Positions 1 through 64,000 of a DNA stretch of 64,000 bases are shown here, piece by piece. The position numbers and the translations under genes were made by a program. This DNA comes from Coffea arabica. Its lineage: Eukaryota > Streptophyta > Magnoliopsida > Gentianales > Rubiaceae. Numbering within the stretch: the first letter of the stretch is position 1; every line of letters starts with the position of its first letter. The notes beneath the pieces were generated by a model, which had not been told where the DNA came from, searched no databases, and worked only from the letters and a program-made list of their open reading frames with translations. The DNA lies in the NCBI RefSeq assembly GCF_036785885.1, contig NC_092317.1, forward strand, positions 3,040,501-3,104,500. The letters run 5' to 3'.

Positions 1-119
1 ACAATTCAGAACCATTCAATTGATTAAAACTTTTTGTTTTTGGTCATCAAACATGTTTAAACATATTAAGGTTTGAACTCAATAAATTTAAGTGCTGATT
101 GCATTATCAAATAGGGCCT
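1..119 (-). mobile_element. Small TIR element (MITE), copy A, cut by the window edge
   Basis: Read on the minus strand, this stretch resembles the left part of the elements at 30104-30379 and 59250-59507. All have a start like TTTGATAA, then a CAATTCAG-like block, then TTAATATATTCAAACG-like text. The other end lies outside the window. The match was made by eye and the target duplication cannot be seen. It is a non-coding deletion derivative; the superfamily is not resolved, though a hAT type is likely. Confidence 0.4.
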
Positions 120-1301
120 AAGACAAGGAACTTCTAGAGTAATACTCGACTGCATAGATGAGAGAATAAAGGTGCAGATATAACCAATTTAGGGCTTATT
201 TGGATAGAAGATTATTTGAAGAAAGTCTAGAGGAATTTAGGGTTTATTTTGGGAGAACATCTTTAGAATGATATTGCAGTACTTTTTTGTGATGTGATGC
301 ATGTAAAATAAAAAGATAGTTGTTTCGATTGTTAGCCTTTTTGTTTTTTTTTAACCTTCAGAAAACTTTTTGGTTGCTAACTAATGGTAAATCTCATTAG
401 CCAAGGGGGTGAGCTCCAGTTGTAAAATTTCTTTCTTAATGAGTAAGTGTATACACTCAATTTCAAAATTTACCGTCTCATTTCAAATTGCAATGCGTAA
501 ATTACAGCGAGTGTTTGAAATGTGAAGGTCAATTGGATGAGTAAATTTGAAGTCATCAACGTGACAACATTCGTGTGGTACGTAAGCTCCAATAAATATT
601 GCAGATATCTCTACTCATAAAGCTAATAATTAACTCATAGTGGCGGTGAAGATTAAAATAGAATCAGGAAAAAGGCAGCTATCATTTACAAGTTGAAAGC
701 AATCCTTCATTATTTAGGGATCGCGTATATATCTCTTGTGCAAAATTTCCCAATTTGAATCATTGACAGGTACTATCTGGACAAAATAAAGTTAGTGCCA
801 GCAGCACAAATGTTGTCGAGAGCTAAAATAAACACTAAACTTTGAGAATGAACAGCCGTGGATTCTTCTTTTTGCTCTACTTCTACATGGGGGTGTTCTT
901 TTTTTTTTTTTTTTTTTTTGGGGGGGGGGTTGGGAGGAAAGTGGAGTTGACATGCTAATTGCTAAAGATACGAGTGAAAAATATCTCCCCAAAAAGGAGG
1001 GAAAATGGAATACACGAACATCATCAGATGCTCTTTTGCAGATTGGTCCAATCATGATGCTACACGTTACCAATAATTTCTGAATTCAGGTCAACTAGTT
1101 AATGATGATGTCAAAAGAAAACTTTGCAAGTTAGTGATGGGGTTGTGATTCTATCTATCATCCTTAGAGATCTACATACAGACTTTGCAACCAAAAAATA
1201 ATTGCTTAGTGCTAAGCATCGAGGATTGTGCATTTCTGTAATTTATTAGTAGGTTATTCAAAACATTTCTCAAGAAGGAAGGGATCAAATAATAAATAGA
1301 A
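120..1301. other. Gene-less AT-rich stretch
   Basis: No exon-like sequence was seen. Positions 188-310 look like part of another small transposon: TTATTTGGATAGAAGATTA, then TTTTTGTGATGTGATGCATG, a block shared with the MITE at 55483-55651. Positions 899-930 hold about 20 T followed by 10 G. Confidence 0.5.
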
Positions 1302-1520
1302 GGGAACCACTGCCCGTGGCCACTAAAAAGGGCATTAAATCCCTTTTTGAATTGGAGGTCGAAAGGTTCGAATTCTATCTGTAGTGAAAAAATTTAACCC
1401 CATCTGCTCTAAAAAAATTTAGAAGAGGCGTAAGAGCACCCCGTTGAACTAGTCGAGTTTGTACACCTTTGTTAGTCTTTTATATAGTTTCTTTAGACTT
1501 TTTCTTCTTGTAGAATAAGA
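1302..1520 (+). mobile_element. Probable tRNA-derived SINE
   Basis: A polymerase III B-box-like GGTTCGAATTC lies at 1369-1379, about 50 bases after an A-box-like GTGGCCACTA near 1317. The rest does not fold as a tRNA: there is no acceptor stem or anticodon arm. The body continues to a T-rich tail near 1500-1530. This is the layout of plant tRNA-derived SINEs. Ends and target duplication were not fixed. The alternative is a decayed tRNA pseudogene. Confidence 0.42.
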
Positions 1521-3650
1521 TAGGTTAGATTATAAAAATATTATTCTTACCATAAAAATAAAAAATAATAATAATAAATAAAAGGGGAAAAGGGATTTGC
1601 CGCCCTTCTCCCGATGGGAAATTTAAAAAAAAAAAAAAAAAGAAATTGGAGACTTTAGGCCTTTTACCTTCTAAGAGTTGTGCAATGACGTCCCATGGGC
1701 CCAAGTCACTGAAAAATGTGGGCCAACGTGTGCCACGAGATCCATTCTCCACGGACCACCCCCTGAGCAGGCATTGGTGTGCCATTACAAAGTTGAAAAA
1801 TAGCCGACAAGAAAACAAACGGAGCTAGGCCTATATACTACAATCAGAAATTGGAAAATATTCAATTTCTTAAGATGGAAAAAAGTGAAAATAACGATAA
1901 GAGAAGCCAAAGCTGAGCACATATCAATTCTTTAACCAGTAAGATGGCGAGATACCAATATGTCTAATCAGGGCTATATCACCCTTTTTTTTCCTTTCCA
2001 TTTTATTGAAACATAGTTAGTATGAAATAGTTGGGACTTTAATTACACGTTGTCATCAAACACTCATTGGAGTTGTAAAATGTAAGTGTTCATTTCCTTA
2101 AAATGATTATATATAATCATCATTAAAAACACACACACATTTCCTACAGTACACATTTAGCCTAAAGAAAGTAATGCTCCATCATCATTTGTACAGTTGA
2201 GAGCTGTATCTCCTTCATCACCCCCATGCAAAAAAGAAAATTAAGAGTAGTTTTTCACCAATTATTTTTGCATTTATATATCATTAAAATAGTGGGATGC
2301 CCAATTTGTAGAAAGCATGGACAGCTCAGATGCTATTTCATATTTTCTTTCTTTGTAATCTCTTCTTATTGCATAGAGATGTCAGTTCATTAATGATGTT
2401 TTTTTCCAATCCATTAGTCGCATTTATGACATCCTTTATCAACAAGTTCAGAAGGAAAAAAAAAAATCAAACTGATGAGGTCAAAAGCACCAAAATGACA
2501 GAGGTGAAAATTTAAAAGAAGGCACAGAGCCGAGAAAGAGAGAGAGAGAGAGAGAGTTCGGTGGGATGTACTCAGGCTGTGATAGTCTTTGAATTCATCA
2601 TGAATTGTAGTAATAAACCTACAAAAAAAATTACAAAACCAACGAAACAATGAATGAATGCAAAGACTTTGAGGAAACTTGAACATTACCAAAGTGCAAG
2701 TGGCAAGCAGCAAAGCAAAGCTAAGAGATACAAAAACAAGAAAGAAAAGAAAAGTGCAGATGGGATGATAAAAAGTTCATATGCTTTTTCCGATGTTGTC
2801 CCTTCCACCACCCAAGAACTCCAGGTACTTAATTACGTACTAATTAGTAATACTGCTCATCCCGAATGCGAATCTTTCACACTCTCTTTCTATATCTACA
2901 TATATATATATATGTGTGTGTGTGTAGTGTCCAGGAATTTTGATTAATCATCAATCTTTTCAGTAAGTATTATCAGCGTGTGTATAATATATATGCATGG
3001 CTAGAAATTAATGGTATGAGGTAGCTAGCTACTAGCTAGTGATGAGAGTCTTTTTCGAAATGGTTGATTATTCTTCTTCCCATTATTATTGTCCAGATTT
3101 GTGCTATACCACAATGATGTTAGATTGGACAGTTGAACTTCACTTTGAAGATAATGGGTATCCATCAATCATCAGAAATAAAGAAAAAAGAAGAAATGCA
3201 TAAACAAATGATTGCGAGAAAAGATATTTTCTTTTTACCAAATTGGATTATTCTCTTTCTTGTTTTCAGCAATATTCTTGAGTTGTAGATGTGGGTTTAC
3301 TTTATTTATGGAGAATAGCCACTGCCCACAAGCATAGATTCTCTTCTTTGTGCTGTAGTAAATCTAGAGCCCTCCATTTCCAAGCTGGGGGTTTCGCTCT
3401 CTCATGGGAATGGAATGGTTGGATGAATGTGCTCTGTATTTCCCCTTCCTGCTTTGATTCCCTTTTCCCCTCTGCTGATGAAAAGATTGCCTGCTTTTGT
3501 CCTTGTCTTTACCTCTCCTTTTCATAGATGATGCTCTTTCTATCTTTTTGAGTTTCTAGGCGGTTTTAGGCACAATGCGTAGCTGTTTCTCACATACTGT
3601 GTTGCATATTCACATGTTTTATTCCGTCTTCAACCTGCTCTTAGAGTTTT
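1521..3650. other. Intergenic stretch without a recognisable gene
   Basis: It holds short ATA/AAT runs (1550-1590), a GA microsatellite (2536-2556) and a TA-to-TG microsatellite (2897-2926). A 78-codon open frame at 3291-3527 has no family resemblance and no splice context. None of the conserved plant miRNAs I know by sequence was found by eye. Confidence 0.5.
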
Positions 3651-3653
3651 GGG

Positions 3654-3661
3654 TATAAATA
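3654..3661 (+). promoter_or_regulatory. TATA box of the thioesterase-like gene
   Basis: TATAAATA stands 127 bases before the chosen start codon at 3788, a normal distance for a plant promoter with a leader of about 100 bases. Confidence 0.5.
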
Positions 3662-3787
3662 CCTCGATATCATTTTGTGTTTCTCCTCATAGCACCACCG
3701 ACCGTCCTGAGTTTATCACTAATTCTTACAGTAGTAAGTGGCCTTGAATACTGGAGGGTGCATTAATTCCATTTCTGGCAGCCAGAC

Positions 3788-6700
3788 ATGAGTTACACAA
3801 ATTCTTCAATGGGTTCTGGTTAGTACCAACATTTCTTTCTCCCGCAAGTATTTTCTTGTTTTGCACTATTCATCAATGGCGCTTGCCTGCATTTCACTGT
3901 AATGCTCGTTCCATTCCACCCCTAACCTGGATAAAATTTCCAGGAAGTAGAGGAGCAAGGAGAACATTTGACTTTGGGAGGACATATGTGGTTAGGCCTA
4001 AAGGCAAGCACCAGGCTACAATTGTTTGGCTGCATGGCCTGGGTGATAATGGCTCCAGGTAACGTTGATTTAGACATCAGGAACTCACTCTCTTAGTACA
4101 TGGTTGTCTGCATCCTTCTCCTGTCTTGCTTGAAATCAAATGGTCCGGGAGCTACTGTTGGGAACATTCGAGGAGACATCATTCTACAGATTTTAAAATT
4201 TCTTGTGATCAATAATTGTCTCAGTTTTGTTCTATAGAAATTGCAAGCATCAACGCATTATCATCGGGGTGGTGCACTTCATTGATCAACTATTTGCTCT
4301 GTTTTAAACCCTATATGATGCTCCTTAGGATCTACAAGTACTATCTAATTTGGTTCTGCAGTAAACGCATTTCATTTTCAAGCTGGAATTTCGTACTCTG
4401 AAGCCAAGGATAGACTATTGTTTTCTGGACTAGTGTGAATTTTTGACTTAGTGTGCAATAACAGCTTCCATTTCCTTTTCTCCTTTATTACTAGGAAAAT
4501 GCTGGAACTTCCTTAGAGAAAAGAAAAGAAGGAAAGCAACTTAAAGAATGTTAATTTGTTGACAGATTATATGTCTGTTCATCTGAAGTTTAATTACTTT
4601 TCTTTCTGAGCCGGCTAACTTTTTCTGGAGATTCTTTCACTAATTGCGGAAAGCAACTGCGGCTTGAGCTTTAACGTTTGTCCTACTTATCTGATTGAGT
4701 TGATAGGGGAAAGTGGCGCTGCCATAGAATAATGGAACCACTTTACCTCTTTTGGTTTAAATTTTTTTGTCTTGTTTTATCCCGAGCTTTCCTTGAAGAT
4801 TTTGAAAGCACGACGTGCCAAAAGAGGAATTATTGTTCAGGATATCCATACATATTTGGGACCACTTGTTCACTTACTTGTTATCTTGTCAATTAGCAAA
4901 TAGAGGAACCATTGTTCAGGATATTCAAACACATTATGCCGAAAGATGTGCAGAATTCTGAAGTTTAACAGATAGTCCGCATTATTTGTCTGCATATTCT
5001 GAACAGGAGTGCTTTCCGGTGGCTTCTCCATGAGCATTTCATGGTCTTTATATTAACTATTTGGCATCTGAAGAGTTGAATTCCAGTTGCTCCTTATATC
5101 CTGAATGGATGGTTCGTTCTGGGACTGTATTAGATGCATTGTATCCATTGATACACCATTTCATGAGTGTTACACATGATTAATTAAAAGTTCAAGCATC
5201 ACAGAAATATCTAACCACCTTCACCTTTGGATCAATAAAATTTATAAAGTGCAAGGAAGGAGTAAAAATCCTCTAAATGTCTCTCTTTTTCTGCAGTTGG
5301 TCGCAGCTCCTGGAAAGCCTTCCACTGCCAAATGTAAGAGTTTGTGCCTGCCCCATCTAAAGTATTTCCAGCTTTGAAACTAATATTTGATCTTTTGTAA
5401 CTGCTTTTGGTACTGAAAGGGTAAGCACATTTTGCAGATTAAGTGGATATGTCCAACTGCTCCCACTCGTCCTGTGGCTATACTTGGCGGATTTCCTTGT
5501 ACTGCTTGTAAGGCTATATCAGAAAACTTCAATACAATGATCTTACTAAACTACTATTTACATGAACTTTGGTCTTTTACCAGGGTTTGATGTTGGAGAG
5601 CTTTCAGAAGATGGTCCTGATGATTTGGAAGGCTTGGATGCTTCAGCAGCACATATTGCAAATCTTCTATCTACAGAGCCTGCTGATGGTAAGTCCTGCA
5701 TATGCCTACATCACTCAGTATGCATTACCTTCAGTGAATTGTACAACTTTAAATTTGATATATTTCATATGAAAAAAATAATAATAAGAAAAAAAGCATA
5801 CAGATCTTATTACACTTTACAGCTCCTGCATCTAGATAAAAACTTTGACTAAACTAGGCTCCATTTCTTTCATTTCTTATCTAAGCTATATTATCATATG
5901 ATGTCAAAATAAGTTTCTCAGGCAGTCTTTAAAGAAATTGATACAGATATTCTGACTTTCGATGTACAATTGGTGGAACAGTTAAACTTGGAATTGGAGG
6001 CTTCAGCATGGGCGCTGCCACTGCTCTCTATTCAGCAACTTGCTTTGCCCATGGAAAATATGGAAATGGAAACCCTTACCCTGTCTACTTGAGAGCTATT
6101 GTTGGTCTAAGTGGATGGCTTCCTGGTTCTAGGTATGACAGCAATTTATTAGCTTCTCATGTAAAATTTTGTCACCAACAAGTCCTTTTATCTACCATTT
6201 GTAGTGCATAATAAACAGAACTGGAAAAATGTGTCAAATTTTACATCAAGAAGAAGATTACTTGAACCTCAATTTATGCAAAACGATAGTAGGGAAAACA
6301 CGTAAATACTATTTGTTGTAAGATGGCAGTTACTTTAATTGATGCTCAATAAATTTCAAATTATCATTGTCAATAGAAGCTGATTTTTGCGACAAGAACC
6401 AGTTTGGAGAAACAAATTTTTAGCTTGTGAGAATGCTTTGTGCTTAGATGTTTGTCGTTTAGTTTTCCTTTCGTGCAACTTTGTGCTATAAAGATTGAAC
6501 GGTGTTCCTACGCTACAGCGCTCTTCTACAGAACCCCTTACTCATTAGTTAACACCTGATATTGTGCAGGAACATGAGGAACAAGATTGAAGGATCACAT
6601 GAGGCTGCAAGACGTGCTGCATCCTTGCCCATCATGCTATGTCATGGAATGTGTATGTACTTGATAGAGCACCCTGCATTGAAATTCTATAACTTTCTAT

Positions 6701-7299
6701 TCAGAGCTCCTATCCAATTTGTAGTCATATTACATGGGGGAACTTGGGTAATTTTTACTTAGATCAATCCAAAAGTAGAAGAAAGACTTTCTTATGTCAC
6801 TAAAGAAGCAGCATGTGGCTAATGTAAGGAGGATTCCCGTAACAATTGAGTGTTATAAATTTCTGCTATTGGCAGGGCATTTGGTCATATTTGACTCGTT
6901 TAGGCTTCCCTCGAGAACTTACAAAATGAGCCTCTGAATATATGCACACAAGCACTTCAAAACTCGTAAGGTCAAATGGTTGGATTATAAAAGCATGCGA
7001 ACTATAAAATGCTTGTCTTTTTGTTATCTATTGCTTGCAGGTGATGAAGTTGTCCCTTATAAACATGGAGAAAAGTCCTCCCAAATCCTGAGCTCAGCCG
7101 GATTTCGATGCCTTACATTCAAAAGCTATGACGGGTATCTGATCTTTCATCAGAAAGCTAAACGTACAATTGTCTAGCTTGAACCATATGCTGAATGTTT
7201 ACCTCATTCTGCAGGCTTGGCCACTACACTGTGCCAAAGGAAATGGACGAGGTTTGCCACTGGTTAAACGCAAGACTGGGATTAGAGGGTTCACGATAA
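3788..7299 (+). CDS. Acyl-protein thioesterase / carboxylesterase-like alpha/beta hydrolase
   Basis: Nine exons: 3788-3818, 3944-4058, 5297-5333, 5438-5507, 5584-5688, 5982-6132, 6570-6652, 7041-7134, 7215-7299. They join in frame into 256 residues, the usual size of the family. The fold markers are in order: WLHGLGDNG near residue 42 (oxyanion loop), the nucleophile elbow GFSMG with Ser128, Asp199 in CDEVVPY and His232 in GLGHY, giving a complete Ser-Asp-His triad. Animal and yeast relatives remove palmitate from S-acylated proteins or hydrolyse lysophospholipids. Plant members are mostly uncharacterised, so the substrate is inference. There is no signal peptide or membrane segment, so it is probably cytosolic. 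The start is the first ATG after the TATA box and gives a short, unconserved first exon. A family variant is Cys198 where a Gly is common just before the catalytic Asp. Confidence 0.9.
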
Positions 7300-8294
7300 T
7301 AACTGCTCGCCAGCCATCTTATTTCTTGATCACCGTTGCCAAGGGAAATGGGGCGAATCAATAACAAAGGAAGAGCTTACACTTGCAGATGCGGGAAATA
7401 GTAGGTAGACATATAAGGGCGTTGCAGAGTGGAAAGTTTAAATCCTAGGAATTAATCATGCTTTTGGTTTCTTTTTTTTTTTCTTGTGAAATAAAGTTTT
7501 GGGGACTTGTTTCGTTTCGTTTCACTGCTAGCTAAGTTTTAAGTATGCTCTCATTACAGTATGTTGTAATCTACCTGAACGACTTTTAAGCAGATCTTGA
7601 ACCTACATCCTTTTTAACAAAGTGTTGACTAGATTGAAGCAAAGATAGTTTCTCTTTTCTTCTTGTAAGATGGTCCTGTGACTAGAAAGTTGGAAATCTA
7701 CATCTATTTCAACGTCTTCAATCCCACGATGAAGAATGTTGTATGCAGAAAAATTAAAAAGGCCACCACTTATGATGTTCACAAAGCTTTTTTCACTCTC
7801 AAAATTGAAGCAATTTATTAGTACCAGTGTTAAGGACACACCCAATGTGTGTGTAGTTTAGAAATAATTATATTGATTTTTATGAATATATTCATTTTGT
7901 TTTTACAAAAATAAATTTTATATAAATTCTTCTTGAAAAAAATTACAATTTATTAGTAATTTTTTCTTTAATACAGTTATAGTTAATTCGACAATTACTA
8001 CATCTAAGAGAGTTATTGGGAGATTATATTAGCAAATATGATTAGGTGGTTAGGATAAAAATTAATTTTTTTTAAGTGCAAAATTGAAAGTTCAAAAATT
8101 GACCCAAAATGTTTAACTCACCTCTCTCTTCTTGTTGGCTAGCTTACCAAGACAATATGGATTACTCTTTAAGTACTCCCAAAATTAATTTAAAGGAAAA
8201 AGTTAACCATAAATTGAGGGGAAGAAACGAAAAATTGAAAGCCGATTACCCGACGACCGAACATTTGAACCTCCCTCCTCTTCCTTGCTTTTCA
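7300..8294. other. 3' flank of the hydrolase gene and promoter side of PWP2
   Basis: It contains the likely 3' UTR of the hydrolase gene (AATAAA-like AAATAAAG near 7490) and an AT-rich spacer. No gene was seen. The open frames here are short and resemble nothing. Confidence 0.5.
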
Positions 8295-8303
8295 TTAGGG
8301 TTT
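8295..8303 (-). promoter_or_regulatory. Telo-box upstream of PWP2
   Basis: TTAGGGTTT reads AAACCCTAA on the minus strand, the exact plant telo-box, 95 bases before the PWP2 start codon. Telo-boxes are known to be enriched in promoters of plant ribosomal-protein and ribosome-biogenesis genes, which fits the product. A TC repeat (8351-8368) follows, typical of a plant pyrimidine patch near the transcription start. Confidence 0.55.
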
Positions 8304-8397
8304 AAGAGAAATCCTCAACGGTTGCCTTCAGGGGTTTTGCAGTCTTCCTATCTCTCTCTCTCTCTCTCACACTAACACGCCGTCAGACACCCGCACT

Positions 8398-11300
8398 ATG
8401 AATTACAGGTTCCAGAATCTCCTCGGAGCTCCATACAGAGGTGGCAACGTCGTCGTTGTCAACAACACACTCCTTGTTTCGCCGGTCGGTAACCGAGTCT
8501 CCGTCACCGACCTCAGTAAATCAGAAACCCTAACTCTACCATGCCAATCCTCCACCAATCTCCGCCGCATCGCTGCCTCACCTGATGGCATCTTCCTCCT
8601 TGCCATTGACGAGAAGAATCGCTGCCTCTTCATCAACCTACGCCGCCGCGTTGTTCTCCATCGTATCACTTTTAAACACCCTGTCTCCACCGCTAAATTC
8701 AGCCCTGACGGCCAGCTCATTGCTGTAGCTGCCGGTAAGCTTCTGCAAATTTGGCGCTCCCCTGGGTTTAGGAAAGAATTTTTCCCTTTTGAATTGGTTA
8801 AAACATTTGCTGATTGCAATGACAAGATTACTGCTCTGGATTGGAGCCCTGACTCGAATTTTATACTTGCTGGCTCCAAAGACTTGACAGTTAGGTTGTT
8901 TTGCTTGAAAAAGCTAAAGAGTTACAGTAAACCATTTTTGTTCTTGGGCCATAGAGATGCAATTGTTGGCTGCTTTTTCGGAATTGACAAGAAAACTAAC
9001 AAAGTTTTGAGGGTTTATACAATATCGCGCGATGGGGCGATATTTAGCTGGGGATATAGGGGTGGTGATGGTAAATTTGATGGAGGAGGACTTCAAGAAA
9101 TTTCAGAGCCAGAGTCTCCAGGTACACCGGAGCAGAATTTTGATGGTAATCTCACAGTGAAAAAAAGGAAGGATTTTGATGGTAAAAATGGAACTTTGGA
9201 TGACGAGAGTGACTTCTTGTTGCATAGGCTGAAATGGGAACTGATGAAGAAGGACTATTTTATGCAAGCGCCAGCAAAGTTAACTGCTTGTGATTATCAT
9301 ACGGGACTTAATATGTTGGTTGTGGGTTTCTCAAATGGAGTTTTTGGCCTTTATCAGATGCCTGATTTTGTCTGCATTCACTTATTGTCAATATCAAGAG
9401 AGAAAATCACGACCGCTGTTTTTAATGATCTGGGGAACTGGTTGACATTTGGGTGTGCAAAGCTTGGTCAGTTGCTTGTTTGGGAGTGGAAATCAGAGAG
9501 TTACATACTGAAGCAGCAAGGGCATTACTTTGATGTGAATTGCCTAGCATATTCTCCAGATTCCCAGCTTTTGGCTACAGGGGCCGACGATAATAAAGTC
9601 AAGGTATGTGAAAGAAATCAGACCTGCCTTTTCGTGGTTAGAGTCCTGACTTTCTTCATCTGCTGAAAGCACTTGCTTTATTCGCTAGTCAATTGTAGAT
9701 TGGCTCAATTAATATTTTCTTCTTGTAGGAAATAACCTTCCCTGCAAAATACAATGACAAACTTATAAAATGAGTCTCAAATTTTTTTCTTATTTTATTA
9801 TGCAGAGTATAACTCATGAAGTAGAATGCATGTTTCACAGTCCTGCAAGATGTAGCTCAATGCAGATTTGTCTTTATAATAGTGATCTTAAGCAGTTTGT
9901 CTTGTCATGACATGTTCACTTCAGCCTGAAAATTTTTGCAATTACACTTAGTTGTTGTTAATTTGGCCTCAAGCTGAATCATGAGATTTATTTCTTTGCC
10001 TTACAGGTATGGACTGTTTCATCTGGCTGCTGTTTCGTTACATTCTCTGAGCACACCAATGCAGTTACTGCACTTCATTTCATGGCTAGTAACCACTGTC
10101 TTTTGAGTGCGTCGTTGGATGGGACTGTTCGTGCGTGGGATTTGTTTCGGTATAGAAACTTTAGAACATTCATTACTCCTACTTCTAAACAGTTTGTTTC
10201 TTTAGCAGCTGATCAGAGCGGTGAAGTGATTTGTGCTGGAACTCTTGATTCTTTTGAGGTCCGATGAATTCTAGTTGGATATTGACATGGCCAAAAGCAT
10301 TATTGTTTGTTTCTCACAAACTTTTCTTAAACTATTATGTTCTAGATATATGTTTGGTCAATGAAGACAGGAAGGTTGTTGGACGTTCTCAGCGGTCATG
10401 AAGGTCCTGTTCACGGGTTGATGTTTTCTCCTACAAATGTAAGTTGAGAATGTGACATGTTTCCTGTGGACATTGTACCTTGGCAGTTGCCAGGTAATTG
10501 TATGTTTGTTCTTATTCTGTGAAGTTAGTTTAAGTTTTCTTTTCACCTTGTAGGCTATCTTAGCTTCCTCTTCATGGGACAAAACTGTTCGCTTGTGGGA
10601 TGTTTTTGAAGGGAAAGGTGCAGTTGAAACTTTTTCACACACACATGATGTCCTCACTCTTGTTTATCGCCCAGATGGAAAGCAATTGGCTTGTAGTACT
10701 TTAGATGGGCTAATCCATTTTTGGGACCCACTTGAGGGCTTGCTAATGTATACCATCGAGGGCCGTAGAGATATTGCAGGAGGACGTCTAATGACTGATC
10801 GCAGATCGGCTGCTAATTCAACGACTGGAAAATGCTTTACCACCTTGTGTTATTCTGCTGATGGGAGCTACATATTAGCTGGTGGGAGTAGTAAATACAT
10901 ATGTATGTATGATGTCGCTGATCAGGTTAGTTTGCTTTCTTTTTTATGCATAGAAATTCAGTATACCACAAATTTACGCATGGTTATGATTTATTAAATC
11001 TGATGCTGCTATCCCACTTTGATGCTAGTTTTTAGCGTTCTTTGTCCTGAGGCCTGAGGGCTCAGATTGCTAGGCTAACTTTACTTTTTTCTTGACCTGC
11101 CTGCTTTCCGCTAGTAGGAGCTAGAGTAAGTTCATAGATATGGTTTTCTTCATTCTTCCATTTCTTTTTTGAATGAATTACTGACGTGAATGATATGTTC
11201 AACAATTTTGAATGTCAAATGTGTACATATGCATAAGTAGTTCTCTGGTTTTCTTGAATATCCAGCAGGATAAGGAAGCTGATGAACTTGGCCTAACCTT

Positions 11301-12757
11301 TAGCTTGAACCTTTCTTTTGCCTGCATAATCTTGTGTCTCTCCTAATATATCATTGAAATGATTGGTATCAAATCTTTGTCACCGTTTCAGTCCCAAAAC
11401 AAGAATTTCTTTGACTTTGTAAACTCTAGGTGCCTCATTTGGCATATGCTAATGAATTCAGTTTTAGTATCTTGGATCAAATCATAACCACATAACAAAT
11501 ATTATTACAAAGATCTTTTGTTAGTGAAATAGTTAGAAATAAAGATAAGGTGGTTTGGCGAACTAATTCATTTGAGTTTCAAGTCAAAGGGGGATTTTCA
11601 TGGAGCTGGACATTGCAGTTTTCCTTGATGAGGCATATTTACAATCCTCCTCTGCCACTTATTTCATTCAAATGCACACACACTGAGACACACACGTATG
11701 AGCAATTATGATGTTTTCAAGTTGTTTTTTTGTGTCTACTCTTGATTCCTTGTATGAATATTGCAAATTTGTAGGTGTTACTTCGCAGATTCCAAATAAC
11801 CCATAATCTCTCCCTTGATGGAGTTCTTGATTTCTTAAACTCAAAGAATATGACAGAAGCCGGCCCACTGGAATTGATCGATGATGATAATAGTGATACA
11901 GAAGAAGGTGTGGATAAGCAAACACAAAGTAAGTTGGCATATGATTTGCCAGGATCAATGCCTAATCATGGAAGGCCCATTATTCGAACAAAATGCCTGA
12001 GAATTGCACCAACTGGCCGGAATTGGGCAGCTGCAACAACAGAAGGAGTTTTGGTCTATTCTATGGATGATTCTTTTGTATTTGATCCCACCGATCTTGA
12101 CATTGACGTCACACCTGAAGTAAGAAATAATTCTTTCAGCATTTTGTTTATCAAGTAAATTATATTGGATTTAATGCAATAAAATTGTAAGAGGAGTCAA
12201 AAGTATGACCGCATTCGCATTCTCTAATGGTGTCCTATAGGCGGTCGATGCTGCATTGAATGATGGTCAGCCAAAAAGGGCTTTAATCCTCAGCTTACGG
12301 TTGAATGAAGATGCACTAATTAAGAAATGTATTATTGCTGTCAGTCCAGCTGAGGTACCAGCTGTTGCTTCATCGGTCCCTTTCAAACATCTACAGAGAT
12401 TATTAGAGGCACTAGCACATCTTCTTGAAAACTGTCCACATTTGGAGTTTCTTCTTCGATGGTGTCAGGTAATTTTGCGACTTTAGTTGTTCTGTCCATT
12501 TTTTTTTTTTTTTACACGAGCAACATCCTTCAAGCATGTCTTTAGATCTCTTGCAATGGGCTGTTGATTAATTTTTTGCTTCACAGGAGCTGTGCAGAGT
12601 CCATGGTCCCTCTATCCAGCATAATTCCAGAAATTTGCTCCCTGCTCTAAAATCCTTGCAGAAGGCTATCACTCGATCACATCAGGATTTAGCCGATACA
12701 TGCTCATCAAACGAGTATATGCTTCAGTATTTGTGTTCCACAAGCCACAAGAGATGA
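8398..12757 (+). CDS. PWP2: Periodic tryptophan protein 2 (UTP1), SSU processome WD40 subunit
   Basis: Seven exons: 8398-9603, 10007-10258, 10346-10438, 10554-10925, 11775-12119, 12241-12468, 12587-12757. All junctions are phase 0, giving 888 residues, close to yeast and plant PWP2. The N-terminus MNYRFQNLLGAPYRGG is diagnostic. About a dozen WD40 blades follow (for example ITALDWSPDSNFILAGSKD and LASSSWDKTVRLWD), building the tandem beta-propellers. The C-terminus from about residue 755 is the helical UTP12 domain that binds other UTP-B subunits. In yeast and Arabidopsis the protein acts in the nucleolus on the 5' external transcribed spacer and U3 snoRNP in early 18S rRNA processing. A loop near residues 240-275 is acidic and probably disordered. 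The promoter carries a telo-box. Another subunit of the same particle lies at 46943-52517. Confidence 0.95.
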
Positions 12758-13880
12758 TGATCATTTTATTGGCATTGTGGCACGTTTCTCAGGAAGATAC
12801 GTGGTTATGCATTGTCGTTGATTAGGCAAGGAATGTATTCGTTTTTGGTAATTAATATAGCTGCTCCACCACAAAATGTGGTGAATTATTTACCAACCTG
12901 GACTCAATGAAGAACTTGTGAAATAGTACGAAGTTGCCATTGTAGAACCCGTGTTGATCAGCAGTAGGAAATCATCGGGGAGATAATGACGCTGATTTTT
13001 TTTCTTCTAAAATTAAAATGTACTGCCATTTTTTCAAGTAAATGATATTACTTAAAGCTTAGCTTTGGAGCTCCAAGTGCATACTTTATCAAGTGAGTGT
13101 CGTTAATGTCTTCGGTCTTCACCAAATTAAAAGCATTTGTCCATGCTGAGTTCTTAAAAAGGTTTTTTTTTTTTTTTTTTTTGTTTTAAACCTAGGGTAG
13201 GAATGTAGCTCTTTTGTTACACAACTGTCGACCTCATTAAGGTGATTCGCACCCTCTATCATAGTTCTACTTTTATAATGTGGTCACATACCACATAGTT
13301 CATAATTCAGGAGACACTAGGCATTGGACCATGTCTTAAGGGGTAAATCGCAATTAAGTTTCATTTATATAACTGGTTTTTCATAGTTGGTGGTAATGGC
13401 AAAAATTTATTCTTTGCATGATGAGTTCAAGGGTAGAAGATATCATCTTCAACCATTAGAAACACACAGGTATTTGCGCAATCAATGAATCCACACCGCA
13501 TTTTCTTCTAATTCCCAGAGCTCTTGAAAATCTAGACATGATTTTTCACTCACTTTGCAACCTAGTCGTCCAAGAAATACAAAAGTTTTTGTTTTATAGA
13601 TAAGGATTACTAAATTTATAGAGGGAAAATTATTGCCAACTAAAAATCACTCGCCCATGCAAACAAAGTCAGACCACAACCAGACAGACTTCCTGAAAAG
13701 CAATTCCACCAAAACACCAGAAACTAGTCCTATTGCATCAGCTAGTGCCATACGAAGGAATCACATTCTAAAATTTAAGTAGAGCCAATGCAACGGCTCT
13801 ATTCTGTTATACTTTCAATCAATGCTTGAAATTGTCTGCCGACCCACTAAAGAAAATTTCTACGACTTCTGCAATGTAAC
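12758..13880. other. Spacer between convergent PWP2 and GRXS15
   Basis: This is the 3' UTR side of two converging genes. A run of about 20 T lies at 13163-13182. Otherwise no gene, repeat or RNA was recognised. Confidence 0.5.
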
Positions 13881-16673
13881 TTATTCCACTTTCTCTTGTC
13901 CATCAGAGGTATCTTTCAGCTTTTCTCTAAGCTCACCAGTCTGCATAACAAATAGGAGTTCTTAAGTATTTTACAACCCACAAATCCAAACAAAGATGAT
14001 TGATACAGTCAAAAAGTACCTGGTGCATATTAAGGATGATATCTGATCCTCCAATGAACTCCCCGTGAATGAATATTTGAGGGAATGTAGGCCAGTTGCT
14101 GCACCAAAGATAAAAATAAAGCATTCTCTGGTCAGTATTTCCGCCTTAAAATCCAGCTACATCTCATTCTTCTATGTATTCACTTTCTATTACAGATAAA
14201 CAAGCATACTAACTGATTAGAGACTAAAAGAGGTATAAGGTAAACCACAGCTTATCCAAGTGATGCTTTGAAACCAACATTATTCAAATATTACAAAAAC
14301 CTGTAGATTCAAAATGACACAATCAAAGACCATGGTCTGGCAGCAGTTGCTGAAGGTCTAAAAAGAAAGTCATAATCAATAGGTTTCAGGTTGTCAGAGA
14401 AAAGCCTCCGAAAGTTCATTTAAACCTAGTGTCCACATCAAATTTACAGTTTTACAACAGATTTATGTTGCAAAGAGATGTACAGAAATAATTATAGCAT
14501 CCTAAGCAATTTGAGATGGTTATCTTATTATTTGGAATACTTAACCATGCACCCCATGCTACCTCCATCACACACCTCAGTCATAGCATACTTCCTACTA
14601 AAAATGAGCTCCAAGGCAATCACTTTTCAGAGGGGGGGGGGGGGGGGTTGGGGGGGGGGGGTTTCCTCAGATGGATCAATATGCAGACAATGTTATTCGT
14701 CTAAGCAGCCAGGAATTAATAATAATGATCATGGAAGATCAATGCGAAATTGTGTGCAGAACATTGAACATTTCAATGCACACTTCTGCAAGACATGATT
14801 ATAACTCAGCTTCAGCTTCAAGAATAACTTATTCAGTAGCACAAACAGAAAGATAAGAATAACTTCTGGGAAAGATAACATGCAATATTACAAAAGCCAT
14901 TTGGCCGACAAAAAAGAGAAATTGTATCACCCATATAACAATACCTGAAGGCTTTCACAGCATTCTTCAGCTCAGGGTCTTCCAGTATATTTCGGGCGCT
15001 TATAGGTACACCTGCAAGTGCCTAATTTATTGCTAGAATGCCATAAAAAAAATAAAAGTCTTTACACAGAAATAAAAGTATATATAATTCTAAAACAACA
15101 TGCTTGAACTAGTTACACTTGGCACAGGATATAAAACAAGCATACTCGCTACGTACCATACTTCCATCATTTTGTGGTTTACGATTGTCTACTTTCTCAC
15201 ATTTATGATACAATATTTTGCTTCAAAGTTAGTGCTTATCTCTATAAGAGACTGAACTAACAAGATAAAACTTTCAAATCTTACTTGAAAAGACATGTGC
15301 AAGGCTTCCCCAGAATAACTATTTGCAATTATCAACATTGTAGGCCACTCTCAAAGCCAAAATCTTTTTATTTCAAATACACAATTAAAAGGTAACAGTG
15401 TCTTTTAACCTGAGATGCATTCATGATCGATTAACAAATTTTGACTTGAATATTTCAGATAAGGAAATGGAATGTGTGCAAACATACTGTATTCTTGCAG
15501 CACCCTCACTGCTAATGAGCTGAATCCGCAACGAGGAAGATCTGGGACTCCTTTCATGTAAATCATCACAGGGTTCTCGTTGACATCCTACATTAAAAGC
15601 TTATAAATCAGCATTTTTAATGGATGTGTATTATATAGCTTGTGAGTATACTCGTCTACAAATGCGTATATTGCCGACAAAATCTAACAAAAAACTTTTG
15701 TGGCAGGTTAGAAGAAAGATATCATGAAGTAAATCTAAGAGAAAGCAGACATTCAATGTAAAATTATGGTGCCAAAACTGCTATAGGGTATTCACCTGTT
15801 CAACAATCTTATTCAGTGAAAGTCCAGAACCCTCAAGCTTACTAGTGGGTATGAAGTCTTCGTGTGTATCAGGATCATGTGGCACAGTAGTTGAATAGCA
15901 GGTTGCACTTCGATAAAAGCATCCAGAAGCCTAACCAAGACAAAACGCAGTTTTTTAGTTGCATAGAACCCACCAAAATGGGAAAAAAAAAAGACAAATG
16001 AAGGCAACAGTTCTTTGAAAAGAAAACACCTATATTCATCAACAATTAAGAACACACATTTCAATGATGAAAAGGGACAGAACTACAAAGGTATGCAGGG
16101 TCTTATTGCCATCAGTACTTCACAACTTAACCCCCTCTTTCCAAAAAGTACAACTTAGCATTTGCGGTCAACAGAATGGACAATCTGACAAGATAGATTC
16201 CATTGCGTTTCCAAATAATATATTCAGGTAAAATACTAATAGCGGGCTTTTCCAAAAAGGAGCATTAGAGCAGATACCATGGGAGATCATCTGCGTGAAG
16301 AATTTACAAGAAAAATGGTTGGGCCAATCTCAAAGAATATTCAATTACCAGCTACCCTTATCCTGGATAAATAAACAATCAACACCCGGATACCAAAGAA
16401 GGCCAAGAAATGCTAAGTAAGGTGAAACAACAGAACCAACTCTCTTCTAGGAGTAACTAAACCACAGTAGAATCTTTCAGTAACCGCTTTATACTTAGTA
16501 TATGTGCTTGTGCACTTAAACTTGGTTATACCTATAACACAACGTCACATGACTTTTGAGCAAATCATATTACAAGATAGAAGAATTGCATCCACTCTTA
16601 CAATAGCAGAGGATTGAGCAGCTGGAAAGGCCGCAATGCTCCTCCTCAGTAAACCCGCCAATGACCTTGACAT
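13881..16673 (-). CDS. GRXS15: Mitochondrial monothiol glutaredoxin S15
   Basis: Six coding exons on the minus strand: 16602-16673, 15796-15930, 15488-15587, 14945-15011, 14020-14098, 13881-13940. They give 170 residues (Arabidopsis GRXS15 has 169). Residues 1 to about 40 are Arg/Ser/Ala-rich without acids ([16 protein letters not shown]), a typical mitochondrial presequence. The monothiol active site CGFS has Cys89. WPTFPQIF (127-134) and GGSD (141-144) are the glutathione-binding loops. CGFS glutaredoxins hold a [2Fe-2S] cluster with glutathione and hand it on. GRXS15 supplies the mitochondrial lipoate and related Fe-S pathways and is essential in Arabidopsis. A 5' leader intron is likely at about 16714-17195 (acceptor GTGCAG, donor GTAAGCC). 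Intron 4 holds an unusual G run (14632-14660, plus strand). Confidence 0.95.
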
Positions 16674-17213
16674 AATGGTAGAGCTGATATATATCCCCCT
16701 AAATGCCTCAGCTGCACAGATAACATAAAAATGCAGGTTAGAAAGGCCTTTCCATTGGTAAATACGCGCCCCTTGAAATTTGTTATTACCAATCCTATTT
16801 CTATTAACAGCTGCATAGTTATCCGCACCGCACAACTGCCTTAAACAGCTTTTTAACCCGAATAAAGATTAAATCTTTACCCAAATCTTAAAAGCCTGAT
16901 GGGTCCTAACTACACGGGAAAAAGGAAGAAGAAGAAAAATTCTTGACTGACATATTATCCGAAAGCCATGGAATTATCCAAGACAAACAATATCAATCCG
17001 AGAAGCGAAAAGCCACAGAAAAACAATTACGAAAGAGACAAAGATAACAAGAAGCATGGATTCATTATACCATTTAATTGATAGCCGATTATACCGAAAA
17101 CATGGAAACGTAGGTAGTAGTAATAGAATTATAATCTCAATTCCATTAAAGATGGAAAGGGTTTGCAAATACAAAGATAAAAGAGTAGTAGGCTTACTAA
17201 TGGAGAAATGTCC

Positions 17214-17219
17214 CACGTG
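17214..17219. promoter_or_regulatory. G-box in the probable GRXS15 leader or promoter
   Basis: The palindrome CACGTG lies just before the likely leader-intron donor of GRXS15. It could bind bZIP or bHLH factors. This is one short motif and could be chance. Confidence 0.25.
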
Positions 17220-17619
17220 CAGCGGCAATAGCAGAGGAACCGCCAATTTCGGAACCAGGAATCGAACAGGCTATCTGGTACAAGATGGATGGAAATTTTT
17301 GTAATAAATTGGAATTACTGCATCCCCCGAACCTTTAAAAAGCTACTGTTGTATAAAAAACCCTTTGTCCCCTTGAAAAATCAAGGGATAATTTCAGAAA
17401 CAATTTCCCTCAGCTCCCCTTAAGTTTATATAATTACATTGACCTCCCTAGGTGCAACAAAATTACTAGAATTTCCTTTACTTAATTAGTTGATTCATAA
17501 AGAAAAATACCATATCACTACGACCAGCAAAACATTCCCAGTTGTCTTATAATCTACAGTCGCCTCCTTTCACCTCTCTCTCTAACTCCTCTCCTTCATT
17601 AACCATATAGACTAAGGGC

Positions 17620-19217
17620 GGAAGCCCGGTGTCCACGTCGGACGTGGTCGTCCTCCGCGTGGCGAGACGGGATTGGCTTGATGGTGACGTGGCGCGAGGT
17701 GATTGGTGGCGAGTTTGGCTTCGTTGCAAGTGATTTTTTTGCCCTTCGCCTTTCCTTCCGTTTTTCCCTTCGTCATTCCTTCCGTTTGGTGTCGACGTTT
17801 TCGGTGGAAGTCAGTGAACTGCTCCACCAACCCTGCCCGCTGCAGACCCACTCCAAACTGCTTCCTTGAAGCGATGGACTTGAGATGACCACTCAGTCCC
17901 ATACATTCTTTAGCCTCTCTCTCATACATTGTGCATTCCCGAAGATTTGGTCAATGAGATATCTGAAGAGATCCCCATCAAATTCAACTTTCCTGTTCTC
18001 TTCTCTTCTTCCATCTCCCTTTTGTTACAGGAGAATAGATGCTGAAAAAATCAGTTGAGCCATAGTGTTCTTGTGCTATAAACATTCCTTGATCTGATCT
18101 AATTTAATCAATTTTGCTTGCTTAGGTTTTTGTCCGAGAATAGAACTCCTCTTATTCTCCCTAATTTTTTTCCCTCATGTGTTGGAAGGTGAGAATCATG
18201 TACTCACGAGGTTTGTTTTCCCCCTCGGTTTTATTATCCTTTTTTTCCCTTGTCCATATTTCTTCCTTATTTTAACCCTTCTTGTCATAACCGTTTTGTT
18301 CCTTTTTTTTCGCAGGAAATCTTTGTCGCCCTTTAAGGAGAGGAATGGGTTTTATTTTTTCTCTCAGTTTTACTTCCTCTTTTTTTCCTCTTATGCATAA
18401 TTTTTTCCTTACTTTCTTGCCATAACTGTTCTGTTTTTTTCTTTTTTCCACAATAAAACTTCGTTGCACTTTAAGAAGGGAAATAAAAAATTTATTAATG
18501 TTTTGTCTCCTTGTCTTATTGCCTAGCTTGATCTGATTCATGCATCTTGAAGAGCAATCGTCCAGGAGGAGAAAAGGAAAGAATAGTTTGATGCTGTTGG
18601 CTTCAGGTTTTTCTTCATTTTCTTCATTTTTTATGGTATTTTTGGTATTTTTCGTCGGCCGAGATTGCTACAAGAAGGATAAGAAGTGTTGCTTGAGTGC
18701 TCAAAATAAATAGATACTATAAGGAAAGCAAGAGAGGCAGAAAGAGGAGAGAAAATAGAACACCCGAGCTCGAGCGAAAATGAAAGCGAGGTAATTATTG
18801 AAATCAGGAAACTGAGAATAGTGCTGGAGTTGCAGCCAAATCTTAGACTTATCGGAAGTCAGAGAAATTTGCTGCTCCAGCCCAACTGATTTGTCCAATT
18901 AGAAATGCCTCAAATTTCTTACTCAGAGCCCAAGCTTTAAATCTTGAATTTTTCTTGTACCTTCGATTTAAATAGCCTCAGTCCCAAAAAAAATTGGGGC
19001 CTTTAGTCTAAATTACCTGTAAATTTGCTATCTTAGGCATTTATGACTCATCTAATGTCACCTCCGCTTAATACCATCTATCTTTGCTAATTGGTATCCT
19101 CTCTTTTGCTATCATAAACTTCCCAGCGAGCCCTGCAATGGAGTAAAAATTGTAGCATTCCAGCTAAGCATTTTCTTCTGGGGGATAGATCTTGAAGATT
19201 AGCTTCAAGATATAAAG
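17620..19217. other. Helitron interior upstream of the captured gene
   Basis: GC-rich near 17620-17720, then pyrimidine-rich (18170-18450). It may hold the promoter and leader of the captured GH79 gene. No open frame here resembles a known protein. Confidence 0.4.
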
Positions 19218-20890
19218 ATGGGTTATTTAGTTGTGTACTACGTGGGATTGTGGATATGGTTGTCTTTGTTTAGTTATAGCTCCATTTTCGTGTACTCTGA
19301 GATTGTAAAAGACACTGGAACATCCCAAGGCTTTGTATTTGTAGATGGGATTAGTGCCATTGGAGAAATAGATGACGATTTCATTTGTGCCACCTTGGAT
19401 TGGTAGCCACCTGAGAAATGTGACTATGGAACCTGTAGCTGGGACCATGCTTCCCTTCTCATTCTGGTACTTTCCATTTTCCTGCATTTGCAGCTATTTT
19501 GTGTCTCATGTTTATGTCAATGCGTGTGTGTGTGTGCCTTTTTTAATGTTACCTGCAAGCTTACTACGTTGGTATGCTGAAGTTGTTGATGGATTTATCC
19601 ACCTGAACCAATGCCGTCTTTTATAACAAGGGGATGATGGCTTGTTTGAGCTGTATATTTCAGCTTCAAATTCATTTCCGGTTAAAAAGATGTGATTTTT
19701 ATGCTTTAGATGGTGTGTCAGAAAAGTTTTTTGATGGCTGCGAATTCCACTCTGATGCTTTCAGCAATGAAGTTGTAAAAGGGGAAGAAGACAATACTTG
19801 TCGCTTATCATTTATGCTCTGTTTTGTTTGCCTTTTGATTAAAGTCCAAAAGATCTTGATTGTGTTCTGAGAGAGATGTTATCGAATTTCAAATTGTCCA
19901 AAATCATTCTGGGCTATTATATGTGTGACCAATTTGAATTAAAAAATTAGTGTTTAATGGACTGGTTTGATCTGTTTCTTGTTTTATTTGCAGGATCTTA
20001 ACAACATAATTTTATTAAATGCAGTAAAAGGTATTAACTTTTTCTAGCGTTCTTGATTACTAAAAATGGCATTCTAACGTTATAGTCCCGTTATGGGAGC
20101 TCAAGTTGCTATCTTCCCCTAATTTTGCAGCTTTTTCGCCATTAAAGATTAGACTTGGGGGCACCCTGCAAGATAATGTCATATATCAAACTCAGAGTAA
20201 TCAATGCTGCCATTCATTTGTTAAGAATTCCCCAGAGTTGTTTGGCTTCACTCAAGGGTGCCTTCCTTCGTCTTGATGGGATGAATTAAACTCCTTTTTC
20301 AAGAAATCTGGGTACATAAGAAGCACCACCTTGGTTAGTTAGACTGGTAATTATTTATCATTATTCTCATCGATCTGAAATTAATGAATCATTGTCTTCA
20401 TTCCTGGGCTGAAATTATATTTGGTTTGAATGCTCTGAATGGGAAGAGAATAAGGTCCGATGGTTCAATAGTTGGAGCTTGGGATTCCTCAAATGGTGAA
20501 GCTTTTATTCATTACATTGTTGAAAAGGGCTACAACATATATGGCTGGGAACTTGGTAATATCATTTACGTTTCTATGGTTAGCCTGCTGCAGAAATGCT
20601 TCTTCTCTGTTTTTATATAGTTTTTTCAAATGATTTAGATAGCTTGAGATTAGTTTCGGATGGTAATTTTTCATCATCTATTTTGGCCAGGGAATGAACT
20701 ATCCGGCGGTGAAGTTGGGACAAGAGTTGCACCTGATCAGTATGCTTCTAATACAATCGTACTACACAACAAAGTACTAGAAATCTACAAGGATGTAGCA
20801 AACAAGCCAATTGTTTTAGCGCCAGGAAGATTCTTTGATGTCAACTGGTTTACAGATTTTTTGCACAGGACCAACAACGCTGTAGATTTG
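19218..20890 (+). pseudogene. Heparanase-like glycoside hydrolase family 79, 3'-truncated and dead
   Basis: Recognisable exons: 19218-19466, 19994-20030, 20131-20311, about 20408-20555, and 20691 to about 20890. They begin with a signal-peptide-like MGYLVVYYVGLWIWLSLFSY, then [45 protein letters not shown], and GWELGNELSG, which contains the acid/base Glu of GH79. The family is about 540 residues; here homology stops after about 300, so the nucleophile Glu and the C-terminal beta domain are missing. Two in-frame stops are visible: TAG at 19404-19406, where the family has Trp, and TGA at 20274-20276, where the family usually has Arg (a CpG-type change). The acceptor before the fourth exon lacks an AG. 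Intact relatives are secreted enzymes acting on glucuronides such as arabinogalactan sugars or baicalin. The fragment sits inside the Helitron, so it is probably captured DNA. Confidence 0.8.
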
Positions 20891-21944
20891 TATTGGAACA
20901 GATTGCCTTTCTTTTTTTATTTAAATCAGATGGTGAAAATGATTTGCCTCACCTACTTATGTGCCTATAATTTGTTGAAGAAAATGACCTTTTGTTTATT
21001 CAGCTTAACCTAAGCTTTCGCCTTTCTTGGATTTCTTCTGGAGCTGGAAGCAAAAATGGCCACCCGTGAAAAACAACTGGTGAGGGAAAACGTAAGTTTT
21101 GTTATATCATTCTGATTTAATTTTTTCCTTTAAATTGCTCTCTTCAGACCTGGTATGCTTTCTCTTTGGTTATTTTCTTTGGCCTTTGCTCTTTTCAAAC
21201 TCATTCAAATTTTCTTTTTAATCATTTTTTGGCGTCTTTCACGCAGGTATTTTGTTGATCTTCTCAAAAAAAGCAATGTATATGGTAACTAAAAAGATTT
21301 ACTTGTTTAAAATATATTTCTTCATCTTCAAAATGTCTTTCTTTTTGCTTCGGTTCTTCCGTTTCTTTTTCCTTCACTGGGTTTCCAACACTTGAAGAAC
21401 TAATGAATTTCTTCTCTAGGAATTCTGTGCCAAGTTGGTCATTGGCCAAAATTTTACGTTACAAAAGATCTTGGGATGCTACTCTTTTGAATGCTTTGTG
21501 TTGAATTTTATGTCTTTTAGCACAGAAAATTGTCTCTTGTTGAAACCTTTTGAATATTTGTTTTACTAGCCTTAAGTGGATATTAAATCAAGTATTTTCG
21601 GCAATCTTTTATTGATTAATTGTTTCTGATTCACTAGATCTTATAAATGGTTTTCCTGTTTATAGGTGATTAAAGGTTTGCCCAAGATAAGGATTCTCAA
21701 ATATTAGATTCTAAGCACCTGCTTGAAATAGTAAGTAAGTTATTGTTTTAATTAAACACCTTAAATGTTCTATTCATTCACCAGAAAAAGAATTTTTTAC
21801 ATTTTTACAACGTCTGTATAATTACGACTTCTTTCCAGTGCAACTGCTTTTTCACTTTTATTCCTGTATAATATAGCTCCTTTTTTTACCCCTATTCTTC
21901 AGTCTCACAAATATTACTAGCTAACATTAACTGGGCATGTATAC
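20891..21944. other. Helitron interior downstream of the GH79 fragment
   Basis: AT-rich sequence. Homology to GH79 is lost after about 20890. No gene was seen, only the approach to the Helitron hairpin. Confidence 0.4.
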
Positions 21945-22951
21945 CACCGCGCAAGGCGCGGTGTTACCACCTAGTCTCATATTATGTATCACTAGATTCA
22001 TAACCACCATGCTCATCACTATCCCTCTCATTTCCAATATCCATTCCAAGTTCTGCTGTCTCTCGTCTTCTTATTTTATTACTTAAGTCCTTTATTTCTT
22101 CACATTCTATTGCAAATATTAGCAAATGCTGATTCAATAGAAAGCAAAGAACAGAAAAAAAAATTTCTTCATTATCAAATTAAATAAGGAGAGGATGGCA
22201 AATATAAAGAATAAATTTGAAACTGTTGAAAGTAAGAGAGACCGAATGATTGGTATATTGTTGTGTCTATTTATTCAAAAAAATTTATTAGAAATATATA
22301 AAAAAAAATTAATAGATATCCATAACTGCATTTGTTGCCAAAAAAATGAAAAACAAAAATGAAAAATGCATCTTTCTGTTTTTGATTTGCTACTGTGAAC
22401 ATTGGTTTTTTATGGAGATAGAATTAGTCTCTAATAGAGATTATGGAGTAATAATGGGTTATTCTTTGGGTCACGGTGGCATTGCTCCTAGTATCCATAT
22501 AGGTGGTGATGAGCTAGATTAGCTATTGCTAGTAGGTTGAGAAAATTGTAGGCAGGCTTTTAGATTTTTTAAGTGGGATTATATTTGATCTCGTAATTTT
22601 TAGTGAAAGCGTTTGGACAGCAAAATGATTCTAAGGCCGCAAATATTGTTAAAATCACTTGAAATGGAGACTAAGCTATAAATAATAGTTTCCTCAATTG
22701 GCTTGGTATGGTGACAAGTTTGCAGTGGTTTTAGAAAAAGAAAATGTATGTGATTAAACTAACTTTTTTATCTTTGTTGTTATGTCAAGGGTATATTAGG
22801 ATTTTTGAAGAGAAATGTAGTACATTGGGTCTATATAGTTATCTAAATAGTAAAAGTAGGGGAGGTATATATAATTTTTAAAATTTAAGAGGAGGTGACT
22901 GCAATTGTTATAAACCTCAGGAGAAGTTTGTGAAATTATCCCAAAAATCAA

Positions 22952-23533
22952 ACCAGTGTTTGTTTGTCCGGCCAAAAAAAAAAAACTCCTTGAAAATTAT
23001 AGGTTACCCCCCAACATTTTTAAAAATCAATAATTTCAATAAATCCTATAGCCGAGATATAAAAAGAGGTACTGTTAAAGGTGCATATATGAGTGAATAA
23101 GATAATTGTACAGGCTTTTTATTAAAAAAAATATTATTCGTACTCCATTTTTTATTGTTTGCACTTTCACCATTTATTTTATCACATATTATATGATTAA
23201 AATAATAATGATAATGTAATTAATAAAAATGAAAGTGTAAATAATATTTTTTTTATATTAATATATAGTATTTCCTTCCACTTAAGGAGTGTATTTTTTA
23301 TAAATTGTATTTGAAATATGAGGAGTGTTTTTTGGTGAGGTTTTTGGGGTCTGTTACTAGATTTGTAGGTGAAAAGTTAATGTTTGAAAAACTCTCGAAT
23401 CCAACCGGAGTAGTTTATTTTGCGATCAACTCGAACTGAATATATCACAGTATTTTTCAAGTAACACTCAAGACTCAAGAGTACCACATTTGATGGGAAA
23501 CGTCCTCGGAATTCAAATTTGTTCCATGCTGAA
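22952..23533. other. AT-rich spacer with a possible small foldback element
   Basis: Around 23124-23265, AAAAAAAATATTATT and a later AATAATATTTTTTTT-like block form inverted ends with a shared CACTTTCA core. This is perhaps a decayed MITE of about 150 bases. No gene was seen. Confidence 0.3.
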
Positions 23534-23538
23534 CTTGG

Positions 23539-24646
23539 GGCCTGTTTGAAACCTAAGTTTTTTGGGAGTTTGTCTAAAACTTTACTGTAGTGCACTGTAG
23601 AAGTTTTTGAAAAAATTTTGTAGAAGTTCTAAGATGAAAAACTTTTTTTATAGAAGTTTTGGTAAGGTGGAAAAACTTTTTTTTCCTTTTCTTTTTTTTT
23701 CTTTCTTTTTCTTTTTCTTTTTCTTTCTTTCCCTTTTCTTTTCTTTCCTCTTTTCTTCCTAGCAGCAACGCAGCAGCAACCTAACGCAGCAGCAACCTCC
23801 CAACAACCCAGCAGCCTGCTCCACCTCCAGCACCTCTGCCAAGGCCTCCTCCAGCCCCTCCTCCCACGCCTCCACCTGCTCCACCTCCGGCAACACCACC
23901 AATGCCTCCACCAGCCCCTCCTCCTACTCTCCCGCCTGCTCCACCCCTAACTCCACCACCAGCCCCACCTCCTGCACCACCACCTGCTCCTCCACCAGCA
24001 CCTCCTCCACCGCCACCCCCCTCTGCGCCTTTGCCCTCTGCCCCGCCACCCCCTTTGCCCCGTCTTCCCCCTTTGCCCCGTCACCCCCTCCCCCACCCCT
24101 GCAAAAGCTCCCCCTTCCTCTCCCTCTGCCCGCAACCCCCTTCCCCCACCCCTGCAAAAGCTCCCCCGCCACCCCTCCCTCTCCCTCTCCCTCTGATGCC
24201 ACCTGAGTTTTGCTGCAACAGAAATGATTATTATTTTTTTTTTTTGCATTTTTCCTTCTCCCCAAGCTGCGGGAGGGGGAAGGTGGCGGGGAAAAGCAGA
24301 GGGAAAGAGGGGAGGGGGGAGGGAGAAACAAAAAAAAAAGAAAAAAGAGATTTTGAAAACCAACATATCGGTCAAAGGGGGAGGGGAGGGAGAGAAAAAA
24401 AAAAAGAGAAAGGCTGGCAAAAGTTGGCCGGAATAATTACCGGCGCCGGAAGCGGTGGTGGAGGTGGTGGCCGGTTGGGTGGGGGAGGAAAAAGAAGAAA
24501 AGTTGAAGGGAAAGTTTTTTGTGTATTATTTTGAAGTGTGTAAGTAAAAAACTAAGTTGATAAGTTTTTTAGGGTTCCTGTAGCAAAAGTCGTTAAAAAA
24601 CTAGTAGCTAAAAAATTTGGTCAAAAACTTCACTTCCAAACAAGCC
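23539..24646. mobile_element. TIR DNA transposon with GC-rich, proline-coding cargo
   Basis: The left end GGCCTGTTTGAAACCTAAG and the right end read in reverse, GGCTTGTTTGGAAGTGAAG, form inverted ends. CTTGG flanks both sides (23534-23538, 24647-24651), the best candidate target duplication. The superfamily is unresolved because a 5-bp duplication is not typical of hAT, Mutator or Harbinger. The ends resemble the 210-bp MITE at 59673-59882. The interior changes abruptly: a CTTT-rich tract (23660-23760), then a C-rich block (23765-24195) whose plus-strand reading is Pro/Ala/Ser repeats, then purine-rich sequence to 24500. The cargo may be a captured fragment of an extensin-like or formin-like coding region, or simple-sequence growth. 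Confidence 0.6.
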
Positions 24647-24708
24647 CTTGGTTTCGTTGGACCTTAAAAGTATCCCAAAAAAAATCAATAAATTAACTGA
24701 TATTTTTA

Positions 24709-26107
24709 GGAAAAATCGTTCAAAACGTCCCTCACATTTTACAAAATGACTTTTTTCGTCCCTCACTTTTAAAAGTGTAATTTTACGTCCCTTACAAATT
24801 CACAGTGACCAAATTTGGTTTCTACCTAGGTTTCCGACTAGTTTTTTGCCGGAATCCACCACGTGACTTGCATATTATCATTTTTTAAGGGTAAAATTGT
24901 CAAATCAAATTTTTACATAATCTGATTCATAATCTCTCACATTTCACAAAATAAATTTTTTCGTTCTTAACATTTTACAAAATGAATTGTTTCGTTCCTC
25001 ACATTTCAAAATGAATTTTTTCATCCCTCATTGATCATGTGTACGAATAGTTTTTTTCTATAAATTCACGTATATATCTATTTGATTTTATCTGAACAGT
25101 ATGAATAACATGTAATTTATCTCTATTGAATTTCATCTAAACATGCTAATTGTAGTTATACACATACTATTCAATAGATATATATATATATATAGGGGTT
25201 TAAAACTAATGATTTTGTTTGAAACCCATGTATATATTTATATAGTTTCACCATTTGAACCTATTCAATATTTGTGATCTTTCTCTTTTGCTAATAATTT
25301 ATTTATTGAATTGTATAATAAGGTCATCCAATTAACGGGTCCTAACTCGAATTCTATAATTGTGCTAACAAATTTCAGTTAAAATTTGAAATTTCTATTC
25401 GACACTTTTAAGACCAACAGTTGAATTACTTACCTTGTGATTGTCTTAAAATTTGAAAGTGCCAATCACTTATTTCTTTTTGTCATACTTTTCTTTTGTT
25501 TACTTTTTCTATCAAAATTTAATTCGATATAAACACTCGATAATATTTAGGATTAAATGTCTTCTTTATTTTCACATTTCGAGTAAAAGAAAATGAATAT
25601 AAGTGAAAAACTAACAATTTTTTTAAACTCATATATATATATATATATCTATTTGATTTCACTTGAGCAGTACGAATAGTATGTAATATATCTCTATTTG
25701 ATTTCACATGCTATTCGTACTGTTCAGGTAAAATCAAATAGATATATACATGGATTTAAAAAAAATTATTCACATACATGATCAATAAAAGATGAAAAAA
25801 TTCATTTTGAAAAATATGAAAGATGAAAAAATTCATTTTGTGAAATGTAAGGGACGAAAAAATTTATTTTATAAAATATGAGGGATTATGAATCAAATTA
25901 TATAAATCTGATTAGACAATTTTACCCTTAAAATATAATCACGTGCAAGACACATGGTGAATTTCGATAAAAAACTAGTAGAAAACCTAAATAGGGACCA
26001 AATTTGATCAATGTGAATTTGTAAAGGACGTAAAATTATATTTTTAAAAGTAAAGGACAAAAAAAGTTATTGTGCAAAATGTGAGGGACGTTTTGAACGA
26101 TTTTCTT
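24709..26107. mobile_element. Near-palindromic Mutator-like (foldback) element
   Basis: The 9-bp duplication ATATTTTTA flanks it exactly (24700-24708, 26108-26116). The left end GGAAAAATCGTTCAAAACG and the right end in reverse AAGAAAATCGTTCAAAACG match. Inverted similarity continues for about 400 bases per arm, with shared blocks ACGTCCCT, CCAAATTTG, CACGTG, AAGGGTAAAATTGTC and TATATCTATTTGATTTTA. Only a centre of about 500 bases, itself rich in TA repeats, is not clearly paired. There is no transposase. The right end is about 80 bases from the stop codon of the DUF1644 gene, so the element may supply part of that gene's 3' UTR. Confidence 0.78.
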
Positions 26108-26194
26108 ATATTTTTACAGAAGCCAAGAGACTGAAAAAAAAAAAGAATAAAAAAAAAATCTAAATTCTTCCGCTGAGGTTGCAATTCACCATAC

Positions 26195-27562
26195 TTAATA
26201 TCGCCTTTCATACGACTGTCGCCGTTGCGCAGCACTTGGCGCAGTTGGTCGTGAAGTACTGGACTCGTGCCTTGATGGCGCAGTTGCTCGAGAAGAATTC
26301 GGGGCATCTCTAGCTGGTTGCAAAGAACTTGGGGAGTGTGTCGATGGCACATTTGCGGGCAAAGAATTTCCGATATGTCTTGATGGTACGCTTGGTCTCA
26401 AAAAGGATGGCACAGTTGGTCTCCAAGAACTTGACGTGTGTCTTGATGGTGCAGTTGGTCCAGAAGAGCTTGGCATATCTCTTGATCGCGCAATTGGTCG
26501 GGAAGAATTTCCGCTATGTCTTGATGGCGCACTTTCATTCCAGTTTCGGTTCAAAGTCTCCGGGTGATAATCGGGGCTTGATCTTGATCTTGTAGATCTA
26601 TTAAGCAAGCTACTACCAGTTCTTGCACTGCCAGAGCTTCTGCCCTCATCCCAAGGATAAAAAGATAAGTCGTTCAAAAATGAAAAAGAGAATTCGACTT
26701 CGGAATGCAAATCAATTAACGTGTCACCATACACACTTTCTTCATCCTCAGACTCGGAATGAATTCCACTGAAGAAGTCGTCAAAGAAAACACCTGCTGA
26801 CCAGTGCCCTTCAAAGGGATCATCATCTTGATTTAAGTCATACCACCCAGGAGGGTCATCTCCGTCCAAGTCAGATCCAAACTGTGACTGGTATGCACTC
26901 AGGGTGTCTCCGAGATCCCTCTGGCGCTCCAGCCTTGCCCAGTCAGATTGGCGCTGTGGGTCAGCCTCAGAGGGCCTGACAGAAGGATGTTTACACCTAG
27001 CATGCTTTCTTAGTTCATCATAATTCCCAATGAAATCACACGACTCCATAGAACAACTTCTTACTTTGGTATTCATGTACTTGCGAGCAGCCTCTATGAC
27101 AATCCATCCACTGATCTGGCCCCGACAAAGAGGGCAGGTGTGTTCCAGTGCTTGTACCCCTAAGGAACTATTTGGCTGCAATGATGTTTGTCTCCCTCCC
27201 CCATTACCACCTCCATTACGATAAAGCATCCACGTCAAAAATTCATCATCTGGTCGAGCAGTTGAATCTGCCGTTGGAATTGATGATTTGCGATATTGAT
27301 CGAGGCAATTTGAATGCCTGTGGCTTGTATCACACATATATGGACAACAACCCTTTTCACGAGATGAACAGATTAACAGGACAGCATTGTGCGGATGCTC
27401 CATACAGATGGGACACCTAGCTTCTTCCCACTCATTTTCATCTAAAGAAGGTGGCAAAGAAGCATCCAACTTGTTGCTGTTCAAATCTCTTGAGCCACGA
27501 TTATAAGGAGATACCCTTGACTGACTAGAAGATAACCGGTTCACCCTTCTATCTTTTGGCAT
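26195..27562 (-). CDS. DUF1644 C2H2/RING-like zinc-finger protein
   Basis: A single coding exon of 455 residues. The start at 27560-27562 (MPKDRRVNRLSSSQSRVSPY) matches the conserved family start; an in-frame ATG six codons upstream is less likely. Two Cys-rich parts follow: CPIC (50-53) with CCPYMCDTSHRHSNCL, and CPLC (143-146) followed by a C-x4-C-x12-H zinc-binding segment near 169-192. The middle (about 220-300) is strongly acidic with Gly-Trp-Tyr. The C-terminal 110 residues are Ser/Pro/Arg-rich and consist of at least five imperfect repeats around APSRH and RPT. DUF1644 proteins are plant-specific; some rice members respond to ABA and salt stress. The biochemical role is unknown. The gene probably has a leader intron of about 1.85 kb (roughly 27640-29496). 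Confidence 0.88.
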   Translation of the reverse strand: MPKDRRVNRLSSSQSRVSPYNRGSRDLNSNKLDASLPPSLDENEWEEARCPICMEHPHNAVLLICSSREKGCCPYMCDTSHRHSNCLDQYRKSSIPTADSTARPDDEFLTWMLYRNGGGNGGGRQTSLQPNSSLGVQALEHTCPLCRGQISGWIVIEAARKYMNTKVRSCSMESCDFIGNYDELRKHARCKHPSVRPSEADPQRQSDWARLERQRDLGDTLSAYQSQFGSDLDGDDPPGWYDLNQDDDPFEGHWSAGVFFDDFFSGIHSESEDEESVYGDTLIDLHSEVEFSFSFLNDLSFYPWDEGRSSGSARTGSSLLNRSTRSRSSPDYHPETLNRNWNESAPSRHSGNSSRPIARSRDMPSSSGPTAPSRHTSSSWRPTVPSFLRPSVPSRHIGNSLPANVPSTHSPSSLQPARDAPNSSRATAPSRHESSTSRPTAPSAAQRRQSYERRY

Positions 27563-28170
27563 CTCAGATGATGTGAACAAGTTGCAGCAATAAAATATTC
27601 TTCAACGTAATAGAAAAGTTGTTGAAAGACAACTTACAACCTGAAAAATTCAAAGCTACTGAGATGCCTGGATAAACTATCAAAAAAGTTGTTTCAAAAG
27701 ACAGATTGATATTGCACGGATAAGGAGTCAGCAGAGTTAAGATTTCCTACAGAGGCAAAGCATAAACTTTAGAGAATAGAGATGATCCCAAGTGGCAAGT
27801 CAAAGAAACTTATAGATGCAAACTCTCTTGATTAACTAGCTGATTGACACATGAAGAGAGACACCATGGCTTAAACTAAAAGCATTTGTTAAAGAAACTT
27901 CAACCCTTGCGCTGAAATAAGAACCACAGAGATTAGACTAAGCATGGGAGAGGTCAGTCTTTCCTTGATGAATGTGCTTGGCTTGTTTATAGACAGTTAT
28001 TTACCTAGTAAGGCATGACACATTTGTTGATACAGTATCAAACAGATATGCACAAAACATTTTCAGAGCATGAACTCTTGGCAACCACATTCTGAAAACC
28101 CCGACCCCTGAAATTAACTACAGATTGGACTAGTGATTGAATATCAGCAAGAGTCTGCCGATTCCAAGTC

Positions 28171-29018
28171 AAAACAAAATATACTATAACTAGGCTTCCC
28201 TTTCTTTCCCTCCACCACAAGTAAGATTTCATCTGAATTTTGTCTAGATGGCTGGAGAACATAAATTGCTTAACAAATGATGCAGTCAATTAAATTGCTT
28301 AACAAACCATGCAGTCAGATAAATTGCTTATGGTTTTTATCCAGCCTGGAACATAATGCCGAATTAAGTAAGCTGGAACTGAATACATAAGAAGACCTCC
28401 TTAAATTTCCAAGCTAATAAACAAACAGCAAGCAAGAAAATGCCAACCAAATTATCCTTGGCCTAACATGTCAAATTCAGATTTCAAATATCTTCATTGA
28501 AACTGATATAAATTGCTTCCTTCATACTTCATCACCTCTTCACATCCAGCCACCCAACCCCACCCCCACCCCCCCCCCCAAAAAAAAAAAAGGCAAAACA
28601 AAATATACTATAACTAGGCTTCCCTTTCTTTCCCTCCACCACAAGTAAGATTTCATCTGAATTTTGTCTAGATGGCTGGAGAAGATAAATTGCTTAACAA
28701 ATGACGAAGTCAAATAAATTGCTTAACAAACCATGCAGTCAGATAAATTGCTTATGGTTTTTATCCAGCCTGCAACATAATGCCGAATTAAGTAAGCTGG
28801 AATTGAATACATAAGAAGACCTCCTTAAATTTCCAAGCTAATAAACAAACAGCAAGCAAGAAAATGCCAACCAAATTATCCTTGGCCTAACATGTCAAAT
28901 TCAGATTTCAAATATCTTCATTGAAACTGATATAAATTGCTTCCTTCATACTTCATCACCTCTTCACATCCACCCACCCCACCCCACCCCACCCCCCCAA
29001 CCCCCCCCCCCCCCCACC
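28171..29018. repeat. 424-bp tandem duplication in the DUF1644 leader intron
   Basis: 28171-28594 is repeated directly at 28595-29018 with only about ten differences by eye, for example CAGGCTTCC blocks unchanged and GATGCAGTC against GACGAAGTC. Each unit starts at AAAACAAAATATACTATAAC and ends in a run of C followed by a run of A. The high identity suggests a recent event. An inner repeat around AAATTGCTTAACAAA occurs twice within each unit. Confidence 0.88.
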
Positions 29019-29640
29019 AAAAAAAAAAAGGCAAACCAATCCCAACCCCAAGCACCTGTTATGTATATAATCAATTGAAAGCAGAAATCTTGGGACCAGT
29101 TATATTCCATTTCCGCTAAAACTGAAAACTAATTACCAACAAGATAGCCTCCCCCCCCCCACGCCAAAAAAAACCCACACAAAAAAAAAAAAAATCACTC
29201 CCAAGCTATTTTGACTTCCTTGATGAATAATCCGCCAAGACATGAACTTGCAGCATTAGAGTCAAACTAGAGCTTAATACCCATCTCAGACAGATAAACG
29301 TCTAAACCCTCTATTCTTCAGACCCAAGAAAAATCATCAATAACAATATTCTTATCTATCACATACGAGTGCAAAAAAACTTCAATATCTACTACACAGG
29401 AATTAAAAAAAAAAAGACTTCAATAAAGCGAGGAGAACCAATTTTTTCTTTTCTGATTAACTGTACAACGTAAAAGCTAAGACAAAGAAAGTGATTAACC
29501 TCGTCTGAGAAGAAGTCGAATTGCAGGCGGGACTTGGTCAAAAGAAAGGGTAGGGTACTCCCGAAATTTTAACGTCGGCAGCTTCGAGGGGAAGAAGGTT
29601 TCCAAGAATGTCAGAATTCGTAAGCACCCACTCACCTGAG
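29019..29640. other. 5' leader region of the DUF1644 gene
   Basis: The rest of the leader intron, with C-tract/A-tract runs (28996-29031, 29151-29193), and a probable non-coding first exon near 29497-29660 whose donor reads GAG/GTTAAT on the minus strand. The plus-strand open frame at 29608-29925 overlaps this promoter and is not supported as a gene. Confidence 0.45.
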
Positions 29641-29699
29641 TCACCTCACCCTGTCTTGAATAATCAACGGAAATGGTCGACTAGCCTTTTTGCTGGATG

Positions 29700-29707
29700 T
29701 ATTTATA
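29700..29707 (-). promoter_or_regulatory. TATA box of the DUF1644 gene
   Basis: On the minus strand it reads TATAAATA, about 40-60 bases upstream of the probable first leader exon. Copies of TGGGC, a core also found in plant site II elements, lie at 29826-29840, and the palindrome CAATTGGCCCAATTG is near 30006-30020. Confidence 0.45.
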
Positions 29708-30103
29708 CAGGAGGACTGGAGGAGGAGGATATGGGATTTTTGAAGACCAAATTGCCCTTAAAATGGGGTTGGGTGAAGTTGGCTCAACAACTATTGGATT
29801 GCAATTATAAATCAACTTCGTTCTTAATGGGCTTATTGGGCACCTCAGCTATTCCCAAGAAACTGGATTGCAGACAATTTAAGCTCCTAGAAGAAAATTT
29901 TTTTAACATGGTAAGCCTGGTATAATATTTAATTTGTAGTCCAGAAACTGCTTGAGGGTTCGTGACGGAAACACGTAGCAATCCTTCTTCAGAGAAAGGC
30001 CAGTACAATTGGCCCAATTGTATTATTGGTACAGTTCTTGGACCTTTTTTCAAGAAAAAGCGTTGTACGTTTATAATTATGATTGTATTAAATTATTAAA
30101 TTA

Positions 30104-30379
30104 GGTTATATTTGATAACTCAATTCAGCGTTTAAAGTTAATGGATTCATATCTTAATATATTCAAACGCGTTTGTTAATAAAAAATTGAATATCTGAAT
30201 TAATTACGTGGCACTGAATTTTTTTAGACAAAATTTATTCCCAAAATTAAGTGATAAGTTATTTATTTATTACTAAATGCGATATATATACTCAAATTTA
30301 TTTGATTTAATACTTAATAATTCAATATCTTAATGGATTCATATTTCAGTTTTCAGACTTCAGTTTTATCAAATGCACC
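30104..30379 (+). mobile_element. Small TIR element (MITE), copy B
   Basis: The ends GGTTATATTTGATAACTCA and, in reverse, GGTGCATTTGATAAAACTG are inverted relatives. The body shares ordered blocks (TTAATGGATTCATAT, TTGAATATCTGAATTAATTA, TTAGTATTTA-like) with 59250-59507 and with the fragment at 1-119. It has no coding capacity. No exact target duplication was identified. A hAT-derived MITE is likely. Confidence 0.6.
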
Positions 30380-31052
30380 ATTATTGTACAAAAACAAAAA
30401 TGATATGTATAATAAAGAAATGTAAGTATAGACCTAACCATGAAAAATGTACAAACCACACAATTATAATTGTACTAAAATCCCAATTGTACCGGCCCCT
30501 TCTCCCAATCCTTCTTAACTTTTGTCCTAGTAATTTAAAGGGTTTTCCTTTTTTTTTTTTTCTTTTATATGTGCTACGAAACATTTATCGAAAAACTTGA
30601 ATAAATTCATTGACTTTGATATATTAAACCAGAGCTTCGTTGGCAATGTAAAATTATTGCTAAGGAGAGGATTTTGCATCTGATTGTAATAAAAGGCGCT
30701 AACAAGATGCCTTGTGACCACATAGCATTCTCTCATTACTTTTTTCACGGTTTTACCTTTTTTTTCTTGTTAAAAAAGAAGAAGAAGAAGAAAAAGACTC
30801 AGCGGTCGGTTGTTGAAACATGCTCAGCATCATCCAATGCCTGTATGGAAATTGTTGTCCACAAGAACAGAAAAAGCAAATATTTAATCCGTCATGAAGG
30901 GTAAACCATCTAGTGCAAAAATTTGAAGGCGAAAACATTTTAGCAGCTATGGAAACATATTCTCTTCACAAGTCCACCTAAGAGATTTCCCTCAAGTCAT
31001 CTGATATACTGTATATCATCCAGGTGAAATGGCCGCCGCACAAGTATCTACA
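30380..31052. other. Spacer between BADC and the DUF1644 promoter
   Basis: This holds the 3' UTR side of BADC and A/T-rich sequence, including an AAG repeat (30774-30796). No gene was seen. Confidence 0.5.
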
Positions 31053-34000
31053 CTAGAGATTCTTTATCCCTGGGAATGAAGGAAGGATTGCAATAAGAGC
31101 ATCACCGTATCCAACAGGTTCTGCATTATGACACACAACTTATCAAGATGTTTAAACCCTAAAAACACACAAGAGTGAAGACTAAAGAGAGAAGCATACC
31201 ACCGTCTTCTCGAAGTATTTTGACAACCTCTCCAGATACGTCAGACTGAAAGTAGGGGGAAAGAATGTATATAAATAACTCTCACTGTCTAGTAGATATG
31301 GGCTGCAACTAGTTATTCATGAGCCAAGGAAACTAAAAGTGGGAAGAAACAGATGGTCAAGGCCGAACCTCGATAGGAATCTCGCCGCCCAGCTGTTCAA
31401 TGAAGCATAGCACTTGGCCCTCTTTTACCTGTTGCTTCTGTGGAGCAAATTGGATAAGTTTGTCAATGTTATGTAATAGGCAGCTTTAACATAGAATTAA
31501 CAGAGAAATTACAGTAATGCATTCTTACAGGAGTATTTAGAACAGAAGCATAAGCTTAGCCATGTGAAAAATTCAAGTATAGCCAAACCAAACTAATGAA
31601 AGAACTCATGTGCAGAAAAGCAAGTGAAAATCATTCTCTGCTTTAACTGTTTATGCTTCAGCTGAAAATAACAGAGACCAAAAAATTAAAAAAAATATCC
31701 TAATATCCTAATTTAAAAGATATAACAGGATATACTTCTGTCAAAGACTCAAAACTAGCAACCTTTTGCAGCAACCTATACATGTTCAATTTCGGGGGGA
31801 AAAGGAACTTAATGCAGTGGACAAGGATAAGAGTCCACAGAAGGCAGGTAGGGGTTCAAGCAGGCACCCTTGTATGATAAGGATATCAGAAAATGTTTGC
31901 CATACCTCAAAGCTTTGGCACAGCATAGAGTTGTACCAGTCAAATTCCATTCTAATCCTATTACCTCCTATCATCTAATAGTCCATCATCTCCAGAAGTT
32001 ATTGTATAATAGCATTTAAATTTACAAATTGACTTGCCGTGATATAAGATGAAAAAGCACGTCCACAACATTTTGATGAGTAAAAAATGCATTGTGTTTC
32101 TACCAAGTAGAGGCAATAGATCAAGAATCATCCAGACTGCATTGAGTAAGTAATTAACATGAACATGCAAGAGGTGCACCTTTTTACAAGACGGAGGAGC
32201 ACGCTTTCCCTTTATAGTCCTTGATCTCCTAAAAAATCCCACCTGCACATGTCACATGCTTAGCATCTGGAAAATTAGCAATGGTAAAAGTTATCAAGCA
32301 AACAGAAATTATAACATTCTCACCCTTGGAGATTGAAGCATCACAAGGCCTTCATCTGCTGCCTTAACCAGTGATGTCTGTATATCACTTGGAGAAGGTT
32401 CCGATTTGGAGATGGCCAAGGATGTTGATGACGCAGATCCATTCTCATTAGGTACATCAATGGCTGTATTAACACTAATTGGAGCAGAAGCTGGAGTTGG
32501 CACAGCCAAGTTCCTCATCACATACAGTCTAAATCCACCAAGCTGACAGTCACAAACAGAAGGGTCGAAGGAAAAAAAGATCATAAGTTAGGCTTCTTTT
32601 GTTGTGGGAGGGAAGCATCTAAATAAGGTCCTAGTACATGGCCTCTTATCCAAATAAATAGGAGTTCTGATCGAGGAGATGCAATATAAAACTTCTCTTT
32701 CCCAAACCAGCCTTTCTGTGGAGGGTGGGGGTAGGTAGGGTTTATGTTGGGGAAAAAAGGTGCTCACTTTTAGTTCAAGCTCCGCAATTGAGGTTGTATC
32801 ACATACTTCCTTGATGAGTGATTCCACCTGTACAAATGAAACTCTCAGTAACATTAAATTCAAAAGACACAAAATATTCCTAATGTGGTAAAGAAAGACT
32901 TCTATTCAAACTCACAGATGCAAATAAGAAATAAATCATAGGATATTCAAGAGTTACTCTTCTACATGTAAAGGAAACAAAAAGAAGAACAAACTAGTTT
33001 ACTTTAATAGCCTCAACGGACTTTTATATAGAAACATGTAATACAGATTCACACATTGTTCGACAAAATAATCTTCTTTTATGACTCGAACTTAGCATGT
33101 AATCTCCTTCTCTACCCATTCATTTAATTTGTATTTCCTTGATCCTAGGAATCTTTTAAGAACATAAAAATCAAGTTAGAGTCCTCCATGAGTCTAAAAG
33201 CAACTATTTTATTCTTAGACTTCCAAGTTCCATGAAACAATATGATAAGTGCCCTCCATTTTACAATGACATCTAAACTTCAAAGAGCTTGCTAAGCAGC
33301 ATAACGCAATACGGAGTTAGTCCGTGGGATTAAAATGTTTCTATTACCAAATATAAGTGAAACAACAATATTCCATGAACAAGAGCGGAAGAATGAGGAA
33401 CCCAAAACTACACAAGCAATTGATACTGTTTCCATGTAAACAAGCAAATGCATATTTTTACATAGTCTATGATGCAACATCAAGGTGATTATACCTCGAA
33501 CGAATTCAGAATGAGTTTGCTCGCTCCATTAGAGGATCTAATACCTTCAGGAGAATCATCTGTTTTTGCAGTGATCGTCACTTGCCAAAACCAAAGAATA
33601 AACAGTGAATACTGAAAGCAGAATCTGGAGTCAGACTGAAGATTTATCATATGAGAAGTAATCAACATCCAAAGAGAAACAGGTAAACAATACTGTACAA
33701 ACCTGTACACTGTGCAACCAGATGGGTTAGCTCACAAATAAATAAGGCGTCTCTGACCAAGACGAGCAAATACAGAAACAATGTACAAAGAAGTGCTTCA
33801 CCAAACTACGTAATTGGGTGATGACCAATGCACATGCTAATTGCTTAGTATCTCAAGTAGATGGTAATCTTTTCAGTGCGAGCAACTAATAAGACAAGCA
33901 CGAAACTGAGAAAGACACTTTTGAAAATGTAAATAAGGAACAATCACAAAAAGTTCCTCAATTTTGTATGATGGAGCAATGCATTAGGATTAAAAAAACA

Positions 34001-34475
34001 CTACTCACAGATAGCCTCAGAAGCTGAAAATTTGCACCCTGCAACAGCCCTTCTCGACCTAGCCGATACTATTTCCAAGCCATCAAACTGATTGAATTTT
34101 AAAATTCCTACTGGAAAACCATTCAAGGGCTGTAATGCACTGAACTTGGGTCTGGCAGAACCCAGATTCAAGCTTGATATCTTAAGTCCTGAAGCCCCAA
34201 AACCACCTAGAACATACAAGCACGTGAATAGCATTAGTCATATGCCCTTCAAACCATCCGAGAAGATTGATATATGGAGAATTAAATAAGCAATAAAAAC
34301 TGACGACAACAGAAAAAGAGACGGACGGAACCAATCAAAAGCAATTCTAAACTGAATCTTTAACATTCAACTTAACAAGAATGAATTTTTACTTAATCTA
34401 CTGATGATAATAGCGATGCAAAGGTACATTACAAAATTTAAATGTAAAGGGCGTGCGGGGCTTACATGCAGCCAT
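31053..34475 (-). CDS. BADC: Biotin/lipoyl attachment domain-containing (BADC) protein, plastid ACCase regulator
   Basis: Nine exons on the minus strand: 34466-34475, 34009-34206, 33495-33580, 32768-32827, 32324-32542, 32180-32242, 31369-31437, 31200-31245, 31053-31120, closing at 272 residues. Residues 1 to about 65 are Ser/Arg/Lys-rich, as in a plastid transit peptide. The middle (about 99-130) holds VESLIKEVCDTTSIAELEL and LGGFRLYV, then a Ser/Pro linker, then the C-terminal hammerhead domain from about residue 192 (VGFFRRSRTIKGKR to ILPSFPGIKNL). True BCCP subunits carry the biotinylated Lys in AMKM; here the position reads IEQLGGEIP (225-233), so it cannot be biotinylated. Arabidopsis BADCs replace BCCP in plastid acetyl-CoA carboxylase and reduce its activity. 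The first coding exon is only 10 bases, and the exon-3 acceptor could alternatively be 18 bases further in. Confidence 0.92.
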
Positions 34476-34610
34476 GGAAGAGTGATGATCTTTCCGGGGA
34501 GTCAACAAAATTTGTTCAGGAGAAAAAGGCCCGGAATAATCAGAGCATAAGTCTTTCTTTTTTCTGCTTATCTGTATCTCTTTTTGTTTACTTTGATGGG
34601 ATGTTGAAGC

Positions 34611-34682
34611 GGGAGGGGGAGGGGGAGGGGAGCGGGAGGGGGAGGGGCAAGAGGAAGGGGAGGAGGAAGAGGGGAGCGAGAG
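34611..34682 (+). promoter_or_regulatory. G-run tract, possible G-quadruplex, upstream of BADC
   Basis: At least six runs of three to five G separated by one to three bases occur within 70 bases, starting 136 bases upstream of the BADC start. The G-rich strand is opposite to the BADC mRNA. The pattern satisfies the usual G-quadruplex rule; whether it folds or acts is unknown. Confidence 0.4.
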
Positions 34683-35640
34683 AGGTTTGCACCTTGCTGG
34701 GTTATACAGTAAACTGGTTTGTCAGTTTTTGAGTACCAGAGAGATACGGAAGAGCCGCAAAATGTTTCGGCCGTGTGTTTTCACTTTTCAGTCAGGATGC
34801 AAGTAACAAGTAAACAGCATAAAAACACAGGCATAATTTTCAGAAAATGTAATTCTGGCCCCAAAGTTAGGTTCTCTTTAATTTAACTCCACAAAAATTC
34901 CGCAACACCCATGGAAGTTGGAAGTTGGAAGTTGGAACCATACAGGGGCAGTAATTATTAAGGCTGATTGAAATCGAATGGCATCGCCAGCCTGGCAAAT
35001 TTGTTTGAATGATATTTGATTTCCACTAAGTTACTACAATTATTAGGTGGTGAATATTTATTTTCTACTAAATTACTACGATTATTATTAGCTGGTGAAC
35101 TTTGAATATGTTTAGGTAAAACTAGTCATACTCAATTGGTACATGCTAAGGAAGACAATAAAAAATTTCCCAACAATTTTATACAAGATTTACAAGAATA
35201 ATCCATCTTGTAGCGTATACTTATGGTGTATTTCTTTTAGATATATCTATTGTAAAAACTCATTAAATAAAAAAAGGGCATTTAATGTTCCATGGGGTTT
35301 GTAATAGAACACCAAAACAAAAGTTGATACTTATAAGATATTTTTTTAATCTCAATCTCATTGTAATGAGATTGTGACTTTTTACTGTTGATAATTTGAT
35401 AGACATTAGTTATACATGCAAATGAAATTGTGCATTAAATAAATTAAACTTGATGAGCGATCATAACTTCTTGTAATGAGCTATTCCTATACAATTGCAC
35501 CAAATAATCTATTGCAATTTTCTTGGTTAGCTCATGTATCATCTCGTTTATTTCGATTAATGGGGAAGAAGAACGTAGTAATAATAGCAAGTAAATAAGT
35601 GGAGAAGTTCATTACAAAAAAAGTGGATGAAAATAAACAG
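34683..35640. other. AT-rich spacer between the divergent BADC and BRCC36 genes
   Basis: No gene, RNA or clear repeat was seen apart from a short GGAAGTTG triplication (34913-34936). Confidence 0.5.
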
Positions 35641-35642
35641 TA

Positions 35643-35975
35643 ATCCCTCCGTCCCATTTTGATAGTCCTGTTTTCCTTTTTCGTTTGTCCCAAATTGTAG
35701 TCCACTTTCCAATTGAAGAATGTAGTTGTATTTTAATTTTTCTAAAATACCCTTATTCAATGTAAGTTGTTATTATTATAAACCTATCCCATTTAATGAG
35801 AGTTGATTCTTTTTTTACTATCAATTCAAGTTCCCATAAAGTTGTACTCTAATTAATTAATGTGAGGGTATTTTAAGAAAATAGCTACCTAAATTAATTG
35901 TTCCAACAAAGTTAACAACTTTTTATTAAACTGCGTGAAAAAGAAATCAGGACTATCAAAGTGGGACGGAGGGAG
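35643..35975 (+). mobile_element. Stowaway-type MITE (Tc1/mariner), copy 1
   Basis: The ends are ATCCCTCCGTCCCA and, in reverse, CTCCCTCCGTCCCA, flanked by TA on both sides (35641-35642, 35976-35977). These are the signature ends and target duplication of plant Stowaway elements. It is 333 bp and non-coding. It lies about 310 bases upstream of the BRCC36 start codon. A second copy, inverted, is at 43727-44039. Confidence 0.88.
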
Positions 35976-36287
35976 TAGAAAGTAAAGAACTTGAAAAAGG
36001 AGGAGGAAAATCTTGACAGACCAAGACAATGGACGGACTTGATTAATTGGTGCAGTTCAACTCATCTCCCATCAGCCACACACTATAACTACTCTGACTC
36101 ACCTTGCAAGTTCCGTCAGGCAGCCTAAGTTTGAGTTTGGGAGTCCCTTCGATCTCTCTTTTATTTGTTCCCCGGTTTGTTTGGTTTAGTTCTGCAGAAC
36201 CCCTCTTCTTCCCTCCTGCACATACAAATATAGGACAATCAACATTGCAGCTTTTAAGAAGACAAAGCAGCAATTTTGAGACCGAGG

Positions 36288-39200
36288 ATGTCTCTAACTG
36301 CAGTGAAGATGACAGAGGAAGTGTGGTTAACATGCCTGACGCATGCATTGTCGACTGAGACTGAAGAAATCATGGGCCTTCTTCTTGGTGACATTCAGGT
36401 AGTAATGAAATAAAGAAAGGATCATGCTTATTCTTTCTTTTAGGGTTTATTGCAGTTTATGTAGATGTGTTAAGTTGGAATTTTGTTCCTATATCCCATA
36501 TGAAATAGCGTTAGAGCTTGGAGGGTTTTACTTTTTCCTCAATTGGGGTGTTTTAATTGAGTTTTAAGAGATGTGTGTCAATTGGGGTTTTCTGAATTTC
36601 TCTCTTTTTTTTTGTTGTTTGAGAATTATTTTTTCAGATAATTTATTAGTTCCAATCCAAAATATGAAAGAGTTGAGGGGTATGATTTTGAATCATCCGT
36701 TCCAGCAAATTAAGAGGATAAAATTAAAAAAAAATCCCAACTTTATCTTTGCTTGGGATGGAGAAAACTTGGATTGCACATTTTCTTAAACACGTTGAAC
36801 CATGCTCTCAATAGGCTTTTTATTTTATGTGCATTAGACGGTTCTTCCCAATTCATTCTTCTTATTTGTCTCCTCTGGAGATTATTACCTAGCCTAGTTA
36901 CTTTTGCTCCCTATCAGAGCTTTACGTTTACAGGCATCAGTGTTCCATCATTTCTACCTGTTTATGTTTGTACTGCTATAGCATCTTCAACTGCCTTTAT
37001 CTTTTCCACTTTTCCTGTTCGCTTGTTTTCTTTACACAAAGACGTGCTTATATAGACATGTGACATATGTTGCATTTTTTCATTGAGTATAAATTCCTAC
37101 TTGAATTATACTCGAATTGTGTTTTAGTAATAGGATGCATTTCTTACATCTAGCGTTTACTCTGTTAATTTTGTTATATTGTGCATTTTTGTTCTTCAGT
37201 AAGTCTGTATTGTTATTCGATGGATTTTGTTAGTGCTTTATACTGCTGAGTGTCTCTGTTTGACATTTTTTGGTGTTAGATTTTTTTGAGCATAAAATGA
37301 ATCCACGCGTTGCCAGAACTCTATATTAAGCATTTTTTGGCAGCATTGGCCTTGGATCACAAATTGGTTTTCTTGCTATCTTTCCATGTCTGCTGAATAG
37401 TGTGTCGATTCAGACTATACTAGTTTTGTATTTATTCTGTTCACTATGTCACATTCTTACATTTTGGGATTTCTGGTTTTACTGATTTGGCATAAAAGGT
37501 TCATAATTACATCTATCGATTTGCAAGAAATGATTAATTTGGTTTTTTGTTTTGCAAATTCAGCCCTCAAGAAATGGTAGTGTGACTGCTCTGATATGGT
37601 GTGCGTTGCCTCAGCCTCGTTCCGATCGGAGGAAGGATCGAGTAGAGACTAATCCCGAGCAGTTGACTGCTGCATCAGCTCATGCAGAGATATCCTTTTA
37701 TATTATTCTGTACATTACATGATTGCCAACTATTCTCATTTTTCTCAACATACAATTGTGTCAATAATGATGAAATAGTATGGGTAGATATATTGTTAAA
37801 ACCTTTCTCCCCTAAATTTTACTTAGAAAAGGAAAACATTTGAGGCTTTTTGATTCCGTATGTCTAATTAAGTCATTTATGTCAATGAGTTGGTTGGTAA
37901 ATGATAAGCAAATAGCTTAAACAGGAATCAGTTTATTGCTTGCAGTTTGTGACTCAATTAATTCCTAGACCCCATCATCTTTTGAACTCAAAAACTTTCA
38001 TGTGATTAGGCATCTAGCGATGGTCATCTGTGCTTTGCTGCTATACATAGAATTAACTATGCATCCGTTTATATCATTGGAAAATTAACTCTACAGCACA
38101 AAATGACCTTGGCAATGGGGAGAACAACAAGAGTGATTGGCTGGTACCACTCTCACCCTCATATTACAGTATTTCCATCCCACGTTGGTAAGTTTTTGGT
38201 GTTTTAAAGGGATTCTATTTTGGTTTAGGTTTTTCTTCTTTTCTGGGAAATTTCATTTGATTTCCAAGAACTGCTAAGGAGCTAAAGCAATTGGTGTAAC
38301 ACTTCTTAGGAAAGAAGCCTGTTACCTGCAATCTCTTTAAAACATGCATTGTCCCTTCTTGTCACATAGTTCATGTGGTCCCACTCTGTGTAATTTTGTG
38401 ATAAACTAGTCAAGTCCCAGTTAAATTCTGCAATTTTTATTTTTATACTCTTTATGATTCACTTCAAATTACTTAATTATTAATTTTTCTCGTTGATAAT
38501 TTTCTCAGTCACTTCTTGGAAAGGTGTAACTGTTTGAAGACATGGAAGAATATAAAGAATTAAATGATGAATCATTAAAAGCTATTGCATCTGGGAACAT
38601 GCTAGAGAGTAGTAGTACATCCAGTACTTGTGTTACTAATTCTACAGATTGTACCAACTTCTCCGAAATACATTCTCGTAAACTAGTTCTTTATGGCAGA
38701 CTAAAAGAAAGTGAAGCTGCTAATGATGCCACTTGCGTGAATGTGTAGGCCAAAAATGCATTAAGTTCTTAATACCTTATGTTAGTAATTTATGCTGGTT
38801 AGCTATGTATTTGGGCCAATGGGATTAACTTTGTACAATTGTCTTTTTCAAAGAAAACAAAATGCTTGTTAGAGTTTCTATAGTCTGTTGAAACCAAATT
38901 ATGCTTCTCTTGTGATTTCCGCAGATGTTCGGACTCAGGCCATGTATCAACTTCTAGATTCTGGGTTTATTGGACTGATATTTTCATGTTTCAGTGAGGA
39001 TGCCCAAAAGGTTACCCCCCCTCTCTCTTCCAGGTTTTGATGTTTCAATTAACAAATTTAAATGGTCCTTTTTTGTGAGCATAGATAAGTTTAAAATCTT
39101 TGAACTTTTCTAGGTTGGAAGAATTCAAGTTACTGCATTTCAGTCCTTGGATGGGAAGCAGCAGCATATGTTACAACCTGTTTCCCTGTCCGCTGTAAAT

Positions 39201-41656
39201 AGAGGTGCTGTTATAGATATTGAGTCATCTTTAAGTTCATCAGAGAAAACATTGACTAGAGGCAGTTTGACAAGAGATGTTGAAGAAGACACTGCTGATT
39301 CAAGAGCTATTGCTTTAGCTTCTAAGGTAAAATGTTCATATCATTATGACTGTTGATTTTGCTTACTTCCTTAGAAGGGGGCTTCTAGATTTTGCAAAGT
39401 TTTCGGAAAATGAGTTTAGGAACCTTTGGATCTTTGCAATTTTTTTTTTCTTTTTTTGGTGGGGAGGTCTAAAAATTTGCAGAACCTCACTTTGTGTCAT
39501 GGTTGATGATGCATGTCCAAAATTACGAGTTTTTTTGTCCAGAATCTTTATAGTATATTCCATTTTTGTGGATATGCACAAAAGTAATTAAATAGCTGGT
39601 TTATTGAATTCATAATGTGCCGCAATCTTGTTAGCTTTTTGAATAATCAAATTTGCTTATACATATGGATTGATAACTACCTTGTCATTGGGAATGCCAT
39701 TTTCGCAATGTTCTTGCATTTTCTTTTTAAGCCCTTTTAATGATAATGCATGTTAGTTGCTTCTGATTACCTAGGGTGAGGGAAAATCTTCAGACCTGGG
39801 GGGTTTCTTTGCTAACGCTGATGCCAGAATGGGAGACAGCTACCGTTTCAACAGCTTTAGTCATTCAGTTACTGACCTAGATCCCATGGACATGTCAGAA
39901 AGTATGCAGGAGGCTATGCACCGTTCAAATTTGGAGATGAGGTAACAAGAGTATGTTCTTGAAGACTTCATGGTTTTTGCCGTCTATAGATGCCATGTTA
40001 ACATTATTTAGTAATGAAGCATTATGTTTTATTTACTGCATTTAAGATGTGATTTCTCAGACTAAGTAAGATATTTAGTGTACTCGATCACTTTTGGAAA
40101 GGGTTTTAAATACTAAGGAGACAATATCAGATAGCAAAGAATATGGTAAATCTAAGAGAAGAGAATATGGTAGATTTAAGAGAAGAGAGGAAGAGGAAAC
40201 TGCTACTGCTATATCATGTATATTCCTGCTTTGAAGTAACCTTTTTCTTTGTATCCCGGAAAACTCTACTTATTTTTAACCTTTGTGGAATAAATAGATT
40301 CCATTATCATCTACTTGTTATTTCAAAACTTAAGTGGCAACCTTCTTTCTTTCCTTGTCCTTGTTCTGGTTTTTTCTCCTTTTGTTCCTCAACTGTTAAA
40401 TAATATTGGAATTGGAACAGGGTGGTTTGTTCAAGCAGAATGTGCTCACAGAAAATAGTTTGTGGGTAGAACTTTTTCTTTTCATTGATTGGTGATACTG
40501 TGTTTGCACCTGCATCCTATTGGTAAATTTTGACAAGCTCGTGTCTCATGGTTGTGTTGTTAGGAGATAAACTAATTTTCTAGCCTTGGCTAGATTTGTC
40601 CTTAATTTTTTGCTAGTTTGTGAACAGTGCATAGAAAAGATCTATTCCGTTGCTTTCCGAGGCCGCCCTTTGTTTTGTTTGATTCCGTTGAAAGCCTCGA
40701 CCTTAAAACGGTTAAAAAAAATATGAGCTGAAGATTTGTAAGGTGTATACTATGGTATAGAGGTATTCATTTATTTTTAGCTAAGAGCAACATCTGTTCT
40801 GTGTTGGCAGTGGTGCTGAATTTGTGAGGAAGGAAGTTCCCCTTCTTGTTCTACCATCCTCATCTCTCCTTCGTGTTGATGCGCCTTTAGAATCATTTGT
40901 AGAACTACAACGTGTCTTATATGAAGAGGAAAGGACTGCCTATAATCAAGCAATTGAACAAAATATGAGGTGATGCTATTATTACTCTGTCCAGTCTCCT
41001 TGTCTGAACAATATAGTCTTGATTTTGTTGCTTATAAAGGCAGTCCTCTTGTTAGTTTCATGACAAAATGGGTGTTTTGTAGTGATGGAAAAGCGCATCC
41101 GATTACGTATATTCATCATACATCAACATATCAAGCTTCCATGTGCAAGTTAATGGAATATTGGTTAGTTTAGAATCCATCTCTTCTACAACAGTTTTTT
41201 TCTATAATGTCCTACTAACTTGAGCATTTACTTCACGTTCAGCTTGAGTCCTGCCATTTCTACTCTTCAGGATCGCTTGAGGGAGAATGAGACCCGGGTA
41301 TAAATGAACTTCTAGTATTATATTCGCATTTGTTTATTAAGCTTATTACTCTCCGTATCATAGAGCAATATAAGTTATGCAGTGATCATCTTGCTTGTGT
41401 GTGTGTTAAAAAAGTTCTATATTTCGTTCCCTTTCTGAAACAGTTAAGGATGTTATCAGACGAAGCCAAGATTTTGGAGACTGATATTTCTAGAGGGAGT
41501 GAATCAAAATCAATTTCTCCTCGTAATGTTCCATCGCATGGGCTACTACGTGGTAGTGCTTCATTTGGCCATAGAGATAGGGATTTGTATAGTCCTGGTG
41601 AGTTGAGCAACATGAAGAATGTTGCTAATCCTGTCACCCGGAGCCGAAAAGGATAG
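36288..41656 (+). CDS. BRCC36: Lys-63-specific deubiquitinase BRCC36 (MPN+/JAMM)
   Basis: Ten exons: 36288-36398, 37564-37689, 38100-38187, 38925-39010, 39114-39326, 39775-39941, 40811-40969, 41083-41163, 41243-41297, 41444-41656. They join in frame to 432 residues; Arabidopsis BRCC36 has slightly over 400. The JAMM metalloprotease site is complete: Glu27 in TEEIMGLLLGD, then His96, His98, Ser106 and Asp109 in HSHPHITVFPSHVD. The C-terminal half has the coiled helices used for assembly. The enzyme cleaves Lys-63 ubiquitin chains in the BRCA1-A and BRISC complexes, and in plants it takes part in homologous recombination after DNA damage. The intron after exon 2 is of AT-AC type. Residues about 250-275 (FFANADARMGDS) and the Ser/Arg-rich tail vary in plants. 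The start is the ATG that opens the conserved N-terminus. Confidence 0.94.
37690..38099 (+). other. U12-type AT-AC intron in BRCC36
   Basis: The intron begins ATATCCTTTT, an exact match to the minor-spliceosome 5' site, directly after codon GAG. It ends CTCTACAGCAC before AAA ATG ACC. A branch-like TTAAC lies 11-12 bases before the AC, the short distance typical of U12 introns. Any GT donor near this point would change or break the conserved reading AHAE-KMTLAMGRTTRVIGWYH, whereas AT-AC keeps phase 0. Confidence 0.85.
38542..38748 (+). other. Unexplained 68-codon open frame inside a BRCC36 intron
   Basis: It lies between exons 3 and 4, in the same strand, and begins MEEYKELNDESLKAIASG. Its composition looks protein-like: acidic start, Ser/Thr-rich middle, no low-complexity run. 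I do not recognise it. The splice options I checked for joining it to exon 3 run into a stop just upstream. It may be an inserted gene fragment or chance. Confidence 0.25.
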
Positions 41657-42934
41657 TATAGTAGTCTTCGTCTTGTATGATTTTTTTTTTTGGGTTATAG
41701 TAAAATGGACCGTGATATCTTGCCATCTTTCGGCCTCCTGTATCTTGCGGATGTTGGTTGCCTGTGGGAGGGATGTAAAGGTTTTGTCTTTCAAAGGAAC
41801 GTATCTGGTAATTTATGTCGTCTACTCTTTTGTATGTGAATAAACGAGTTGAGATCCAAATTTCAGATACAGGTTCCTTTTGGATACCGGAAATTGATGC
41901 CATTTTTTTGATGGATCCAGTTCATGTCATGACCCCATGACATACGATACGTAGCCCATCCATCATAAACAGCTAGTGTTGCTTTCTGAAAATCGGCAGT
42001 TTATTTTAGTTGTGTGTGTTTTCTGGCGCAAAACTCTGGTTTAGAAGTTACTGAGAAGGCGAAAATTCTCAGATTTTTTTCTTTCTTCTTTTTTTTTTTT
42101 TAAAAAAAAGAAGATATATTCTACTGATTCAAGCTTTTATAATGCTAGCTAGCTAAAGTTAATGAACTGAAAGTCGCGTCTAAACGACTTCTTTTCCCCC
42201 AATACAAAAGTTCCGAAGAGTAAAGAGTTTGATCAATAAATTAATGCGAATTCGCATTAAACAAACGAGTATAAACTACAAATTCCGTCCGTAATAACCT
42301 TTAAGGTTTCGTCTTCTTTTCTCATCAAATCTGACAAATGACCATAATCTAGAAATTAATTCTGTAATAACCAAGGCTTCATAAATAGTTGAATCCTCTT
42401 AGCAGATCAAACCTCATAAATGAGCATGAAGTTAGGTATTTGTGTCGAGATCCATCTGCAAATAGCTGGAACCAAGAGGGTTCATATTATTTCATGAATT
42501 ACGCTTGATACACTTCTTACGCTTATATTTGTTCTTAAATCGGACTATTGATCCCAAGTCCCAAATCTCAAAAGCTCTTCTTACTGTGAGTTGATCTTTT
42601 TCCATTTTCCGGTGCCGTGCTTTAAATTTTTTTTTTTTTAAATAAAGAATTAGAGGACTTCGTAATGCTAACAAGCCTGAAGTGAAATCAATAGACCAGC
42701 GTCGAAGAAGCTTACAACCAATCTTGAACAAGAAATTAATTATGAACGCAAAAGAACAATCTGATTTTATTTTCGAAAGAGAAAGGACATCAAGCCTCGC
42801 AATAACAGTTCTGCTCTCCATATGCCTACACAACCACCAGTACTGAATTATGAATGTAAAAATAAAATGAAATAAAAAAAAAAAGGGTCGGTAACTGGTG
42901 CTAGCTAGGCAAGGAAGGTACGTAGGAAAATGGT
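41657..42934. other. Spacer between BRCC36 and the minus-strand LEA-like gene
   Basis: 3' UTRs of two converging genes and AT-rich sequence. No other gene or RNA was seen. Confidence 0.5.
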
Positions 42935-44130
42935 TCAAATATTCTTCCTGGCGTTGGGGTTGTTGTTGAGGGAGCCGGGCAAGTTCGTGCTATCGTCCAT
43001 GAGGTTAGCGGGATAGTTTGTGGTGTCTGCAAGATTGCTGGTTGGGCGGTTTGTATTCCCAAGAAGATTGGAGTCGGCAGCACCGTGAGATGGCCAGTCA
43101 GTTGTACTGTTTCCTCCTGCTGCCGGATGATTAGAACTTGGCCAATTAGAAGTGTTGTCGGCGGCACCCAGCCCCAACGTATGCTTCACCGCATCAGCTG
43201 CCCCGTGCGCTATATTTGCTGCTCCCGCCGCTGCTCCCCTGGCCATGCTCGCGGCACCCAGCACTGCTCCTTTCCCAGCATCTGCTGCTCCTTGGGCCAC
43301 GTCCTTCAAATGTGATCCAGTCTTCACATTCATCCAAAGGGAAAAAAAAAATACTATATTAGTAGTACTAGATTTGTAGCAAATTGAATCCATGTAGCCT
43401 ACATTTTTACATAATTGCGAATTGAAGAGATCAATAATGTTAGGATCCTCATTCCTTCCCGAACACAAACCCATGCATATATATATTAACATGGTGAATT
43501 AATTACCTCTTGAAGGAAGTTGGTGGCGTAGTCCTGGTTCGGCTGCACGTGTGATGGTTGGTCAACTTGGTCGTTCCTCCTCATCTGCAATTAATTAATA
43601 TTAATATTAATATTAATAAAAAGTGATTTACCAATACTAAGAAACATGAACATAATTGAGTAATAATACTAGGATGCATGAAACTTTGTTCATTCAATCA
43701 AATTCCTTTTGTTCAGTTATATTATACTCCCTCCGTCCCACTTTGATAGTTCTGATTTTTTTTCACACAATTTAAGAAAAAATAATTAACTTTGTTGGAA
43801 AATCAATTTAGATAGCTATTTTTCTAAAATACCCTCACATTAATTAGAGTACAACTTTATGGGAACTCGAATTGATGGTAAAAAAAGAATCAACTCTCAT
43901 TAAATGGGGTAGGTTTATAGTAATAACAACTTACATTGAATAAGGGTATTTTAGAAAAATTAAAATACAACTATATTATTCAATTGAAAAGTGGACTACA
44001 ATTTGGGACAGATGAAAAAAGAAAACAGGACCTATGAAATTAAGAAATAGTAGTAATTTACCTGAGCTTGTCCGGGCACTGGTGCAGAAGTGTAGCCGGT
44101 AGTGGGATTGCGGTTAGATTGGCTTTCCAT
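42935..44130 (-). CDS. Small Ala/Gly-rich LEA-like protein
   Basis: Three exons on the minus strand: 44062-44130, 43507-43584, 42935-43321, giving 177 residues. The N-terminus (MESQSNRNPTTGYTSAPVPGQAQ) is polar. The centre (about 50-95) holds repeated alanine-rich 11-mer-like units: VAQGAADAGKGAVLGAASMA, then GAADAVKHTLGLG. The tail is Asn/Ser/Thr-rich with no predicted fold. There is no signal peptide or membrane segment. Its GAADAVKHT motif is shared with the LEA protein at 45452-46046, so the two are probably related. LEA-type proteins are disordered and protect cell contents during desiccation; this role is inferred from composition. The upstream region has TATAAATA (44225-44232, minus) and ACGTGT near 44269. 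A Stowaway MITE occupies intron 1. Confidence 0.8.
43727..44039 (-). mobile_element. Stowaway-type MITE, copy 2, one end lost
   Basis: It begins CTCCCTCCGTCCCACTTTG after TA (43725-43726) and runs as the reverse complement of copy 1 (35643-35975) for about 310 bases with high similarity. The last 15-20 bases of the far terminus are missing or changed near 44031-44039. It sits inside intron 1 of the LEA-like gene, about 20 bases from the donor site. Confidence 0.82.
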
Positions 44131-44224
44131 CTTCTTCTTCTTCTTTGTTATCTTAGCCTTTTGTGAAAATCGATTACAGATCTGTAAATTGAATGCCTTG
44201 TTTATGATCAGCAATTAAAGCCTG

Positions 44225-44232
44225 TATTTATA
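44225..44232 (-). promoter_or_regulatory. TATA box of the minus-strand LEA-like gene
   Basis: On the minus strand it reads TATAAATA, 95 bases upstream of the start codon. An ABRE-like ACGTGT lies about 40 bases further out (44269-44274). Confidence 0.5.
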
Positions 44233-44743
44233 AAAGCTTTCTAACGTCCTAAGTTTAGTTTGTTGCTAACGTGTGCCTGAGACCGTGCATTTGCTTACAC
44301 ATGGCTGCTGCTTGATCACTTCTTTGATAGGAAGGTCTCTGCATCGGAAATTTTCAAAGTTGGGTAAGAAGGCACCCAACTATTAATTATAATACCGACA
44401 TTCCAGAATAGCACTTGGAACAAAGTTGCAAGGACAATCCAAACTCAAAAAGATATGACGTACATCTAAAAATGCATATTTCAGCGTCAAATTTTGAATG
44501 AAATGGTATCAAATTTGTCCTTCCTAAGTCTTGAAATGCAATTTGGATTTGGACTTGCATGTCATGATTCTAACAAAATTAATTTGATTTGGAAATAAAA
44601 TTTGCCGTCAAAGATGCTGATCTTGGCTTCTTTTTTTTTCCTTTTTCCAACCTTTTAACAATAACTACTCATAAATTTTGCTCACCATATATATATATTG
44701 TGGTTGTTTCATGATTGAAAAATCTTGAATCCATCCTAATTTT

Positions 44744-44995
44744 GAGAAATTTCCAAAATTATGATAATTTTTAAAAAAATTTCTGCAAAAAGGACACTTT
44801 TAGTATCCAATTCCGTCCCACGAATTTTCGCATTCAACAAATGCGAGTTCATGGAGCTCCATAAGCTCTCATGGATTCAAGAGCTCCATGAGCTCACATT
44901 TGCTGGATACAAAGATCCCTTGGACGGAATTGCATACTCAAAGTGCTACCTTTGCAGAAATTTTTTAAAAATCATCATAATTTTGGAGATTTCTC
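44744..44995. mobile_element. 252-bp hairpin MITE, Mutator-like
   Basis: The two halves are near-perfect inverted copies: GAGAAATTTCCAAAATTATG at the left, and in reverse GAGAAATCTCCAAAATTATG at the right. Pairing continues through TTTCTGCAAA, CAATTCCGTCC and a central pair of GAGCTC blocks, about 110 bases per arm. Flanks are CCTAATTTT (44735-44743) and CCTAGTTTT (44996-45004), a 9-bp duplication with one mismatch. It lies between the two divergent LEA-like genes. Confidence 0.72.
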
Positions 44996-45004
44996 CCTAG
45001 TTTT

Positions 45005-45256
45005 CTGTATGTAACGTGATGCCCTCTAGGCCTATAAATTTATTTGATAAAGAAAAGTTCTTCATGTGGTACCCGTTTGTTTTGTGTGTTTTCATTTTCC
45101 CCCCACTCTTCCTTGTACTGTTTGGCTTCCTCAAGTTCCCGAAGGGGGAAACATATCATCTGAGAGACTGTGTGAATTGTGATGACTCTGATGCTGATCC
45201 AAATATTTAAAACTTAAAATATGATTAAAAAAAGCCAGAAGCTAACTATCTAATGG
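45005..45256. other. Promoter-side spacer between the divergent LEA-like genes
   Basis: No gene was seen. A T-rich stretch (45080-45130) and the upstream promoter of the plus-strand LEA gene fall here. Confidence 0.4.
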
Positions 45257-45262
45257 CACGTG
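45257..45262 (+). promoter_or_regulatory. G-box/ABRE of the plus-strand LEA gene
   Basis: GGCACGTGG holds a CACGTG core, followed 10 bases later by ACACGCGTT, which resembles the CE3 coupling element. TATATA follows at 45332-45337, and the start codon is at 45452. ABRE plus coupling element is the known arrangement in ABA-induced LEA promoters. Confidence 0.5.
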
Positions 45263-45451
45263 GTTGTACACGCGTTAGCAGCTGGACGCTTGTCACTTGC
45301 AAGTTTACAACCTCACTACCGCCATCTGATCTATATAGAGGCACCGCATTTCCCCTTTACCATGCGCATATTCACAAACTTCATTCAGAGCCTTCGAGAG
45401 CAACTTCATTCTAGCTTCTCATTTCTTAGCAATCAATTTCTTGAGAGAAAA

Positions 45452-46046
45452 ATGGCATCCCAGGATCAGACCTGCAGAGCTGGTGAAGCCAAGGGTCATG
45501 CTCAGGTTTAAACATACATATTTTTCGTCAGTTTTTTTTTTTTTTTTTAATAGTTCAAGGACTAAAGGGTTGTTACTTGCGTTGGTAATTTTGCAGGAAA
45601 AGGCAGGAGAAATGTTGGATAGCATGAGGGATAAGGCACAGCAGGGCAAAGAGAAGGCATCTGAGTTGGGGCATTCGGCGGCTCATGACGCTGCCCATGA
45701 GAAGAAAGACCAGACTGGAAGCGAGACTGGCGCTGCCGGGGACAAGATTTCAGGAACCGCACAAGCCACAAAAGAAAAGACTTCTGAAACAGCTCAAGCT
45801 GCCAAAGAAAAGGCCGCAGGAGCAGCTCAGGCTACTAAGGAGAAGGCTGCTGAAATGAGCGAGGCAGCTAAGGAGACGGCAGAAGCTGGAAAAGAGAAGA
45901 CTGGAGGGATCCTACAGCAGACTGGGGAACAAGTCAAGAGCATGGCTCAAGGTGCTGCTGATGCTGTGAAGCATACTTTTGGCATGACCGAAGATACTGA
46001 TGAAAACAAGGATAAAGACCATCCCACCAAAAGGGACGACCATTAG
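45452..46046 (+). CDS. Group 3 late embryogenesis abundant (LEA_4) protein
   Basis: Two exons, 45452-45505 and 45597-46046, giving 167 residues. The body (about 20-140) is built of LEA group 3 11-mers rich in Ala, Lys, Glu and Thr, with recurrent TAQATKEKTSE, AAKEKAAGA and ATKEKAAEM units that form an amphipathic helix on drying. The end is GAADAVKHTFGMTEDTDE plus an acidic/basic tail. There is no targeting peptide, so it is probably cytosolic. LEA group 3 proteins accumulate in seeds and stressed tissue and protect membranes and enzymes. The promoter has an ABRE-like G-box and a TATA box. The start is the first ATG of the transcript; the upstream in-frame extension at 45441 is not needed. 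It is divergently placed to the LEA-like gene at 42935-44130. Confidence 0.92.
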
Positions 46047-46942
46047 ACTGTGATACTAAATATCTAAGGTGGTGTTCTGTTGGTGTAGTATCTGAACTTT
46101 TGTCGTGTGCGTTTTCATAGTTGCCTCGAGTTTTCTGAGGCCCCTGTACTTGTTTTCGTATTAATTATCCCAGTAATAAGTATTTGGAACCCTTTGTGGT
46201 TTTGTACTTAAATTGCAATGTTTTTGTTTTTGGCAATATTGTTTACTTTCAAGTTGGACGCTCTCGTTTTGTCGTTGCCCAATGCAAACATTGATTTAAC
46301 CAAGCGATATCCGGCGACTGATCTCCCAGTTTTGAGAATGTGATGCGATCTTCTGTCCTTCTGCATTACCTGTTGTTTCGTTATAACAAAATTTTCCCCT
46401 TTGATACGCAGGTGATTGTACGGAAGTAGTAGATTTTTTTCGAGACAAAACAGCTCTTGACTGTACGCTTGAATTCATATAAGACCAAAGCAAAGCAAAA
46501 CAAAATTCCAAAATCCTAGTGTTTTAAGATCAACCAAACCAGAACTTTTGGAAAGGGATCAGGAAAAAGACCCTCTTTCGGTTCTTGCCTCAGATATTTA
46601 GTATTTTATGTCTAACTCAGAAACTGTTGGTGGCAACTACAACGACCATCCCGTTACATGATTATTAGAGTATTTGCTTGTTTAAGGATGCGCTTCTTAA
46701 AATTCTTCAGAATAGCTACTCGATTGTGCGAATCTCGTGGGATCAGCCAAACAATTTTCTTCCAGGTCGTAAACGGCCCCGTCGTGCTTAGTGCTCGGGC
46801 AAAGGCCTAGCGTCTTGCCTGGGTTGATGGCTACTTGAGCAAATCACGTTCTTTTACAAATATCCACTTCCAAGCCCCTTCAAAACGCTTCAGAAAGAAC
46901 ACCATCCGTTTTGCAGCACCTCTACAGAACCTATACGCTTAC
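46047..46942. other. Spacer between the plus-strand LEA gene and UTP5
   Basis: 3' UTR sequences of converging genes (polyadenylation-like AATAAG near 46173). No further gene was seen. Confidence 0.5.
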
Positions 46943-49900
46943 TCACTCCATGGCTTCGAAGTCACTGATGTCACTAAGATTTTCTGGTTCTTGGCCATTC
47001 TCATCACTTTCTGTTTCCATGGCATCTCCAGTCGTATCCTCATCGCTGTTGTCCTCGTAAAATGCCGGTGTTATGGTTTCATTTTCTTCTTCGCCCTCGT
47101 CAACAATCTGCAACAAATTTTTTTATTTAAGTTCGTTTTTTTTATTATCCACAACCATCTTTTCCTTTTTACAATCATATCATCATATACAACTTACTCC
47201 TGCATGAAGTAAGTCCAAGCTACTGGACAGTTGAAGAGCTTGATTGAAAGTTGAAACTCTAGATTCTATGAGCTGCAAACAGAGAGAGAGAACAATGAAT
47301 AAACCACTTGAAAGATCCTGCTCACGTGAAACAGATATGGGAGGCAAAAGAAAAATGCAAATACAGGTCTAAGGCAATCTTTTGCAGGCTGACATGACTT
47401 GTGCTGACTGACTTCTATATACAGGCTAAACAAGATTGCTCAAATCACAATCCGCTGGTTCTGATAAGCAAAAATAAAAAATAAAAAAAAATGAAGGAAC
47501 CACAAGCATGCATAGACTGAAACTCCCCTCATTACTGCACATTACAAACCTTCCACCTTCTTTGCTCTCTAATCCTAAATATAGTGTGCAGTTATTGGAT
47601 TTGTTCCTTCAAGACATAGAAAGTCAATCTGGTCAATGCTACGAAGATTACGCTAAACAGGACAACCATTGCAAATTGGCCTGAAAATCTTTTTTGAGAT
47701 GCTCAACTGCCCAATATATTAGAATAACTGGCCTTTTTAGAATTCTGCTCTTACCTGATATAAAGTGTTCAAGGCAAGTAAAGAAGATTCTTGGGACATT
47801 ATTCCGCTTGCATGTTGTAGTAGTAAACTTCTCAGCCATGAAAGAGCACAAACCAGGACAGCCCCCCTGATGTAAAAACGCAACACGAAGGAAACATGTC
47901 AGCAACCGTAAACTCAAGCCAAGCAAAAGGTTTTCATCTCAAGCCAAGAAAGTTTCATGCAAACCCCCTAAAACAGAAGAAAGAGTAGAAAGGAACGGTG
48001 GCAAAATTTAAGAAACGAAGCTACAAATCAAAGGCGCACGCAAAACCCACCAAAAACAGAAGAAAGAGTAGAAAGGAAAATTTAAGAAACGAAGCTACAA
48101 ATCAAAGGCGCTATTAGACAATATCATCCTCCCCCCCCCCCCACCCAAACAAAAACACCCAACCCAAAAAAAAAAAGTTAACATCAACTAACACAAGATT
48201 ATATCTTCTGAAGCAGAGCTTAGATGAGAATGATTACAAAAGCCTCGAGTTAAGCCATTAGGCAAAATGCAATCGAGAAAAAGGCAGGTATATTATTATT
48301 TTAATTTACAAAGTCATCTTTTAACCAAGAACGACAAAACAAGACCTCTTGCAACCCATTAATTATCAATATCAAGTTGCAACTAAAAATTAGTAGGTGG
48401 CTACTTCAAGAGGCATTTTCTAAGGCATTAGACGAAGAGTTTAAAGTTGCCAACATCATAACCAATGGAATCAAACAATTGAAAGTTACTTTCTCCCAAA
48501 ATGTAGGATCTTCATTTAAGTTTCAGATTAGAAACTGTCCTACGTGGACATGCCAACCATTTACTATTTAAACTATTGAAATGTGACAGGGAAATTATAT
48601 AAATTTGTAGTATCATTAGATTTAGCCATGTAACATAATATTCAACTGGATTCTTTTCACCAGAGGGGGTAAAGTGCTGAAAGGCCAGTAATGCTTATCT
48701 ACCTGAATCCAAATTTGTAAAATTTAGATAATAAAAAGATACTTGAAAAAGTGAATGAAATAATGCTGTGCAGTGCTTGACCAGACATCATATCAGTCTT
48801 ACCTAGACTCGATTATAGGTACAAGGGACTGCAAAAGCTTAAGAACATCCGATGGATTCAACAGTGACACTGAATTTGCAATGACCTGCAAGGTGAATAA
48901 CCATCACTGATTCACAAAACAACCATGTGCTTGTTGTTCATGCATCAAGACCTGAGAGAAAGGGGTCTAAGAAACCTTTTCATCTTGTCTAAATAAACAA
49001 TCTACTAGAAGTGCTCGATCATCAGCATGCAGTGCTTGCTTAAGCAGAATATAAACTGAATCAGCACTTGGAGGCTTTGTGCGAGGGGAGGACTCAATAT
49101 TCTCATTGCTCTTAGCTTCATCCATCTCTAGTAAATTAAGATTTGCAAGTTTCTCACCCATTGTTGGCTCATTTAAGTCATCATCAATTTGAATACCATC
49201 CTTTGGATCTCCATAACCTGCACACCATGACCATGATTGAGTCATATAATATTTTGCAAGGTCACCCTAATACTTCATCTGAAACACACAATCAAGAAGA
49301 GAAATATACTTGGTTACCAACAAATAAGTTTTCAAAACAATATGGTCACAGTAATCCAACTCTGATTACATTCTTGCTTTCCTGAAAGAGCAATTAAATA
49401 AGAAATGAAACACTTTAAAGTTTCCCAAGTCTCTTGCATTATTCTGGCCGGGGATCTTTTATGATAGATAGGTGAGAAGCTCAGAAAGTATCTCTTCCAG
49501 GTCAATTCCTGCATTTGCACTTTCCGAAGAAAACCTGGCTATGGCCAATGCAAAGAAGAAAGTCTTCTGAAAGCGCAAAAACCAGATTACAGCCTCAGAA
49601 TGAATCCACACTAAAATACCGTAGTAAAACTGATTCATGACCTATTGTTCACATATAACTGCACCTCAAGACAGGCTCTTATGCAGCTTCCATAATTTTG
49701 CGTATTGTGCAGGATATCCACAAAGCAATTTGATACATACTTTAGAGCCATTAATTATATAGAACAGGAGGGACCTATTTATCATCCAAAGGAGTGAAAA
49801 AGTTTTTTATTTGTTAAATAAAAATGATTTTAAAGGAGAGCAAACAAGTGATGCAGAAGCAGGGATCTATAAAGCTACAGGTAAGAGAAAATGGGAAACA

Positions 49901-52517
49901 CTGTACCATTATCAATTACAGCTACTCTGCTTGCAGTCTCAATATCGGATGCAGCACGCTTCTTTTTTGGCTTTTCTTTTTGCTTTGATACACCTGAAGA
50001 TGTACAATTACCAGTCAAAACTACACAGTCCCAATGGTGAAGCCAGGACTGGTTTTAATCCGGGATCAGATAATGCTTGACTCTTGTGTAAACAACTCAA
50101 TTCTGTAATTAACCCTTCCCGTGCTAAAGTGATAATCTTGGACTAACATGACTTCTATTTAACTGCAATATCCAAGTAGCCTTATCATGCAAAAATATTA
50201 TATCAGCAAGTAGAATACAAATTGAACTTTGCAAGCATCACAGTTCATGGACGTAGTTATAGAGTCGAATCAGCGATGGCAATAAAAACACAATGCCAAG
50301 AAAGAATGTCCAATATCAGCTACAAGTTGGACAATCTCCGATACAGTATATATACAAGAAAACTTTCCAGTGGTCCAGGTGAAGGCTTTAGCAAAGATTT
50401 AAAGTAATAGCATGCTTGTACATGAGGCATGAAATCGGAAAAGATGGTTGCTGGAATCTAAGTAGTGGGAATGGTGGCGTTTTTGCTTGGATGTGCACAG
50501 CCACGTGCATGCTAATTGTGAATGAGTGTATATTTGTGTTTGTGGGTTTTAAGGTTTAAGAGTGTGTGTGTGTGCGCACGCGCGCATGTGTGTGTGTGTG
50601 TGTGTGAGTGAGTGAGTAAGAGAGAGAGAGAGAGGAAACTGCAAATCCACCTTCATCACCCTGAATCCCATTTTCTTGCATATCAATATTTGCGGCAGTT
50701 ATGACAACATCCTGACCTGGTCCAGGAATGTCTACAACCGAAAATTGTGGGGAATCTACGGAACCAAATGAAATGAGAGCTTTTACTTGTCCTGTTGTCT
50801 CCAGAGCATGTATTCTAGCAGCAATTATGGATACACAATGCTTTTTGAGGGAATCTGCTTCTTCCATATTGCCTTTGACAGAAATTTTAGATGGATTCAC
50901 ATCATCAGAGACAGATCTCATGTTCCACAAATAAGCCGTACCGGCCTCAGAAACTGAGAGGACTATCAAACTATCTTCCCCATCACAGCCATTCTTGCAT
51001 TCGATAGTCAGGGGACGATGTTTCAGGGAAAGAATAAGACCATTAGTAACATCCCCTGCACCAAAGTTGCACCTCCATACTTGGATGCTTTTCTTGCCTA
51101 CTCCAGATGCAACTATGAACTTGGCATCATCACAACTGGAAATGCATCGCAGCTGATCCTGCAATAATAATAATAAATCATGAAACATTGCTGCATGAAA
51201 AAAAGGGGGGGGGGGATAGTACGTGTAATATTGGGCAATAATGTTTACATACCCAATTAGATGAAAGCTTCAGTACTTCTCTCCCGTCATCCAGACTTAA
51301 AATTCTTATCTTCTGACCAATTGCAGCAGTGATTTTATCATCTTGACAACAATAGAAATGTTAGGGTAAGGGAAAATTCTCAGTTCATATTGCAGAAATG
51401 TGGTTTGGCATTACTACTGACCAGATATATATGCAGCTGATACCATAGATTTTTTAGTGATTTTGAACTCTCTAGCAAGTTCTCCAGTTTCAGAGATGAT
51501 TTCAGACGCCAGACCACAATTTCCAATAGCATGAATTCTACTTCCCTTACTTCTAAAAGTAAGACTAGCAATTCCACTGCAGGAAACATTGCAGGAATCA
51601 ACACTGAACAAGGGCTTTGATGACTTTTTAGGATAATGAGCTTCAATGGGGAGTAAGTTAAACAAAAACTACAAATATTGCATGAAGACATGAATAGGAT
51701 TTAAGCAAGTGCACTCTTAACTAAATAAAGAAACATACCCAGGGTAACGGCCACTAGATTTCCACATCACTTGACCAACTGAAATATTAACCACAGAAAG
51801 GTCACCGCTATTTGTGCCGACGGCTACTAAGCAAGTGCCTCGCTCTTTTCTGCGCTACAGAACGGGGAAAAAAATTGCACTTATCACTAACTTAGATGCA
51901 ATAGTTATTTGCATATCAAATAAATCGACTTGAATACTTCTCAAGTGTAAGCATACCATCTTGCCAACAAAGCTGCAAGCCATACATGAAAAACTAACAT
52001 TGGCAATATCATCTATCTCTCTCCACTCTGCGAATTTACTCCCATTACTGGTGTTCCACACCTGCACACATTTCGCAAGGCTTTCATCAATTAAACCAAT
52101 AAAACTTGCCAAACCAACAGTCCTTTTATTCGTACAGACGAGCTACAGATGATTCTAGGTGGGATACGCAGCCACAAAACAATTCTATATTCATGCTAAA
52201 AGTCCATCGATTTCCTTCTTCAAATCGTAAACTTTTTCTTGAGGTTAATTTGGCAAACTTGAATTGCACAAACAGATCAGAAGAGAAAGGATTAACATTC
52301 AGCACATACAAGCTAAATCCAAACTTTGCATTTTCTCGAAATCCGTATGCCAGGAACAAAGAAACGTTACAATATTCGGAAACAGGAAATTCAGAATAAC
52401 CCAGTGAGAAACAAAAAGCAACTATACCTTAAGGGTTCCATCTGGCGATAGAATAGCAAGGTAGCTACCATCAGGGTTGAAAGCTGTAATTAGGGATTTA
52501 AGCTTCTCTTTCGCCAT
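46943..52517 (-). CDS. UTP5: UTP5/WDR43-like WD40-UTP12 protein, SSU processome
   Basis: Twelve exons on the minus strand: 52428-52517, 51957-52061, 51739-51854, 51422-51576, 51253-51341, 50651-51158, 49907-49993, 48976-49217, 48803-48885, 47755-47866, 47198-47272, 46943-47107. They close in frame at 608 residues. A WD40 propeller fills residues 1 to about 300, opening with MAKEKLKSLITAFNPDGSYL. A Lys-rich segment (KEKPKKKR, near 360) may be a nuclear signal. The UTP12 helical domain spans about 438-545 (SVYILLKQALHADDRALL to QLIESRVSTF). The tail is acidic. UTP5 belongs to the UTP-A subcomplex, which links rRNA transcription to early 18S processing in the nucleolus. The intron after exon 6 carries a long alternating GT/GC tract. 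A Mutator-like element ends 122 bases before the start codon. Confidence 0.92.
47973..48112. repeat. Short tandem duplication in a UTP5 intron
   Basis: A block starting ACAGAAGAAAGAGTAGAAAG occurs at 47973 and again at 48056 (period 83), with the second copy lacking about 9 bases. A C run and an A run follow at 48129-48177. Confidence 0.65.
50564..50634. repeat. Alternating GT/GC and GA microsatellite in a UTP5 intron
   Basis: GTGTGTGTGTGTGCGCACGC, then GCGCATG, further TG repeats, GAGT repeats and GA repeats. Strict purine-pyrimidine alternation over about 45 bases is the best natural Z-DNA former. It lies 17-87 bases inside the intron from the donor at 50650. Confidence 0.8.
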
Positions 52518-52638
52518 CAAACAACAAAAGGATACAAATAGGCTTGGAGGGAGATGGAATTAGAGGGCTATGGAGGTGCTGTAGCTGTGAATGAATGACG
52601 AGCGAGTAGACGAGGGTTTTGGTTAGGGGTTTATGGTA

Positions 52639-53844
52639 GGGTTAATTTCACATAACTCCCCTGAGGTTTTTAACAATTGCAGAAAGCTCCCCTCAAATTC
52701 TAAAAATTATACTTACGTCCCCTATTTTCATTATTTAAGTAATATTCTAGACCCAAAAGGTTATACTTTTTCCCAAAATTTCTATAATACCCTTGAGTTA
52801 TAATTCACAACAAAAATATAAAGGAAAAAAATGGTTTACAGTCTCTATTTCATTTATCTTTATTTCCTACCACTATTACCTACTTTTCAACATCCAAATT
52901 ACCATTAAATAAACATTTATCTTTGTTCTAATGTTCCTGTTTTACTTAAAAAATTTTCGATACAGACCATTGTATCAACTATAAACGTTACATCATATAC
53001 TCAAAAACTTACCTACAATCTCATAACAATATCAGATTTTACTTAATATACTACAACATTCATCAATATTCCTAAATTTCAATTTCATGACTGCCACCTT
53101 TTTAATACAAAATAATCTAAACCGTCACTATTAATATCAATATCCAATATATTCCATTGGCACAGAGTTCAAAATCAATCAAATTCTCTCTATAAGAATA
53201 ATATCAATAATTGTAAATCAAAAAATAGAAACTCAATGTAATTATAAATATATACCAAGAACATTTTTTTTCATAATAACCATAATGGTATAACTTATAT
53301 TTAGTTCCTATTCCATTTCTTGTCCTTAATTTTTATTTTTTTATCACTGTAACTATCTTCATTTCCATCTAATTTGATAAAGAAATTAGCACTCAATTTG
53401 TCATTTGACAATTTCAATTTGCTAATACCTATTAAAATTTGGAAACAAAAATGGGTGCAAGGAAACCATTTACTAATAATGAAAAATCGAGGATTGGAAA
53501 TAGATACTAAGATATATAAGTATTGGTGGTTTAGTGTGTATAGTGATTTTATTAGTAACGACAGTACACATTTGGTTGATAATAATAGATAAATGAGTTT
53601 AAAAGAAAAATAAATATATGAGAAAGAGAATAGATAGTTAAATAGAAAAGACCGTGGTTTGAATTATTGGTTAATAATCGATGAGAGATTTTAATATTTG
53701 ATAGAGTTTTTCAATGAGTTGACAATTAATAAAGGACATTATTGTCTTTTTATCACAACAAGGGAGGTCTATGTAATTATATAAACCTTAAGAGACCCGA
53801 GTGAAATTATCAAAAACCTCAGGGGAGGTTTCTGAAATTATTCC
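52639..53844. mobile_element. Mutator-like element (family 1, copy 2), uninterrupted
   Basis: The ends GGGTTAATTTCACATAACTC and, in reverse, GGAATAATTTCAGAAACCTC are flanked by a perfect 9-bp duplication TTTATGGTA (52630-52638, 53845-53853). Sub-terminal blocks CTCCCCTGAGGTTTTTAACA and TTTATATAATTACAT are shared with copy 1 (17385-22942) in inverted orientation. It is 1206 bp, AT-rich, with no transposase. It stands where the UTP5 promoter or leader should be. The degenerate telo-box TTAGGGGTTT at 52624-52633 overlaps the duplicated target. Confidence 0.85.
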
Positions 53845-53853
53845 TTTATGGTA

Positions 53854-55021
53854 AGAACGCCTTAACAATCTTGTCGTTTAATTACACTAAATTCCCCAGA
53901 AATTAGGAATGAGTTGTATTTTGGTCCTGAATTCTTTTCTATCACCATTTTTGCCCTCTGTGAAACTCATCAGCCACGCCTTTATCATCCAAAAAACACC
54001 ATAATGACTTTTATGCCATTGGAATTTAGTGCATAAATTTTATTTTGTCTTTCTTCTTGTTTCCAATTTCTTTTTTTTTCCCTCTTAGCCATCACTTCCC
54101 CCATCAATATTATTGTCATTGTTATTGTTCCATTTAGAATGAGATTATTAATTTTCTTTAGATTATTGTCTTGTTTTACATAATTTGTTTTTTTGTTGTT
54201 TTGAGTCTAATCATAAGCTATAACTTTGTTATATATGTTTAAGTAATTTAAATACCACATTAAATAAGATTCACAATGTGAATCTAAATGAAAAAAAATT
54301 TGCAGTGTAAGCTATTTTTTGTATAAAGTTTATAGTGGATTATAATGAAATAAAAAGCCATTAATTAGATCACAATAGAAATTAAAACTGAACTAAAACA
54401 AATTAAAATTTTTATTTTTGTGTAATCAAATAATAAAAGGAAGTGGGGAAGGAGAAAGGGGAAATGACAAAATAAATAGAAAGAAGAAAGGAAATAAACT
54501 TGGCACTAAATAGTCAAGGACTTACGTCTCATTTCATTGGCCCTTTTAAATAGGTTGAGTAAGAATAAACCATCCACCAAAACACTTATGTAATTATGGA
54601 TAGTTTCATATTCTCCTAAGCTTTTTCACATTTGGCATGCTTTAATTTCCTACAATCAAAATAAAATCACATATAAAATTGTAAAGGCAATGACACTTAG
54701 TCTTAAACACTTAGTTAATTGTTCTATAATTGAAAAATGCAAAGCGACATTTTAATTGGTCAAGGGTCATGCTATAGAGCAATCCATCCTAAATTATAAT
54801 TATTAAGCTGTGTGCGGTGGTAGATGAATAAACTAGGACTGTATAAAAAATCAATTGACTAAAGTGATAGAAATGTAAAGTATAGGGACTAAATTTGCAA
54901 AATCTGCCAGCATTAATGCTTTTCTTTTACATTCAGATATTTTTTTGAATTTTAGTTACCATTTACAATTATCTTGTTCTTTTTTTCCTTATATTGACCA
55001 TACCCACTGCCTCGGTGAATA
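53854..55021. other. AT-rich intergenic stretch
   Basis: No open frame with protein character and no clear terminal repeats were seen. It is probably old transposon debris. Confidence 0.45.
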
Positions 55022-55711
55022 AATAGTGATGACAATTGGAGCAGGTACCCTCATAGGGACTAATTTAGACGTAGGTGGGGCATTTTTCCCCGTTAAAAAA
55101 AGGGGTAGAGGGCCAGGGAGTATGCCCCCACCTCACCATCTATTAAAAAATTTTAAACATATATATAAATAATTATATATATAAACTTATAATAATTATA
55201 TATATAATTAAATACAAAATATATTTAATTTAATTATTTATAAACTTATAATAATATTACTAATTATAACTATTATATAATATATATTAGTATATATAAT
55301 ATAATTAATGTAATCAATTATATTAATAATTATATAAGTATACTTATAAAAATTATTAATTAATCATGCTAAATTTACTAGTACATTTATACTAAATTTC
55401 TAACTATACTTAATATAATAACGCTTTTTGTTAAAAGAAAAAAAGAGTCGGTGAAACGACAGCTCTCACAAAGAAAACAGGTACTTTGTTTGGATTGCGG
55501 TTTATTTGTCAAAATATATTTGCTTACATCATCATTATAATTTCCAACGCACCTTTTTATCTTTCCCATTATCTTTTTATCTCACATACATCACATCACA
55601 AAAAATGTTACAGTAAAAATATCTCTAATAATTCACAATCCAAACAAACCCGGGTAGGACGAGAGGAACTAATGGACAACGGGTCGGGGTGCGGGGACTG
55701 TTGCCATTCCT
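55022..55711. mobile_element. Decayed repeat with GGGTACCC-like inverted ends, hosting a MITE
   Basis: The left side AATAGTGATGACAATTGGAG and, reversed, the right side ATAGGAATGGCAACAGTCCC look like diverged inverted ends. Both are followed by GC-rich, G-run-bearing blocks (55038-55135 and 55650-55705). Between them lies an extreme AT block (55141-55430, nearly all TA/AT). Boundaries and class are uncertain. Confidence 0.38.
55483..55651. mobile_element. Small MITE with TTTGTTTGGATTG ends
   Basis: The left CTTTGTTTGGATTGCGG and, reversed, the right GGGTTTGTTTGGATTGTGA form inverted ends. The inside includes AAAATGTTACAGTAAAAATA and CATCACATCAC blocks, also seen near 270-300. It is 169 bp, non-coding, and lies within the larger repeat. 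Confidence 0.6.
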
Positions 55712-56097
55712 ATAAATAAATGTCTCAAATGTCGCAAAGTAACCCATTTCCCCAATGTTAACTTAAAGCTTCTTGAAGCACGGAAAGTTCCATGATTTTG
55801 TTAGTTTCTCTAGCATTAAATATATCACAAGAAAAAAACTTGGTAATCATTCCTTGAAGTTACGAGACTACATGAGACCAGATCAGAATTTTTTCTCATT
55901 ATCACGTCGCACTTCTAAGGTAATCCAGAATTACAAAATTTTGCACCTGAATTTCACTTTTTTTAGGTCGGTCAAAATTCCCTCCAAAGTTTTGGCTCCT
56001 TTCCATCAAATGCCATCCGGGCATCCTCTCAAAGGTTTCTGTTAAATCTACTTAAACCCCTAGACTCCTTAAACCCTTGATCCCTTCTTGCTTAGAA

Positions 56098-58235
56098 ATG
56101 AACTTGACCAGTAATAAACCCTTAAATTTCCTTCCAGAATTGCAATTTCATGAAATGCCTGCCGGAAGCTACAAATGCGTGACAGATTCTATAACCAATT
56201 ATTGTGGAGCTGATTTTCAGTCTTGTAAGAAACCCGGATTTTCCAATTCAATGATGAATTCAAGTTCAAGAATGTCAATTTCTTCAACTTCTAGGTCAAA
56301 CCTAGCCAGGCCCATCAATGCCAAGTCAGAGTCATGCTTGCAGCATAAAAGGGGCCATTGCAATTATGGGGCCGACTGCATTTTTAGCCATGACATGCCT
56401 GAGGACCAGTATAGATTGATGAATAGAGCAAGATTGTGTAGGTTTTTTATGAATGGGAAAAATTGCCCTTATGGTAACAGGTGCCATTTTCTTCATCAGA
56501 GCGTTAAACATGTCAAGGGAGGGTCAGGTGTGGCTAGGGAGAAGGCTGCTGTTACGGTCGTGAATTCTGGGCCTGAAGAAGGTGTACGAAAAGAGAGCGA
56601 TCGATTGGCTTGCAAGAGAAAGGCTGTCTTTTGGAAGACAGGGCTTTGTAACAATTGGGATAGAAATGGTAGCTGCCCCTATGGTGTGAGGTGCCAATAT
56701 GCTCATGGAGAACGAGGTGATAATAAAATCATTAGATTAACCTATAGTCATAATTTTGCACGAAATGACATGATTTTAGTATATTTGCTGATCATAAGCA
56801 GTTGTCTTTTATGCACGGTTTCTTGTTTTTTTTGGAGGACAAGTTATTCGCTAGTTATTAACTGTAAGCAACTAGCAACTTCTACATGACCTGCTATTCC
56901 TGAACTCAAGTATCTTCAATAACTGAATAAAGGTACAAATAAAGACGCACAGAGCAGTAATCAGTAATGCTATGCTTTTAAAGCAAATTACTGCTTTATG
57001 ATTAAAGCTATGTATGCTTCAGCACTGGAAATTGCATTTAGTTCCTCCAGACCTTCAGGATTCCCCTGTTTGCAAGTATTTTCTTTTGCACTATGATGAA
57101 CTCTATTGGCAAAGCCAACCAGGATCAAGAGAATACAAGCGGATTATATAAATCTCTGCGTGTGGGAAGACTGGACATCCATATAAGAGTACAGGAAGCT
57201 AGACATATTTTATTTTTTTGGTAAATTGCAAAACTTTTCAGATATTTGTGGCCACACCTCTTAACTTTGAGGATTGTCGCGTCTAATCAGTTTATACAAC
57301 ATAAATGGTCGTATTGATTCTTGAATTGTTTGGCAGTTGTCTTGGTGACCAAGAAGTATTTGCCACAACTTAACAGCAGTTAATGCTTCTTTTCTTTTTG
57401 GTTTTATGTGCATAGTCCCTGTGGAAAGTTATCTAATTTCGTTGAATGTGAGAAAATAAATTCCTATTTTATACAATGGTATTCCATCTGATGGTGAAAA
57501 AAGTCAGCATATCTGAGCTCACAACGTAACTGTTTGTAGAATCTAATGGCACAAACCTGTCATTTTAATATGGAAACTTAAAATGGTTTAAATCTAGGAA
57601 AGTTCAGCTTCAAGCTCTATTTCTAAGTTGAATATAGCACTATTGCTCTTCTTGTTCCTGACAAAGTAGCACTACTGTTGATCTTCTTGTTCCTCACAAA
57701 TTTTTAGAACAGACAACGGAAGCTTTCTTTTTCAATGTTCAACTGCTCCACGATACCTCACATGCATTTCCGTACACAGTTTCAATTAAAATGAAAATAT
57801 AAATATGTAAGAGGATAAATTGCTGCCCGAGAGGATGCTGAACTGGTGGCCCATTTTTTGTTGTTGTTGTTGTTGTTTTTTGGGCGTTGGGGGTGGTGAG
57901 GAGTGGACATTTTTCTTGGTATGAGCAGGCTTTCTAAAAGAAGAAACACTGATGATTCTTGTCGGTTATTTGGTTATGCAGAACTCGGCAAGCCAAGTTC
58001 CTTTTGTCCACTGGAATCTGGAAAATCTTTCATAGTAGAAAATCTTGCTTTTGATAGAGAGGATGCAGCATCAACTAGGAAGGCAATCAGAACTGACTGT
58101 ACGCTGCAGGAGAAGAGCAAGAGCAAGAGCAAGAGCTTTTTTGTCAAGCGGGACAAAGTCAAGAAGATTAGCGGCATCTATGCTGATTGGATTGAAAGTA
58201 TGCCCCCTGTCCACCTTACTTCAGCCAACCTGTGA
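56098..58235 (+). CDS. CCCH zinc-finger protein with three fingers
   Basis: Two exons, 56098-56716 and 57982-58235, giving 290 residues. The start is the ATG at 56098; an upstream in-frame TTG at 56077 is not a start. Finger 1 is Cys80-His98 with spacing C-x7-C-x5-C-x3-H. Finger 2 (Cys114-His133) and finger 3 (Cys184-His203) have the standard C-x8-C-x5-C-x3-H. The C-terminus has a Lys/Ser repeat (KSKSKSKS) and a conserved-looking KISGIYADWIESMPP. Such plant proteins bind RNA or DNA, and relatives of the C3H39 type have stress-linked roles; the target here is unknown. A decayed tandem duplicate follows at 60722-62956. The 1.27-kb intron contains a GTT repeat (57858-57876). Confidence 0.85.
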
Positions 58236-59249
58236 TGCTGAATTTCGAAACCACATATGATATACCAAATTCTCTCTAACTTCTTGTGCAGAATGATGGA
58301 AATTGTAGTTACATTACCTCAGAATTTGCAGATAGTTTTTGTGAGAGTTCTGCAGTTAGTTGACTTCAAAGCAGTTATACTGGCAACAAAAAATAGGTCT
58401 TTCAGTTGTTTGGAAAGTGCTGCCTTTTCCATTGAATCTTTATTCTGCAGCAACATTTTGGATTTATGGGATGTGCATTTTAACCTTATTCTCTTCTTCG
58501 TATAGCATGTAGTCTTCTGAGGGAGTTTGCAGGAATTATTTATTTACCTCGTGACAGGAGTTTTTTCAAATGTGGATGACTGGATCCTGCAATAGCATGC
58601 AGATCCCTGACAGCAAGGAGTTAAGTGCTGCTATAACGGATAATCAAGGGCGATTAAGCGTTGGGGAACATCACTAAAATGATCTTTTTAAATTTCAAAA
58701 TACCTTCCCTTGGTACTTCATTTTTCAAATAAAGCAAGTTGCTAATCTTTAGACTAGTTGATCCACCCCAATGAATTAAGGACCGGCTCATAGTTGTAGT
58801 GGCTTATCAACAAGTCCTTAATTGGTAACTTTTGGTCAAATACTTATTTAAATGCTTAATCATATTGTTTGGATACATACTTATTTAAGTACATTTTGCA
58901 TTAATAATGTGGAATTTTGAATTTTTAAAACATATTTATATTTTTATTTAGTTCAAATTTTATAATAATTTTATTAATATTAATTTTTAAATTTTTTGTA
59001 ACATAAAAGTTGCGCTAAAAGCACCAATTTTGAGCTTATACCAGAAGTGCTTTACTAGCCAAAAGCTCTAATCCTAAATTCGAGAAATGATGCTCACTAT
59101 ACATGTTAAAAATGCTTTTGTCCTCTAAAATATTTTTTTTTTTAGCAAAAACACCATGATCCTAAACACGTCCTGGAGGATTTGATTTACCCTCATGCGA
59201 TGATTTGAAGTATATACTATAACTCCGTAGTTCTCTCTATCAAAGGCTT
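58236..59249. other. Spacer inside the CCCH duplication
   Basis: The part to about 58640 resembles the downstream flank of the pseudogene (62957-63240), so it belongs to the duplicated unit. The rest is AT-rich without genes. Confidence 0.5.
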
Positions 59250-59507
59250 GGATTTTGTTTGTTAATTCAATTCAACACTTAAATTTAATGGGTTCAGATA
59301 TTAACATATTAAGATGCATTTGATATTAAAATTAGAACATTTGAATTAATTAACTGATACTAATTTTTTCAAGCAAAACTTGCTCTAAAAAATAAGTAAT
59401 AAGTAATGTGATATACAATTAAATATATCAAATTTAGTATTTAACCATTCAGTAATTTAACGAATTCATAATTCAATTTTCAAACTTCAGTTTTTACAAA
59501 CGTACCC
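59250..59507 (+). mobile_element. Small TIR element (MITE), copy C
   Basis: The ends GGATTTTGTTTGTTAATTCA and, reversed, GGGTACGTTTGTAAAAACTG are inverted relatives. The inner blocks match the copy at 30104-30379. It is non-coding. Its target duplication was not resolved. Confidence 0.55.
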
Positions 59508-59672
59508 TGAGGTTCATTTGGAATGTGAGTTTTCAAGGGAAAAAATTTTTGGAATATTTTCTCGACATAATTCCTAATTTACTTTTGTTTGTAGTTTATT
59601 TTTTTTTATCTTCCTGGCACTGCAAATAGCGGGAAAGTTTGAAAAGCTAAAAGCTACCGTTCTCTTAAATAT

Positions 59673-59882
59673 GGCTTTGTTTGGAACTCAAGTTTTTTGT
59701 CAAGTTTGTCTGCTATAAGTTTCTTAAAAACTTTAGCTACAGTAATCTCAAAAAATTTCTTAAAATTTTTAAACTATACACTTCAAAATATTCAAAAATT
59801 TACACATTTTAAAAATTTTTTACAGTAAACTATAGTAAAGTTTTAGATAAACTCTCAAAAAACTTACCTTCCAAACAGGGCC
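59673..59882 (+). mobile_element. 210-bp MITE related to the 23.5-kb element
   Basis: The ends GGCTTTGTTTGGAACTCAAG and, reversed, GGCCCTGTTTGGAAGGTAAG share AAGTTTTTTG, GTTTGTC/GTTTATC and CTAAAACTTTACT blocks with 23539-24646. It looks like an internally deleted member of that family. Confidence 0.65.
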
Positions 59883-60721
59883 AATTATTTTCCTACAAAA
59901 CTCCTATCCAAATAGGCTCGTAAGAATAATGATATATTAGCCCTTTTAGATTCACAAATTACCATTTGACCTCTTTAACTCTTCAAAATATACACATAAC
60001 TCCTTTATAGTTTTATATAGAGTAAAAGCTTGATGGAAAATAGCATCCCTAAAGTTGTTAGCTAAAATACCAATTTTGCCCTCATTTAACTATTAAAGCA
60101 AACAATTGTTGACCACCTTGTATAAAACTATAAGGAAATCATATAAATAAATACAAAAAATTACAGGAAATAAAGTGGATACTCATGCCCCCATCCTCTT
60201 CCTAATACTTAAATTCCATCCTTCCTCAACTAAGAAAAATTAAAAAAAAAAAAGGATAAAATGGATACTTATGCGAACCACAAGGGGTTTAGTAAATTAT
60301 ATGACTCCATTACGTGCAATTTTTGGAGCACTTTAGTTCAATTGTGGCAATAGTTGATGCTATCGGTCTACTTTCACTTTATATAAAATTATAGGACGAT
60401 TATGTAAATATCTTAAAACCTTAGAACAATCATGTAGTAACGTGACAAACCACGGGTGTTATTTACCCAAAAAAATTTCTCACATTACTAGAATGGAAAT
60501 GAGAATCTGTCCTCACCCGCCTTTGAATTGGATGATAATCGCGAAATGCACAATTCTGCACCTGAGTGGTTTCTAGCTTCCCCATATTCCCCTCCAAGAG
60601 TTCATCAAATCCCGCCCAGGAATCCTCTGAAATCTCAGTTAAATTTCTTCCTCTCGTCCAAAACGCTAGCTTGGTAACCTTCTTTTGTCTTAAAACCACA
60701 AAACCCTCAAACTCTTCATGC
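59883..60721. other. Spacer and promoter side of the CCCH pseudogene
   Basis: AT-rich to about 60480, perhaps another old transposon (reverse end GGGTAAATAACACCCGTGG near 60470). From about 60550 it resembles the region just upstream of the intact CCCH gene (TTCCCCTCCAAGAGTT against TTCCCTCCAAAGTTTT). Confidence 0.4.
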
Positions 60722-62956
60722 ATGAACGCGAACACCACTACTAACAACCCCTTAAATTTCCCTTTCCATTTGGAATATGGGGCGAATCAATTCCATTACA
60801 ACTGACCTCCTCCACAAGTGTTTGACGATTACTACTGGCCTCCGCCACAAGTGTTTGATGATTATTGTACTACCAGGCATTTTGGAGCTGATTTTCAGTT
60901 TTTCAAGAAACCCGGAATTTCTGAACCAATGCTTAATTCAAGTTCAAGAATGTCATGTTGTCTTCAACTTCCGGGTCAAACGAAGCAGGGCCCATCAATG
61001 CCAGGCCACAGCCCTGCCGGCTATATACAAGTGGCTACTGCAACTCCGGGGCCAACTGTGTATTTAGTCATGATGAGGCTGGTGAAGAGAATTACAGAAC
61101 TCCGATATGGGTGTACTTGTGGGTGGCCACCAGATTAGGACCAACTGTTGGTTCTCAGTTTATGGAAAAGAATGTCCACATGGCAATAGATGCAACTTTT
61201 TTCATCTTAGTGTTAGAGATGATAAGGGAGGTTTTCGCGTGCCTAAATTTAGGCAGACTGCTGCAATTACTGTTTTGAGTACAAAAACTGAGGGTTACAG
61301 AAAACAGTTTGGTCAATTGGAACGCAAGAGGTTTATGGATTTGAAACTCTGATGGTGCTAGTCAAAAGAAACAAAAGGCAGAGCCTTTGAAGACAAGGCT
61401 CCGTGACAAGTGGGAATAAGATGGTAGCTGCCCGGATGGTGAAAAATGCTAATATGCTCATGGGTTTACGGGTATTTTGTAGTTAGATTCGTTTGGTTTA
61501 CTTGATGTTGCTTCTGGTCGTAATTAGTGGATTAGTTTCTTATTCATTTGACATTTACGCAGTTACACTACCAATGGTTGGGTAAACAATGTTGGCGGCT
61601 GGTACGAAGTCTCATGGTTGGACCATATTGTTTTCCGTGAATCTTAGTTATACTGAGTATGTACACTGGTTATGGACATTTCTCTTTCTGCATTTGTGAT
61701 TAGAGCCAGAGAGGTTGTCTTCGTTGTTAATTAAGTTTCTTGCTATCTGTTTTTTCATTGTTATCAAGAGGCGACTTTCATGTGATCTATTACTGCTGTA
61801 TTTGGGATATTTGAAACAAAAAAGTAGAAAGATGCAAAAACAGACAACATGAAACAAGAATGACTAGTGTTTTGCACTTTAATGCAAGTTAGTGTTTTGC
61901 ACTTTCATGTGATCAACTTATCCCCTGTTTGTCAGCATTGTGATTTGACAATATTTGAATTAATTTCTTAAAGCTAGTTCCAACCTGGCAGTGTAAGCAC
62001 TTATAGAATGGCCTGTCAATTTTACGAACTCAACATTTTCCAATAGTAGATGTAGCTCAGGAAAAGAGTACTTAATATTTACTGCAATCGCAAAGTGCTC
62101 TGATTTTGTTAGGCTACAAGTCTACTGCTGTTGATTTTCAATCAAACGAATGGTGGACCTTGTCTTTAATGTTGAATTCTTATGGCCCATGAAGTAGTTG
62201 TCACAACTAAATGAAGATTCTTTATGAAAACATTCACTGGATATTCATGCTTGTTGTCTGGCTGTTTGATGTCCATAGCTCATCTTCCTGTGTATTTGAA
62301 TTCCAAAAACGTTTGGTGAAAAGGAAATGCATTATATACATGGTGTTTATTGATGAAAATTTCAGCACATGTCAAGCCCACACTTTGACTCTGATGCCAC
62401 GGGATCTGCCTGCACTAGGCTATCAGAGCAAAATAAAGATAAATCTAGGAAAGTTTAACTCATACTCTACATGTGGAGATGAAAATAAAAATCCTGATCT
62501 TCTTGCTTCCGAAGAATATTTGCCATGAGGACCTAGATGGTAGAGCACCTCTGTTTTAGTGCAACTCAGTTTGGTTTCTCACCAAAAAGTTGCTTTTACA
62601 CTTGTATTTATGTTGGCAAGACGATGGATCTGCTGTCAAGGAGGAATATAAAAAATGGTGCCTTTCAGGGGAGGGTCCACGGAGGGGTTTTAGAGGAATA
62701 CTATTGATTCTTGTGTATGTGATTATGCAGAACTTCAAAAGTTTGGTTTTTCCCCCCAGTGGAATCTGGAGAATCCTTACTGGCAGAAAATGTTGCTGGT
62801 GATGTAGAGGATGCAAGTATGAAGGAGATCAGATCCGTTGACAAGTAGCAGAAGCATAAGAAGTGGCTTACCAAGTGGAACAACGTTGAGAAGATTAGTC
62901 ATGTCTATGCTGATTGGATTGAAAGTATGCCACATGTTCCTCCAGGCAGCCTGTGA
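60722..62956 (+). pseudogene. Decayed tandem duplicate of the CCCH zinc-finger gene
   Basis: Exon 1 (from 60722) and exon 2 (from 62731) align with the intact gene at 56098-58235 in order and spacing. The original start context MNANTTTNNPLNF is still readable. Reading then needs several frame changes. Finger 1 survives in one frame (CRLYTSGYCNSGANCVFSHD) and finger 2 in another (ECPHGNRCNFFH). Finger 3 has lost its first Cys (LRDKWE), has a stop in place of a sense codon twice, and exon 2 has a TAG near 62845. A 33-bp tandem repeat encodes PPPQVFDDYYW/PPPQVFDDYCT and is absent from the intact gene. At least two frameshifts and three stops make a functional protein very unlikely. Confidence 0.85.
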
Positions 62957-63840
62957 TGCCGAATTTTGAAAACGTGAATGATATACCAAAATTCTTTGTA
63001 ATTATTGTTCAGACTGAAGGATAGTGTAATCTCTTTAGCAGAGATTTGTTATTAGTTGAATTTGACGCAGTTATTTTGCTAAACCTTTCAGGTGTAGCAA
63101 AGAAAAGTGTCTCGAAGATCACTTCTTTTCTCTCTTTTGTTTGGAAAAGTGCCGTGTATTCCCTTTGATTGTATTGTGCAGTACGTAGAGAAGAAAGAAA
63201 TAGACAGCTAAGAGTAGCATGACTTTCAGCCTTTCAGGTCCCCATTTAGTTTCTTGCAGATTATTGTACTATTGTAAGAAGTGAAACATGATTTTTGTCA
63301 ATTTTACCTTGACGGGGTATAATTGCAGTCTGAAAAAGGTTTACCAAGCTGGAACTTAGAGCTTCAAGAAATGTATTCTTCAAGTCGGCCAAAGATGCAT
63401 CTTCCCCGAACTAACTAGTAATTTGAGGGTAAACGATCACTTTCATGAAAAAGAACCAATTTTGGAACATCGCTTTTTCCCTTCCTCTTGAACGCATCGA
63501 GTTACTACATTTTAGACCAACTGTTGCCCCCGACACCTCAAAAGTGTTTTCGTGATGGTCGTGATTGTGCGCATGGCACATCCTCATTGAGTTTTTTCTC
63601 AATACCGTGATTTTCCTGGGTGTTTGGGGCGGGTGAAAAAATTGCATATTCTACAGGAACGTAACTGCAACTATGATTTACAGTTGTAGTGATTGTGTTT
63701 CATAGCAGCAACACCTGTTAATGATAGTACAAGCATAAGCTGAAAATCTCGGTTCCGAGGGTCCTCCTCCATTTAAAAGAATGGAACGTAAGTTTTAAAT
63801 TTAGAACCAAATGCATCTTTCTGCGCATTTGGCTGTTTCG
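62957..63840. other. Downstream flank of the pseudogene
   Basis: The first 280 bases resemble the downstream flank of the intact CCCH gene. The remainder, towards the minus-strand gene at the edge, is probably the 3' UTR of that gene. No additional gene was supported. Confidence 0.45.
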
Positions 63841-63999
63841 CTATGTAGCAATTTCAGCAGAACGAGCATGTTTGATAGCTGATCTGGCCAAGGCATCCAC
63901 TGGGTCTACACATTTCTTGAGAAGAGGATCATCTGGAGGCAAAAGGCCTTGCATGTCATCAGAGGCAAGGATTATAGTGTTTACGGCTCTCACCAGAAG
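63841..63999 (-). CDS. 3' end of an unidentified protein-coding gene, cut by the window edge
   Basis: Minus-strand reading of 52 residues ending at TAG 63841-63843: it contains AVNTIILASDDMQGLLPP, then DDPLLKKCVDPVDALARSA and HARSAEIAT. The composition and absence of stops look like real coding sequence, helical and compact. I do not recognise the family. The rest of the gene lies beyond 64000. Confidence 0.55.
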   Translation of the reverse strand, partial: LLVRAVNTIILASDDMQGLLPPDDPLLKKCVDPVDALARSAIKHARSAEIAT

Positions 64000-64000
64000 T

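Follow-up and report, generated by a model that had tools for sequence, protein, structure and literature searches.

A TT-starting Helitron-type family with a TYA^T target preference, read from an element nested in a Coffea arabica MULE

Within a stretch of 64,000 nucleotides of Coffea arabica DNA (contig NC_092317.1, positions 3,040,501 to 3,104,500; hereafter "the window"), a non-autonomous Helitron-type element of 4376 bp lies inside a non-autonomous Mutator-like element (MULE). The nesting is genuine, and the MULE was in place before the Helitron, since a locus on C7 has this MULE at the corresponding site but lacks the Helitron. The inserted element belongs to a family that departs twice from textbook Helitrons: it starts with TT, and the copies read show a preference for TYA^T targets. 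Taken as a whole, a MULE insertion followed by a TYA^T-targeted Helitron-type insertion, along with the mechanism proposed below, is very probably the best explanation of the locus.

The MULE spans positions 17385-22942 and measures 1182 bp once the insert is removed at its corrected boundary. Its left part, from the terminal inverted repeat (TIR; GGGATAATTTCAGAAAC...) to the Helitron insertion point (17385..17598, + strand), is contiguous in other genomic places (L022-L030 and L034-L040) with its right part, which includes the right TIR and was placed by alignment to uninterrupted copies (21975..22942, + strand). The initial annotation had recognized a perfect 9-bp duplication around matching TIRs, and this reading holds: AAAAATCAA is present identically at 17376..17384 and 22943..22951 (no strand assigned), and the TIR ends (GGGATAATTTCAGAAAC / GGGATAATTTCACAAAC) are alike at 16 of 17 end bases compared by eye, with a weaker inner portion (50 bp at 76%). 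MULE membership is thus indicated by both the 9-bp target duplication and the terminal inverted repeats. Flank repeats of 9 bp were also found around all four other MULE copies read, which are not all independent (three exact, one with a mismatch), and 9-bp duplications and imperfect TIRs likewise characterize non-autonomous MULEs with GGGATAATTTCA ends, with no notable difference from the element described here. At the C7 locus, the uninterrupted MULE matches that of the window at 94.0% over 1201 bp, the left flank at 96.4% over 976 bp, and the right flank at 92.1% over 456 bp; the target-site duplication is near-identical (AAAAATGAA on the left, AAAAATCAA on the right), and the empty junction reads CTCTCCTTCATCTCATATT. 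Dispersed MULE copies without the Helitron also support the MULE-first order, six of them (L035-L040, two being neighbors on C11 with equal scores) aligning across the Helitron junction at 85-90%. The order of events proposed at the outset is therefore borne out by both the C7 locus and the dispersed copies.

A joint arrival of both elements, or a MULE that formed around the Helitron, would be compatible with the nested layout by itself, but is exceedingly improbable: the C7 locus and the dispersed copies refute it unless C7 lost the Helitron exactly, and exact loss is, to our knowledge, not expected of Helitrons. Under the MULE-first order, the short MULE would have inserted and made its 9-bp duplication before the C7 and C8 chromosome copies separated; later, on C8 only, the Helitron-type element entered it between A17598 and T21975 (TTCA^TCTC), with neither a duplication nor any loss of target bases. 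The boundaries of this element (17599..21974, + strand; TTAACCATATAG...CTAG, i.e., TTAACC...CTAG) are drawn from empty sites and family ends. Its 3' end had been correctly placed at 21974, with CTAG|T at 21974/21975 and, 11 bases before the end, the hairpin CACCGCGC-AAG-GCGCGGTG (21945..21963, + strand), which has an 8-bp perfect stem and a 3-nt loop (DNA fold -10.7 kcal/mol, z -3.3). The 5' end was less fortunate: the initial annotation set it at 17553 (TCTACAGTC, after A), where an A|TC is visible by eye, but this is 46 bp off and a start there is practically untenable. Positions 17553-17598 are MULE sequence, which 9 distinct places with an uninterrupted MULE (L022-L030) carry straight through the junction; the other 5' ends read have sequence in common with the element only from 17599, where family homology begins, apart from the TYA; and the empty site (CTCCTTCA^TCTC) puts the 5' end at 17599.

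A continuation of the MULE interior across the junction, and the presence of other CTAG-ended copies, had both been set beforehand as tests on which the nested reading could fail. The interior does continue, with the junction at 17598 rather than 17552, and other genomic copies sharing the CTAG end of 21974 are present. The supposed uninterrupted MULE copy at 52639-53844, which had been offered as an independent check on the 5' end, proved unusable and was rejected as a yardstick: by blastn, it has sequence in common with the MULE at the ends only (186 bp at 75%, 86 + 84 bp at 77-78%), mainly in the opposite orientation, and its interior gave no alignment to the MULE interior. Because only the ends are alignable, the agreement between its 1.21 kb and the roughly 1.14 kb (now corrected) of MULE left without the insert is weak evidence, and the likeness in length is misleading.

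Across the genome, the last 100 bp of the element matched at 40 scored places of 50 candidates. Among the 36 distinct 3' ends read with their flank (window included), 35 end in CTAG and one in CTCG, and T follows directly in every case. At the other end, 39 of 40 distinct copies read start with TT. The family 5' terminal module occupies 17599..17672 (+ strand), with similarity reaching about 17663 to 17772 in the compared copies, and the 179-bp 3' terminal module lies at 21796..21974 (+ strand), matching at 79-95% in copies with non-matching DNA upstream. In two copies, L086 and L092, CTAG is followed directly by TTAAC. The target trinucleotide of the window, TCA (17596..17598, + strand), is MULE sequence and not part of the element, as seen in the 9 uninterrupted places, which read TCA in 7 and TCG in 2.

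The 40 copies, from which a same-place duplicate had already been removed, represent 37 insertion events after dropping one copy with a homologous flank, one head-to-tail copy, and one whose alignment missed base 1. TYA stands before the element in 28 of these events and T at -3 in 35, while 9 are not TYA. Ten other insertions were tested for empty sites. Six were clean across the junction (CTCA, GTTA, CTTA, CTCC, TTCA, and CTCA, each ^T, with CTCC not being TYA), one of which (L011) was compared with dispersed repeat copies rather than a homologous locus. With the window included, the copy's own trinucleotide is present in 7/7 clean empty sites, and TYA in 6/7; being found in all seven, the trinucleotide belongs to the target. 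For L012, the left half of the empty site only was found (GAGTCA^TATATA), and L018 and L085 yielded no empty site among the ten insertions tested. Between L019 and its counterpart on C22 there is a 13-bp difference that reads as one extra unit of a host tandem repeat, and L059/L060 carry a 16-bp perfect repeat abutting both element ends; we make no claim of target duplication from these flank repeats because either can be older host repeats.

These data also bear on where the element starts. A start at 17596 with TCATTAACC would restore the textbook TC, the insertion having removed three coincidentally matching target bases, and TCA does precede TTAACC in 17 of the 40 distinct copies. However, TTA takes this place in 12/40 and other trinucleotides in 11/40, the trinucleotides held by the clean empty sites include TTA and TCC, and L086, directly after another element's CTAG, has no TCA in between; this start is very unlikely and was dropped on the empty-site evidence. 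With the start at 17599, the excess of TYA could still stem from AT-rich insertion regions or from the way copies were found: the search query included the window's own TTCA, which may favor TCA-flanked copies among the 40 scored of 92 candidates. Yet the TCA in the query does little to favor TTA copies, which are nonetheless frequent, and TY precedes 28 of 33 A-flanked events, compared to 167 of the 1006 AT sites that these flanks contain (16.6%; binomial p = 1.4e-17). We thus regard a by-product as unlikely, and the family as preferring TYA^T among the copies read.

Helitrons are described with a 5'-TC left end following an A, and usually with a two-letter target. Of the canonical Helitron features, the coffee family has the CTRR 3' end (CTAG), a hairpin lying 10-15 nt from that end (11 nt), and A/T insertion without duplication (A^T in 6/7 clean sites, C^T in 1/7, duplications in none), but not the 5'-TC, its start being TT by the empty-site boundary. 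Helentrons and Helitron2 elements insert between T and T, whereas here the base at -1 is A for 33 of the 37 events. Wheat Xuan-Feng and plant Helitrons show a CTAG 3' end, an upstream hairpin (in wheat Xuan1, 11 nt from the 3' end), and A/T insertion without duplication (PMC13286980; PMC2575219); the coffee family shares all of these, hairpin spacing included, with the canonical plant Helitrons of maize, rice, and wheat. Canonical plant Helitrons start with TC or TCT and, in maize, have no flanking consensus beyond A (PMC2575219), whereas the coffee family starts with TT and targets TYA^T. Helraiser/Helibat1 of bats has an A^T target, CTAG, and a 3' hairpin, forms circles in which CTAG is joined directly to the 5' end, starts with TC, and has a target described beyond AT as AT-rich (PMC4778049). 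The coffee family is alike in the first three, and the CTAG-TTAAC junctions of L086 and L092 resemble these circle junctions, while TT start and TYA^T set it apart, wheat and bat targets being compared by description and not by logos. Bacterial IS91 and IS608, which are without helicase, are described as inserting site-specifically with no target duplication (PMC5876387), IS608 recognizing a tetranucleotide (PMC5934647); their likeness to the coffee family concerns the manner of insertion as described.

Judging from titles and the first lines of abstracts, we recognized, among the literature matches listed, no work dealing with a preference for TYAT or with a plant family that starts with TT. 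It is conceivable, although we lean against it, that the 5' recognition bases moved from the element into the target, so that the enzyme would read T-Y-A in the flank and cut after it, favoring TYAT. If so, the family would represent a eukaryotic rolling-circle transposon that selects its sites, intermediate in function between the relaxed Helitrons and IS91/IS608, which are site-specific. A TT-starting family behind TCA or TTA can be mis-bounded or missed under an A|TC rule, as the 17553 call illustrates, and a four-base preference that a single genome displays at filled as well as empty sites offers a natural system for studying target choice by Helitron transposases.

The element was probably mobilized in trans through rolling-circle copying. 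A RepHel (HUH/helicase) protein, supplied in trans, would nick where the element begins with TTAACC, the transferred strand would terminate at the point set by the 3' hairpin and CTAG, and this strand, or a circular form of it, would be joined to a target that the transposase itself presumably reads as T-Y-A^T. A candidate autonomous partner lies on C4, where a Helitron_like_N domain (PF14214; C4:61664503-61665048, minus strand, 199.9 bits) has a family 5' end to one side and a family 3' end to the other, on the same strand, in a 17.4-kb span (C4:61651503-61668896) that could be two elements and not one.

The element interior is a mosaic. Its fragments, probably acquired by capture, have matches at no fewer than three other loci. 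One fragment (18670..18881, + strand) is also found at C17:43617745-43617956 and C18:40687995-40688206 (97%). At 18881..20884 (+ strand) lies a 2.0-kb 5' portion, with exons and introns, of a heparanase-like gene of the GH79 type, with Pfam PF03662 in 4/5 pieces given and junctions read by eye; it matches genes at C12:6219079-6221395 (93-94%) and C11:7280182-7282486 (89-94%), and its exon 1 contains an in-frame TAG. A dispersed-repeat fragment occupies 20883..21794 (+ strand), and its best other copy (C3:64484984-64485895, 95%) diverges from the element past 21794. Maize Helitrons carry captured gene fragments (PMC2575219), and we found no paper on Helitrons and heparanase together. Both C14 and C21 have the same mosaic at 98-99%, beginning around 18150 and running through to the 3' end.

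The Helitron-type element nested in the short non-autonomous Mutator-like element (MULE, 17385-22942) could be delimited from uninterrupted MULE copies. Separate genome searches with the left (17385-17595) and right (21975-22942) parts of the MULE identified nine distinct places (loci L022-L030) where both parts lie a few bases apart without the Helitron, joined by CTCTCCTTCATCTCATATT or near variants, so that the MULE interior continues past the insertion point, as the initial annotation had predicted. A tenth place (L048) was too heavily rearranged for junction reading, and in at least three further places the left part matched only as far as 17559. Compared with the window junctions, CTCTCCTTCA/TTAACC...CTAG/TCTCATATTATG, these places define the element as 17599-21974, with a one-base ambiguity from a shared T. 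The start initially proposed, 17553, is therefore displaced to 17599, in agreement with the aligned family copies: in a search with a query starting at 17553, in which 40 of 92 candidates were scored, most other copies began to match at base ~37-51, and the match of two began at base 24-28. TTAACCATATAG onward is common to these copies, while upstream DNA differs except for a recurrent TYA (T-C/T-A) trinucleotide.

The positions initially given for the target site duplication (TSD), terminal inverted repeats, CTAG and hairpin all hold, and for the 3' end of the element the genome search returned other copies with the same CTAG end, 40 scored places (of 50 candidates) matching the last 100 bases before 21974. 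Each of 80 family-end loci yielded a single end (5' in 41, 3' in 39). Once places fetched twice were removed, 36 distinct 3' ends remained, window included, these being distinct places and partly non-independent insertions (copies at C8:46.1 Mb and C7:49.5 Mb have common flanks). The terminus was CTAG in 35 and CTCG in one, with T directly after the element in all 36, and the 3' end is therefore secure. At G000:C5:7864326-7864750 (G000, the genome searched), a family CTAG is followed directly, head to tail, by TTAACAATATAG, which resembles a diverged 5' end.

The 41 5'-end loci represented 40 distinct copies, window included. TT was the start in 39, and the preceding trinucleotide was TCA in 17, TTA in 12, TAA in 3, TCT in 3, and CCA, ATA, TAG, TCC and TTT in one each. 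Three loci were dropped for the event count: L072 (flank 94.7% like L070), L088 (alignment misses base 1) and L086 (G000:C16:1277950-1278385), where another Helitron-like 3' end (hairpin, CCTCCTAG) directly abuts the family TTAACC, head to tail, with its CTAG. The resulting 37 events comprised TCA 16, TTA 12, TAA 3, TCT 2, and CCA, TCC, TTT and ATA once each, with a slight bias toward TCA possible because the query included the window's own TTCA. A occupied position -1 in 33 of 37, preceded by TY in 28 of these 33; background TYAT amounted to 167 of 1006 AT sites (16.6%) in the flanks of these copies and 15-16% in the rest of the window.

Empty sites were sought for 10 of 18 paired insertions, and 6 gave a clean one (CTCA, GTTA, CTTA, CTCC, TTCA and CTCA, T next in each), the GTTA site (L011) by comparison with dispersed repeat copies. 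L012 retained the left half only (GAGTCA^TATATA, ^ marking the insertion point), L019 differed from its counterpart by 13 bp, and no empty site was obtained for L018 and L085. Including the window, the element-adjacent trinucleotide pre-existed in all seven clean sites and was TYA in six; hence it is part of the target, and the element proper begins TT. The preference is not absolute, given the CTCC site. TYA may be read by the transposase itself. For maize Helitrons, PMC2575219 reports no flanking consensus besides A.

The element has a CTRR end, a hairpin and A^T insertion with no duplication, and lacks the canonical TC start; we therefore class it as a Helitron-type variant, not a canonical Helitron. 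Wheat (PMC13286980) and bat (PMC4778049) elements start TC, whereas the window family starts TT. By analogy with Helraiser (PMC4778049), the 3' hairpin and CTAG would mark the element end. A PF14214 match at C4:61664503-61665048 is flanked by same-strand family ends separated by 17.4 kb, and a protein of this kind probably mobilises the element in trans; as 150 of 763 candidates were scored, other partner proteins may exist. Elsewhere on C4 (L059/L060, G000:C4:47039575-47064273), family ends 24 kb apart are both abutted by TCCTATTGTTTAACCA, a 16-bp perfect repeat, which either was already there as a host repeat or stems from a staggered insertion of a rare kind.

The order of insertion was evident from C7:3065079-3066265, the same locus on a different chromosome (MULE 94.0% identical over 1201 bp; flanks 96.4% identical over 976 bp on the left and 92.1% over 456 bp on the right). 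The MULE is present there between TSDs AAAAATGAA and AAAAATCAA, and thus predates the split of C7 and C8. Between these two loci, the Helitron is present on C8 only, confirming that the MULE came first and the Helitron second. C14 and C21 relatives are 98.8-98.9% identical to the window element (1600 bp compared), a smaller distance than that between C7 and C8. The stretch at 52639-53844, initially taken for an uninterrupted copy of the MULE, did not serve as one: alignment was confined to the ends, mainly inverted (186 bp at 75%; 86 and 84 bp at 77-78%), and blastn gave no alignment to the MULE interior, so that the kinship is limited to the ends. The stretch is another element ending in GGGTTAATTTC, with TTTATGGTA read by eye as its 9-bp duplication.

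The element carries a fragment also found on C17 and C18 (18670-18881, 97% match), part of a GH79 heparanase-like gene (18881-20884) and a dispersed repeat fragment (20883-21794, best match C3, 95%). At the two joins with both sources read, source overlaps were 1 and 2 bases by eye. The GH79 part matches a gene on C12 and C11, which has additional GH79 exons past the captured part; retained introns point to capture at the DNA level. An in-frame TAG in exon 1 of the C8, C14 and C21 copies makes an intact GH79 product unlikely; none occurs in the same GH79 match of the C17, C18, C1 and C10 copies. Between ~18150 and the 3' end of the element, the C14 and C21 copies are 98-99% identical to the window; their left part differs, as they show no match to 17673-18148 and span 6.0 kb, longer than the window element. 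Diverged mosaic copies occur on C17 (92-95%) and, in pieces, on C18 (93-94%); if these two sites correspond, the mosaic would have been assembled before the C17 and C18 chromosomes split. On C8 itself, G000:C8:523936-558333 holds three Helitron_like_N matches on one strand, spaced exactly 16,926 bases apart and each with a 1126-aa open frame, possibly a tandem array of autonomous Helitrons.
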